55,954 nt of DNA from Chloroflexota bacterium (GTDB lineage Bacteria; Chloroflexota; Dehalococcoidia; Lucifugimonadales; Lucifugimonadaceae), in the NCBI GenBank assembly GCA_018649665.1, contig JABIHL010000151.1, forward strand, positions 1-55,954, written 5' to 3'. The notes beneath the pieces were generated by a model. It saw nothing but the letters and a program-made list of their open reading frames with translations. It searched no databases and was not told the DNA's origin. Below, piece by piece: positions 1-55,954 of this stretch; the first letter of the stretch is position 1; each line of letters opens with the position of its first letter. Position numbers and translations under genes: made by a program.

Positions 1-942
1 ACGAGTTTCTAGCGACTGCTTTGAAGCGTCGATGCTGGCCTGTTCTTCTTTGGTCAGCCAACCACGGTCGTATCCGATTCGCTCGGTCAGATCGATTCCG
101 GATTGGACAACGTGAAGCGTTGGGTTCACCCACGCCTTCGCCGCCGCCAACTGCTCGGCAAGCGGTTCATTGAACTCGTACATTCCGGTTTCATCTTCGA
201 ACACACAGTGAATGATCATGTCGACACCGGCGTCGAGTGCGTTCTTGATGCCCTGCATCGACGCACAGTGCGCTGCGGTTTGTTTTCCGAAGCGGTGAGC
301 CTCTTCGACTATTACTGCCATCTCTTCGACTGTGTAGGAGGCTTGGAGTGGATTTGACGACCATGTCGACCCGCCGGTAGCCATGATCTTGATGAAATCG
401 GCGCCTTCTTTAATTAGCTTACGAACTTCGGCTCGAACGCCCTCGACTCCGTCGGCTTCAGAGCCGCAATACCAGAAGTGACCGCCTGTGATCGTGATAG
501 GTCGACCTGACACGACCATTTCAGGTCCTTCGGACAGACCGCGCTGGATTCCTTCTTTGAGCGAAAAACCAACTTTGTTCTTGGCTCCGTTTTCTCGCGC
601 AGTTGTTACACCGGCGTGAAGAAACGTGCGGGCGTTTTGAAGTGCACGCATGAGTAGAACATCGTCTTGCTCATTTCCGGTGATATCGCCGTGCGTACCG
701 TCGCCGGGAGCCATCATGTGGGTGTGCCCATCGACGAGTCCAGGAAGAATCGTTGCGTCGCCGTAGTCTTTGATGGTGAGGTTTGCGCCATCTGGTGCCG
801 ATAGCTCACCAACAGCACCGATTGCCGTGATTCGACCATCGTTGAGAAGGATTGACTTGCCTGAAGCGGTTGGGGATCCGGTGCCGTCGAATATTCGTGC
901 GGCTTTGATCAGGGTGAAATCGTTAGATGGATTTGCTGCCAA
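1..942 (-). CDS. Amidohydrolase family protein (imidazolonepropionase/prolidase-like), truncated at window edge
   Basis: Manual minus-strand translation from a TTG start (LAANPSNDFTLIKAARIFDGTG...ILPGLVDGHTHMM...) preceded by GGAGAG; HxH amidohydrolase motif; ORF runs off position 1. Confidence 0.8.
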   Translation of the reverse strand, partial: MAANPSNDFTLIKAARIFDGTGSPTASGKSILLNDGRITAIGAVGELSAPDGANLTIKDYGDATILPGLVDGHTHMMAPGDGTHGDITGNEQDDVLLMRALQNARTFLHAGVTTARENGAKNKVGFSLKEGIQRGLSEGPEMVVSGRPITITGGHFWYCGSEADGVEGVRAEVRKLIKEGADFIKIMATGGSTWSSNPLQASYTVEEMAVIVEEAHRFGKQTAAHCASMQGIKNALDAGVDMIIHCVFEDETGMYEFNEPLAEQLAAAKAWVNPTLHVVQSGIDLTERIGYDRGWLTKEEQASIDASKQSLETR

Positions 943-1032
943 GTGCTCTCTCCGTCGGGCAATGCGTGTGTATTACGCAAAGTTGTCTCACATCGACACG
1001 TTTAGCGCAATCGGAGAGGGCCGGTCGAATCG

Positions 1033-1641
1033 TTAGATAACGCCTAGTTCGGCGAGGGCTTTCTCTAGAGCGATCTGTGAAGTGAACTGGTGACCAATCA
1101 TCCCGGAGTCCTGCGCCGCTTCAATGTTCACGGCGAGATCGTCGATGAAGAGTATTTCTTCTTTCGCGACGTATGATTGGGTTAGAAGCGAGTCGTAGAA
1201 CACTGGCTCTGGCTTCATCGATCGGACTTCGTAGGAAACGATAACGGGATCAAGATCGGAACTGAAAGGTAGAAATCGTTCGGCAGATTTCCAATGTGGT
1301 TCGCTGGTGTTGGACACGAGAGCGATTCGATGTTTTTCGGCTATTCGCGCAACAAGTGGAAACATGCTTTCGCTTGGGATTAGAACGCTGTCGTAGATTT
1401 GAGTAAATTCGTCGAGAGGCATATCGATACCGAGAGCCGCTATGGCTCGTACGGCGTGTTCGTCGAATGTGTGAGCGCCTCGTTCAAATTTTTGTTTTTC
1501 AGCCTGGCTAAAAACAGTCTCGTGAACGTCTTCCCATCGCTTATCGCTTAGCTGAGCGAGTTGTTTCGATGCAGTTACTTCGTCGACATTGCATAAGACA
1601 TTGCCGAGATCGAATGCGACTAGGGTTATCGTAGGTTTCAT
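1033..1641 (-). CDS. HAD family hydrolase (HAD-IA-like)
   Basis: N-terminal VAFDLGNVL, VSNTSE and FIDDLAVNIEAA motifs. Confidence 0.85.
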   Translation of the reverse strand: MKPTITLVAFDLGNVLCNVDEVTASKQLAQLSDKRWEDVHETVFSQAEKQKFERGAHTFDEHAVRAIAALGIDMPLDEFTQIYDSVLIPSESMFPLVARIAEKHRIALVSNTSEPHWKSAERFLPFSSDLDPVIVSYEVRSMKPEPVFYDSLLTQSYVAKEEILFIDDLAVNIEAAQDSGMIGHQFTSQIALEKALAELGVI

Positions 1642-1643
1642 TG

Positions 1644-2039
1644 TTATTTTGACGTTGTGTTCAGTTGATATGAAGTGTTGGCAAGCATGTCTTGAAGCTG
1701 TTTGGTGGTTGCGTCGGCGGGCGGGTTTGCGCCCATTTTTATTAGCACAGCGCGTAAATATTCAGGGTCATCAGAAGTTTTACCCGTGTTTTTAATCTGG
1801 CTCGCAGAATCGGGATTCAGTATTGCTTCGGCCTTCTCTGGGAAAATTTCAGCGAGCTCTTCATCAGGAAGGGCTTTGAGTACTTCGATGGGCAGATCTC
1901 GTTTGGGATCCGATTGCTCGTTGCTGGAATTAGCAGTCGACTTTTCATCGGCCGAATCGTCTTGATTCGAAGTGACTATCGCAGAGCCGATCCCGACCGT
2001 TAGGCCGATCACGACTGCGAGTGCAATGACGATCTTCAC
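1644..2039 (-). CDS. Hypothetical single-TM/secreted protein
   Basis: N-terminal hydrophobic segment then acidic/polar region; packed between HAD and ABC permease genes on the same strand. Confidence 0.6.
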   Translation of the reverse strand: MKIVIALAVVIGLTVGIGSAIVTSNQDDSADEKSTANSSNEQSDPKRDLPIEVLKALPDEELAEIFPEKAEAILNPDSASQIKNTGKTSDDPEYLRAVLIKMGANPPADATTKQLQDMLANTSYQLNTTSK

Positions 2040-2067
2040 AAGCTAATTTCCTCGGTCGGACTGCTGA

Positions 2068-3318
2068 TTATTCGTGTCTGAGTGCTTCGATTGGATTGAG
2101 AGAGGCGGCTCGAACTGCCGGATAGATTCCAAAGAACAATCCAACTGCGACCGATACTGCAAGCGCAATAAATGCGATGTGGGTTTCGATCACTGTTTCT
2201 ATGATGTCACCATCGACGGACGCCCCGTTGCCGAAGTAGGCGATTGTCCAGCCGACCAGTACGCCGAGTATTCCTCCTCCAAACGTCATCAGAACGGCTT
2301 CCGCTACAAACTGGAACAGGATGTCTCGACGTTTGGCTCCGACGGCTCGGCGGATGCCGATTTCACGGGTTCGTTCTGTCACAGACACCAGCATGATGTT
2401 CATGACTCCTATTCCGCCAACCAGAAGAGAAATTCCCGCGATCGATCCAAGAAGAATTACGAACGTCCCTTGTGTGCCTTCGAGAGTTTCTATCGTGTCT
2501 TGTTGGGTGGTGATAAGAAAATCGTCTTCATCATCAACGCCGAGTTCGTGTCGAAGTCGAAGCACGGTAGATATGTCGGTCCGGGCGTCATCGACAGTGC
2601 TTTCGGACGTTGCGAGGACGTTGATCGATGAAACAGAGATTGAATCGATCAGGCCTTTGCCATTGTTCATTCGATAGTGTGCCGTTGTGATTGGGATTAG
2701 AACCGAGCCATCAGGATTAAATATCGTGCCTTCCTGACTTTCCATCACGCCAACAACTGTGAACTCTCGTCCTGAGATTTTGATGGTGGCTCCAATGGGG
2801 TTTCTCTGGGCGAACAGCGATTCGCTGGTTTCGGAGCCAAGAACCACTACGTTCGAGGTGTTTTGAACGTCGGCATTCGAAATGTTTCGACCCATCGCAA
2901 TTGTGAGATTGCGAGCTTCCAGATATTCGGCGGTCACGCCTACACCGCTAACAAAGGTATTTTCTGAACCAAATATCGCTGCTCCTGAGAACGAGTTTTC
3001 TGGTGCTACTAACCGAACATCGGGTGCGAAAACTTCGTCTTTCAGAGCTAGAGCATCGGCAAGACTGAGGACATCAGAGTTCCCGCCGCCGCCAAAGAAG
3101 GCGAATCGAAGCGCCTGCGTTCCTGGACGGACCGTGATTAGATCGGTGCCAAGATCGGAAATACGAGATGTGACCGAAACTTGAGCACCTCGGCCGACTG
3201 CCATCATGGCGATCACAGATGAAACGCCGATCACGATGCCGAGCAGGGTTAATCCAGCTCTGAGTTTGTTGGCTCCAATAGAAGATAGAGCAGTTGATAG
3301 AAGAAGAGCGGCGTTCAT
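2068..3318 (-). CDS. MacB-like ABC transporter permease (FtsX/MacB_PCD type)
   Basis: N-terminal TM, long extracytoplasmic domain, RTREIGIRRAVGAKRRDIL motif, C-terminal TMs; ATGA overlap with upstream ATPase. Confidence 0.9.
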   Translation of the reverse strand: MNAALLLSTALSSIGANKLRAGLTLLGIVIGVSSVIAMMAVGRGAQVSVTSRISDLGTDLITVRPGTQALRFAFFGGGGNSDVLSLADALALKDEVFAPDVRLVAPENSFSGAAIFGSENTFVSGVGVTAEYLEARNLTIAMGRNISNADVQNTSNVVVLGSETSESLFAQRNPIGATIKISGREFTVVGVMESQEGTIFNPDGSVLIPITTAHYRMNNGKGLIDSISVSSINVLATSESTVDDARTDISTVLRLRHELGVDDEDDFLITTQQDTIETLEGTQGTFVILLGSIAGISLLVGGIGVMNIMLVSVTERTREIGIRRAVGAKRRDILFQFVAEAVLMTFGGGILGVLVGWTIAYFGNGASVDGDIIETVIETHIAFIALAVSVAVGLFFGIYPAVRAASLNPIEALRHE

Positions 3319-4091
3319 TCTGACGCCTCATCTGATGCGCTTGAATCAACATTGAGTTTGGTAATAGGAGATTCGCTATTTGTCATGAGCCGATCTTCGA
3401 CAATTCTTCCGTCGCGGAAAGCTATTACGCGCTTCATGGCTTCGGCTACTTCGGGATCATGAGTGACGACGACGATTGTTTTGCCATCGACTTCGTTGAG
3501 TGATCGAAGCATCTGGATCACTTCACCGCTAGATTTCGTGTCGAGGTTTCCCGTTGGTTCATCGGCAAGAATCAGTTCAGGATTTTTAACCAGCGCACGA
3601 GCTATGCCTACGCGCTGTTGTTCTCCGCCCGACATCTGCATTGGTCGGTGATCGTATCGTTCGGACAGACCTACTCGATCGAGGGCTTTTCGCGCAGCTG
3701 CTCGTCGATCTTTTCCGCTGTATCCACCTGAATATTTCAGGGGCAGTTCAACGTTGCTCAGCGCAGTTTCGCGTGGGAGTAAGTTGTAGCTCTGGAATAC
3801 GAATCCAAGCTGATGAGAACGGGTTTCGGCAAGTTGATTGTCGGAGAGTCTTGAAACATCTTGTCCATTGAGTACAAACGATCCTGAAGATGGTTGATCG
3901 AGACAGCCGAGGGTGTTCATCAACGTCGATTTTCCGGATCCGGATGGTCCGATGATCGCGACCATTTCTCCTTGCTCGATAGTCATATTGATGCCATCGA
4001 GGGCTCTTACTACATGAGTTCCAATTTGGAATTCACGCGTGACTTCGGTTAACTCGATGACTGGAACTGAATTGAGGGAGTTCGTGGTCAT
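3315..4091 (-). CDS. MacB/LolD-like ABC transporter ATP-binding protein
   Basis: Walker [10 protein letters not shown], signature [15 protein letters not shown], Walker [13 protein letters not shown]. Confidence 0.95.
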
Positions 4092-6067
4092 CGTCCGGCC
4101 CCACCTCGTTGTCCAGTGAATCCGCCACCAGCGGCCCCACCCGGAATACGAATAGCACCGCCGCCGCCGCCAAACAATTGCTGGAGTGGGTCGACAGATT
4201 CGGCGATTGTCATAAGGACTTCTTGGCCTTCAGTAAGACCCGACTCAATAACTACCCAGAAATCGTCACTTGCTCCGAGTGTGACCTCAGTTGTGATGAA
4301 ACCGCTTTCGGTGGCAACATCTACGGTTGGTTGCGTGAAGCTGCCGCCGATCGCTTGGAGCGGCACGATTAGTGCGTTATCGATCTGATTGAGCACGATT
4401 GTTGCGGTCGCACTGAGCCCTTCAATGAGTTCGACACTTTCGGGTGGTGTCAGAGCGATCGTAAGTGGGAACTCAACGATGCCTTGCTGGTTTACTCCGT
4501 CACCAATCACATCGATCACCCCTGCTAGAACTTGATCGGGCAAAGCATCCAACGTCACGGCTACTTGATCGCCTAACCGAAGTGATAAGACGTCGATTTC
4601 ATCGACCGTCCCGTCGACTGTTATGACGGAAGGATCGAGTATGTCGATGGTCGGAGTAGATCTGCTGACTTGGTCACCCGGATCCACAGATATCGAGGAG
4701 ATGATTCCGGCAAATGGAGCCGTTAGATTCGCTGCCGCCAGTTCGCTACGGGTGTTGTCGAGATTGGCACTCGCTTGATTTACTGCTGCAGTAGCCAGTT
4801 TGATCTGGAGGACATTAAGAGCACCAAGCTCAGCCAAAGTTGTCTCAGCGTCTTTTTCTAGTTCAATCTTTTCAGCTAGTGTCGCTGCGAGAGCATTGAT
4901 TTCGATGTCGTTCACCGTGTCGACTACTATTTCCGCTGCGGTTTCGACGGCCTCCTGCGCCGTATCGACGAGAATTTGCTGTGATTTCGCTGCGGCGAAT
5001 GCATCGTCAACCGCTTCAGCAAGTGCTTCTTCAGCGGCGACTTTTACATCCCATGCATCGTCGATTTCCGCGCTTGGGCATCGGGCTGTGTAGGACGTGA
5101 ACTCGCAGTTGGTTAGGATCGGGTAGGGCGTCAGGTGAGTCCACACCCACAGAACAGATTCGTTCCAAGGTGTTTCCAGATCGTCTGGCGGACTGTCGAC
5201 CGTTGCCGTAGATTCGCTCAATATTTCGTCGACGGTGGTGCCCCAATTTTCGAAGAGGACAGCCGGTTCTAGAGATCGGTCGAATTCGGTGGTTACGCTG
5301 CCGAACCAACCTGAAATCTGTGAAGAATAATCTCCCGCTGCTTCATCCAATACTTCTTGAGCAGCAGCGACTAGTTCATCTTGTGCTTCGGCATTGTCAT
5401 CAGCGGTTAGTACAGCGTCGGCAAGCACTTCATTGGCGTCGCCTAGTTCGTTTTTGGCGGCGGTCGTAGCAGGGCTGTCGGTTCCGCTGTCCGATGTGTA
5501 CTCAGCAAGCGCCGAAGCGGCGTTCATAGAGGCAACTCTGGCATCTGCCAGATTCGATTCTGCAACGGCTCTTTCGAGAGAAGATGCCCCGCTTAGTAGA
5601 TCGGCGAGGTCTTCACCGGCGTCTTGTAGTGCTAGTTCGGCATTGGCGACGGCAGATTCGAGTGCGGCGATGGTCACGTCGTCGAGAAGTATTAGCGGCT
5701 GACCTTCAACGACAGACTCACCCTCTTCGACGAGTAATTCCGCAACAGTTCCTGAGATATCAAACCGCAAACTTTCAAGTTCAGGGAACGAGACTGAACC
5801 AGATGCGGTGACATCGTCGAGTAGTGTGCCGCGTTCTACCGCGACGGGACGACGATTGTCATCGACGGCGTCATCATCGAGTAAAAACGCCTGCGCACCG
5901 AAATACGCTCCGATTGCGATAACGGTTGCCAGAGTGATGAAAACACCGAGCTTCACAGCGGGAGTTCCAACGAATCCCTGTTGGGAGCGGAAATCTATGT
6001 TTGTTCTTGGCATCACTTGTCGTTCAGATGGAGAAAGTTCCACCGGTTTCTCCTTAGGAGTTGTCAT
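4088..6067 (-). CDS. MacA/HlyD-family efflux adaptor (membrane fusion protein) with enlarged hairpin region
   Basis: N-terminal TM, biotinyl-lipoyl-like halves (GTVAELLVEEGESVVEGQPLILLDD ... LTAPFAGIISSISVDPGDQV); next to MacB-like genes. Confidence 0.85.
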   Translation of the reverse strand: MTTPKEKPVELSPSERQVMPRTNIDFRSQQGFVGTPAVKLGVFITLATVIAIGAYFGAQAFLLDDDAVDDNRRPVAVERGTLLDDVTASGSVSFPELESLRFDISGTVAELLVEEGESVVEGQPLILLDDVTIAALESAVANAELALQDAGEDLADLLSGASSLERAVAESNLADARVASMNAASALAEYTSDSGTDSPATTAAKNELGDANEVLADAVLTADDNAEAQDELVAAAQEVLDEAAGDYSSQISGWFGSVTTEFDRSLEPAVLFENWGTTVDEILSESTATVDSPPDDLETPWNESVLWVWTHLTPYPILTNCEFTSYTARCPSAEIDDAWDVKVAAEEALAEAVDDAFAAAKSQQILVDTAQEAVETAAEIVVDTVNDIEINALAATLAEKIELEKDAETTLAELGALNVLQIKLATAAVNQASANLDNTRSELAAANLTAPFAGIISSISVDPGDQVSRSTPTIDILDPSVITVDGTVDEIDVLSLRLGDQVAVTLDALPDQVLAGVIDVIGDGVNQQGIVEFPLTIALTPPESVELIEGLSATATIVLNQIDNALIVPLQAIGGSFTQPTVDVATESGFITTEVTLGASDDFWVVIESGLTEGQEVLMTIAESVDPLQQLFGGGGGAIRIPGGAAGGGFTGQRGGAGR

Positions 6068-6109
6068 TGGAATTACGTTTTATCGATTAGTAGGTAAAAA
6101 GAGCTGAGA

Positions 6110-7645
6110 TTAGGTTCGACTTGCCGGGAGTACGACACGGAATGTTGTTCCCGAATCGGCGTTACTTGTTACAGAAATATCTCCGCCGTGAGCTTCAACA
6201 AGTCGCTTGACGATTGTCAGACCCAAGCCAGCCCCACCCGTTGCACGGTTTCTACTTTGATCTGCTCGGTAAAACTGGTCGAATATCCGCGGAAGATCAG
6301 CTTCGGCAATACCTATTCCGGAGTCGGTGACAAGTATTTTAATATCATCGTGATCGCCAAATATATCGACGCTAACAGACCCCTCATTTGGCGTGTGGGT
6401 TAGCGCATTTTCAACGAGGTTGGATATGATTTGACGTATTCGAGTTTCGTCGAAATCTACGACAGTGTCAGCACCAGTCGCTGAGGTGTTGAGAACGATT
6501 TTCCGTTCTCGAGCTCGTTGGCTGAAGTGTGCGACCGAGTCTTGAATCACCGGCACTGGTGAGCCATGTGATTTGTTAAGAGCGAGAGCACCTGCATCAG
6601 CGATTGCAAGAATACGAAGATCCTCGATCAGGTTCGAGAGATGGATCGTTTGACTGTGGAGGGTGTCGATAGTTTCTTCGTCGGCTTCGACCACTCCGTC
6701 TTTGATCGCTTCGAGATAGCCCTGGATGTTCGTTAGAGGAGTGCGAAGTTCGTGCGCTACATCGGCGGTCAATTGGCGGCGTTGGTCGACTGCGAGTTGG
6801 AGATCACCCGCCATAGTGTTAAACGTGTTGGCGAGTTTGCCGATTTCATCAGTTCCACTTTCTGCCACTCGCTGACTAAGATCTCCAGCTCCCAATCTGC
6901 TTGCCGCCGCCGTTAGATTTCGAACAGGAGCTAGCGCTTGGCGGGTGAGAAGCATGACGATCAGCAATCCGGCGAATCCGGCTGCAATTCCTGCGATGAG
7001 AAGTGATCGTTGGAACGATGCCTGCAGATTGCTCAATGGTGGATCGACAAATTCGAGTACTTCGGCAACAAGGTCACCAGTTGCCTGAGAAGGTACTTGG
7101 GTAGGTGGGGGTGCTTGTCGAGGTGCTTGTTCGTTAAGAAGGCGAGAAAGAGGAGATGTATAGAACTCCTGCATCGAAAGAGGCCGTTCTTTTCGGCCCG
7201 GTTGCTCATCGACCAACATGTAGCCAATCAACTCGCCATTCACGATCACCGGGCGCTTGGTGAAGCGGGCAGGTCTCGCAAAACGCTGAGTAACCGTTTC
7301 CAATAGGCCTTGAGCGTTCCGTACGAGTTCATGAGAGTCAGCAACGATTAATCCTGAGTCAGATTCGAAAGCAACTCGCCAGCCGAACAAGTTGCCTACC
7401 TGCTGAACTGCATATTGGACTTCGTCCCAATCTTGGTTTGCTTCGAACGTGTCTTTCACCAACTGTTCGGCGCGTTCCGTACGAGCGAGTTCGATCTCCG
7501 CGGCGAAACGGTCAGTTTCGACCTGGGTTGCGTAAGCCGAGTAGGCACTGACCGCCGTGATCGACAGTGCGAGCACGAGTGCGAAGCCTAGCGTGAGTCT
7601 TCCTTGAAGACCGAATATCCAACTAAACATCGAACCTGTACCCAA
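6110..7645 (-). CDS. HAMP-domain sensor histidine kinase
   Basis: Two TMs, HAMP, H-box DVAHELRTPLTNI, N-box NLVENALTHT, G-box GIGIAEADLPRIFDQFYRAD. Confidence 0.93.
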   Translation of the reverse strand: MGTGSMFSWIFGLQGRLTLGFALVLALSITAVSAYSAYATQVETDRFAAEIELARTERAEQLVKDTFEANQDWDEVQYAVQQVGNLFGWRVAFESDSGLIVADSHELVRNAQGLLETVTQRFARPARFTKRPVIVNGELIGYMLVDEQPGRKERPLSMQEFYTSPLSRLLNEQAPRQAPPPTQVPSQATGDLVAEVLEFVDPPLSNLQASFQRSLLIAGIAAGFAGLLIVMLLTRQALAPVRNLTAAASRLGAGDLSQRVAESGTDEIGKLANTFNTMAGDLQLAVDQRRQLTADVAHELRTPLTNIQGYLEAIKDGVVEADEETIDTLHSQTIHLSNLIEDLRILAIADAGALALNKSHGSPVPVIQDSVAHFSQRARERKIVLNTSATGADTVVDFDETRIRQIISNLVENALTHTPNEGSVSVDIFGDHDDIKILVTDSGIGIAEADLPRIFDQFYRADQSRNRATGGAGLGLTIVKRLVEAHGGDISVTSNADSGTTFRVVLPASRT

Positions 7646-8345
7646 CTCCGTACATCGTTTTCAGATGCTGTTTGTTCGGATTGGCCGTTTCGAGTTTCTT
7701 TCTGAGATTGGAAACATGTGTATCTACAGTTCGATCGTAGCCAGAAAAATCGTAACCGAAGACTTGCTCGATTATTTGGTCGCGAGAGACCGTTCGACCA
7801 CGACCTTCGATGAAGTATGCCAACAGTCGGAATTCGGTTGGAGTGAGTTCGATCTCATCGCCAAGCACAGTCGCAGATCGACGGTCGAGATCAATAGTTA
7901 CATCTCCGGCAGTTACTGAACTACCGGTCTCTTGCCGCTTTACAGTCGCCTTAGACGCACGTCTCAACACCGCATTTACGCGTGCGACCAGTTCTCGTGG
8001 GCTAAAGGGCTTTGAAACGTAATCATCAGCCCCGAGGTCGAGCCCGGAAAGCCGATCATCTTCTTCGACTCTCGCAGTCACCATGATGATAGGGACTTCA
8101 GACTCTTTCCGAACATTTTTACAAACCTCAATGCCGTCCATACCTGGCAGATTGAGATCGAGAAGCACGATGTCGGGTGCTTCTTCGAGAGCCATCTGGA
8201 GACCTGACAGACCATCTTCAGCCGCTAGCACTCTGTACCCTGCTTGCGCTAGATACAGCCTGATGAGCTGAGAGACGGACTTATCATCTTCAACGACGAG
8301 TGCTGTTAGTTCGGTTTGTTGTTCAGTGGTGACCATGAGGGACAA
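7623..8345 (-). CDS. OmpR/PhoB-family response regulator
   Basis: Receiver VVEDD...DIVLLDLNLPGMDG...GADDYVSKPF and C-terminal winged helix; overlaps the histidine kinase start. Confidence 0.95.
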   Translation of the reverse strand: MSLMVTTEQQTELTALVVEDDKSVSQLIRLYLAQAGYRVLAAEDGLSGLQMALEEAPDIVLLDLNLPGMDGIEVCKNVRKESEVPIIMVTARVEEDDRLSGLDLGADDYVSKPFSPRELVARVNAVLRRASKATVKRQETGSSVTAGDVTIDLDRRSATVLGDEIELTPTEFRLLAYFIEGRGRTVSRDQIIEQVFGYDFSGYDRTVDTHVSNLRKKLETANPNKQHLKTMYGVGYRFDV

Positions 8346-8375
8346 TGATATTCGCTAAGGGCAATTGCCCAGTGG

Positions 8376-9380
8376 CTAGGCTGAAGTTGTTGAGGTATCG
8401 GGTTCGATAGTCGGGGGGAGAAACTCTTCGAAGGGCGTGTTGAAGAACTCATGTCCTTCAAATCGTTCGAACAAACCTTCTAGCTCGTCGAACCCTTCGA
8501 TTCCTTCCAGGCCTTCGAACATTTCAAAATCGAATGTTTCGAGTAGTTCATCCAGATCTTCGGGGGCGAAGGGGAAATCGTGTTCACCTGGACCGAATTG
8601 GAAGTGACCTTCGGGCCCTTTGAACTCGAATCTGAATTCCCCGTCACCGTCGCCGAAATGTTCACGCCCGAACGGCAAACGCTCGAAGAGACCACGTCCG
8701 TGCTGCTCTCCAGAGAATTGTTCAATAGCTGGGAATAGTCGGGAAGAAATGTCGAGGTCGATAAGCCACTGCGGCATGGCATCTACCCAATCCCCGAGTT
8801 CTGCAGCCTGGTCGGCAGTGATCGTCTCGTCGGCAAGCATGGCATCGATCAGAGCGTGGATTTTCGCAAGGCGATCGAGTTCGTCGATCTGATCTTCGCC
8901 AGCGTTGAGAGCATCGGTCAATTCAGCGGAATCTAATCCTAGAATTTCGGCAATTCGGTCGGTGAGGCGACTGTCACTACCGAGGTCGTGCCTGCGTAGT
9001 TCAAAATTTTGCGTTAGGTGTCTTGAGCCGGAAGACGAGATGATCGATGACGTGAGCTGTGAAAATATCTCTTCATTTGCAACACTGGGGCACTGGGTCA
9101 TCCACTGAGTGAAGCTGTCTGCTTCTAATTGATCGATAACTTCGGCTTCTACGAGACGCTCTACAGCGTCTGCGAGGCGTTCATCCTGCGCTTCCCGTTT
9201 GGCTTGATCATGTGCATCTTGTAGATCTGAGGCTTCGATTCCCAGAATCGTTGCTGCACGGTCAAATATGTCCGCCCTGCGCGAATCGTTTGCGCCTCCG
9301 ACGGCGAGCACGGCCCCACCGGCGATTGCCAGCACCATTGCGACAGCGATAAAACTTGCGGGTACCCAGCGTTTGAGCAT
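8376..9380 (-). CDS. Hypothetical exported protein with two LGI/LxxxxLxDA repeats and an acidic/Phe-rich C-terminus
   Basis: N-terminal signal/TM; repeats ILGIEASDLQDAH and ILGLDSAELTDAL; C-terminal region rich in E/F/G/D. Confidence 0.75.
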   Translation of the reverse strand: MLKRWVPASFIAVAMVLAIAGGAVLAVGGANDSRRADIFDRAATILGIEASDLQDAHDQAKREAQDERLADAVERLVEAEVIDQLEADSFTQWMTQCPSVANEEIFSQLTSSIISSSGSRHLTQNFELRRHDLGSDSRLTDRIAEILGLDSAELTDALNAGEDQIDELDRLAKIHALIDAMLADETITADQAAELGDWVDAMPQWLIDLDISSRLFPAIEQFSGEQHGRGLFERLPFGREHFGDGDGEFRFEFKGPEGHFQFGPGEHDFPFAPEDLDELLETFDFEMFEGLEGIEGFDELEGLFERFEGHEFFNTPFEEFLPPTIEPDTSTTSA

Positions 9381-9666
9381 CAGTAATTTTCCTTGTGAGC
9401 CTTGCAGGTCAGATTGATTTACGAGGAATATAAATTTCCGTATCTAAGTTGTACTTCAGAGATGTCAAGACTTTGTGAAGAAGTGTGAAAAGTAGCCAAA
9501 TGGACCAAAAGGTTTGTTTTCGGTGGGTAATCGCTGCCATAGCGGTTGAGGAAATCCCGTATCAACGATTGCGGGATCACGTGTTGTGGGTGTGATGCAG
9601 GTTGGGTTAGCTTGGAGCTATAGCAGTTATTAGAAGTTAGTCAGTGTTCGGAAGGACAGTGTCGGT

Positions 9667-10383
9667 ATGGCCGGTGAAAGAATCCTTGTTGTAGACGACG
9701 CCCCAGATATTTTGGAGGCGCTAATTACGACTCTCGACGATTCTGGTTTCCAGACTTCCGCTGCGTCAGACGGGCGAACAGCCCTCAGGGCTTTCTACGA
9801 ATTCCAACCACAATTAGTTGTTTTGGATCTCGTAATGCCGATGATGAGCGGTGTTGAAGTTTGTCGCCAAATACGTTCTATGTCGGACGTTCCAATCGTA
9901 TTTCTAAGCGGCGTTGAAGACATCGATCAGAAAGTAGAAGCTTTGCGAGCTGGCGGGGACGATTTCGTCGTGAAGGGCGGAAGCCTTACCGAATTGCTGG
10001 CGAGAATAGAGTCGAACTTGCGACGTGCAACGACGGCTGTACCCACTCCTATCAACGATCGATTCCAGGATGGATTCTTCGATGTCAATTTCGTGACTAG
10101 CGAAGTGATGGTCAACGGAGTTCATGTCGATCTCACTCCGATCGAATACCGATTAGTCTCTGAACTTGTGAACCACGCGGGTTCGCCTGTGCCTCCCCAT
10201 GATTTGTTAGAACGTGTTTGGGGCCCTGATTACCAGACAGAAAACCTTGTGAAGTGGCATATGTCACGTCTTCGAAAGAAGATCGGTGATACTGATCCCA
10301 AGAACAAGTTGATTACGACCCGTCGCGGATTCGGATACGTCTACAACAGCCCGGCTGCCGATGTGGAGCTTAACGCTGCGTAA
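9667..10383 (+). CDS. OmpR-family response regulator (orphan)
   Basis: DDAPD, VVLDLVMPMMSG phosphoacceptor motif, C-terminal winged helix (VKWHMSRLRKKIGD); no adjacent kinase on this strand. Confidence 0.92.
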   Translation: MAGERILVVDDAPDILEALITTLDDSGFQTSAASDGRTALRAFYEFQPQLVVLDLVMPMMSGVEVCRQIRSMSDVPIVFLSGVEDIDQKVEALRAGGDDFVVKGGSLTELLARIESNLRRATTAVPTPINDRFQDGFFDVNFVTSEVMVNGVHVDLTPIEYRLVSELVNHAGSPVPPHDLLERVWGPDYQTENLVKWHMSRLRKKIGDTDPKNKLITTRRGFGYVYNSPAADVELNAA

Positions 10384-10404
10384 TCGCAGTTCTGAGAAAG
10401 TTAC

Positions 10405-11028
10405 ATGCTAGATCCACGATTTCAAGAAGTTCTCGAATTTATCGAAGAACGAGACGACGACGGTGCCCCTAGTGTTCGGGCGAAGATCGCAATAAAAATT
10501 CAAGCGTACGCTCAAGACGTAGACAATCTTCGTAAAGATCTTGTCGCTATCGAAGAGGAAGTTGGCGAACTTCAAGCTGTGGTCGAATCACTGTCCGCAG
10601 CATTAGACGAGCAAACAAATCGCAAGACCGACTTGGTCACCGAAGCCCAAGATGCTGCTGTGAGGGCAGCGATGTCGGGTAGTGGTGCTGGATCGGCTGG
10701 TTTACGGAAGAAGGCCCAGGCAACGCGTGATCGTATCGCTGAATTCGGCAAAGACTATGGCGAAGAAGCGAATCGATTAGCGCAAGCCAAGGTTTCTCTT
10801 GCTGCTAAATCTCAGGCTGTGAAAGATCAGCGCGACATGATTGTGCGTCGATTGAACACTATGAGTTCTTTGGCAGATCGTGCTGGTGTCGAATTTGGTA
10901 CCGAGCTTCTCGAACAACACGCTCAGGCTCAACAACAGGCAAACCGACCGCAACGACGTCCTCAGCCAGCAGCTCGTATGGTCAGACGACCACGTCGAGT
11001 CAGAGTTCGCCGTCGTCGAGCTTCGTAA
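10405..11028 (+). CDS. Hypothetical coiled-coil protein with highly basic C-terminal tail
   Basis: Follows the response regulator by 21 bp; heptad-like segments; C-terminus RRPQPAARMVRRPRRVRVRRRRAS; followed by terminator. Confidence 0.7.
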   Translation: MLDPRFQEVLEFIEERDDDGAPSVRAKIAIKIQAYAQDVDNLRKDLVAIEEEVGELQAVVESLSAALDEQTNRKTDLVTEAQDAAVRAAMSGSGAGSAGLRKKAQATRDRIAEFGKDYGEEANRLAQAKVSLAAKSQAVKDQRDMIVRRLNTMSSLADRAGVEFGTELLEQHAQAQQQANRPQRRPQPAARMVRRPRRVRVRRRRAS

Positions 11029-11050
11029 GTACAACTAACGAATTAATAAG

Positions 11051-11080
11051 AAAACGCCCTCATGACGAGGGCGTTTTTTG
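11051..11080 (+). terminator. Rho-independent terminator
   Basis: AACGCCCTC-ATGAC-GAGGGCGTT followed by TTTT. Confidence 0.9.
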
Positions 11081-11125
11081 TTTTGCCTAAGTTTTTCGCA
11101 CGCAGTCGGTTTGGCAATAAACATT

Positions 11126-11202
11126 TGGCACCCCCGGCGGGACTCGAACCCACAACCTACAGGGTAGAAACCTGTTGCTCTATCCAGTTGAGCTACAGGG
11201 GC
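11126..11202 (-). tRNA. tRNA-Arg (anticodon TCT), CCA encoded
   Basis: Minus strand GCCCCTGTAGCTCAACTGGATAGAGCAACAGGTTTCTACCCTGTAGGTTGTGGGTTCGAGTCCCGCCGGGGGTGCCA; acceptor, anticodon (ACAGG/CCTGT) and T arms pair. Confidence 0.95.
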
Positions 11203-11260
11203 ACTTGAACCATTCTAAGGGCAACTATGCCTGAGGGAGCAACTCGGTTTATCGCAAAAA

Positions 11261-12472
11261 TTAGCCAACTGCACCGCTATCGCGGAGTCGCTGAACTTCT
11301 TTCGGGTTTAGCGTGAGCAGCTCGCCGAGTAGCTCGTTGGTATGTTCGCCGAGTGATGGCCCTGGTGAAACGGCTTGATTGGAGCCTTCAGTGGATATTG
11401 GCGAAGTCACTTGCTTGATCGTTCCGTAAGACGGGTGTTCGACATCGACGATCAGGCCACGTGCCTTGATTTGTTCGTCTTGGAACGCTTCTTCGATGGA
11501 GTTGACTGGCCCCGACGGAACGATTCCCCTGAAACGCTCTAGCCATTCGGCGTTGGTCTTTTCCAATAGGCGTTCAGAAAGTATCGGAATCAGAATTTCC
11601 CGATTGTCGTAACGTGAAGCGAAGCTAGCGAATCGTTCATCGATAATTAGTTCTGGTAGATCGATAAGCTCCGCAAATTTGCGCCAAAAATGTTCTTTCG
11701 CACAAAAAATACTGATCCATCCATCACTTGTTTGAAAGTTTTGGGCGGGTACGAGTGTTTGGTGCGATGAATTGGGCGTTCTTGCCGGTTGCCAGTCGGA
11801 ATTCAACTGCCAAGAGGCGAAGTAGGTGAGCATCGAGACCGCTGTATCGAGCAAGCTGACATCGACATCTCTGCCAACACCCGTTGTTTTGGCTTCGAGC
11901 AGAGCTGCTACTAACCCAAGAGCGGCTGCATAGCCTCCGGCGAAGTCGATTATCGATACCCCAGCTTTTCCCGGCGGACCCTCTGGTTCGCCCGTAATCG
12001 ACATATACCCGGCCATCGCCTGCATTATGGGATCGTAACCCGGTTCTGATGCTCTGGGCCCTGTCCGCCCAAATCCGGAAAGTGAACATGTGACGATCGC
12101 TGAGTTAAGCGAACGCAGAGTTTCGTAAGTGAGCCCGAGCTTTTCTGGGAGATCGCCGCGCAGGTTGTTGAAGACTGCGTCTGACTTTTCGACAAGCTGA
12201 TGAAATATCTTCACACCGTCTGACTTACGAAGATCAATGGCTATTGATTTCTTCCCGCGGTTGAACGATTGGAAGTAGAGAGAATCGGCGTTGTTGGTCG
12301 CCGGTGGCACGTAGCGCGCTACGTCTCCACCCGCTTTGGGATCTTCGATCTTGATTACTTCAGCGCCAAGATCTGCGAGGTTCATAGTCGCGAAAGGTCC
12401 GGCACCGAATTGCGAGATGGCGAGAATGCGGATGCCGTGTAACGGGCCTTTTCGCTGTGACTGTTCGGTCAA
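11261..12472 (-). CDS. CaiB/BaiF family CoA-transferase
   Basis: PLHGIRILAISQFGAGPFATMNLADLGAEVIKIEDP and GYDPIMQAMAGYMSITGEPEGPP motifs. Confidence 0.93.
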   Translation of the reverse strand: MTEQSQRKGPLHGIRILAISQFGAGPFATMNLADLGAEVIKIEDPKAGGDVARYVPPATNNADSLYFQSFNRGKKSIAIDLRKSDGVKIFHQLVEKSDAVFNNLRGDLPEKLGLTYETLRSLNSAIVTCSLSGFGRTGPRASEPGYDPIMQAMAGYMSITGEPEGPPGKAGVSIIDFAGGYAAALGLVAALLEAKTTGVGRDVDVSLLDTAVSMLTYFASWQLNSDWQPARTPNSSHQTLVPAQNFQTSDGWISIFCAKEHFWRKFAELIDLPELIIDERFASFASRYDNREILIPILSERLLEKTNAEWLERFRGIVPSGPVNSIEEAFQDEQIKARGLIVDVEHPSYGTIKQVTSPISTEGSNQAVSPGPSLGEHTNELLGELLTLNPKEVQRLRDSGAVG

Positions 12473-12474
12473 GT

Positions 12475-12966
12475 TCAGGATTCCGAATCGTGGGCTGTTT
12501 TGCCTTCACCAAGCGTTGCGTGGTTCTTTTTAGGAATGAGCACGTGTCGTCGAACCACCATTACGCGTTCTTCGCGTTGGTTCATTACTTCGGTTTCGAG
12601 GTAAACGACTCCTCGATCACCTTTCGACGTTACTCGGAGTTCGAGGATTGTCGAAGTTGTGTAGATGGTATCGCCGTGAAAGGTAGGGCCTTCGTGTTTC
12701 ACGGATTCGTAATCGAGGTTTGCGATTGCACGAAGTGAAATGTCGTTGACCGTTTGTCCGATAGCAATTGCGAGCACCAGAAGTCCGTTTACAAGGTTTT
12801 GACCGTGCTGGGTACTCTTGGCGTAATGGGCATCGATATGAACCGGATGTTGGTTTTGAGTTAGTAGGGAAAACCACGAATTATCGGTCTCGGAGATCGT
12901 TCTACCGGGCCAGTGCTTAATTACCTGACCGACTTCGAAGTCTTCGAAATAGCGTCCGTTATTCAT
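12475..12966 (-). CDS. MaoC family dehydratase
   Basis: FEDFEVGQVIKH...DNSWFSLLTQNQHPVHIDAHYA hot-dog hydratase motif. Confidence 0.88.
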   Translation of the reverse strand: MNNGRYFEDFEVGQVIKHWPGRTISETDNSWFSLLTQNQHPVHIDAHYAKSTQHGQNLVNGLLVLAIAIGQTVNDISLRAIANLDYESVKHEGPTFHGDTIYTTSTILELRVTSKGDRGVVYLETEVMNQREERVMVVRRHVLIPKKNHATLGEGKTAHDSES

Positions 12967-13011
12967 TTTTATCTGTTGTTCCTAGTTTCTCGGGGTCGTT
13001 TGGTTGAATTG

Positions 13012-13917
13012 TTACGAGATTCCAGCATCTCGGAGGACGTTTTGGGCTCGCAGGATAACTGGCATATCGATCATCTCTCCATCGAGAGAAATCGATCCTC
13101 GGCCATCGGCTTCAGCTTCGGCGGCGATTGCCAGCACTTTGCGCGCACGTTCAATTTCGGCGTCAGTAGGCATAAATACCGATTCAATCACTTCTACCTG
13201 AGCAGGGTGAATGGCGAGCTTGCCTTTATAACCTATCGATTTGGCGAGTAGTGCTTCTTCCCGCAGTCCTTCTGGATCACGAAATTTTGTGTATGGCGTG
13301 TCCAGCGCGTGAACCCCGGCCGCCCTTGCAGCAATGGCTACGGCAGAGCGGGGGTACGCGAGACCCGGCTCGAAAGCGGTTTGGGTGTTGGTTTCGGTTT
13401 CGTCGACAGTGCGACTGATTCCCATGTCGGCTGAAAAATCTTCAGCACCGAATGCGGTCCATCGAATACGATCACTCGAATTGCAGATCGCATAGGCGTT
13501 GATTATTGCTTCTGCAGTTTCGAGCCACGGGAGGATGGATGTGCGCCCAACGGGCACTCCGGCGCTACGTTCGGCATTTGCAAGGATCACTTCTAGTTTG
13601 GCTACTTCGTCTGCATTGCCAATTTTGCCGATGGATATTCCGATGATGTCGTTCGACATAACGGCGTTTATATCGTCTTCCGCAAGACCCGATGCCATTG
13701 AATTGACTCGGGGTGCAAGCAATTTTCCTGCTTTTGCGAGATGAGGAATGTGCTCTGTCACGATTTGTCTGGCTGCCTGCTTTTCGCCGGTTGGGACCGA
13801 ATCTTCGAGGTCGGGGATCAGCCATTTCGTATCGAAACCAACGGCTTTTTCCAGCATTTTAGGTTGGTTCCCGGGTACGAACAGCAGGGTTCGTGGGTTT
13901 AGGTCTGGTTCGTTCAA
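13012..13917 (-). CDS. HpcH/HpaI (CitE-like) CoA-ester lyase
   Basis: RTLLFVPGNQPKMLEKA...LIPDLEDSVP...KLAIHPAQVEVI motifs. Confidence 0.93.
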   Translation of the reverse strand: MNEPDLNPRTLLFVPGNQPKMLEKAVGFDTKWLIPDLEDSVPTGEKQAARQIVTEHIPHLAKAGKLLAPRVNSMASGLAEDDINAVMSNDIIGISIGKIGNADEVAKLEVILANAERSAGVPVGRTSILPWLETAEAIINAYAICNSSDRIRWTAFGAEDFSADMGISRTVDETETNTQTAFEPGLAYPRSAVAIAARAAGVHALDTPYTKFRDPEGLREEALLAKSIGYKGKLAIHPAQVEVIESVFMPTDAEIERARKVLAIAAEAEADGRGSISLDGEMIDMPVILRAQNVLRDAGIS

Positions 13918-14096
13918 GGGTGAGATTCTTTTACTGTCGGTTGGCTGATGACGCTGAAATTATGGTGAATCATATAAGCGTTGAAGCGATGTTCGGGCGG
14001 TCGTAATCACAGTTGCAGGTCTTATAGGATTGAATTATTGCGATTTTCGAGGTTTGATTTGGTGCTAATCAGGCACCGGAATGACACTGTGAGCCA

Positions 14097-15047
14097 ATGA
14101 ATACGTTCCTGATAGCTGCCGATGCCGACCCTGTTGCAAAGGCTATCGAATCGCTTCTCTCAGACGGTTCCGGATTCCAACGGGTGACGGCTGAAGAGTT
14201 CGTTGGCACCGCTTTTGGTATTGAAGATGTGCTTCTCCTTGGAGAGAACGAGTCATCGAGCGAATTGATTCCCGAAGCTGGATTGCCTTCACTAGGCATG
14301 ATCCAGCATCTTGGTTGCCGACCTTCTGCTTCACTGCTTAACCTCCCTTCAAGATCAGATTCGCAGGTAATTGTCGCTGGAATCTCGCCAAACATTTCTC
14401 CGAGAGTGGCAAACCGGGTAATCGGTTTTACTGGTCCTCTGCCTGTACGCCCGATGCCGGACTGGGGCGTCATCGGTGTTGGTGAGGTCGGTACCGAGGT
14501 TGTGAAAAAAGCGTTGGGCACTCGGTCATCGGTAGGGGTTGCTGAGATCCGAACACCAAGATCAGGATTATTGACTGAACTCGGGGTGCGTCGGAATTCA
14601 CTGGATCTTTTGGTCGCAGGTTCGGATGTGATTACGATTCACGTTCATGCAGGTCCGACCACCTCACCTTTGATTTCCGACCGCGAATTGGGGCTAATGA
14701 AGTCAGATGCTGTTCTGATCAACACTTCAGACTCGTCGGTTGTAGACGAGAAAGCTGTTATTGAGGCACTAGAACATGGCGAAATCGCCGGTTACGCCAC
14801 TGATTGCCCGGGTGATGCTGTTTCCGCTGCCGATGAATCTTTGGCTGCTTCGGGGAAGTTGATCGTCACTACAAACCCACTGACGAACCAAATTGGTGCA
14901 CCGCAACAACTCGCCAAATACGTAGTAGCAAATGTAGAAGCATTCAAAAAAAAGTCGACCGTTCGTGGAATGTATGAGCCGATTGATTTTCCTGCGATTG
15001 GCGATCCGAGCTTTTGGTCATCTCGGATGAGTCCACGTCAGGACTGA
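14097..15047 (+). CDS. D-isomer-specific 2-hydroxyacid dehydrogenase-like protein
   Basis: WGVIGVGEVGTEVVKKALG Rossmann motif; SDVITIHVHAGPTTSPLISDRELGLMKSDAVLINTS. Confidence 0.82.
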   Translation: MNTFLIAADADPVAKAIESLLSDGSGFQRVTAEEFVGTAFGIEDVLLLGENESSSELIPEAGLPSLGMIQHLGCRPSASLLNLPSRSDSQVIVAGISPNISPRVANRVIGFTGPLPVRPMPDWGVIGVGEVGTEVVKKALGTRSSVGVAEIRTPRSGLLTELGVRRNSLDLLVAGSDVITIHVHAGPTTSPLISDRELGLMKSDAVLINTSDSSVVDEKAVIEALEHGEIAGYATDCPGDAVSAADESLAASGKLIVTTNPLTNQIGAPQQLAKYVVANVEAFKKKSTVRGMYEPIDFPAIGDPSFWSSRMSPRQD

Positions 15048-15049
15048 GC

Positions 15050-17797
15050 CTAGTCGGCGACCGGAGAGTGTGCTTCGATCTTGTCTATTCGAATCGCACA
15101 CGCCTTGAATTCAGGTGTTTCGGTGATGAAATCGTAGGCGTCTGATGTGAGCCGGTTGGTCTGAGTTAGCTCTGGGAACGCGAAGCTCATGAAAATCGTG
15201 CCGTGCGGTGAACGTTCGGTTACTTTGATCGGAACTTCGACCGATCCTCTTCTTGAGCTAACAGTTACTTTTTGACCGTCGATGAGTTCGAGTTGCTCTG
15301 CGTCATACGGATGTATCTCAGCAAGTTCCGATGGAACCAATAGCTCAAACCCAGTCGCACGGCCGGTTTGGGTGCCTGTGTGGTAGGTCGAACGGCGCCT
15401 GCCGGTCGTGAGAATCAATGGATATTCGGAGTCGGTTGGTTCCGCTGGTGGAATGTGATCGACAGGAGCGAAGTAGCCGGGCATTCCGGAATCCATCTCG
15501 TCTTCGTGTAGGAACTGGGTGCCGGGATGGTCTTCAGTTGGGCATGGCCACTGAAGACCGCCTTCGGAATCCAGACGGTCGTAAGTGATGCCGGTGAATA
15601 TCGGTGCTAGCTGCCGCATTTCGTCCCAAACATCCGAGGATGAGTGCAGGTCTTGGACCACACCAAACCGATCCATAAGATCCAACAAAATGTCGACATC
15701 TGTGCGTGATTCGCCAACAGGTTTTATCGCCGGTCGAACGCGCTGTATGCGCCGCTCGCTGTTCGCAAAAGTACCGTCGGATTCAGCGAATGATGCAGCC
15801 GGCAAAACTACGTCGGCAAGCTTAGCCGTGTCGGTCATGAAAATGTCTTGAACCACGATGAAGTCGGTCGCTTCGAGCGCTGCTTGGGCATGGTTAGTAT
15901 TGGGGTCGGAAATGACCGTGTTTTCGCCCATAATATATGCGGCTTTGACCTTGCCACGAAGCATCTGGTCCATCGCTGTAATTTTCGTAATTCCGCGACG
16001 TGTTGGAAGCTCTGCATCCCACGCTTTTTCGAACTTTTCACGGACGCCGGGTCGTTCGACTTTTTGGTAGCCGGGAAGGTCGGTCGGAAGTGCACCCGAA
16101 TCGGATGCTCCCTGCACGTTATTTTGACCCCGAAGCGGGTTCACGCCGGCGTTTGGTTTACCGAAATTTCCGCCGAGCATCCCGAGATTCGCTACCGATT
16201 GAACGTTGTGCGATCCACAAGAGTGCTCGGTGATTCCGAGTGTGTAGCAAATAGCCGCTTTTCCAGATGCCGCCGCGTATTCTCGGGCTGTAGCGATAAT
16301 GTCTTCTGCTGGAACGCCGCAGATTTCAGCTGCATATTCAGGAGTGTAGAACTCCACGTGCTTAGCGAGTTCATCGAATCCTTCGGTTCGGTGCTCAACG
16401 TACTCTCGATCGTAAAGACCCTCTTTGATCATCACGTGCGCGAAGGCGTTGAACAGCGGAATGTCGGTGCCGATGTTGATCTGTAAATGTCGAGTCGCCC
16501 ACTTGGTCAGTTCGATCTTGCGAGGGTCGATTACGATGAGCTTTGCGCCGTTTCGTACGGCGCGCTTCATTCGTAGCGAAATTACCGGGTGAGCCTCGGT
16601 CGTGTTCGATCCGACGACCAATAGAAGATCGGTTCCTGCTAACTCTTCAATCGAGTTAGTCATGGCACCTTTGCCAACCATGACCGCCATACCGGCGACC
16701 GTAGGAGCGTGTCAGGTGCGGGAACAGTTATCGATATTGTTAGTACCGATACCTATTCGGGCGAACTTCTGCATCAGATAGTTCGCTTCTGTGACCGTTC
16801 GCGCTGATGACCAGCAAACTAGAGAGTCGGGACCTGAATCATCTCGAATCGCAGTAAATCGTTCTGTGACGAGGTCAAGTGCTTCATCCCACGATGCTCG
16901 TCTGAACGAACCGTTTTCCTTGATGAGCGGGTATTTGAGTCGTTCGTCGCTTTTGACGAACTCCCACGAAGCGAACTGACCTTTTACGCAGAGTGATCCT
17001 CGGCTCGGAGCATCGAAATCTGGTTCGGTTCCTTTTAGCTGGCCATTTTCAGTAAGCAAATGGATGCCGCAGCCAACTCCGCAATACGGACAGATCGACT
17101 TAGTACGTTCGAGATCTTCGGCTTTCGTTGTGCCGACGATTTTTTTGTCTGTAAGTGCACCAGTAGGGCATGTGTTTATGCACTGGCCACAGAACGTGCA
17201 AGGAGATTCGAGAAGATTATTGTTGAAGAACGAGGCAATAGTGTTTTCTTGCCCACGACCTTCGATGGCAATTGCACCGGCTTGCTCCCAGTCGTTACAG
17301 ATGTTTGTGCAACGGAAGCACGAGATGCAGTAGTCGTAGTCACGTTGTATGAACGGGTTGTCGTCCTTCGCCTTTTCTCGAACAACAAGTGAAGGGAACG
17401 CGTCCCATTTCGCATCGTATTCTTCGGCGGCTGTGTGTAGTTCACACTTCTTGAACGAGACGCATTTGGGGCAGTTGGTAGGGGATGAAGTTTCAGAGAG
17501 CAACATCTCAAGAATCGTCTTGCGATAGTCCGTTATCGAATCTGAGTGGGTTTCAACCCGCATTTCTTCTGAAGCAAAGGCGGTGCAGGCGGCAACCTGC
17601 TGCATTTGACCGTTTACCTCGACGTCCACTAAGCACATACGGCAAGTGCCCTGAGGGCCGCTTCGCTCGTCGTAGCACAACGTTGGAACATCAAATCCTG
17701 CTGATCTGATGGCGTCGAGAACTCGAGCGTCGGTTCCGCAATCGATTGCAATTCCGTTAACTTCTACGTTCAGTCTATTTTGGACCGGTGTTGTCAT
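15050..17797 (-). CDS. Formate dehydrogenase alpha subunit (molybdopterin, NuoG-like N-terminus), read through in-frame TGA (putative Sec)
   Basis: The two listed ORFs (16712..17797 and 15050..16690) are in the same frame; 2748 nt divisible by 3. Junction reads NNIDNCSRT-[TGA]-HAPTVAGMAVM, the conserved Sec/Cys active-site position of FDHs. N-terminal 2Fe-2S and several 4Fe-4S Cys motifs (CISCFRCTNIC, CTFCGQCINTC, CPYCGVGCG). Confidence 0.88.
16682..16700 (-). promoter_or_regulatory. Putative bacterial SECIS-like hairpin downstream of UGA (16712-16714)
   Basis: Minus-strand RNA UGA-CACGCUCCUAC-GGUCGCC-GGUAU-GGCGGUC: 7-bp stem with GGU in the loop, at the same codon offset as the E. coli fdhF SECIS apical loop as I recall it. 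Confidence 0.6.
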
Positions 17798-17907
17798 CGG
17801 GTGAGCAACGGTTCTTCTTTACTTACTACGTTCAGGCTGTGGCAGGCTGTAGCTGCACTCCAATATAACTCAGAGGCGATGCGTAATTGATTTCGAATTA
17901 ATTGCGA

Positions 17908-18576
17908 CTAGTCGGCAGATGAATTTGAAGCTGAAGATTCTGCTCGGACTTCTTTGATGCGATGCCATACGACCCAAATGACGATTATCGAGACTGTACC
18001 AATGATCGGAATGTCGAACGGCTTCGACACATCTCGAATCGAGTCGTAGTTCTCACCAAGTAGGAATCCACCCCATGCCATGCCGAGAGTCCAGGGTAGG
18101 GCGCCTATGAACGTAAAAATGGAGAATCTTGTCACGTTCATTCTGGCGATTCCGGCGGGAATCGAGATGAATCCTCTAACACCAGGAATCATTCTCGCTA
18201 TGAATACGGTGAGTTCTCCTCGAGTTTGGAACCACCTATCAGCTCGTTCAAGGTCTTTTTGGGTGATTAGGACGTACTTGCCGTACTTCTCGATGAATGG
18301 TCGTCCGCCTGCACGCGCTACGTAATATTCGACCAGCGAGCCGATTAAGCTTCCGACCGCACCCCAGAACCCTGCGAGGAATACGTAGCCGATTCCGTGA
18401 CCGCGGTCTAGCACGAGTCGCCAGCCAGCTAGCGGCATGATCACTTCACTTGGCAGGGGAATGGCGGTGCTTTCTATCGCCATCAAGACGACCACGCCAC
18501 CCCACCCCATGAAGTCGTACACGTCCGTCGAGAAGGTGAGAACGAATGTCTCGAGTACGTGGATGAGATCGGTCAA
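17908..18576 (-). CDS. DedA family membrane protein
   Basis: ESTAIPLPSEVIMPLAG, FIARMIPGVRGFISIPAGIARM motifs; multiple TMs; TTG start. Confidence 0.92.
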   Translation of the reverse strand: MTDLIHVLETFVLTFSTDVYDFMGWGGVVVLMAIESTAIPLPSEVIMPLAGWRLVLDRGHGIGYVFLAGFWGAVGSLIGSLVEYYVARAGGRPFIEKYGKYVLITQKDLERADRWFQTRGELTVFIARMIPGVRGFISIPAGIARMNVTRFSIFTFIGALPWTLGMAWGGFLLGENYDSIRDVSKPFDIPIIGTVSIIVIWVVWHRIKEVRAESSASNSSAD

Positions 18577-19326
18577 CGGCTCTATGGGAGTTTCTCCAGA
18601 GGAAGCTATAACGCGGAAGGGCAGAAGTGCTGGGCCGTTCGAGTAGAAGCACTTTGATGTGACACCGTACCCTCGAAACGACCTCTCGAATTCTAACAGT
18701 GGTCCTGTCTATTAACGATTGAATTCGGCACCTGCGGCAAGCACTGGCTTCAAGTCTGTTTGAACTGGAAGGTCGACGGAGAGGAGCTCGACTAGTAATC
18801 GTGGGGAATTTCCTCAGTTGAAGTCTTCGCAACGGGCGTTGTGCGAATGCTTGTCGAGCGGCTTGAGTGCTGAGTGCTGAGCGCTGGGCGGGCGACACGA
18901 CTCCGTGTAGACAGTGCGGGTCCTCCGCACTCACTGCGCATTCGATGCAGTTTCCGTGAGCAATCATTGACTTTTTACTGCACCAATGCGTCACGTGCGA
19001 CGTGTAATTGATGTAACACATGTGCATTCAGAGAGCCAGTACGAATCAAGAACAAAACATATTCGTAAATTAGTACATAATATGTGATAATTCTAAATTT
19101 ATTCCGAACGAATATAAAATAAAAACAAAACAAAACAGGAACAAGTTCTTGACTTGTTCGGGTTTGTTTTTGTACCCTGTAACAGCGTCATTTGGGGCGG
19201 TTGGAGTCAGGTTGCTTGCAGCATTGGTGCTTAAAAGCTTGGAACCCGTAGCCAATTCATACGGCGATTGGATCGTTAGATAACTACATTCAAAACAGTT
19301 ACTCGGCCGAACGACAGGGGAGAAGA

Positions 19327-19557
19327 ATGCAAGGCTCAAAAACTAAGAAGATGATTCTCGCTGAGCGCAAGCTAAGGCGTCCGCTTGAGCGTGCATTGCC
19401 TGAAATGGTGAACGAGGTCGGCCTCACCGGCGCTGCGAAGCGTATCGGGGTGAGCAAGGCCACGTTGAGCTACTGGCTACTGAAGTTGGGTATCGAGATC
19501 CGCCGGGTTGCTCTTGCCCCCGGCGAAGAAATCGAGATCAGACGCATCTCGGGATGA
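19327..19557 (+). CDS. Small helix-turn-helix DNA-binding protein
   Basis: GLTGAAKRIGVSKATLSYWLLKLGI HTH-like segment; 76 aa; preceded by AGGGGAGAAG. Confidence 0.7.
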   Translation: MQGSKTKKMILAERKLRRPLERALPEMVNEVGLTGAAKRIGVSKATLSYWLLKLGIEIRRVALAPGEEIEIRRISG

Positions 19558-19715
19558 AGAATCTAATTCACCGATAGTTCTGATCAAATTCAGTCCGGAA
19601 TTCTCTCCAGTTGTCGATTGACCCTGTTTAGGGCTGTTGCTAACGTGGACTGACGAACGATTTTTCCGACTGACTTTCATTGATAACAAGTCAGCTCACT
19701 CATAAGGACGAAACA

Positions 19716-20174
19716 GTGCCGGGTAAACGCGTATATCTATTGCTAGTGGCTTCGATCGCAACTCTTTTTGTGATCGCAGCATGCTCTGAAGAGGTAATAC
19801 CTACTCAAGAGCCAGTTGAATTCCACCCAACAGCAGCTGCAGAGGTCGATCGACCTGATAGCTCGGGTGATGAACCAGTTGCTGAAGCTCCAGATGCGAG
19901 CGCTGGCGACGCCGATGCAGGTAGAAACCTGTTCATTAGCTGTGGTGCCTGCCACAACACCGACGGCAGTACGGCTGTCGGCCCTGGTCTCGGCGGAGTT
20001 TACGCACGAGCAGGGGAGCGAACTGCCCTAGACGCAGACGCATACATCGAGCAGTCAATTCGAGAGCCTGGTGCTTTCGTTGTAGATGGCTTCTCGCCAC
20101 TTATGCCGTCGTTCAGTTACCTTAGCGAATCTGACGTAACCAACTTGATTGCGTACTTGAAGACTCTCGACTAA
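19716..20174 (+). CDS. Lipoprotein-type c-type cytochrome
   Basis: GTG start after AAGGACGAAACA; signal peptide with lipobox FVIAAC; CGACH heme motif; C-terminal MPSFSYLS. Confidence 0.85.
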   Translation: MPGKRVYLLLVASIATLFVIAACSEEVIPTQEPVEFHPTAAAEVDRPDSSGDEPVAEAPDASAGDADAGRNLFISCGACHNTDGSTAVGPGLGGVYARAGERTALDADAYIEQSIREPGAFVVDGFSPLMPSFSYLSESDVTNLIAYLKTLD

Positions 20175-20202
20175 CCGGTCGATACCTATCTCGATAATTG
20201 AA

Positions 20203-20233
20203 AACGCCCCGAGTAAACTCCGGGGCGTTTTTG
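20203..20233 (+). terminator. Rho-independent terminator
   Basis: AACGCCCCGAG-TAAA-CTCCGGGGCGTTTTT. Confidence 0.85.
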
Positions 20234-20287
20234 TGTTAACGATCATGCCATTTCGTCGAACTGCATTGCAGTTGATCTGTTAGGCAG

Positions 20288-21046
20288 CTACGACCAGGTG
20301 GCGCCTACGATTGATGCGGCCTGATACCCGGCACCGAAGCCGTTATCGATATTTACGACCGATACGCCGGGTGCACACGAGTTCAGCATAGCTAGGAGTG
20401 CCGCAACTCCACCAAGGCTCACACCGTAGCCAACGGAGGTCGGTAGGGCGATGACAGGCGCTTTGACGAGTCCTCCGACTACGCTGGGTAGTGCGCCTTC
20501 CATTCCAGCCACCACGATCACCACTCGGGCGTCGTTTAGTTCGTCTACACGTCCTGAAATTCTGTGAAGGCCAGCAACACCGACGTCTGTGATCAGATTT
20601 ACATCGCAGCCCATGAGCGAAGCCGTCAAAACAGCTTCACGCGCTATTGGTAAATCGGATGTGCCTGCAGCGACAACGACTACCCCTTTGAGCAGGTCCC
20701 TTTTCGATCGTCGATCAGCCCAAATTGCCCGAGGTCCCTCTTCCCAAACAGCTTCAGGGACAGATTTATGGAACAAAGCGAACGCTTCTTCCGACGATTT
20801 GGTGACTAAAACGACATCGGAATTCGCATAGATGCGTTCGGCGATCTTAGCAGTATCTTTTGGTGTTTTACTTAGTCCGTATACAACTTCAGGAAAGCCG
20901 ATTCGTGCACCACGGTCATGGTCTATATTTGCGAAGCCGAGGTCGGAAGTGGGCGCAGTTAGGCTCAGTTCGGAGGTAGCTTGCTCTGCCGACATTTTGC
21001 CATCGGCTACGAGCTCTAATATTTCGCTGATTTGAGATTTGTTCAT
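20288..21046 (-). CDS. larB: Nickel-pincer cofactor biosynthesis protein LarB (PurE-like)
   Basis: VVVAAGTSDLPIAREAVLTASLMGCDVNLITDVGVAGLHR...GMEGALPSVVGGL...GYGVSLGGVAALLAMLNSCAPGVSVVNIDNGFGAGY, characteristic of LarB. Confidence 0.9.
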   Translation of the reverse strand: MNKSQISEILELVADGKMSAEQATSELSLTAPTSDLGFANIDHDRGARIGFPEVVYGLSKTPKDTAKIAERIYANSDVVLVTKSSEEAFALFHKSVPEAVWEEGPRAIWADRRSKRDLLKGVVVVAAGTSDLPIAREAVLTASLMGCDVNLITDVGVAGLHRISGRVDELNDARVVIVVAGMEGALPSVVGGLVKAPVIALPTSVGYGVSLGGVAALLAMLNSCAPGVSVVNIDNGFGAGYQAASIVGATWS

Positions 21047-21257
21047 TGACGATCGAGCGGACGTGGAGAGCTGATTGGTTGTTTTAATAGGTATTAGAAA
21101 TTTACGTACACATCTTATCTGCGCGGGGACTTACATGAAATGGCTCACAAACAACGCCACGCCAAATTGACCAACCCTTGTGGTCGTACCTATACTGCAA
21201 CACCCTATATTGTGGAATAGCGCGTGCGCGAAATACGAGAGTGACAAGAGGATTAGT

Positions 21258-22391
21258 ATGCAGGTAACTTGCCTTCGAGAAAATCTAAGCCGTGGATTGG
21301 CAAATGTCAGCCGGGCGGTAGCGTCTAGAGCTACGTTGCCTGTAACTCAGAATGTGCTTCTTGAAGGTGACAACGGCCAACTCAAATTGACCGCGACGAA
21401 TACCGAAATTTCGATTAGTACGTGGATAGGTGCGCAGATAGAAGGCGAGGGGAGCATCACTATCCCCGCCAGAATGCTGACCGATTTCGTGAACTCACTC
21501 CCTGGGCAGACAGTAAAAATAGATTTCCAGAATGACCCGGTCGGTGTAATCGTTACTTGCGACAAGTTCAACGGCACTATCAACGGTATTGCCGCTGAAG
21601 AATTCCCGCCAATTCCTACGGTGGATGGCGGGTCGTCGGTAACTATTCCTGCTGACACGTTCCGTGGTGCGCTCGAACGAGTGGTATTTGCCGCTGCGAC
21701 CGATGATTCTCGACCTGTTCTCACTGGTGTGAAGGTCGAACTCGCTGATGATTCGTTCACGCTAGCGGCTGCCGACGGATTCCGTCTTGCGGTCGAGACC
21801 GGGAAGCTCGGAACTTCCGTTGAAACGGAAGTTGGCGTAATCGTTCCTGCTAAAACCCTCGCTGAGGTCGAACGACTGTTAGGCGATGGGTCTTCAAGCG
21901 TGGAGTTGTCGATCGATGCCAATGGCCGATCTGCAAAGTTCCGTCTTGATACCTCTGAAGTAGTTACTGCGCTTGTGCAGGGCACATTCCCCGACTACGA
22001 AAAGCTAATTCCGACTAGCTACGGGACCAAAGCGACAGTTGATCTTTCCAGCATGGTTCAGGCGACGCGTGCAGCCTCGATTTTCGCCAGAGATGGAAGC
22101 GGGATCATCAGGGTCATCGTTAGCCCAGGAGAAGACGACGGCGCGGGAGCCGTGAAGGTCATCTCCCGAGCGGAAGAAGTTGGTTCAAACGAGAACGAAC
22201 TCGATGCAAAAGTAGAGGGCGAAGAGACCAAGGTTGCGTTCAATAGCAAGTTCTTGATGGACGTGCTAAACGTAATGAATGGCGATGACGTCGATCTGGA
22301 AACGACTACTCCATCGAGTCCGGGAGTATTCAGGTCGGAGAAGCACAAAGGCTACACGCACGTGGTGATGCCAATGTTCGTTCAGTGGTAA
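21258..22391 (+). CDS. dnaN: DNA polymerase III beta subunit (sliding clamp)
   Basis: ATG start after AAGAGG; MQVTCLRENLSRGLANVSRAVASRATLPVTQNVLLE...; C-terminal YTHVVMPMFVQW; the upstream GTG at 21180 is less likely. Confidence 0.95.
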   Translation: MQVTCLRENLSRGLANVSRAVASRATLPVTQNVLLEGDNGQLKLTATNTEISISTWIGAQIEGEGSITIPARMLTDFVNSLPGQTVKIDFQNDPVGVIVTCDKFNGTINGIAAEEFPPIPTVDGGSSVTIPADTFRGALERVVFAAATDDSRPVLTGVKVELADDSFTLAAADGFRLAVETGKLGTSVETEVGVIVPAKTLAEVERLLGDGSSSVELSIDANGRSAKFRLDTSEVVTALVQGTFPDYEKLIPTSYGTKATVDLSSMVQATRAASIFARDGSGIIRVIVSPGEDDGAGAVKVISRAEEVGSNENELDAKVEGEETKVAFNSKFLMDVLNVMNGDDVDLETTTPSSPGVFRSEKHKGYTHVVMPMFVQW

Positions 22392-22410
22392 GCGGCTGAA
22401 CCATTTGCTA

Positions 22411-22439
22411 AAAAGAGGCGGATCAGTCCGCCTCTTTTT
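22411..22439 (+). terminator. Rho-independent terminator
   Basis: AAAAGAGGCGGA-TCAG-TCCGCCTCTTTTT. Confidence 0.9.
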
Positions 22440-22601
22440 CTTTAATATGCTGCGTTATCGGAGTTGTAACAACGGTGGGACTTTTCAGGTTGGTCGCCAA
22501 TACGCCGTCGTTCGAATCTATTCAGCCTTAGAGGCATCCTTGTTCTTTAGTTGACGGTAATTCATGTGGTTATTTATCACTCCGCCAATCAGAGTGATTC
22601 G

Positions 22602-24251
22602 CTACCCGATTCGAATACGTTCGCTAGCGTAGCGAATCGGGTCTTGGCGTTCACGGCCTGCCATGAATAGCGCGATTGTGAGCGGTCCAAATCTGCCAAC
22701 AAACATGGTGACTGAAAGAACGATCTGCGCACCTTCGTTCAGATGTTCCGTAGCCCCCGCAGACCAGCCGACGGTACCAAACGCCGAAATGATCTCGAAA
22801 ACGCCTGAGCGGAAGTCTAAGCCCGGTTGAACGATGAACAGAGCAACCACCAACACAAGCACTGCGGCAGCGGCAGTCGCTCCAACAGCCATTGCCCGTT
22901 GAACGTTTACGCGTGGAATCTCTCGTCCGAACACCGTTGTTCGTTCTTTACCGCTGAAAATTGCGATCGAGGCGATAACAATCACCATGAACGTGCTCAC
23001 TTTGATTCCAGCTGCTGTTGATGCTGACGCACCGCCGACAAACATAATGCCTTCGGTAACAGTGAGGTTCGCAGCGTGGAGTTTGCTGTAGTCGAGTGTG
23101 GCAAATCCAGCGGTTCGATTGACTGTGTGGAAGGTGCCTTGTGTGATTTTGCTTCGAACAGATTCACTCCCGATCGTATCGGCATTGTTCCATTCAAGCG
23201 AGATGAACGATACGAACCCAATAAGCAGCATTACTCCGATTCCGACCAATACGAGCTTGGTATCTAGAGTCAGATGTCGCCATCTTCGAATTCGGATCAA
23301 ATAGGCGAATGCAGCGTACGACGCCGATAAAATGGCCACGATAAGCCCGAATATACGGAGCGACTGCACATCTTGGTTCAAGCCAATTATCGTGACGAAC
23401 ACGCCGAGTCCGATCAGAGCGATCACACCAGTTCCAACGAGAACACTCTTTGAACCTAGAGCCCTACGGTGCCAGCCACGAATCTCCACTACATTGCCCA
23501 GCGTTGCGTAGCTGGTCGATCCGATAATAATCATCGCCCCAATGATCAAAAGCGTAGGAATGTCTCTACTAAGCCCGATGAGGCTGCCTCCACCGACGAG
23601 TTCATCGGGGAGAATTTCAAACCCTGCATTGTTAAATGCCGATATTGAAGTGAATACGCTTTGCCACACACCCTCTCCCAATCCCATTCCTTCCCAAATT
23701 GGCGCGACCAAGTACCACCGGACGAATATGAATATCGCCCCAATTATCTGGACGATAATCGCCATCAAAATGATGTTCCGCGCGAGTGATGCGATTGTTC
23801 CCAGCCGATTGTCGTCGAGACCGGCTCCTACAACTAATCGGCCTTGGAGACTCGAACGACGCCCGGTGATTAGAAGTAAAAATGCCGCACCGGTCATGAA
23901 TCCCAGACCGCCAATAAATATCAGGGCTGCGATTACAGATTGACCGAAACCAGTCCAATGCTCTCTGGTGTCGACAAGTACTAGTCCGGTTCCTGTCATC
24001 GAAGATACTGATGTGAAAAAAGTAGCGATTGGTGACATAAATTCACCAGATCTGTTTGAGATCGGCAGCGATAGCAGGAGTGCACCTATGGCTGCTACAG
24101 CAAAAAAGCTGTAGACAAGCATCATTGGTGAGGTCGGACCTCGAACTGGAACTTCACGTCGCTCGACGTGCGCGTATACGGGCGACATTTCCGATTGCCG
24201 CGGTCTACGTACGACTTTGTCGCCGGGTTTTGGTGCGAAAGGGTTCTGCAA
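22602..24251 (-). CDS. TrkH/KtrB-family potassium uptake membrane protein
   Basis: Multi-TM with SSMTGTGLVLVDT, SAFNNAGFEILPDE, RTAGFATLD and AFGTVGWSAG pore-loop motifs. Confidence 0.93.
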   Translation of the reverse strand: MQNPFAPKPGDKVVRRPRQSEMSPVYAHVERREVPVRGPTSPMMLVYSFFAVAAIGALLLSLPISNRSGEFMSPIATFFTSVSSMTGTGLVLVDTREHWTGFGQSVIAALIFIGGLGFMTGAAFLLLITGRRSSLQGRLVVGAGLDDNRLGTIASLARNIILMAIIVQIIGAIFIFVRWYLVAPIWEGMGLGEGVWQSVFTSISAFNNAGFEILPDELVGGGSLIGLSRDIPTLLIIGAMIIIGSTSYATLGNVVEIRGWHRRALGSKSVLVGTGVIALIGLGVFVTIIGLNQDVQSLRIFGLIVAILSASYAAFAYLIRIRRWRHLTLDTKLVLVGIGVMLLIGFVSFISLEWNNADTIGSESVRSKITQGTFHTVNRTAGFATLDYSKLHAANLTVTEGIMFVGGASASTAAGIKVSTFMVIVIASIAIFSGKERTTVFGREIPRVNVQRAMAVGATAAAAVLVLVVALFIVQPGLDFRSGVFEIISAFGTVGWSAGATEHLNEGAQIVLSVTMFVGRFGPLTIALFMAGRERQDPIRYASERIRIG

Positions 24252-24417
24252 GTTAGAGGGTGTGGTACTCGGCGATCAAAAAGACTACTTCAAGCTTTTA
24301 GGCGTAGATGCCTTCGACTATTAGAGGGTTTCCCGAGTAATTCGTCGTTGAAGATATCACTCGGCAAGCCAGAATTTCTCTATTAGCGATGGCTAATAGG
24401 GATGCTAGCTACAAAAA

Positions 24418-24443
24418 AAGTCCCGCTCAAATAAGCGGGACTT
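24418..24443 (-). terminator. Rho-independent terminator at the end of the nos operon
   Basis: Minus strand AAGTCCCGCT-TATTTG-AGCGGGACTT followed by TTTTT. Confidence 0.85.
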
Positions 24444-24475
24444 CTTCGAATTGACTTTGCTACGCAGCGGGCGTT

Positions 24476-24919
24476 TTACTGTATCGATCGAATGTAGGCA
24501 ACGAGTCCGTCAATCTTGTCATCATTCAGAGCAGGGTTGCCGCCCTTGGGTGGCATGTCGATGCCAGTTGTATTCGCCGGGTCGCTGGAAGGTCGACCAG
24601 TTTTGATTAGGGTCGCAAGATCGGAATCAGATATGTTCGTGATGAAATCACTACCGACTAGGCTTTTTCCTAATCCCGTGACACCCGTCGCATCAGCGCC
24701 ATGACAACCTGCGCAAGTACCAAATTCTTTCTCTCCGAGCGCAACTAGTTCCGAGTTTGAAGGACCAGCAGGAATCGCCGTTGCCGCGGGTGCTGTTGTT
24801 GCCGCAGGGGCTGCGGTTGATGCAGTCGAACCTGAACTATCGTCGCTTCCCCCGCCGCACGCAGCAATCAATGCAATCAGCGCTGTCATCGCACCAACTA
24901 TTAAATATCTTTTTATCAA
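24476..24919 (-). CDS. Lipoprotein-type c-type cytochrome, end of nos operon
   Basis: TTG start preceded by GGAGGAATCACA; lipobox LIAAC; CAGCH heme motif; C-terminal DMPPKGGNPALNDDKIDGLVAYIRSIQ. Confidence 0.83.
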   Translation of the reverse strand: MIKRYLIVGAMTALIALIAACGGGSDDSSGSTASTAAPAATTAPAATAIPAGPSNSELVALGEKEFGTCAGCHGADATGVTGLGKSLVGSDFITNISDSDLATLIKTGRPSSDPANTTGIDMPPKGGNPALNDDKIDGLVAYIRSIQ

Positions 24920-24957
24920 TGTGATTCCTCCAAGAATCTTAACTTTTCCAAACAAAA

Positions 24958-25437
24958 TCAATCAACGTGTCGTGGCAGATCCGCAAGTGGTTCTGACAAC
25001 AATTCGTTCCATCTGTAAATCGGCGCCTGATGCTCTTCCGCTAGGTGCTCCGCACCGGCTTCATACGTAAACGCAGCGATGCCATGGCCCATCGGTGTCA
25101 CCAGATCATCGGTAGCTACGAAGAAGGCGTCAGGAGCTTTCATCCACTCGCCAGTCTGGTAATCGTGCACCCAGAATATGTAAACGTCTTCACCATTTAT
25201 ACGGTGATAGAGAACCATGTCACCTAAATCATCGAAAATACGCAATCCGCCGTCAGCGAGTCGATACGCTGCCGCCTGGGCTTCCTCCGAGACGATCATG
25301 CCGCATTGCTCGCATATGACTTCACCGTACGCGATTTCAGGCGTGGCTTCGATATCGACCTCTCCGTGACAGGCGAAAAGTGCCAACGAGCTGAAGATCA
25401 GCATAAGGATTATTGCTGCTTGTCTCTTGATTTTCAT
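24958..25437 (-). CDS. nosL: NosL family copper chaperone lipoprotein
   Basis: Lipobox ALFAC; CEQCGMIVSEE motif; MGHGIAAFT; nos context. Confidence 0.9.
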   Translation of the reverse strand: MKIKRQAAIILMLIFSSLALFACHGEVDIEATPEIAYGEVICEQCGMIVSEEAQAAAYRLADGGLRIFDDLGDMVLYHRINGEDVYIFWVHDYQTGEWMKAPDAFFVATDDLVTPMGHGIAAFTYEAGAEHLAEEHQAPIYRWNELLSEPLADLPRHVD

Positions 25438-26270
25438 TAAAACGCGCCTCGTCTTTTGAAAATGAAGAATCCAATGGCGAACGGTGTTACAACCCAGGCT
25501 ACAAATAGTGCCAATAAAATCGGAAGAAGTGCATCGCCGTACGTACGCATTGCGTACACACCTGCTGGACCAAGAACTTCCAGATCATTTTTTATCGAAA
25601 GAATCGCCGCAAGCTTATAAACCTGTAGTGGGTTTGCAAGAGCCATTAGCAGTAGCTCACGTACACCAATGTCTAAAGTCATTGCTGTGCCCATAAGCCC
25701 AAGATCGCTGAAAAATGCGAGTACTAGCCAGAGGAATACCGCCAAGCCGATTGCAGTTGCACCACGTCGTAGTCCAGCAGATAGAAGAAATCCTATGCTG
25801 AGCGATGAGAGAGCAAGCAATATAGTTAGACCGACAAGTGCCAGAAAATCGCCTGTGTTCGAGGATCCTCCTCTAAGGACGACAAGCAAACCTGAGATGC
25901 CAAATCCGACCAATAACGCCGATGTCAGTGCTGCTGCAATGCCCAGATACTTGCTGATCAAAATTTCGAACGCCGTAACTGGTTGCGACATCAGATATGC
26001 CAACGCACCACGTTCTCGCTCTGAAGCTATTGCGAGTGCTCCGAGAGTCAGCCCCATCAACGGTACGATCAACAACACCATGTTGACCATGCTCGCTGTA
26101 GTACGTCCGAAACCCGCTACACCGAACGAGCCAAGGCCCGAAAGCGCCATCCACGAGAGGGCTGAAGCGATCACGGTAAATCCACCACCGAACATTAACA
26201 ACCACCGACTTTTTGCGGCGTCACGCACTTCCTTCCGAGAAAGCGTGGCGACCGTTTGGAAATCAATCAT
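25437..26270 (-). CDS. nosY: NosY-type ABC transporter permease
   Basis: SERERGALAYLMSQPVTAFEILISKYLG motif; ATGA-type overlap with upstream nosDF stop at 26263. Confidence 0.88.
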   Translation of the reverse strand: MIDFQTVATLSRKEVRDAAKSRWLLMFGGGFTVIASALSWMALSGLGSFGVAGFGRTTASMVNMVLLIVPLMGLTLGALAIASERERGALAYLMSQPVTAFEILISKYLGIAAALTSALLVGFGISGLLVVLRGGSSNTGDFLALVGLTILLALSSLSIGFLLSAGLRRGATAIGLAVFLWLVLAFFSDLGLMGTAMTLDIGVRELLLMALANPLQVYKLAAILSIKNDLEVLGPAGVYAMRTYGDALLPILLALFVAWVVTPFAIGFFIFKRRGAF

Positions 26271-28614
26271 CGATATCGCCTTTCCCAGTACCTTCCAGAT
26301 CAAAGTCAATCACCGAAATACCGGCATCGACCAGTACTTTTATCGGCTTTGCCTTCGCACCCGGCGTCACGGTTACGTAAATTCCAGTTCTATTCCGGGA
26401 TATTTCAAAATCTAGTTCGCCAAGTGCCGACATAGCCGAATCGACATTGTCGAGACCAACTTCAATTCGCATTTTGGGTAGTGCACCAATTCGGGTCATG
26501 AGATCTTCGGGTGCGGATTCGGCTACCAGTTTTCCTTGGTCGAGTAGCAGGACTCGATCAGCCAACCTAAGTACTTCACCCGGACGGTGAGATGCGAATA
26601 CAAGTGCTTTGCCTTCAGATTTCAACTCTTCAAGTAGGGCAAGGAAGTCCTGTCGGGCAGCGGCATCGAGATTGGCGGTCGGCTCGTCGAGTAGCAAGAT
26701 TGGTGGATCGCCCAACAGTGCGATCGCTAGTGCGAGTCGTTGACGTAATCCGCCAGAGAGCTGTCTGACCTGTTTCGTGAGATGAGGAGCAAGTGAGAGG
26801 CGTTCGAGTAGAGCTGAACCCTCGTCGTGTCTCGCTTTGCGGAGCCTCGTGTAAAGGCGCATCGTGTCGATCACGGTCAGATCGTCGTGGAATGAAATCT
26901 CTTGCGGGACGAGTCCAACCTTGGCACGAGCTTGTTTACCGCTGGTTCGTACGTCGATCCCGCAAATGGATACAGAGCCTTCAAAAGACACCTGTCCGAG
27001 TATGCAGCGGATCGCAGTCGTTTTACCCGCACCGTTGTTGCCCCATAGTGCGAGTCCTTCGCCTTGAGCGAGAGTAAACGAAAGATTCTGAAGGGCTTTT
27101 ACGTCTCCAAAGGATCGAGTGAGGCCATTAACCTCGATTACGTTCAAATCTGTGGATTCGTTGTTAGTTGATAGCACGGATTTCTCTTCCGGTATGTCGT
27201 CAGACGTGGTCTTCGTTACGCCCAGACGGGCGACGAGACCTGCAAGACCGATAAATGCGAGCGAAGCAATGAGTGTTTTCCAGTTGGTTTCTTTGTTGTC
27301 GAGGACCAGACCGGGTACTACGCCCGGTTGCATCAACGGTGAAGGGTCGGTCAGTTTTGGTTCAGGGCGAACGAACGGAAATGATTTCGCGGCGAAATCG
27401 ACTGCTTGTGTGACCGGACTAAACGTAAGCAACCGCAGTTTTGGGTGTTTGTCGGTCAAGTTCTCGAACAATTTTTCGGATTTGTAGATCACATCTCCAA
27501 TCCCATCGTTGTTTGCGTCGAATCCCGCGTAGTCACTCCAGTAGTTGCCGACTCCATCGACAGCCCATAAGTTGTCTTTGAGTGTTCCGCGTCCGGCGAC
27601 TTGAACTTGTTCCTGATTATCGACGAAGCTGTTTCCTGTGTACTGATTTCGCTTTACAGATGGCATGATCCTAACGCCGAAGTCGTTCAGTACGAACACG
27701 TTGTCGATAAATTCAACAGTGCTGTCCCGCTCTCTAGGCGAGTTGTCGACATAAGCGCCGACTCTGTTGTCGGCGAACAAATTGCCTTTCACATAAGCGT
27801 CATCGAGGTCTTTTAGGCCTATTCCGTAGCCGGAAGGGCCACGGTTGTCGCCAACGACATTGTCGATCATTCGAAGTCGTCGTGAGTACATAAGGAATGC
27901 ACCGACCGAGTTTCCGGTGAGACGGTTGTTTTCGACTAAGGCATCGTCGTCGTACATGAAGTGGAGCCCGTACCGACCGTCGTAAATATTGTTGCCCTTG
28001 ACTGTGAGGCGTTCGGAATACCAGAGCACAACATCCCGAACCAGCGAGACATCGTTGTTTTCGATGACTGTATCGCTGGAGTACCAGACTCGAATTCCGT
28101 CGCCTCTACGTTGAACTTCGAGATCCATTCCCGTTATCACGTTGTTTCGTATCACGCCGAACGGAGCTTGCTTCAGGTAAACACCGAACAAGGTGTCTTG
28201 TATCCGATTGCCTTCGATGGTGACGTTTGGAGCGTTGACTTCAATTCCGGCATCCTCTGAATTCAAGGTGCCGCCGGAATTCTGGATGACCAGACCACTG
28301 ATCGCTACATCTGATGCTTCGACGGTAATAACGTTGCCATCACCGCCACCATCGAACACGGGCCAACCGTTGCCGATGACGGTGATGGACTTAGTGATTA
28401 CAAAATTGCCATTGTGGGTGCCTGAAGTGATGGTCAGCACATCACCGTTTTGCGCATCATCGATCGCATCTTGGAACGTTGCATATGTTCCTCGTTCCGA
28501 CTCGATAGAGTTTGTGCTCTGTGCGCGGATTATCGAAACGGATGAACCGATGGCGACTAATAACAACAGTATCGCCGTAGTCGTTGTGAATTTTCCAGCC
28601 CTGGAGTTCAACAC
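26263..28614 (-). CDS. Fused NosD (beta-helix periplasmic Cu-maturation) - TM - NosF (ABC ATPase)
   Basis: One uninterrupted 783-aa ORF: signal peptide, parallel beta-helix repeats (VIENNDVSLVRD..., LVENNRLTGNSVGAFLMYS), TM LIASLAFIGLAGLVARLG, then ATPase WGNNGAGKTT / LSGGLRQRLALAIALL / LLLDEPTANLD. Confidence 0.9.
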   Translation of the reverse strand: MLNSRAGKFTTTTAILLLLVAIGSSVSIIRAQSTNSIESERGTYATFQDAIDDAQNGDVLTITSGTHNGNFVITKSITVIGNGWPVFDGGGDGNVITVEASDVAISGLVIQNSGGTLNSEDAGIEVNAPNVTIEGNRIQDTLFGVYLKQAPFGVIRNNVITGMDLEVQRRGDGIRVWYSSDTVIENNDVSLVRDVVLWYSERLTVKGNNIYDGRYGLHFMYDDDALVENNRLTGNSVGAFLMYSRRLRMIDNVVGDNRGPSGYGIGLKDLDDAYVKGNLFADNRVGAYVDNSPRERDSTVEFIDNVFVLNDFGVRIMPSVKRNQYTGNSFVDNQEQVQVAGRGTLKDNLWAVDGVGNYWSDYAGFDANNDGIGDVIYKSEKLFENLTDKHPKLRLLTFSPVTQAVDFAAKSFPFVRPEPKLTDPSPLMQPGVVPGLVLDNKETNWKTLIASLAFIGLAGLVARLGVTKTTSDDIPEEKSVLSTNNESTDLNVIEVNGLTRSFGDVKALQNLSFTLAQGEGLALWGNNGAGKTTAIRCILGQVSFEGSVSICGIDVRTSGKQARAKVGLVPQEISFHDDLTVIDTMRLYTRLRKARHDEGSALLERLSLAPHLTKQVRQLSGGLRQRLALAIALLGDPPILLLDEPTANLDAAARQDFLALLEELKSEGKALVFASHRPGEVLRLADRVLLLDQGKLVAESAPEDLMTRIGALPKMRIEVGLDNVDSAMSALGELDFEISRNRTGIYVTVTPGAKAKPIKVLVDAGISVIDFDLEGTGKGDIDD

Positions 28615-28622
28615 GGTTTTAC

Positions 28623-29312
28623 CTACTGATCCCCGCTGGAGGACTGTTGAACAGCCTTTGCTTCATCCAACAACGGCTTGTAAGCCCTGCGGTGGAAGAA
28701 GATTCCCAATGCGATAAGTACCGAGGCGCTCATCGACATCCAGAATCCGCTCTCCCAGCTGGCATAAGTCGTGAACTGGGCAATTTTGCCTTCACCAATT
28801 AGCGGTGGAACGAACGGTTCGATGATGCTCGACAACGGAGCGCTCTCGTCGAGATTCATACCGAAATTCTGCATCCAGTACCAAAGATCGGCGAGGAATA
28901 TTGCCGGGTAGAGCAATACCGGCCAAGTAAGTAGTAGGGCGCAAGGGTTGTGAATAAATATTGCCGACACGATTAGTAACACAAGTGAACCGATTGCGAT
29001 GACTGCTAGGGAGCGCTCAAGCTCTCCGGCTTCACTTAGTGGTCGCATTCCGATGTAGTGGTTGAGTGTGTCGACTTCTTGTACATCGCCTTCGACGCGA
29101 TTGACGAAGACTGTCATCTCCAATCCACGAGGATATTGCGGTGCATCCATTTCCATGCGCCAGTAAGGGAAAAATGTTGAGATGAAAAGGACTACCGCGG
29201 CGATAAGCATTAGTAGGGTCGGGAGGATGAACCTGAACCGATCCCTGAATACGATTTCACGAGGGATGCGTGGCCCGAAAGCTTTTTCTTTGAGCTCATT
29301 GATGCGCAGCAA
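28623..29312 (-). CDS. Hypothetical multi-TM membrane protein of the nos operon
   Basis: About four hydrophobic helices; located between nosZ and nosDF on the same strand. Confidence 0.75.
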   Translation of the reverse strand: MLRINELKEKAFGPRIPREIVFRDRFRFILPTLLMLIAAVVLFISTFFPYWRMEMDAPQYPRGLEMTVFVNRVEGDVQEVDTLNHYIGMRPLSEAGELERSLAVIAIGSLVLLIVSAIFIHNPCALLLTWPVLLYPAIFLADLWYWMQNFGMNLDESAPLSSIIEPFVPPLIGEGKIAQFTTYASWESGFWMSMSASVLIALGIFFHRRAYKPLLDEAKAVQQSSSGDQ

Positions 29313-29452
29313 TTTATGGTTAGCCCTTTAGGTTCAATTTCAAGATAATTTTGAATGATTAGCCTTTCCGGGCTATATCGGAACACAGCCCAGAAAGGTG
29401 TGGCGATAGCAGGGATTTATTTCTGCTATCGCCGATTTTTCGTACTTTCTGG

Positions 29453-31522
29453 TTAGTTAGGTGCAACCAGGAAGAAACCGGCCATTTCAAGGTGAAGCGC
29501 AGAACAGAACTCTGTGCAGTAGAAGGTGAATACACCCTCGTCTGTCACATCGAATTCGATTGTCTGGTGCTCACCAGGTTCCAGACTCAAGTTAATGTTC
29601 TGGCCTGGCAGTGCGAAGCCGTGTGTGGCATCGAACGCAGTTTCAAGGTTTGTGAGGTCCCAAGTAACGTGGTCACCAACCTTCACCCTCACACGTTCAG
29701 GAGTGAAGTGTGAACGGATGAGCGTTGACTTGACCGTTACGTTGTTTCCATCCCGAGTGACTCCTTCTTCACCCGGTGCTACAGCACGTGGGTCAAGGGA
29801 CATCGTCTCAGGGTTCCAACCAACCTCTGGGTAAACTTCCCATGCGTTTAGCTTGTCGGCCTTGATGATCTGCGCATAGTGCGGCTCACCAACTCCGATT
29901 GGGCTGTCGTAGATCACTGGCATGGTCTCGCCACCCTCAGAGATGTCCAACAGCTGGAAGTTCTGTGGCAGTAGCGGGCCTACTACGTTGAAGCGGTCGA
30001 TCGACCACTTGTTCATAGCTACCAAGTACTTACCATCCGGACTAACAGTGTCTCCCTCAGCAGTTGCCAAGTGACCAATGTTGTAGTGCACCGGAGTCTT
30101 CGTGATTAGCTCCCAGTCAGGCTCGCTGTGCAGGTCGCTGAAGCTGCCACCAAGGGTCCAACGTGCGACTGCAGAGTCGAGGAACAGGGATGTGTATGCG
30201 TAACCCTGGTTGTCGAACTGGGTGTGCAGTGGGCCGAGGCCAACTTCAACCTGTACTTCAACAACTGTGTCGAAATCTAGGATTCCAACACCGAACACAT
30301 CGTGCTCAGTTGCGCCAGCAGCAATTGCTGCCTTGATCTTCGGAACTGAGTAAACAGTTACGTGAGGATCGAGCTTGCCAGATACAACAACGAATTCACC
30401 ATCTGGTGTTACGTCGGCACCGTGTGGGCTCTTTGGCTCAGGAGCAAAGTGAAGGATGCCTTCAGTAGCGGCAGTTTCGAGCGAGATCACCGGGAATCCG
30501 TTGATCAAGTCGGTTTTACCAGCTGCAACTGCGTCCGTCATTTTCTTGATGTCGAAGATGTGCAGGTAGTCCATGTCAGCCTGCGAGATACCAGCCTCTA
30601 GAGGCGGGTTACCGTCTTCAATACCACCGGTAGCCATTTCTGAGTTGAATGAACCACAGAAGATGAGACCTGCGCTTGTGAGCTTGCCTGCGTCACAAAG
30701 GTCCTGCCAGTACGGAGGTGTTTCTATAGCGAACGACTCATCGTAGTTGATACGACCGGTTGAACGATCGAACTTCCACATTGTGAGAACGCCACGGTAT
30801 TTTTCTTCGTAATCTTCAATCGCAGCGTAGGAACCATCGAGCGGAGCAGGGAACTGCCCACCTTCGATAACCCATTCAGTGTCTGGAGTAACCATGGTTG
30901 CACCGTGGTTAGACATTGAAAGCGGGTTCTTGATGATCTGCTTTGTCTCAAAGTCTCTTAGGTCGATTACTGCAATACGGCCGTTTGCCTTCTCATTTAT
31001 GAAGGCCCACTCACCGTCGTAGTCTCCTGCTGTCTCAGAGAGTGCAGGGTGATGAGTATCACCCCAACTGAGATCCGTTCCGTCGTCAAGGTTTCCGTCG
31101 TCTAGGATGTGACTGGTCGAACTGGCGTCACCGACTGCCCAACCCTGCCATGGTTCAGGTGTGTAGACACCGACAACCTTGAGGAGTCTCATCGATGGAA
31201 GACCGATGACGAGCATCTGTCCTGAGTGACCGCCGGATGCAAATTGGATGTATTCATCCCTGCCACCCGATGGCACGTAGGTTTTTACAGCGGCTTCAAT
31301 GTCTGCCTCTGTAAGTCCGCGTTCGGCTGCAATAGCGCTAACGCCACTTGCAACTTGACTGCCCGAGCCGTTCGATGAAGACGACGGCGTGGCAGTCGGG
31401 TCTTCGTCGCTCGTACACCCGACCAAAGCGATCAGTAGTACGAGGGCCATGATGGAGGACACGGTCAGCAGAGAGCGTTTGCTACCTGTGAGTGTGAGTC
31501 CATCGATATCGGATCCGTTCAT
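29453..31522 (-). CDS. nosZ: Nitrous-oxide reductase NosZ (clade II-like), lipoprotein signal peptide
   Basis: LDDGNLDDGTDLSWGDTHHPALSETAGDYDG CuZ region; CuA motif CTEFCSALHLEM; lipobox ALVGC; no Tat RR motif seen; start preceded by GGGGAG. Confidence 0.95.
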   Translation of the reverse strand: MNGSDIDGLTLTGSKRSLLTVSSIMALVLLIALVGCTSDEDPTATPSSSSNGSGSQVASGVSAIAAERGLTEADIEAAVKTYVPSGGRDEYIQFASGGHSGQMLVIGLPSMRLLKVVGVYTPEPWQGWAVGDASSTSHILDDGNLDDGTDLSWGDTHHPALSETAGDYDGEWAFINEKANGRIAVIDLRDFETKQIIKNPLSMSNHGATMVTPDTEWVIEGGQFPAPLDGSYAAIEDYEEKYRGVLTMWKFDRSTGRINYDESFAIETPPYWQDLCDAGKLTSAGLIFCGSFNSEMATGGIEDGNPPLEAGISQADMDYLHIFDIKKMTDAVAAGKTDLINGFPVISLETAATEGILHFAPEPKSPHGADVTPDGEFVVVSGKLDPHVTVYSVPKIKAAIAAGATEHDVFGVGILDFDTVVEVQVEVGLGPLHTQFDNQGYAYTSLFLDSAVARWTLGGSFSDLHSEPDWELITKTPVHYNIGHLATAEGDTVSPDGKYLVAMNKWSIDRFNVVGPLLPQNFQLLDISEGGETMPVIYDSPIGVGEPHYAQIIKADKLNAWEVYPEVGWNPETMSLDPRAVAPGEEGVTRDGNNVTVKSTLIRSHFTPERVRVKVGDHVTWDLTNLETAFDATHGFALPGQNINLSLEPGEHQTIEFDVTDEGVFTFYCTEFCSALHLEMAGFFLVAPN

Positions 31523-31628
31523 TTAACTCCCCCTGAGTTATTCGAAAATTTGTGCGATTCAACATTTGGCGTTACTACCAGCCAATTCCGCCAAAAATTG
31601 CCGCTGAATCAATACTCTTGCTCACCAG

Positions 31629-31644
31629 TGTGAAATAAATCACG
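31629..31644. promoter_or_regulatory. Possible CRP/FNR-family binding site upstream of nosZ
   Basis: TGTGA-AATAAA-TCACG near-palindrome about 110 bp upstream of the nosZ start. Confidence 0.35.
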
Positions 31645-31880
31645 TAACCCATGAGGAATTCAGGAAGATCGGGTGTTTTGATCCAATTTCGACGAAGTTT
31701 GCTCCGGCAAAAAACGCAATATAACGTCGAAATGAGAGTGAACTTCTGGAAGAATTCGAGCAAGGATCGCTAGAAGGCTGAATCCTCACGCTTCCCTAAA
31801 ACCTGCGATCACTGAGACTTGGCGAGTGAATCCGAAGTGTTTTACCCAGTTGCAGTCAGGTTTATTGCTACGATCAATCT

Positions 31881-32204
31881 ATGAACAAGACAAGAATCGT
31901 TGTCCCAGCGCTATTCATCGTCGCCGCATTGATATCAATCGCACTCGCTGTAATTTCCATAACGGGCGGTGAGACCGGTATCCGCGGTCAAGTTGTGAGC
32001 GTCGATCCAGCTTCAGTAACCACGATATCCAGCCTTACGATTCGCGCAGACTCCGGCAAGGAATGGACGTTCGAAGGGGCTGGAACTTTCTCAGGCTTTA
32101 CGCCATCACATCTGAACGAGCATAAGGCACTACAAGAGGCGATTACCGTTGTCTACGAGGTGTCGGAATCTGGTGTGCTGACGATAGTGAGTATTAGCGA
32201 CTAG
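31881..32204 (+). CDS. Small membrane-anchored hypothetical protein
   Basis: N-terminal TM LFIVAALISIALAVISITGG followed by a beta-rich domain. Confidence 0.6.
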   Translation: MNKTRIVVPALFIVAALISIALAVISITGGETGIRGQVVSVDPASVTTISSLTIRADSGKEWTFEGAGTFSGFTPSHLNEHKALQEAITVVYEVSESGVLTIVSISD

Positions 32205-32215
32205 CCCTGTTGCCC

Positions 32216-33103
32216 CTATCGCAATGTAGGCACTAGGTACTCTTCGATCTCACTCTGAGTGGCGAACGCTTCGAAACGCCCGATGACGGTGCCGGCGCCA
32301 TCGACTACAAACGTCCACGGTTCGGTGTGAAATTCCCATTCGTGGATGACCGGCGACTCTATCCCAAGGGACGGATCGCCTGCGGCAAGCATTTCTTCTG
32401 GGTTGTCGAAAATTTCGACGTGTATGAAGCTAGCTTGTCCGTTGTACTTGTCATCCAATGCCGAAAGAACTTCGGTTTGAGGACCGCATGTTGCTGATTG
32501 GCAATAAGCAGGAGTCGAGAATGTGATGACTGTGGGATTTCCTGATTCGACCGCGTCATCGAAACTAATCGAATAGAGGTCGGGGTCCGGATTGGGCGCG
32601 CTGGTTATCGAACGTAGGTTTCCGTCGGTTGGTTCGATTTTGGTCGCCGTAAGTGGGGCAGGGTCTCCGATGTTCGGGGCGTCTGTGGCCGATTTGACCA
32701 GTATTCCGCTTCCCGCCGGAATCGAACCTTTGTCTGCTTTGATTCGAACTTTGATGCTCCACAATCCGACCTCATCGAACGTCATCGTGCTTGTGTAGGT
32801 ACCGCTTCGGACAGGCCAAGCTCGCCATGTTAGGTCGTCGACTACATGTGTTTCGTTTGAGGTGGGTGATGTGTAGGTGACTTCAAGTTCTTCTGCCCGG
32901 TCGTCGAATCTCGTGCCGTCGATAACTTGAATGTTGAGTGGAATACGTGCAGTACCCAGAGCTACGTCAGATGCTGCGGCAAAAACTACGAGCTGCAGAG
33001 GCTCAGATTTTTCGCTGCAACCAGTCAGTGCAACGGCCAACAGTGATCCAAGAATTAGCGAGATCAGCGCGGTCTTTTTCAATTTCGATTCAATCCTCAC
33101 GAA
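32216..33103 (-). CDS. Lipoprotein with C-terminal thioredoxin-like domain (start uncertain)
   Basis: VRIESKLKKTALISLILGSLLAVALTGC lipoprotein signal; VITFSTPAYCQSATCGPQTEVLSAL; the listed ORF start at 33157 lacks an obvious RBS. Confidence 0.7.
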   Translation of the reverse strand, partial: FVRIESKLKKTALISLILGSLLAVALTGCSEKSEPLQLVVFAAASDVALGTARIPLNIQVIDGTRFDDRAEELEVTYTSPTSNETHVVDDLTWRAWPVRSGTYTSTMTFDEVGLWSIKVRIKADKGSIPAGSGILVKSATDAPNIGDPAPLTATKIEPTDGNLRSITSAPNPDPDLYSISFDDAVESGNPTVITFSTPAYCQSATCGPQTEVLSALDDKYNGQASFIHVEIFDNPEEMLAAGDPSLGIESPVIHEWEFHTEPWTFVVDGAGTVIGRFEAFATQSEIEEYLVPTLR

Positions 33104-33309
33104 TGCAGAGTAGAAGTGGAAGTACGTGACGCCACAACAGCAGATGTACGGCCACACGATAACGATAAACGTAGAGGAGTCATTTTTGGGTTTGCTGTGA
33201 GTGAATCATTCATGAAGTTTTATTTGCGTGTGCATAAACATCGGTTTGGCTTTGCGCGGTAGACTTTTTGCGTTCGATAACTAATTCCATAATTCATGCA
33301 GGATCTCAG

Positions 33310-34230
33310 ATGGCAATTCCGTCCTCCGACCCAATAATCGTTGCTCCAACCAATATGCCGTTCCGCGCAGATGAATCTCTTGATCTCGATGCGCTTGCCA
33401 GAAACGTCGATAAGTTCTCAAATACTGCATTGTCGGGATTTGTCGTCGGCAGCTATGGCGGGGAAGAGTTTCATATGGGGGAACCTGAGAAGGTTTCTGC
33501 CATCAAGACCGTTGTGGAAGCCCATGCTGGTCGCAGGTTCGTAATTGCAGGAATTGATGCCCTGTCGCCAACTGAGGCTGTGCGGTTATCGAACTTGTAT
33601 GCCGAAGCTGGAGCCGACATGGTTCGGGTTCGGGTTCCAGCTGCGGACAAAGGTGTGAACACTGCACCTATCCAAGATTATTTTGAGCAGGTTACCGAAG
33701 GCAGCCCCGTTCCTGTCGTCATAATCCATCAGCCTAAAACTGCGATGGGAACCGACATAACAAAGGAAGAATTGAGAGATCTGACGGCGTTCGACAACGT
33801 GTTCGCCTACATCATGTCGCTCAACTACCGTTATGAGTGCCGATTGGCACAGTTTGTAGACGAGAAGGTAAAGCTGTGGACCTGTAACGGAACACTTCTA
33901 ATGCCTGGTGGAATGATCGGTGCTGTTGGTGCCTGCCTGTTGTTTGGTAATTGGGGCCCGCACATTGCTCGCGACATAATTCAAGCTTGTATCGACGGCC
34001 GTTACGCTGAAGCTCGCGAGATGCAGGAACGCATCAATAACGTCGATTCTATTGGCATGTCGTGGGGTGTCGGTGTTCAGAAGACAGGTCTCAACTTGAT
34101 GGGCTACGAAGGTACTGTGCCGCGTAGGCCAAATCTGCCGTTGTCAGAATCTCAAGTTGCCGACATGAAGCAGGCATTGATTGAAGCTCGCATTATGAAC
34201 GAGGATGGAACACCTGCGCCGCAGGTCTAG
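33310..34230 (+). CDS. DapA-like (dihydrodipicolinate synthase/NAL family) protein
   Basis: IVAPTNMPFRADESLDLDALARNVDKF...VVGSYGGEEFHM...VVEAHAGRRFVIAGIDA; ATG after AGGATCTC. Confidence 0.9.
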   Translation: MAIPSSDPIIVAPTNMPFRADESLDLDALARNVDKFSNTALSGFVVGSYGGEEFHMGEPEKVSAIKTVVEAHAGRRFVIAGIDALSPTEAVRLSNLYAEAGADMVRVRVPAADKGVNTAPIQDYFEQVTEGSPVPVVIIHQPKTAMGTDITKEELRDLTAFDNVFAYIMSLNYRYECRLAQFVDEKVKLWTCNGTLLMPGGMIGAVGACLLFGNWGPHIARDIIQACIDGRYAEAREMQERINNVDSIGMSWGVGVQKTGLNLMGYEGTVPRRPNLPLSESQVADMKQALIEARIMNEDGTPAPQV

Positions 34231-34289
34231 GTGTACACTTTTCGACGGATTTTTCTCTTCACTACTCGTGATATTTCGCTAAGGAAATT

Positions 34290-35099
34290 ATGAAAGTAAC
34301 TAACCCTGAAATAATTCGCGCTGTCACCAGCAAATGGGACGGCGATCGAGATGCAAACGGTCGACCGTTGGTATCGGCAGACATCCTTGAACGGATGAAA
34401 CTGGTCACATCTGAAGAGGCATGGGGCACTTGCAAGCGCAATGATTACCATTTTCAGTTCGCCGGAAACTGGATGAACCTTCACCCAGATCGTGTAATTG
34501 TCGGGCGGGCAGTGACTTGCCGATGGGTTCCACGTCGACCAGACATTCACGATTCGATCGACAAGCAGGGTGAGGAAGACGACCGTGTTGGCTTCCAGAA
34601 CTCATGGGTTATCGATGAGCTGGAACAGAATGATCTAATCGTTGTTGACTTGTTCGGCAAGGTATTCAACGGAACATTTGCTGGCGATAATCTCGCCACA
34701 GCGATTAAGTCACGGTCGGGCACCGGCATGGTGATCGACGGTGGAATTCGTGATACCCAGCGAATTCTGGAAATGGACGATTTCAATGCGTTCGTTCGGG
34801 GTGTTGACCCAAGTGCGATTCTTGACGTGAGCATGCCAGAGATAAACGGCATCACTCGCATTGGCGAAGCAACTTGTGTTCCGGGCGACGTTGTTCTCGG
34901 AACCAGCACAGGAGTGGTATTTATTCCACCTCACCTTGCTTTGGAAGTTGTCGAACGATCCGAATCGATTCGACTAAAAGACGAGTTCGGTCAGCAGCGC
35001 ATCAGGGAAGGTATTTACACACCTGGTGAAGTAGACCGGAAGTTCTCGGAAGACATGGATAAAGATTTTGAAGAATGGAAAGCTAACCGCTTAAAGTAG
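34290..35099 (+). CDS. RraA-like family protein (4-hydroxy-4-methyl-2-oxoglutarate aldolase-like)
   Basis: VVDLFGKVFNGTFAGDNLATAIKSRSGTGMVIDGGIRDTQRI motif. Confidence 0.88.
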   Translation: MKVTNPEIIRAVTSKWDGDRDANGRPLVSADILERMKLVTSEEAWGTCKRNDYHFQFAGNWMNLHPDRVIVGRAVTCRWVPRRPDIHDSIDKQGEEDDRVGFQNSWVIDELEQNDLIVVDLFGKVFNGTFAGDNLATAIKSRSGTGMVIDGGIRDTQRILEMDDFNAFVRGVDPSAILDVSMPEINGITRIGEATCVPGDVVLGTSTGVVFIPPHLALEVVERSESIRLKDEFGQQRIREGIYTPGEVDRKFSEDMDKDFEEWKANRLK

Positions 35100-35144
35100 T
35101 CGGTTTTTCACGTAGTTCAGTTTAGAAATAGGAAATTTAGTAAT

Positions 35145-36452
35145 TTGGCAGATCAAAACACAAGTGCAGTCGATCAGGTAAAGACTTCTTCAAGTCCTTC
35201 TGACCTCCGAATCACCGATATGCGAATCGCAGTCGTTGGTGGCGGCGGATGGCGATGGCCGATCATCAAGCTTGAAACAAACCAGGGCCTAGTCGGTATT
35301 GGTGAAGTTCGAGACGGCGCTTCAGCTCGCTATGCGCTGATGCTCAAGAGCCGACTGCTCGGCGAAAACCCGTGCGATATCGACCGACTATTCCAGAAGA
35401 TCAAGCCGTTCGGTGGTCATGGACGACTCGGTGGTGGTGTTTGCGGAGTCGAAATGGCCCTCTGCGATCTCGCAGGTAAGGCATTTGGCGTACCCGCATA
35501 CATGTTTGCTGGTGGCAAGTATGGCGATGACAAAATCAAGGTATATGCCGACACTCCTTCGAAGAAAGACCCTGAAGAGATGGGCAAGCTGCTGAAGGAT
35601 CGTATGGATCGTGGTTTCGAGTTCCTGAAAATGGACATCGGTACTTGGATCGCAGAGGAGTTTGAAGGCGGAGTCATAAACAAGAAGGTTTCGCAAGAAT
35701 CAGCGACTGTTATGCACCCGTTCACAGGCATTCAAGTTACCGACTACGGTATTTCAAAGATGCAGGAGTACGTTGGGGCAGTTCGAGACATTATCGGATA
35801 CGAAATTCCGCTCGCTTCAGATCACTTCGGTCACATGGGGGTTGAGAACGCAATCCGAATCGGTAAGGCTCTCGACCAGTACTCACTTGCCTGGTATGAA
35901 GACATGATTCCATGGCAGTTTGTAGACCAATGGCAGGCATTGAAGGCGGGTGTTGATACTCCGGTTTGCACGGGTGAAGACATCTACTGTCTCGACGGTT
36001 TCAAGCCTCTGGTAGATGCTCGGGCAATCTCGGTTGCTCATCCTGACCTCGCTACATCAGGTGGAATTATCGAAACCAAGCGAATCGCCGACTACTGCCG
36101 AGATGCAGGAATCGGTGTTGCGCTTCATCAGGCTGGTTCACCGATTGTTGCGATGGCAAATGCCCACTCCGCAATGGCGATGGAGAACTTCATAGCTTTG
36201 GAGATGCACTCGGTCGATAACCCTTGGTGGAACGATCTTGTCGATCTTGTCGGCCAAGAGGGCGATGTGATCAAGGACGGATATGTCACTGTCACTGACG
36301 CTCCTGGTCTAGGACTCGAATTGAACGAAGAGGCAATCACTGAGAACCTTGCAAAAGCAAGCGAAACTCGTGCGGGTGTTTACCCGGCCGGTGCGTTCGA
36401 GGACACGTCAGAGTGGGACGAGCTCGATGCGCATGACCGTGTCTGGAGCTAA
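35145..36452 (+). CDS. Enolase-superfamily (mandelate racemase/muconate lactonizing-like) protein
   Basis: FLKMDIGTW, DHFGHMG, WYEDMIPWQ, CTGEDIYCLDGF, LHQAGSPI active-site-like motifs; TTG start. Confidence 0.9.
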   Translation: MADQNTSAVDQVKTSSSPSDLRITDMRIAVVGGGGWRWPIIKLETNQGLVGIGEVRDGASARYALMLKSRLLGENPCDIDRLFQKIKPFGGHGRLGGGVCGVEMALCDLAGKAFGVPAYMFAGGKYGDDKIKVYADTPSKKDPEEMGKLLKDRMDRGFEFLKMDIGTWIAEEFEGGVINKKVSQESATVMHPFTGIQVTDYGISKMQEYVGAVRDIIGYEIPLASDHFGHMGVENAIRIGKALDQYSLAWYEDMIPWQFVDQWQALKAGVDTPVCTGEDIYCLDGFKPLVDARAISVAHPDLATSGGIIETKRIADYCRDAGIGVALHQAGSPIVAMANAHSAMAMENFIALEMHSVDNPWWNDLVDLVGQEGDVIKDGYVTVTDAPGLGLELNEEAITENLAKASETRAGVYPAGAFEDTSEWDELDAHDRVWS

Positions 36453-36481
36453 TCGCTAGCTCTGAGCTGAACTTTTGAAGG

Positions 36482-36510
36482 ACCGCTGGAGATTTTCTTC
36501 GGCGGTTTTT
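36482..36510 (+). terminator. Possible weak Rho-independent terminator
   Basis: ACCGC...GCGGT followed by TTTTT after the enolase-family CDS. Confidence 0.55.
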
Positions 36511-36607
36511 TATTGTTCTGAATTTGAACTTCTGCTTAATCCGGTAATGACAGCCCTAGGCGATGTATGCCCGGCAGGGAAGAAACTTACCGGATAAGAG
36601 GTATTAC

Positions 36608-38299
36608 ATGTCTAGTTCAAATTTTAGTAATCGAATTTCTGTCGGCTTCCCAAGATTAATGTTGGTGTCGGCTTTGCTTATCGCAAGCGTTGCGATATTC
36701 GCTGCCTGTGATGGGCAAACGGGGGCTGACGGCCCACAAGGTGCCACTGGTGTAGCAGGACCGCAGGGTGAGCCTGGCGCAGATGGCTCAGTTGGTCCTA
36801 AAGGCGACACTGGTGAAGCCGGATTGACAGGCCCTGCTGGGGCAAAAGGCGACACCGGAGCTGCTGGTGCGACTGGTCCTGCGGGCAGTTCTGCCGGAAT
36901 TGAGGCAGGCGACGGTCTGACAATATCTGACGAAGTCATTTCCGCTGATATAGGCGGCAATGGCGAGGCAACAACGCTGTCTCGATCTGACCACAATCAC
37001 GATACTGAATACTATGGATTGTCTGAAGTTGACGCCGCAATCATTGCAGCCAAGGATTGGAATGGTCTGACTGGCGTTCCAGTTGGGTTTGCTGATGGGA
37101 TTGATGCCGATACGCTAGCGAGCCTATCGTGCTCTAGTGGTGAGACAGCGATATTTGAGGCCAATACGTGGTCCTGTGGTTCTTCTGCGGCGTCTTCGAA
37201 TGGCAATAACCCGGTAACTAACCTCGTCACTACGTTGACTTCAAATATCGGGACGGGGCAGAACGTAGTGATGAAATTGGGAGCCGATGGTTTCCCGTTT
37301 GCTGTCTTTTACGACCGCAACACAAGGCGGGTGAATACGATCCATTGCACCGCGATCGATTGTTCAACGTTCGATCACACGGTTCACACATCCTCGGAAG
37401 GTGCGGGCGAATTTCTCGATGTGGCTATCGGTCTTGAAGGTCGTCCAGTTGTAAGCATGTACGACAATACGACTCACGCCGATCAAACAGTCGAGTTCAA
37501 CCTCAAAGTAATGCGTTGCACCGATATTGGGTGCAGTACGTCTTCAACGGTTACTGTGGACGAATCGGGTGACGTTGGACAGCACAACTCGATTGCCATC
37601 CGCCCGAACGGAATGCCTGTGGTTAGTTACAGGGACGTAACCAACGACGAACTAAAATTCGCGTTTTGCAATGATGCTGGTTGCGGATCAGCGGATATAA
37701 CGTCGATCGACACGATCAACGACCCGACCCATTCGGAAACGATTTTCGGGTTCGATGGGATGCCGTTGATCGCTTATCGCAGTAACATAGGACAGTCGCT
37801 ACACGTTATTCACTGCACCGTTGAAAACTGCTCAGCAAAAACGACTACTACGGTCGATAGTGCTGCAAATACAGGCGAATACACCGCACTCGAAGTTGGC
37901 TCTGATGGTCTTGCGCTGATGGCTTACTTTGATATCACATCAGATTCGCTGAAAATCACCCACTGTTCAACTCTAGATTGCACTAGTTTTACGACGACCG
38001 TGGCCGATAACTCAGGCTCATCAGGTAAGTGGCCAGCGATCGTAATTGGCTCGGATGGTTTACCTGCCGTTTTCTTCGAAAATAGGAACAAAACAGCACT
38101 CCGAATGATCAAGTGTCTGGACGTAACTTGCGCAACATCGGTGGGCCGACAGATTATCGGCGAAGGTGTTGTAGGTCGGAAGAACTCCGCAGTCATGAGG
38201 GCTGATGGCACGCCGATCATCCTTTACGAGAATCTGGACAATGAAGAGCTGAATGTTCTAAGTTGTGCCAATGCTCTATGCCTGCCCTACGGAGGCTGA
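36608..38299 (+). CDS. Collagen-like (G-X-Y) lipoprotein with seven C-x4-C repeats, predicted surface protein
   Basis: Lipobox [61 protein letters not shown]; repeats HCTAIDC, RCTDIGC, FCNDAGC, HCTVENC, HCSTLDC, KCLDVTC, SCANALC; start after AAGAGG. Confidence 0.85.
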
Positions 38300-38340
38300 C
38301 ACCGCAATCGCAGGATTTGATCCTTCTACAGAAATAACTA

Positions 38341-38374
38341 AAAAACCCTGGTCGTTAGTCGGCCAGGGTTTTTA
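38341..38374 (+). terminator. Rho-independent terminator (probably bidirectional)
   Basis: AAAAACCCTGG-TCGTTAGTCGG-CCAGGGTTTTT. Confidence 0.88.
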
Positions 38375-40277
38375 GTACCTGCTTGGCAGCCCCTAGAGAC
38401 GCCGGAGACATGAGATACACGCCAGCCCAACCTTGGGAGCGGTATTCGTGAGCCTGACGCACTGCAAGATCGATTCCTGCCTTTAGCTGGTCGGCGCTGC
38501 TGGTGTACTTTGCTAGGGCGTCGATCACGGCTCGGGGAAGGTTTACGCCGGGTACTTGAGCAATTCGCTCGGCATGAGCGGTAGATTTGAGAACCATCAC
38601 CCCCGGCAGAACTGAAACAGCTTCTCTGAAGGTAGCGATAGTTTCCATCGAGGCGTCGTCGAAAACCGGTTGAGTCATCACATAATCGGCTCCAGCATCA
38701 ATTTTTGCTCGAAGGCGATCTAGTTCAGCATCGATGTTTAATGCCTCTGGCTCGAAGCCTGTACCGATCGTGAATTTAGTGCCGCTATCGAGATTTCCAC
38801 CGAGCGGATTTCCACCGAAATCCCTTCCTACGTTGAGTTGATCGGCAGCGGCCCGAATCATCTGAGTTGAGTTCATGTCGAATACCGCAGACGAACGAGG
38901 GTATGTCGGAGACATTTTTGGTGGATCGCCAGTGACAAATAAAACGTTGCGTATGTTGCGGAGGTGATAACCCATCAAGCGTGATTGAATAGCCAGCGTG
39001 TTTAGATCCCGACCGGCAAAATGGGCTATGAATTCCAACTTGTCGTGATCTCGCCAAGCTAGCTTCGCTCTGATCAATTCGACGAGGTCACCGGGCGGGA
39101 TAAGAGGGAGACCTCTAGAACCATCAGTGATGTCGACTGCGTCTGCCAATCCGTCATCCACAATCTCTTGCACCATTCGAGCTCTGAGATCTAACGCTTT
39201 GGGATCGGCTCCAGTTGGTGCGACCATCTCCATACTGATTGCGAATTTTCCGTCAAATATCTTTTGCGAGAACGTGCCGTTGGCCTTACGAGGATCATCG
39301 ACGGAATGTTCACGCCGAAGCTGGGCATCGGGTGACATTGCTAAATCGGCGCCAACTGAAGATGTACGAGATTTTAGATATGCCGACATTTCGCGGACGT
39401 GTTCAGGATGAACTTCGCAACATCCGCCTACGAGAGCGGCCCCTGAATCGCCAAGTTGCCTCGCAAGTGTTCCCATGTATTCCGGGTTTGAGCGGGCGAG
39501 GAAGCGATGCCCAATACGTTCGAATCCACCAGCGTTCGGCATAGCGGAAAGAAGGAGTTCGCCGCTTTTCACCTTTTGGGCGAGATTTGCTTCTCGAATG
39601 AACTCAGCGGCAACCCATGGCGCTACACAGTTGATTCCCGCAACCGCAGCACCGGCATCGGCAGCCAACGAAGCAAATATAGAAGGATCGAGCGGCCATT
39701 CCTGAGTTTCGCCAACTCCGGGGTCGAGAGCCGCATGGGCGATAACCGGAGGGGCGTTGTCTCGGGACGATATATCTCGCGTAAGTGCCAATAAGCGGTC
39801 GGTGTCGGTAAACGTTTCGAGAAGAATCGCATCGACGCCGTTCTCGATGAGACTGTCAATTTGTGTTGAATAAGACTCAACTGTCTTACCGCCTGGTCCG
39901 ATCGATCCGATTACGAATATATCGTTCTTGTTATCCGGATATTCGGCCCGGTGTTCCTTGATTGCTTCTCGAGCGATAGTGACCGCCGCTTTGTTTATCT
40001 TGGCCACTTGGTTTTCGGCTCCGGCTACCGTTAGCTCGGTTTCGTTCGCTGAAAACGTGTTCGTGGTGAGAACGGTCGCTCCCGCTGCCATGCTCGACGT
40101 GTAAATCCCTTTGATGAGTTGGGGATTTCGAAGATTGATCGCCTCATATAAGAAGTCGGGCGATGCCAACCGCCCGGTTAGTTGGAATATGAGTGAACCA
40201 ATACCGCCATCGGCGAGCGTGGTCCCAGTTCGCAGCGACTCTAGAAATTTCGATTCGACTTGGGGCATATGCAACAT
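38355..40277 (-). CDS. Bifunctional homocysteine S-methyltransferase / methylenetetrahydrofolate reductase
   Basis: N-terminal LADGGIGSLIFQ...GGCCEVHPEHV (Hcy methyltransferase); C-terminal FVTGDPPKMSPTYP and GADYVMTQPVFD (MTHFR). Confidence 0.93.
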   Translation of the reverse strand: MLHMPQVESKFLESLRTGTTLADGGIGSLIFQLTGRLASPDFLYEAINLRNPQLIKGIYTSSMAAGATVLTTNTFSANETELTVAGAENQVAKINKAAVTIAREAIKEHRAEYPDNKNDIFVIGSIGPGGKTVESYSTQIDSLIENGVDAILLETFTDTDRLLALTRDISSRDNAPPVIAHAALDPGVGETQEWPLDPSIFASLAADAGAAVAGINCVAPWVAAEFIREANLAQKVKSGELLLSAMPNAGGFERIGHRFLARSNPEYMGTLARQLGDSGAALVGGCCEVHPEHVREMSAYLKSRTSSVGADLAMSPDAQLRREHSVDDPRKANGTFSQKIFDGKFAISMEMVAPTGADPKALDLRARMVQEIVDDGLADAVDITDGSRGLPLIPPGDLVELIRAKLAWRDHDKLEFIAHFAGRDLNTLAIQSRLMGYHLRNIRNVLFVTGDPPKMSPTYPRSSAVFDMNSTQMIRAAADQLNVGRDFGGNPLGGNLDSGTKFTIGTGFEPEALNIDAELDRLRAKIDAGADYVMTQPVFDDASMETIATFREAVSVLPGVMVLKSTAHAERIAQVPGVNLPRAVIDALAKYTSSADQLKAGIDLAVRQAHEYRSQGWAGVYLMSPASLGAAKQVLKTLAD

Positions 40278-40361
40278 TTGTGGAGACTTGAGGTGGCGGC
40301 CGATTTTGATTATCGCCTGCCCCAGAGCGAAATGGAGTGATTGGCGTTTTCTTCATCCGTG

Positions 40362-41168
40362 CTACTCGATAGTTATCTCGCCTGTCATTACTTCAACCAC
40401 GTGACCGGCGATATTCACTCGTTCATCTACTAATCTGCAGTACATCGTGCCGCCGCGCCTCGAAATCTGTCGACCGACCAGTTCGGTTCTTCCGAATTTT
40501 TTCGACCAGTAGGGCGTTAGAACGGTGTGCGACGATCCGGTTGCAGGATCTTCATTGACGCCGGCGGTTGGCACGAAAAATCGGCTTACAAAGTCGAATT
40601 CGTCGGCATCGGCAGGTGCTGTAGCTGCAATCCAAGGCTCTTTGAGGTTCGCCACTGCTGCAAAATCTGGTTTGAGATTGGCTACTTGCGATTCCGTTTC
40701 AAACACGGCAACGGTCGTGTTCGCATGTAAGACCTCGATTGGTGAGGCTCCGAGCGCAGATTCAACGGCAGCGACTTCATCCCTATTTTGCAACGGACTA
40801 GGCGGATTTGACGGAAAGTCGAGTTCGAGCATTCCGTTCTGACGTTCCACTGTTAGTCGACCGCTTCGAGAACTAAAGGCAACCTGATCGAGGTTCGGTT
40901 CCAGTTTCGAAAAGACAACATGTCCAGACGCTAACGTGGCGTGACCGCACAAATCTACTTCAACTGTTGGGGTGAACCACCGGATTTCGTAGTCGATATT
41001 TTGTTTTTCGCTCGGTACGAAGAACGCGGTTTCTGACAGGTTCATCTCAGCGGCAATAGATTGCATCGCTTCTTCGGGCAACCATTTATCAAGCGGGCAG
41101 ACCGCTGCTGGGTTTCCTGAAAAAGGTTGATCGGTGAACGCATCGATCTGAAAAGCGGGGATTTTCAT
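40362..41168 (-). CDS. PhzF family isomerase-like protein
   Basis: QIDAFTDQPFSGNPAAVCPLDKWL...DLCGHATLASGHV...ATGSSHTVLTPYW. Confidence 0.93.
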   Translation of the reverse strand: MKIPAFQIDAFTDQPFSGNPAAVCPLDKWLPEEAMQSIAAEMNLSETAFFVPSEKQNIDYEIRWFTPTVEVDLCGHATLASGHVVFSKLEPNLDQVAFSSRSGRLTVERQNGMLELDFPSNPPSPLQNRDEVAAVESALGASPIEVLHANTTVAVFETESQVANLKPDFAAVANLKEPWIAATAPADADEFDFVSRFFVPTAGVNEDPATGSSHTVLTPYWSKKFGRTELVGRQISRRGGTMYCRLVDERVNIAGHVVEVMTGEITIE

Positions 41169-41193
41169 GAGGCTCCGTCCGAATATCGACCGA

Positions 41194-42369
41194 CTACAGG
41201 TTATTGCCGCCGGTCCAAGGGTGCTTTTCTAGCTCTGACTCAATCAAATCAGAACCGAGACCTGGTCGGTTGTGTACTTGAAGTTTTCCGTTAATGATCT
41301 CGAACGGATGGGTCATCAAGTCGTCGCGCCAAGGTGCGTCGTCGTTAATGAATTCCAACGTCATGAAGTTTGGGATAACGGCGCATATGTTGGCCGAAAC
41401 CAGTGTATTCATCGGAGAATGGCAGTTGTGTGGCGCAATAGCGGTGTCGTACAGATGTGCCAGATCACAAATTTTCTTACCCATTGTGATGCCGTTCCAG
41501 GCGAAGTCGGGCATGATTACGTCCTGAGCATGTGATTCGAAGAACGGTCGGTATTCTTCGGGCCCCATCAGGCTTTCGCCGTGGCAAATAGTAGTCGTGG
41601 TCGACTCACGAACTGTGCGTAGCGACCCTGGGTCCCACGTTTCAGTCTCAAGCCACATCATGTCGAACGGTTCAAGTGCTCTTGCAAGCTTGATGGCACC
41701 GCCCAATCGGAAACTAAGAGCCGTATCGATAGCTATTCCAATTTCCGGGCCAAGTGCTTCTCGGAATGTTCCGATCACACTTACCGCATTTTCAAGTTGC
41801 TGATACGTGATCTGACCACTATTTCCGACGCCGTTTTTCTTGCTAGGAATATCTGGTAGATCGTCGAGGGCAAGAATGTTGGTTTTTATACCTGTAAATC
41901 CTTGATCGAGCACTTCCTGACTGAGTTCTCGTACGTCATCTAGTGTCGAAAGCTTCGGTACCCCGAGTTTTTCGGAGTAGCGTCCACGATCAGATCCGCA
42001 GTGTGACCAGTAGAGTTCGAGCTCATCACGCATCTTGCCGCCGAGTAGTTGCCAAACTGGCGCATCGAGTGCTTTGCCTCGAATATCCCACAGGGCTGAA
42101 TCGATGCCCGACATCGCTTTGTAGGCGATGCCGCCTCGTTGGCGGACCATAAACGAAGCGTTGTCCCACCATGCCGCCTCTGACGCCATCGGGTCTTTTC
42201 CGATCATGTTTTCGCCAAGCTGGTTCACCGTTGCTGCCACCGAGTAGGCAGCTTGCCACTCGGTGCAATCTCCCCAGCCGACAATTCCGGAGTCAGTTTC
42301 GATTTTCACGAACGTCCAGGGTCTGAATACGCCATCGACGATAAATGTTTTGACCTTGGTGATTTTCAC
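41194..42369 (-). CDS. Enolase-superfamily (mandelate racemase-like) protein
   Basis: GFTGIKTNI, AIDTALSF, WLETETW, CHGESLMG, IAPHNCHSP motifs. Confidence 0.92.
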   Translation of the reverse strand: MKITKVKTFIVDGVFRPWTFVKIETDSGIVGWGDCTEWQAAYSVAATVNQLGENMIGKDPMASEAAWWDNASFMVRQRGGIAYKAMSGIDSALWDIRGKALDAPVWQLLGGKMRDELELYWSHCGSDRGRYSEKLGVPKLSTLDDVRELSQEVLDQGFTGIKTNILALDDLPDIPSKKNGVGNSGQITYQQLENAVSVIGTFREALGPEIGIAIDTALSFRLGGAIKLARALEPFDMMWLETETWDPGSLRTVRESTTTTICHGESLMGPEEYRPFFESHAQDVIMPDFAWNGITMGKKICDLAHLYDTAIAPHNCHSPMNTLVSANICAVIPNFMTLEFINDDAPWRDDLMTHPFEIINGKLQVHNRPGLGSDLIESELEKHPWTGGNNL

Positions 42370-43718
42370 TTGATGTTCCTTAGATCTTGGTTCGCATCAT
42401 TGTTCTCTGGCTCGTCGACGGCGCCACCTGATGGAGCATCGGTGTATTCGTATCGACGTACGCCGGGAACCACAACCCAGATAACCGCCACAACTGCTAT
42501 CCCAACGAAACCGCCCAAAACCATCGTCGCACCTGCACCGATTGCCGCTGATACGAACGCCACTTCCATCTGACCGATATTGTTCGCACTCATCGCCGCA
42601 AACGAATGGGCGCTCGATGCTCTTCCTATCAACCGGTCGGGTGTAGTTAGCTGCACGATTGCTTGTCGCATGGTCATGCCGACCGAGTCGGTAGCCCCGA
42701 GTAGGGCAACAATTACGAGCCCAATCCAGAAGATTGGTGTCAGCCCAAAAGCGATGAGACCGACTGCATAAACCATGGTTGCACCGAGAACGATTCGACC
42801 TTTGTGGCGAATTTTCTCAGTGAAGAACACCAGCATTGAGCCACCCACGCCTCCGAAGGCGTTGGCTGAGCCTAATAGGGCAGTGCCTTCTGCACCCATC
42901 CCATAAAGTCCGCTGGCGAATAACGGGAACAGCATTCTGTAGAAGCTGACTACCGTTACCCCGATATCGAGCAGGTAGAGACCCGGTAAGATCGGGTGTC
43001 TCTTCACGAACGTAGCACCCTCTACGATTGCCGCTACTTTGCTTTGCGAGACCGTGTCAGGATCGGGAGCACCACTGGCTTTGATCATGGCGGGAGCAAG
43101 CATGCTAATGCCAGCAAAAATTGTTCCAACGAAGAAGGTGGTACCTACTCCGAACTGAGTAAACAAGATCCCAAATAGAAGCGGTGCTGCGATTTGTCCT
43201 ACTTGGAACGACGCCGTTTGGAAAGTTACGCCGTTGGTCGTGTGTGATCGAGGAATCACTCTCGGAAGCATGGCTGGTCGAGCAGAATTCCCGAGCATGT
43301 TTACGATTCCCGTTACGCCAGTGACGGCGAAAATCATCCAGGGAGCGAGAACGTCGTTCCATGCAGCTAGTGTTAGCAGAAGCATCGATAGGAACGAAAC
43401 GCTCTGAGTGAAAACCATCAGCTTCTTGCGGTTGATGGTATCCGCCAGCAGTCCGCCATAGACAACTACTGGCATCTGAAGGAACTGGACAGCGCCAAGC
43501 AGACCTAGCTGTAGTTCCGATCCTGTTTCGTCATATAACCACTGTGTGCTGGTGAACAGCCGCAACTGCATTGCCACGAGCATTCCCATGCCGGAAAGCC
43601 AAAGCAGCGTGTAGTCGCGGAATGCTAGTGATGACCACGGTCGTAGTTGCTTTCCGTGGGGTCTTGTCTCTCGAGGCAATGGTTCAGAAGACGGAGATTC
43701 AGGTTCGTTCGATTTCAA
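42366..43718 (-). CDS. MFS transporter (MFS_3/enterobactin exporter-like)
   Basis: About 12 hydrophobic segments; FRDYTLLWLSGMGM start typical of the family; ATGA overlap with the enolase-family gene. Confidence 0.88.
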   Translation of the reverse strand: MKSNEPESPSSEPLPRETRPHGKQLRPWSSLAFRDYTLLWLSGMGMLVAMQLRLFTSTQWLYDETGSELQLGLLGAVQFLQMPVVVYGGLLADTINRKKLMVFTQSVSFLSMLLLTLAAWNDVLAPWMIFAVTGVTGIVNMLGNSARPAMLPRVIPRSHTTNGVTFQTASFQVGQIAAPLLFGILFTQFGVGTTFFVGTIFAGISMLAPAMIKASGAPDPDTVSQSKVAAIVEGATFVKRHPILPGLYLLDIGVTVVSFYRMLFPLFASGLYGMGAEGTALLGSANAFGGVGGSMLVFFTEKIRHKGRIVLGATMVYAVGLIAFGLTPIFWIGLVIVALLGATDSVGMTMRQAIVQLTTPDRLIGRASSAHSFAAMSANNIGQMEVAFVSAAIGAGATMVLGGFVGIAVVAVIWVVVPGVRRYEYTDAPSGGAVDEPENNDANQDLRNIK

Positions 43719-43800
43719 GTTAGGTTTCTATTAGCCGGGTAGTGATTTGCGGCATTTTAGCACCGCCCCAGCCGCCAAACGAGAGCAAATAACTGGTCGA

Positions 43801-44349
43801 CTAAGTGGCGTTCGCTGCGATTAGCTCACGAACTTTTTGTGAAAGGCGTGAACCAGAGATCGCCCCGATGATGATGTCGTGAACGCGGCCGTCTTTTCCG
43901 ATCAAGAACGTTGAAGGCATGCTTTGCACCCTCCAGTCGGTGATTACGCTCCGATTAGACGTATTGCCGGTCACATAGGTAATGCCAACTTCATCAACAA
44001 GGGCTTGACCAGTTTTGTAGGTTCCGAGCCCGACGTATGGTCCAACGTCGACTCCAATAAACAAGACTTTATCCCCATATTCCCGCCATGTTTCTTCGAG
44101 CGCCGGCATTTCGGCTCGGCAGGGAGGGCAGTTGCCCGCCCAGAAATTCAGAAGTATTGGGCGATCTTCGTTTGCAATCAGTTCGTTGAAAGATATGGAA
44201 TCTCCCCCGACCTCATTGGCCCCCGTATACAAGTTGAGAACGAAATCACCGTCGCCAGAACCTTCCCCGGTTGAACAGGCCGTGAGAATGATCGATAGGG
44301 AAGCCAAAGTCAGAAGTAGAACAAGGCGATTGATTCTTGAGAGTTGCAT
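43801..44349 (-). CDS. TlpA/ResA-like thioredoxin-domain lipoprotein
   Basis: Lipobox ILTAC; LLNFWAGNCPPCRAEMPALEE; GVDVGPYVG. Confidence 0.92.
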   Translation of the reverse strand: MQLSRINRLVLLLTLASLSIILTACSTGEGSGDGDFVLNLYTGANEVGGDSISFNELIANEDRPILLNFWAGNCPPCRAEMPALEETWREYGDKVLFIGVDVGPYVGLGTYKTGQALVDEVGITYVTGNTSNRSVITDWRVQSMPSTFLIGKDGRVHDIIIGAISGSRLSQKVRELIAANAT

Positions 44350-44542
44350 GTAGTTCCTGATGAGTAACTAAAGAGATTCGATTCCGAGATGTCCGTGCGC
44401 GCACATTTGTCAATTCGATGCACTCTTACGCCATTCGGCGCGGTTCGACCATTGATTGTGATGGTAAATTGGCTCGACAGTCGCCACGTGAGTTTTAATG
44501 TGGCGATGATTTTGTGTTCCAAATAGTTCGTGGAGATATCAA

Positions 44543-45358
44543 ATGGGTGAATTCGACGGAAAATCCGTAATCGTCACAGGTGGTGCGTTGGGCATTGGTG
44601 GGGCGGCTTCTGAAGCATTCGCCAAAGAGGGTGCTCGTGTAACGATCCTCGATTGGAATACGCAGGCTGGTGACGAAATCGTTAGTCGAATTACCTCTCG
44701 GGGAGGAACTGCGCAGTTTGTTCATGGCGACGCGGGTACCTCGGAAGGGTGCCGATCGACCGTCGATGCAGCGGTCGAGGCATACGGTGGAGTGAACGTA
44801 CTGTTCAACAACGTCGGTATCCAGCCTCCTGATTCATATGTCGATGCCGTCGAGCTTCCTGAAGAAACTTGGGACAAGATCATCGCGGTCAACTTGAAAA
44901 GTCGATTCCTGATGGCTAAGTACTCGATTCCTCACATGCGTAAAGCGGGTGGGGGAGTGATTATTTCTTCAGCCAGTGTTCAGGGACTCCAATCAATGGG
45001 CGGAGTGTCTGCCTATGCTGCGTCGAAGGGTGGCGACTTATCACTTATGCGGCAGATGGCGTTGGATTTCGCTCCCGACAACATTCGGGTTGTATGCGTG
45101 AACCCTGGAGCTATCGATACACCGATGGTTCGGAACGCTATTGCTGGAACTGGCGGTGATCTCGAGGATGAACTGATTTCAACTGGTCAGGCGCATCCAA
45201 TTGGCAGAATCGGACAAGCAGTTGACATCGCGAACATGGTCTTATTTCTTGCAAGCGACAAAGCATCGTTCGTCACCGGATCGTACTTCAACGTCGATGG
45301 TGGACTTATGGCGATGGGTGCGTGGGCATCGACTGTCGGTTCAGCAGGTTCAGAGTAG
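44543..45358 (+). CDS. SDR family oxidoreductase
   Basis: VIVTGGALGIGGAASEAFA; NNVGIQ; YAASKGG; NPGAIDTPM; C-terminal NVDGG. Confidence 0.94.
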   Translation: MGEFDGKSVIVTGGALGIGGAASEAFAKEGARVTILDWNTQAGDEIVSRITSRGGTAQFVHGDAGTSEGCRSTVDAAVEAYGGVNVLFNNVGIQPPDSYVDAVELPEETWDKIIAVNLKSRFLMAKYSIPHMRKAGGGVIISSASVQGLQSMGGVSAYAASKGGDLSLMRQMALDFAPDNIRVVCVNPGAIDTPMVRNAIAGTGGDLEDELISTGQAHPIGRIGQAVDIANMVLFLASDKASFVTGSYFNVDGGLMAMGAWASTVGSAGSE

Positions 45359-45366
45359 GCAGAGGT

Positions 45367-45756
45367 TTATTTGCCGCGGTAGTTTTGCCGTTTAGGACGT
45401 TTGGGCTTTTTAGGCGGCAGCGACCCTGCAAACTCACTGGCTTCATCGAGCCAGTTGAGAAGATCTTCATCTTCAGCGATGCGTTCGTTGTTCAACAGCA
45501 CGTATTCCTTCATCGCTTTGTTGTTGCCTAGTGGATCGAACGGATCGGCATCACCAGACACGATTAGTTCAGTGGTTCGTTCGGTGCCGACTCGAACCAT
45601 AATTCCGTCGCCCCATGCACCAGCGAACATTAGATCGTTAGATTCCAAGAACCAAGCAATAGTTCCAAACATGCTCTTGCTTCGAACAGGAGCCATCGAG
45701 AGAAGCCCCGATACGCGTTCGATTAGTGCTTCGTCCTTTTTTGCCCATTCAGCCAT
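45367..45756 (-). CDS. TfoX N-terminal domain-like protein
   Basis: VRSKSMFGTIAWFLESNDLMFAGAWGDGIMVRVG matches TfoX_N style. Confidence 0.75.
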   Translation of the reverse strand: MAEWAKKDEALIERVSGLLSMAPVRSKSMFGTIAWFLESNDLMFAGAWGDGIMVRVGTERTTELIVSGDADPFDPLGNNKAMKEYVLLNNERIAEDEDLLNWLDEASEFAGSLPPKKPKRPKRQNYRGK

Positions 45757-45884
45757 TTGATGTTGTTCTTAGCAAGCTTTGTGTTCGAAAGCTTTTGTAT
45801 TTCGATTGTATGAAACGTGTCGTATTGGTAAATCTACCTTAGCTTGCGATCTAAACGAATCGGCGATGTCGCACCGAATGAACG

Positions 45885-47027
45885 CTAAATGTACGAGATC
45901 GAATTGTCGGGGTTGACCCGGTCGCCGCGATGCCATGATTTGGAATACGGTCGGTTTGTAAATTCTGACTCCACGACGTCAATACCGAGTCCTGGACCTT
46001 CCGGAATCGGGTAGTAACCGTCAACAGGTTCGACAATGTTGGTCACTGATGAGATTTCGAACGGCTTTAACGCCCTCGATTCTTGAACTAGGAAGTTCGA
46101 AGTGGCCGCATCGAAGTGGAGATTAGCGACACTAGCCAATGGTCCCATTGGGTTGTGAGGCGCTACAACTAAATCGTGTGCCTCTGCCATGAACGCTATT
46201 TTTCGCATTTCGGTTAGACCACCAACGATGCAGACCTCGGGCTGAAGAATGTCGACCCCGCCTTCTCTGATCAGATCCCACATCTCGAACTTGGTGTACA
46301 GGCACTCTCCCGTTGCGACAGCGCATGGCATTTTTTCGCGCAATTTGCCCATTTCGTAGCGGTTTTCCATCCTAATTGGCTCTTCCATGAACCACGGATT
46401 GAACTCCATCAGGGCGTCAGTGAGTTCGAGAATTCGTATCGGTTCGTAGATCGCCGCATGAGCGTCAAATCCAACGTCGATGTCGTCACCGACTGCTTGA
46501 CGTACCGCCTTGAACCTCGCGTTCGAATCGATCATCACGTCATTCCACCGCATATCTCGCCAATTTGGAGATAGTGGACTCGCTTTTAACGCTGTGTAGC
46601 CCTTGTCGACGAACTTGCGTGCGTCTTCGGCCAGATCTTCAGGCGTGTCGCCGTGGATATCCCAATAGGCTCGTATTTTGTCTCGAACTTTGCCGCCCAT
46701 CAGTTCATAAACGGGTTTATCGAGTGCCTTTCCAGTGATGTCCCAAAGTGAGACGTCGATCGCCGAAAGTGCAGCTAATCCGGAAGATCCGATAGGGAAT
46801 CGAGCTCCCTGATAACAAAGTGCCCAGTTGCGTTCGATCTCCGTCGGGTCTTGCCCAACAAGCTGCTCGGCGAAGTATTCGACCCATACTGTCGATGCCA
46901 TGTCAGGACCAACGTGGTAGACCTCGCCCACGCCATGGATTCCGGCGTCGGTATGTGTTCTGACGTAGATGAGATTTCCGGCTACTGGATCGGATCCTAT
47001 GAGTGTTTCTATTTTTGTGATTTTCAT
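45885..47027 (-). CDS. Enolase-superfamily (mandelate racemase/galactonate dehydratase-like) protein
   Basis: ALKASPLSPNW, FDAHAAI, WFMEEPI, TGECLY, VAPHNPMGPL motifs. Confidence 0.93.
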   Translation of the reverse strand: MKITKIETLIGSDPVAGNLIYVRTHTDAGIHGVGEVYHVGPDMASTVWVEYFAEQLVGQDPTEIERNWALCYQGARFPIGSSGLAALSAIDVSLWDITGKALDKPVYELMGGKVRDKIRAYWDIHGDTPEDLAEDARKFVDKGYTALKASPLSPNWRDMRWNDVMIDSNARFKAVRQAVGDDIDVGFDAHAAIYEPIRILELTDALMEFNPWFMEEPIRMENRYEMGKLREKMPCAVATGECLYTKFEMWDLIREGGVDILQPEVCIVGGLTEMRKIAFMAEAHDLVVAPHNPMGPLASVANLHFDAATSNFLVQESRALKPFEISSVTNIVEPVDGYYPIPEGPGLGIDVVESEFTNRPYSKSWHRGDRVNPDNSISYI

Positions 47028-47076
47028 GTCGGCCGTCTTTTAGAAATTACGAGTTGAAGTTGGAATTAGTGGCGAT

Positions 47077-48216
47077 TTAGAGGAATCCGGGTGATCCGTC
47101 GCTGTAGGTTGCGAATCCTCGATCCCAATGGGCAGGAGGATTCGCAGCGATGGCATCGTGATTCAGAGTCATTCCAAGCCCAGGCTGTGTCGGGAGCTCG
47201 AAATATCCATCAACCGGGATCCACGATTCGTTTATGAACTCGGATTTCTTCTTTTTGTGATCGCCGTGCCACTCGAGAATCGCAAAGTTGTTTATGGAAG
47301 CGGCGTGATGAACACCAGCCGCAGTTGAGATCAATCCCAACGGGTTGTGCGGGGCGACGGTGACATAGTGTGCTTCAGCTACGGCGGCGATCTTCTTAGC
47401 TTCGAGAAGACCTCCACAGCAGAGCAAATCAGGTTGGATGATGTCGACGGCGTCGGCGTTTAGCAGTTCTGTGTATCGGTGAAGACCGTACATATTTTCG
47501 CCAGTTGCGAGTGCGACTCTGAACTCACGGCGTAGTTCTGCGCTCGATTCGATGAACTCAGCCCGGGCCGGTTCTTCAATGAACATGAGCCTATATGGCG
47601 TGATGACTCTCGCAAGCTCTAGTGACAGAGCTGTTTCGCGAATGGCAACGTGTACATCGACCGCTAGATCGGGATTGTCGCCAATCGCATCTCGAATAGC
47701 CGACATTCGCTGATCGGCTTCGCGTAGCGCCTGTCGCCACGGAATTTCACGCCAATTCGAAGGAAGTGGGCTGGTTTTGAACGCTGAGTAGCCTTCGTCC
47801 ATTAGTCGTACTGCATGTTCGCCGACTTCCTTCGGCGAATCTCCGTAAATCCCGTGGTAAACCCGAACGCGATCTCGAGTCTTACCGCCTAGCAAGCTGT
47901 AAACGGGAAGCCCGGCAGCTTTACCTGCAATATCCCAAAGTGCGAGATCGATACCTGAAATGGCAGACCACGCAACTTGACCAAGAGGGAAACGCAACGT
48001 GTTTTTCGCCCGGCGAATTAGCCATTCGATTCGTCCGGGGTCCTGACCTTTGAACCACGATTTCATCTCTTCGATCATCGCTATCACGCTTCGGTCAGGA
48101 CCAATCGAGTATGCCTCACCGACTCCTGTGATCCCTTCATCAGTCTCGATTTCGAGAAAGATGTTGTTTCGTTGACCGTCGTTCGCGTGGAACGTCTTGA
48201 TATCGGTAATTTTCAT
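47077..48216 (-). CDS. Enolase-superfamily (mandelate racemase/galactonate dehydratase-like) protein
   Basis: AFKTSPLPSNW, VDVHVAI, FIEEPAR, TGENMY, VAPHNPLG motifs; tandem paralog of the 45885 gene. Confidence 0.93.
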   Translation of the reverse strand: MKITDIKTFHANDGQRNNIFLEIETDEGITGVGEAYSIGPDRSVIAMIEEMKSWFKGQDPGRIEWLIRRAKNTLRFPLGQVAWSAISGIDLALWDIAGKAAGLPVYSLLGGKTRDRVRVYHGIYGDSPKEVGEHAVRLMDEGYSAFKTSPLPSNWREIPWRQALREADQRMSAIRDAIGDNPDLAVDVHVAIRETALSLELARVITPYRLMFIEEPARAEFIESSAELRREFRVALATGENMYGLHRYTELLNADAVDIIQPDLLCCGGLLEAKKIAAVAEAHYVTVAPHNPLGLISTAAGVHHAASINNFAILEWHGDHKKKKSEFINESWIPVDGYFELPTQPGLGMTLNHDAIAANPPAHWDRGFATYSDGSPGFL

Positions 48217-48361
48217 CTTGAACCTACAGTTGTTGGTTGAGCTTCATCACAATGCGCAAAGCAATGACGCACAGTTATCGCTGCAGTATTTTGGCAGGTT
48301 GGCGATATTGGTCAACTTTTATTCACATTCATTCGATAAAATGCCGGCACGGAGTTCAGCT

Positions 48362-49795
48362 ATGCCAAATCGTTCTTTCAGGGGAGTGGTGCGGGGTATT
48401 CGAGTACTAATCGCAGTGCTGATAACTCTGGCTGGCCTTATTGGGATATTGCTGCCCGCGCTCGAAGAATCTGCTCAGGCACAGTCAGCCGAGTCGGGGA
48501 ATCAACAGCCAAAGGTTCTTCTGGTTCGACTAGACGGTGCGATAGATGGTGTTTCTTCACAATTTATCGAACGGGGTCTCGACAGAGCTGAAGAAAAAGA
48601 TTTCCAGCTTGTCGTGTTGATGTTGAACACCCCTGGTGGGCTGCTGGACGCCACCAGAGACATCATTGAGTCGATTCTAGTGTCAGAGATACCCATAGCT
48701 GTCTATGTAGCTCCTGACGGCGCACAGGCGGCAAGCGCTGGAACGTTCGTTGGCGCTGCGGCACACATTTTGGCGATGGCGCCGACCACAAACATAGGCG
48801 CTGCATCGGTTGTTGGGGTCGATGGCGGTGATTTGCCAGACACATTGAGTCGAAAGGCATCCCAAGACGCAGCCGCGTTTATTCGAAGCATCGCTGAAAC
48901 GCGAGGTCGAAACGTGTCAGCACTCGAAGAGACGGTATTGTCGGCCAAAGCGTATTCGGCGTCAGAAGCGGTCGAGTTGGGAATTGCCGATTTGATCGCA
49001 GTTGACTACGACTCGCTTTTAGAACAGTTGGATGGTTATCCCGTTGATATCAACGGGGAAACTGTGGAATTGGCTATTAGTGGTGCGGTTACATCACAGA
49101 TCGATTTGAGTTTGCTAGAGCGTGTGCTGACGTTCATCTCAAATCCTAATATTGCTTTCCTTCTCGTATCACTTGGCGGGCTTGGCGTGATCGTGGAGCT
49201 TTGGAATCCGGGACTTTGGGTGCCAGGGACGTTAGGCGTTTTGTTCTTGGTTCTTGGGTGGGCTGGAGTTGGGCAGCTGCCGTTCTCTTGGGCAGGAGTG
49301 GCGTTAATCCTCTTGTCGATGTTGCTGTTCTATCTCGAAACGACCGCTCCTGGAATTGGTTACTTCGGCGTTGCTGGCACGGTGACTCTAATTCTGGGCG
49401 GAGTATTCCTGGTCGGTTTCTTCGGTAATCCGACCTTTACTGGGACTGATCCAGTCGTGAATCGATGGTTGCTTTCGATCGTTGGGGTTTCATTTGGGTC
49501 GTTAGTGTTGTGGTTTGCTTGGGAGCTTCGTAAAAGTACTAGGATATTGCTGTACGAAAGTCCAACTGCGGCAGCGAATATAGTCGGGGTTTCGGGCGTT
49601 GTGTCAGCTGATTTATCTCCTTCAGGTCAGGTTCTGGTAAATGGCGAGATCTGGTCTGGCGAGTATGGCGGAGACGGTGACAAAAACATCTCTGCGGGTA
49701 CAGAAGTAGAAGTGGTTTCGGTCGATGGTATTCATCTGAAAGTGAGACCATTGCGAACCGAAACAGGTACGGATAACGTATCGAGTAAAGATTGA
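48362..49795 (+). CDS. NfeD family membrane-bound serine protease (ClpP-like domain)
   Basis: LMLNTPGGLLDATRDIIESIL, YVAPDGAQAASAGTFVGAAAHILAMAPTTNIGAA; C-terminal NfeD OB-like domain; GGAG upstream of ATG at 48362. Confidence 0.92.
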   Translation: MPNRSFRGVVRGIRVLIAVLITLAGLIGILLPALEESAQAQSAESGNQQPKVLLVRLDGAIDGVSSQFIERGLDRAEEKDFQLVVLMLNTPGGLLDATRDIIESILVSEIPIAVYVAPDGAQAASAGTFVGAAAHILAMAPTTNIGAASVVGVDGGDLPDTLSRKASQDAAAFIRSIAETRGRNVSALEETVLSAKAYSASEAVELGIADLIAVDYDSLLEQLDGYPVDINGETVELAISGAVTSQIDLSLLERVLTFISNPNIAFLLVSLGGLGVIVELWNPGLWVPGTLGVLFLVLGWAGVGQLPFSWAGVALILLSMLLFYLETTAPGIGYFGVAGTVTLILGGVFLVGFFGNPTFTGTDPVVNRWLLSIVGVSFGSLVLWFAWELRKSTRILLYESPTAAANIVGVSGVVSADLSPSGQVLVNGEIWSGEYGGDGDKNISAGTEVEVVSVDGIHLKVRPLRTETGTDNVSSKD

Positions 49796-49838
49796 AACAA
49801 ATTTGGTTCGGGGATTCCCGTTCCATTAGGAGGTACTA

Positions 49839-50681
49839 ATGGCGTTTATCAACTTCGTTCGAGATTACGAGCGTGTTGCCCGTTTTCGACTGGGTAAGTT
49901 CGAAGGGATGATGGGGCCGGGAATCGTAATATCGCTCCCGATCATCCACCAGATCCAGAAGATCGACACACGTATAACTGTTCTTGATATCCCGCGTCAA
50001 ACGAACATCACCAAGGACAATGCGCCGATCGAGATCGATTTTTTGGTGTATCTCCGGGTCAACATCAATGACGCCCAGAAGGCTGTTCTTGAGGTTGAAG
50101 ATTACACAACTGCTGTAGTTGGACTTGCCACGACTACCCTTCGGGCGGTCATCGGTGAAATGAACCTTGACGACGTCTTCTCCCAGCGAGACAAGATCAA
50201 TGAGGTTCTTCGAACACGATTGGATTCCGAAACAGAGCGCTGGGGTATCAAAGTTACGAACGTAGAAATTCGTGAGATCGATCCTCCAAGAGACATTCAA
50301 GAGGCGATGAACCGCCAAATGACTGCTGAACGCATTCGCCGTGCGGTTGTTCTCGAGGCCGATGGTACTAAGCAAGCAGCGATTACAGTTGCTGAAGGTG
50401 AGAAGCAATCATCGATCCTAAAGGCAGAAGGTGACAGGCAGGCTGAGATTCTTGCGGCTGAAGGTGATCAGCAAGCGACTGTGCTTAGAGCTGGCGGTTA
50501 TGCCGAAGCCCTCGCGGCGATTCACAAGGTCGCTTCGGGCGTAGATGCAAACACCATGACGCTTCAGTACGTCGATGCCTTGAAGACGCTAGGCGAAGGC
50601 GAATCAACAAAATTCGTTCTACCGTTGGAACTAACAAAAATGCTAGGTGGACTTGGTAGTTTCACGTCGCAAGACGACTAA
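49839..50681 (+). CDS. SPFH/stomatin-family (slipin) protein
   Basis: RLGKFEGMMGPGIVISLPIIHQIQKIDTRITVLDIPRQTNITKDNAPIEIDFLVYLRV; start preceded by AGGAGG. Confidence 0.95.
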   Translation: MAFINFVRDYERVARFRLGKFEGMMGPGIVISLPIIHQIQKIDTRITVLDIPRQTNITKDNAPIEIDFLVYLRVNINDAQKAVLEVEDYTTAVVGLATTTLRAVIGEMNLDDVFSQRDKINEVLRTRLDSETERWGIKVTNVEIREIDPPRDIQEAMNRQMTAERIRRAVVLEADGTKQAAITVAEGEKQSSILKAEGDRQAEILAAEGDQQATVLRAGGYAEALAAIHKVASGVDANTMTLQYVDALKTLGEGESTKFVLPLELTKMLGGLGSFTSQDD

Positions 50682-50752
50682 AAAAAACGAATCAAAACGG
50701 GATCGAATTTCGGGTCGGAAAACGGATAAATAACGGACCTTGAATTTGCTCC

Positions 50753-50794
50753 AAATAGCCGGGCTCAGAGTTTTCTGTACCCGGCTATTTTTTT
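50753..50794 (+). terminator. Rho-independent terminator after the NfeD/SPFH operon
   Basis: 11-bp stem AAATAGCCGGG/CCCGGCTATTT followed by TTTT. Confidence 0.92.
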
Positions 50795-51669
50795 GTCTGA
50801 AATCAATCGGAATCGACAACCTGTGCGGAAGTTTGGGAAAAATATCGATCGTCACTTGGTTGAGTTCAAATATCCATTTCTTACATTCGGATTACATGCT
50901 AAACAGAACGGTAAACAATCCGTTTAATTGTACCGAACTGCGCCGCACATTGACCAGCGCAAGTTGTCGTCAATCTGCACAAAAAACAATCCAAACGAGG
51001 ATCGTGAAAGCGGCGCATATTTTGGCACTGAAAACTTTGCGCTGATTGACTTTGAAATACGGTAGTTCGGTGAGTGATTGGCCGAAGCATTGACTGACCC
51101 CTCGCGCAATGACCATCGAGTGCCCCTGGGGTAAATCGTACGGTCAGCAGTTGGGCAGAAAGGTTTCACTTCGGCTGCGAATACTTGTGTCGAGTGACCT
51201 ACAGCGAATCAGCTCGTACAAGCGACGATCCGATGCCGATAATGATTTACGCCGCTAATTCACTCGTTGAGTACTGCCGTGGCGATGCAGGCCCTCCCAA
51301 AACAGTGTTGTAGCCGCAGATGGATCGCCAGACACGCCGCACAGAACACCGAACGCTCCTTTATGAGTGACAACGACAGCCCATCCGTCACAGCAGTCAA
51401 TCTCAACACGACACTACAACAGGTAACAAGAACAACTGCAGTGCAATGCGCTTCAAAAATGCTTGCGTTGCGGCGGTATGGCGGCGTAATATACGGCGTA
51501 GTGATCGTCAGTACGGCGTGTTTATTGGAGTAACGCTGCTGGTGAAATAAATGGGGTTGGTCGTAAGCGGTGTTTGTGAGCTCTGTAATGACGCGAATGT
51601 CATCTATCTCGGCTCAAGCGCCTCTGTGGTCAAGCCTGCGTGTCCAATGTTGTAGTGAGGCTTATTTGT

Positions 51670-52479
51670 ATGGCAAAACTAGGTGATTACGAGTTTCCTG
51701 AAATCGGACTCGTCGAAAGCATCGAGCTTGGTCAAAAAATCGCTCGTGAATTCGCAGGCGAAGTATCTCGGCAAGGATTAGCTCGGTCGCTGGGAATGTC
51801 GGAGCGCGGCGGGGCGTTCTCCGCTCGTCTGGGTGCTCTGCGCATGTGGGGTGTAGCAGGTGGTCGGAGCCGGGTTCGAGTAACGAGGGATGGTTTACGC
51901 GCTGTAACGCCGCTCTCGGTCAAAGAGAGCGAAGATGCACGGATTAAACTCGCACGCAACGTCGCACTGTTTACTGAAATGTCGACACGTCTAGGTGACC
52001 AACCGTACGCCGCTGATCGATTCGCCGTTTTATTGGAAGAGCTTTCTGGTGCTGATCGAACCGAGGTCGCACGACGATTGGCATTGATCGATCGTATATT
52101 TAGTGAAGCTCGACCGTATCTGCCTAAAGATCAGTCAGTTCCAGTCGCCGAATCGGAGAATCCAGTCGGCAGTGCGTCACCATATGCGGCATCAGTTCAA
52201 GCGGAAACGGGTAGCACTGATCCTGTTTTCACCAGCAGCGCAACAAGTAGTGCGCCAATTGCGAGTGAACCCACACGGGACATCTTGCTTGGAGACCGAA
52301 TAGAACTTGGTTTACCGGATGGCAAACTATCGCTTCCTGAAACCCTCGCTAATTTAGATGCAGCGTTGACGGTTCTGTGGGCGAGAAGGCAGTTGGTAGC
52401 TGCTATTGATGCGGCTGAAGGGCGAGCCACGCCTACGCCGCCTAGAGATTTCTCTGGTTCGGCACAACGGCGTAAATAG
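51670..52479 (+). CDS. Hypothetical protein, possibly with winged-helix-like N-terminus
   Basis: ATG after GAGG; GLARSLGMSERGGAFSARLGALRMWGVAGGRSRVRVTRDGLRAV resembles a wHTH plus wing; charged helices follow. Confidence 0.75.
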   Translation: MAKLGDYEFPEIGLVESIELGQKIAREFAGEVSRQGLARSLGMSERGGAFSARLGALRMWGVAGGRSRVRVTRDGLRAVTPLSVKESEDARIKLARNVALFTEMSTRLGDQPYAADRFAVLLEELSGADRTEVARRLALIDRIFSEARPYLPKDQSVPVAESENPVGSASPYAASVQAETGSTDPVFTSSATSSAPIASEPTRDILLGDRIELGLPDGKLSLPETLANLDAALTVLWARRQLVAAIDAAEGRATPTPPRDFSGSAQRRK

Positions 52480-52509
52480 GAACCTGCGGGATCACACAGA
52501 TCAGCGGCT

Positions 52510-53475
52510 CTACGGCTTCAACAGCACTTTTTGAACACCCTGACCCGGTCCGGCCGCAGCTTCGTAGGCTTCTTGGGCTTCATCGAGCGGAATTACGTGC
52601 GAAACGATTGGCGTGAGATCTAATCGCTTGATCTGCATCGCTGTGACGATCTTCTTCGCATCTTCGTTCGTTGGCCAAGAGGCGGCCGACAACGTAACGC
52701 CTTCCGGCAGCACCACGCTGGGTTCCGACGATCTGGTATGACCGTAGGGTTCAGAGAAAATTATGAAACCACCCGGTCGAACCAAACTCACAGCCGTTTC
52801 GAATTCCGGTGCTTCTCGAACGGATCCGATTATCACAACGTCCATTTGTTTGATCGGTAGTGCATCGCTGCCGCTTAGCGCCTGATTTGCGAATCCTGAA
52901 GCTAGCGTTCGTCGCGCCGTGTGATCTTCGATGGCGATCAGCTGTTTCGAATTGCCAGCGTTTTTTAATGCGATCAACGCAGTCAATCCAATTGGATCAC
53001 ATCCAACGACTGCGTATGAACCTTCGGGTGATTCGCTCATAGCGGCTGCGGCAACATTTACACCCAGTCCAGCAGTTCCACCCGCGAGCACGGCACGTTC
53101 TTCGCCTGATGCGGCAATTTTTGTGAGAGTAGCGTCGGCGTTGGGGACTCGAACATATTCAGCGTGTCCTCCCGGAAGAGACGACGAGCCAAACAACTGA
53201 CTAGTGCCGTTCGAAGTGAGATGGCGAACTGTATTCGATACTAGATCGTCTAGGTCAATCCTCGAAACATCTGAACCTATCTCGACTACTATTCCGGCGA
53301 ATTCGCCGCCAGGCACTACGGCTTCTTCACCAGCACTGAAAAAGTGTTCGATATCCCAAGGGCCTATTGCCGCAGTTGTTACTAATACGATCGCATCAGT
53401 GGTCTCAATTAGAGCCGGTCGGGGGATTTCGATAATTTCGACTCGACCGTAGCAGGGGAATGAAAGGGCTTGCAT
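52510..53475 (-). CDS. Medium-chain (zinc-type) alcohol dehydrogenase-like oxidoreductase
   Basis: GPWDIEHFFSAGEEAVVPGGEFAGIVVEIGSDV; YAVVGCDPIGLTALIALKNAG. Confidence 0.88.
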   Translation of the reverse strand: MQALSFPCYGRVEIIEIPRPALIETTDAIVLVTTAAIGPWDIEHFFSAGEEAVVPGGEFAGIVVEIGSDVSRIDLDDLVSNTVRHLTSNGTSQLFGSSSLPGGHAEYVRVPNADATLTKIAASGEERAVLAGGTAGLGVNVAAAAMSESPEGSYAVVGCDPIGLTALIALKNAGNSKQLIAIEDHTARRTLASGFANQALSGSDALPIKQMDVVIIGSVREAPEFETAVSLVRPGGFIIFSEPYGHTRSSEPSVVLPEGVTLSAASWPTNEDAKKIVTAMQIKRLDLTPIVSHVIPLDEAQEAYEAAAGPGQGVQKVLLKP

Positions 53476-53481
53476 TGAGGC

Positions 53482-55323
53482 CTACAGGTGTTCTTTGAGC
53501 TGACGGGCCGTTTTCTCGGTCATTCCGGGTGAGGCTGCGATCTGCTCTTCCGATGCTTCCCGTATTCCCTTTACTGATCCGAAAGCTCGGATCAGCATTT
53601 TACGTCGTTTGGGCCCGATGCCGGGGACGCTGTCTAGAGCGGATTTTACTGACGACTTACCTCGAAGGTTGCGATGAAATGTAATTGCGAACCTGTGGGC
53701 TTCGTCTCGAGCTCGTTGCAGTAAAAACAGACCCTGAGAATTTCTGGGCATGATTACGGGTTCTGCTGCATCGGGCAGGAAAATCTCTTCTTCACGTTTT
53801 GCGATTGAAGCCAACTGGATATCTTGCAGTCCGAGAAACAACATCGCTTCTACAGCGGAAGAAAGTTGTCCTTTTCCGCCGTCGATTAAGACGAGATCGG
53901 GTGAGGCAGCAAAACTGGCGTTCTCTTCTCCGCCTTCTCTTGCGTTCTTAAGGCGTTTGAATCGACGAGTTAAGACTTCTTTCATCGACGCAAAATCATC
54001 GTTGCGATCGTGCGATTTGATCTTGAAACGGCGATAGTCGGACGAAAGCGGTTTTCCTTCTTGGAACACACTCATGCTGGCAACCGTGTTGGTTCCCTGA
54101 ATGTGGGATATGTCGTAGCACTCGATTCTGTTGGGTAGGGTGGGCAAGTTAAGCTGTTCTTGAAGTTCGGACATCGCCGATTCCATGCGAGTGGAATCTG
54201 ATATCCACTTCAACTTCAATTGTTCAAGGCCTTGCTCTGCATTTTCACTCACCATCTTGAGCAGCCGGCGTTTGGGACCGCGCTGTGGAATCGTTATTTC
54301 TACAGGTCCGTCTCTGCGTGATTCCAGCCACTGGTTAATAGTTTCAATTCGATTTATCGTTTCTGGGATGAGGATTCGCCTTGGCACGTGTGACGCCGAC
54401 GTATAGAACTGTTCGATGAACCTTGCAAGGATTTCATTGCCAGTTTCATCGCGAGTTCCGCTCATAGTGAAGTGATCACGGCCGATCAAATTCCCTTGGC
54501 GGACGAAGAATATTTCGACCCATGCTTCTTCTCCGCCATAGGCTGCGCCGATCACATCGAGATTTTCTCGACCGAGCCCGACAACTTTTTGCCCTTCGTA
54601 CACACGTTCGATTGCTTTGAGACGATCCCGAAGTGCTCCAGCTCGTTCAAATTCAAGTTGATCCGAAGCTTCGAGCATCGCTGTTTCTAGTTCGGTCACG
54701 ACTTCTTTCGTGTTCCCTTCCAGAAACATCAGAACTTGATCTATCACCTTGGAGTAGTCGAGCTTTGAGGCATATCCAGTGCATGGAGCGACGCAGCGCT
54801 TGATGTGGAATTCAAGGCATGGACGGTCATCAGTGCCTGTTATCGCCTTCGTGCAAGAACGGTAGGGGAAGAGTCTCTTAAGCAGGTCGAGGGTTTTTCG
54901 CACGCTTCCAGCCGATGCAAAAGGGCCGAAATATCGAGCTCCATCGTTTGCAGTGCGCCTTGTTACGTAGACTCGGGGAAACTCTTCTGCGAGATCGACC
55001 TTGATGTACGGGTAGGTCTTATCGTCTTTGAGTCGGACGTTGAAGCGAGGTTTGTGCTTCTTGATTAGCGAGTTTTCGAGCAGAAGTGCTTCTTGCTCAG
55101 ACTCGGTAACAATGAACTCGAAATCGGCAATTCTAGATACAAGCTCAGTAGTCTTCGCATCTAGGTTATTTTTTGATCCGAAATAAGAGCGGAGCCGGTT
55201 GCGCAGTGACGCCGACTTGCCGACGTAGAGAACTTTTCCTTCGGAGTCGCGATGAATGTACACCCCCGGTTTCAGGGGGACTGCTGCGAGTCGAGTCGAA
55301 AATGTTCGTGGTTCTGCTGGCAA
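53482..55323 (-). CDS. uvrC: Excinuclease ABC subunit UvrC
   Basis: GIY-YIG start PGVYIHRDSEGKVLYVGKSASLRNRLRSYF; CTKAI...RCVAPC; IECYDISHIQGT; DLVLIDGGKGQL; C-terminal HhH. Confidence 0.97.
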   Translation of the reverse strand: MPAEPRTFSTRLAAVPLKPGVYIHRDSEGKVLYVGKSASLRNRLRSYFGSKNNLDAKTTELVSRIADFEFIVTESEQEALLLENSLIKKHKPRFNVRLKDDKTYPYIKVDLAEEFPRVYVTRRTANDGARYFGPFASAGSVRKTLDLLKRLFPYRSCTKAITGTDDRPCLEFHIKRCVAPCTGYASKLDYSKVIDQVLMFLEGNTKEVVTELETAMLEASDQLEFERAGALRDRLKAIERVYEGQKVVGLGRENLDVIGAAYGGEEAWVEIFFVRQGNLIGRDHFTMSGTRDETGNEILARFIEQFYTSASHVPRRILIPETINRIETINQWLESRRDGPVEITIPQRGPKRRLLKMVSENAEQGLEQLKLKWISDSTRMESAMSELQEQLNLPTLPNRIECYDISHIQGTNTVASMSVFQEGKPLSSDYRRFKIKSHDRNDDFASMKEVLTRRFKRLKNAREGGEENASFAASPDLVLIDGGKGQLSSAVEAMLFLGLQDIQLASIAKREEEIFLPDAAEPVIMPRNSQGLFLLQRARDEAHRFAITFHRNLRGKSSVKSALDSVPGIGPKRRKMLIRAFGSVKGIREASEEQIAASPGMTEKTARQLKEHL

Positions 55324-55451
55324 TATAAAAACACGCTGTTCCGTTCTCGACCTGTTCAGTCGAGGACGGCTGTCTCGAATAACTCATTATTTAGTTCAGA
55401 AAATCGGGTTTGTTTTTCTTATTCAAGAAGAGCGAACCCAGCGATTTTGAA

Positions 55452-55730
55452 CTAGAGAGTGATGGTGAGAACCACGAGTACGAGTACTATTGCACCCGAA
55501 AGCGCACCCATTTTCTTGAGTTCAGCTGAGAGCGATCGTGTGTAGATCTCGGATCGCACACTGGCGCGCTGTGACGTCCGTTGGACTCGTGCTCGAACTC
55601 GCGGGGCACTCGCGGACGACGATGATTCGACAATGGCTGGCTCGTCGTCGCCTGCGTCTTCAGGTTGTTCCGACTGTACAAATACATTCGGCTTCGTGGT
55701 TCGACGGTTTTTTCGGGTATTTTTTGGCAT
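55452..55730 (-). CDS. Small C-terminally TM-anchored hypothetical protein
   Basis: Basic/polar N-terminus and C-terminal hydrophobic helix MGALSGAIVLVLVVLTITL. Confidence 0.55.
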   Translation of the reverse strand: MPKNTRKNRRTTKPNVFVQSEQPEDAGDDEPAIVESSSSASAPRVRARVQRTSQRASVRSEIYTRSLSAELKKMGALSGAIVLVLVVLTITL

Positions 55731-55757
55731 TTAACTAGTACAGAGAACTTAGATAGC

Positions 55758-55954
55758 TTATTCGGATGTGAGTTCAGATTGAGCGAAAGTAGATTCCGCC
55801 CATTTCAAACCCTTTTCGGACATCACTTTTGCGGCGTCGACAGTGACCTGAGTAGCGTACTCAAGCGAGACGTCGGAAGTGTTCCACATGAAATGATACA
55901 AGAACGGATCGATAGGGCTCGAATCAAATGCACGCTCGAAGTAGCGATGTTGGG
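55758..55954 (-). CDS. C-terminal part of an unidentified protein, truncated at window edge
   Basis: Manual minus-strand translation ...RYFERAFDSSPIDPFLYHFMWNTSDVSLEYATQVTVDAAKVMSEKGLKWAESTFAQSELTSE*. Confidence 0.6.
   Translation of the reverse strand, partial: QHRYFERAFDSSPIDPFLYHFMWNTSDVSLEYATQVTVDAAKVMSEKGLKWAESTFAQSELTSE

Follow-up and report, generated by a model that had tools for sequence, protein, structure and literature searches.

A predicted selenocysteine-containing formate dehydrogenase, encoded across an in-frame UGA, in a SAR202 bacterium

The gene fdhA in the window (the whole stretch of 55,954 nucleotides analysed here, contig C33 of a Chloroflexota MAG) is best read as one intact gene for a 915-aa selenocysteine (Sec)-containing formate dehydrogenase (FDH) alpha subunit, cytoplasmic and of the NAD(P) type, from a SAR202 (Dehalococcoidia) bacterium, in which a UGA codon would be read as Sec. 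We give this reading a probability of about 0.96. The features on which it is built are the following:

15050–17797, minus strand: fdhA, putative 915-aa formate dehydrogenase alpha subunit with predicted Sec at residue 362 (translation, Pfam, TIGR01591 and PDB homologues)
16712–16714, minus strand: in-frame UGA, residue 362, putatively read as selenocysteine (TGA in all SAR202 relatives that span this codon; structure alignment)
16682–16700, minus strand: SECIS-type hairpin GGUCGCC-GGUAU-GGCGGUC, 19 nt, 11 nt after the UGA (constraint, covariation and match to E. coli fdhF)
16712–17797, minus strand: upstream half, a 361-aa ORF, annotation artefact (ORF list)
15050–16690, minus strand: downstream half, a 546-aa ORF beginning at an ATG within the SECIS hairpin, annotation artefact (ORF list)

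The reading frame and the protein

The frame from 17797 to 15050 (minus strand) opens with an ATG and runs for 915 codons and a stop, and its sole internal stop is the TGA at 16712–16714, which reads tca on the plus strand and has the translated context DNCSRT-*-HAPTVAGMAVM. The initial annotation had proposed that a single TGA parts two ORFs of the same frame in this context and that an automatic annotator would split the gene, and both points were confirmed, the ORF list of a standard caller giving two ORFs of 361 and 546 aa for fdhA.

Pfam searches identified 2Fe-2S and 4Fe-4S domains of the NuoG/complex-I type at the N-terminus, followed by Molybdop_Fe4S4, Molybdopterin and Molydop_binding domains, and the protein passes the NCBIfam equivalog model for formate dehydrogenase alpha, TIGR01591, with 780.5 bits (cut-off 666.25). 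The solved structures nearest to FdhA are formate dehydrogenases and CO2 reductases. When aligned with these, residue 362 falls on the modified residue (X) in chain L of 9t1s, an F420-dependent FDH, and on a Cys in both 7qv7 and 9wxb, which bears out the earlier suggestion that the TGA occupies the catalytic Sec/Cys site of an FDH. The Sec/Cys ligand followed by His (UHAPTVAG) and the downstream NPLRGQNNVQG also align with the solved FDHs, and the His beside Sec, the lysine of CVKG and the arginine of PLRGQNNVQG are all conserved; we take these residues to have the same catalytic roles as in E. coli FdhF. Rhodobacter capsulatus FdsA (6tg9) gives a full-length domain match over residues 10–905. 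At the Sec position FdsA carries a Cys, and the FdhD homologue FdsC is encoded in the FdsA operon.

The hairpin downstream of the UGA

The hairpin that had been described from the letters, GGUCGCC-GGUAU-GGCGGUC at 11 nt past the UGA, was recovered exactly, with a stem of seven pairs, two of them G-U, and the apical loop GGUAU. A helix of 7 bp with a loop of 5 nt at this offset is found only here among the 903 codon positions of the fdhA CDS, and the same helix class occurs at 0.14% of the positions of the window, both strands counted. When codon identity was calculated among identical residues in SAR202-type sequences, the best window of eight codons coincided with the hairpin stretch (0.90 compared to a mean of 0.40, sd 0.07), showing the strongest codon-level constraint of the whole gene.

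In an alignment of 28 TGA-bearing sequences from several phyla, 88.8% of the cells of the seven pairs are paired and nine cells have changed on both sides compared to 2.1 in shuffles, the paired changes being from C-G to U-A or G-C and from G-C to A-U or C-G. When the partner strand is slid, pairing falls to 19–62%; since a slide by +1 leaves about as many double changes (10), the argument is carried by the pairing percentage together with the covariation score. The GGU noted earlier in the apical loop is part of GGUAU, in which G22 and G23 (numbered from the U of UGA) are invariant in all 28 sequences.

The folding check suggested by the initial annotation gave no support, as the 48-nt region is no more stable than dinucleotide-shuffled versions of it (z = +0.53) and minimum-energy prediction yields a fold other than the hairpin. 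Stability over shuffles was regarded as a supporting, non-strict criterion for short elements inside coding sequence, and with an unremarkable folding energy the hairpin rests on comparative evidence.

In E. coli fdhF the corresponding stretch is UGA-CACGGCCCAUC-GGUUGCAGGUCUGCACC, where the spacer is of equal length (11 nt) and U17, G23 and U24 coincide with those of the SAR202 hairpin; these three positions we take to be important in the E. coli element. The UGA context and the catalytic motifs are also shared between the two genes. There are two differences: in the SAR202 hairpin U17 is able to pair with G31 whereas it is bulged in the SECIS of E. coli fdhF, and E. coli FdhF lacks the NuoG-like N-terminal extension that the SAR202 FdhA has.

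Selenocysteine decoding, conservation and rival readings

The MAG comprises 2.65 Mb in 180 contigs and is 86% complete with 3.7% contamination. The named relatives closest to it are MAGs of Chloroflexi/Dehalococcoidia, several carrying the SAR202 label, and the cultured SAR202 strain Candidatus Lucifugimonas marina JH1073 matches at 88% identity. The initial annotation had predicted that a Sec-FDH implies selA, selB, selC and selD elsewhere in the genome, and all four were found in the same MAG: a tRNA-Sec with anticodon UCA (L001 547–640, ARAGORN and Rfam; 66.4 bits, cut-off 47), SelB with the C-terminal domains SelB-wing_2 and SelB-wing_3 (L009 1495–3345, TIGR00475, 320 bits), SelA (L013, 529 bits) and SelD (L021 1483–2535 on contig G000:C168, 366 bits). 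The Rfam family for tRNA-Sec also scores tRNA-Ser at ~40–54 bits, and a tRNA-Sec was counted only at ~59 bits or more, the MAG's own one being additionally required to show the UCA anticodon in ARAGORN. The selD gene itself is interrupted in frame by a TGA within its catalytic motif, TCAG-U-AGK, at what we take to be the catalytic Cys of SelD (Cys17 in E. coli), which makes SelD a probable second selenoprotein in this MAG.

As the Sec machinery genes are situated on contigs other than C33, contamination of the MAG was considered. This worry is removed by a single-contig genome (G001/G016) that matches JH1073, its tRNA-Sec coordinates being identical to those in the JH1073 record, and that harbours tRNA-Sec, SelB and the same TGA-bearing fdhA (L065/L118). 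SelB and tRNA-Sec, whose absence had been named as what would speak against a selenoprotein, are thus present both in the MAG and in a genome of one contig.

The Sec column was compared across loci of a species collection and in 60 genomes of the same order. All SAR202-type loci covering the site have TGA, while other phyla have TGA or TGC/TGT. An fdhA orthologue of at least 55% identity is found in 29 of the 60 order genomes, in every case with TGA and without any other stop, and the more distant FDHs within the order (38–46% identity) have Cys at the column. In one genome (G017) fdhA is broken across two contig ends near the UGA/SECIS site (G017:C54 and G017:C78; L149, L150) but retains the TGA. 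A second match in G009 (36% identity, TCG at the column) is weak, appears to be a different oxidoreductase and was set aside. The homologous column, which the initial annotation had wanted checked for U/C, is thus U or C, and the pattern that would have pointed to a pseudogene, another sense codon together with scattered stops in close relatives, was looked for and is absent from them.

SelB scores over the cut-off in all 29 genomes with the TGA-bearing gene, and the gene is found in none of the seven genomes without SelB (p = 0.011, uncorrected for kinship). tRNA-Sec was detected in 24 of the 29; in the remaining five (G003, G017, G028, G031 and G033, draft MAGs, all with SelB) no tRNA-Sec above the tRNA-Ser level was found. 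The presence of tRNA-Sec showed no significant association with that of the gene (p = 0.24), since Sec decoding is retained by many relatives that lack this FDH and the tRNA is missing from some MAGs. Altogether 21 order genomes have a tRNA-Sec while no TGA-bearing FdhA orthologue was detected in them; there Sec decoding may serve other selenoproteins, or fdhA may be missing from the MAG.

In SAR202 fdhA stands alone, without an adjacent diaphorase partner. It is flanked on one side by genes for a DedA/VTT-type protein, a cytochrome c and an AIR-carboxylase-like protein and on the other by hydroxyacid dehydrogenase, HpcH/HpaI, MaoC and CoA-transferase genes, an order kept in SAR202 relatives. 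Elsewhere in the window, at 24476–31522 on the minus strand, there is a nitrous-oxide-reductase-like cluster with a nos_propeller/cupredoxin protein (29453–31522), NosL, an ABC-2 permease and a cytochrome c, and a 783-aa ORF (26263–28614) with NosD and ABC-transporter ATPase domains appears to be a nosD-nosF fusion.

That the TGA is a true premature stop in a pseudogene, or a sequencing or assembly error, would agree with the gene being split in two by a standard ORF caller. This is very improbable, and is refuted by the conservation of the TGA, which recurs without other stops across independent MAGs as well as the complete JH1073 genome down to ~55% protein identity and falls exactly on the Sec/Cys column; codon constraint in the gene is strongest past it, and the conserved neighbourhood across SAR202 speaks against an assembly error. 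Regulated or programmed termination, with the two halves made as separate proteins and the downstream one started from the ATG at 16690, could draw on the presence of that ATG within the hairpin, but in several relatives the ATG is replaced by CTG, the split would cut through one Pfam/NCBIfam domain and leave the catalytic residue apart from its remainder, and the genome has a complete Sec machinery, which leaves this reading with hardly any weight. For a TGA decoded as another amino acid (e.g. Trp or Cys) through general reassignment or a suppressor tRNA no support was found in the window: of its five stop-separated frame pairs (each frame at least 100 codons) only one, fdhA itself, unites one recognised protein, while the remaining four seem to be due to chance or to the normal ends of genes. 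Such decoding would moreover leave the SECIS-like constraint unexplained in a genome with a canonical tRNA-Sec(UCA) and SelB, and we consider its probability to be of the order of a percent. With the lone in-frame TGA, the Sec machinery and the conserved column taken together, the claim of one 915-aa selenoprotein is supported at the level of sequence, and Sec insertion at UGA 362 is what we infer.

Activity, the missing FdhD and proposed role

In the proposed mechanism SelB, with GTP and Sec-tRNA-Sec, would use its C-terminal winged helices to bind the hairpin and would deliver Sec at UGA 362. The Sec would then ligate Mo or W in a bis-MGD centre where formate and CO2 are interconverted, and electrons would travel via the Fe-S clusters of the N-terminus to a diaphorase resembling NuoE/NuoF, yielding NADH. 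The only NuoF-like match in the MAG lies at the end of contig C125 beside a NuoE-like gene (L152 7877–10137, G000:C125), and since Spirochaete and Planctomycete homologues have NuoE/F-like genes directly upstream of fdhA, this pair is a reasonable candidate in trans for the NAD-reducing partner of FdhA. The UGA at the metal-ligand Sec/Cys site, the SECIS hairpin, SelA, SelB, SelD and tRNA-Sec are seen in the sequence, and the remaining steps are drawn from established biology. The likely role is formate oxidation ending C1 or demethylation catabolism.

FDH activity in E. coli requires the sulfurtransferase FdhD, and so does the tungsten FDH of Methylorubrum (PMC10609526; PMC13197769). FdhD was not found in the MAG with TIGR00129, nor with PF02634 in any of the 60 order genomes, several of them single-contig and 29 of them carrying a Sec-FdhA, and it was not detected either in ten SAR202-type or Dehalococcoidia genomes reached via named loci (overlapping in part with the 60). 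Outside the SAR202/Dehalococcoidia group 18 of 24 genomes carrying homologues of this FDH have FdhD, and as a control of the models the family was detected in 8 of 14 named genomes. FdhD is a usual companion of FDHs and not a defining feature, and a review states that fdhD is missing from some organisms expressing FDHs (PMC10609526).

With FdhD not found in the order, FDH activity is not assured. Sec may be inserted into a protein that is not an active FDH but some other oxidoreductase from the DMSO-reductase superfamily or, as in Dehalococcoides, an FDH-like protein that is inactive, and besides the missing FdhD (60 of 60 order genomes) this could be argued from the Dehalococcoides FDH-like CISM protein, which is of the same class (Dehalococcoidia) and superfamily as the SAR202 FdhA but has Ser at the site, belongs to a respiratory complex and is without formate activity (PMC5736913). 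We find it unlikely, though less so than the readings that dispense with Sec, as the Fdh-alpha equivalog cut-off is passed, the FDH-type motifs are conserved, the closest solved structures are those of FDHs and CO2 reductases, and FDHs are expressed by some organisms lacking fdhD. If FdhA is an active FDH, a highly divergent or analogous factor may stand in for FdhD. That the whole SAR202 order matures active Sec (in other members Cys) FDHs without FdhD, by an unrecognised sulfuration factor or an FdhD-independent metal centre, is a tentative proposal, to which we would give somewhat less than even odds.

Compared to FdhA of Moorella thermoacetica and the FDH of the Chloroflexi single cell An-B22, the latter likewise from Chloroflexota (PMC5736913, PMC4959059), the SAR202 protein is alike in its Sec metal ligand and its N-terminal Fe-S and molybdopterin domains, but differs in the marine SAR202 host, the lone alpha gene with a NuoEF-like pair on another contig, and an order without FdhD. 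Earlier work has recorded Sec-FDHs from single cells and MAGs of Chloroflexi (PMC4959059, PMC5736913, PMC3971608), and being already known in other Chloroflexi the SAR202 Sec-FDH is ordinary in kind. A Sargasso Sea survey of 2005 found FDH to be a minor selenoprotein, with 8 of 209 known-family sequences (PMC1088965), and SelA and SelB have been reported in sponge symbiont bins. The SAR202 literature describes formate dehydrogenase as a C1-oxidation step with selenium not mentioned (PMC5395668, PMC11245477), and the main text of the Ca. Lucifugimonas marina cultivation paper brings up neither formate nor selenium (PMC10444878). A search of the open-licence literature, weak evidence of absence in itself, gave no paper on selenocysteine in SAR202.

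Gene callers will split fdhA, which gives the present reading a value as an annotation correction. The clade-wide absence of FdhD is the notable and unexpected part and the one worth following, as it turns a caveat of the field (PMC10609526) into a clean comparative case that includes a cultured strain. SAR202 are abundant bacteria of the dark ocean, and if Sec is needed, formate oxidation by their cells would be selenium-dependent.
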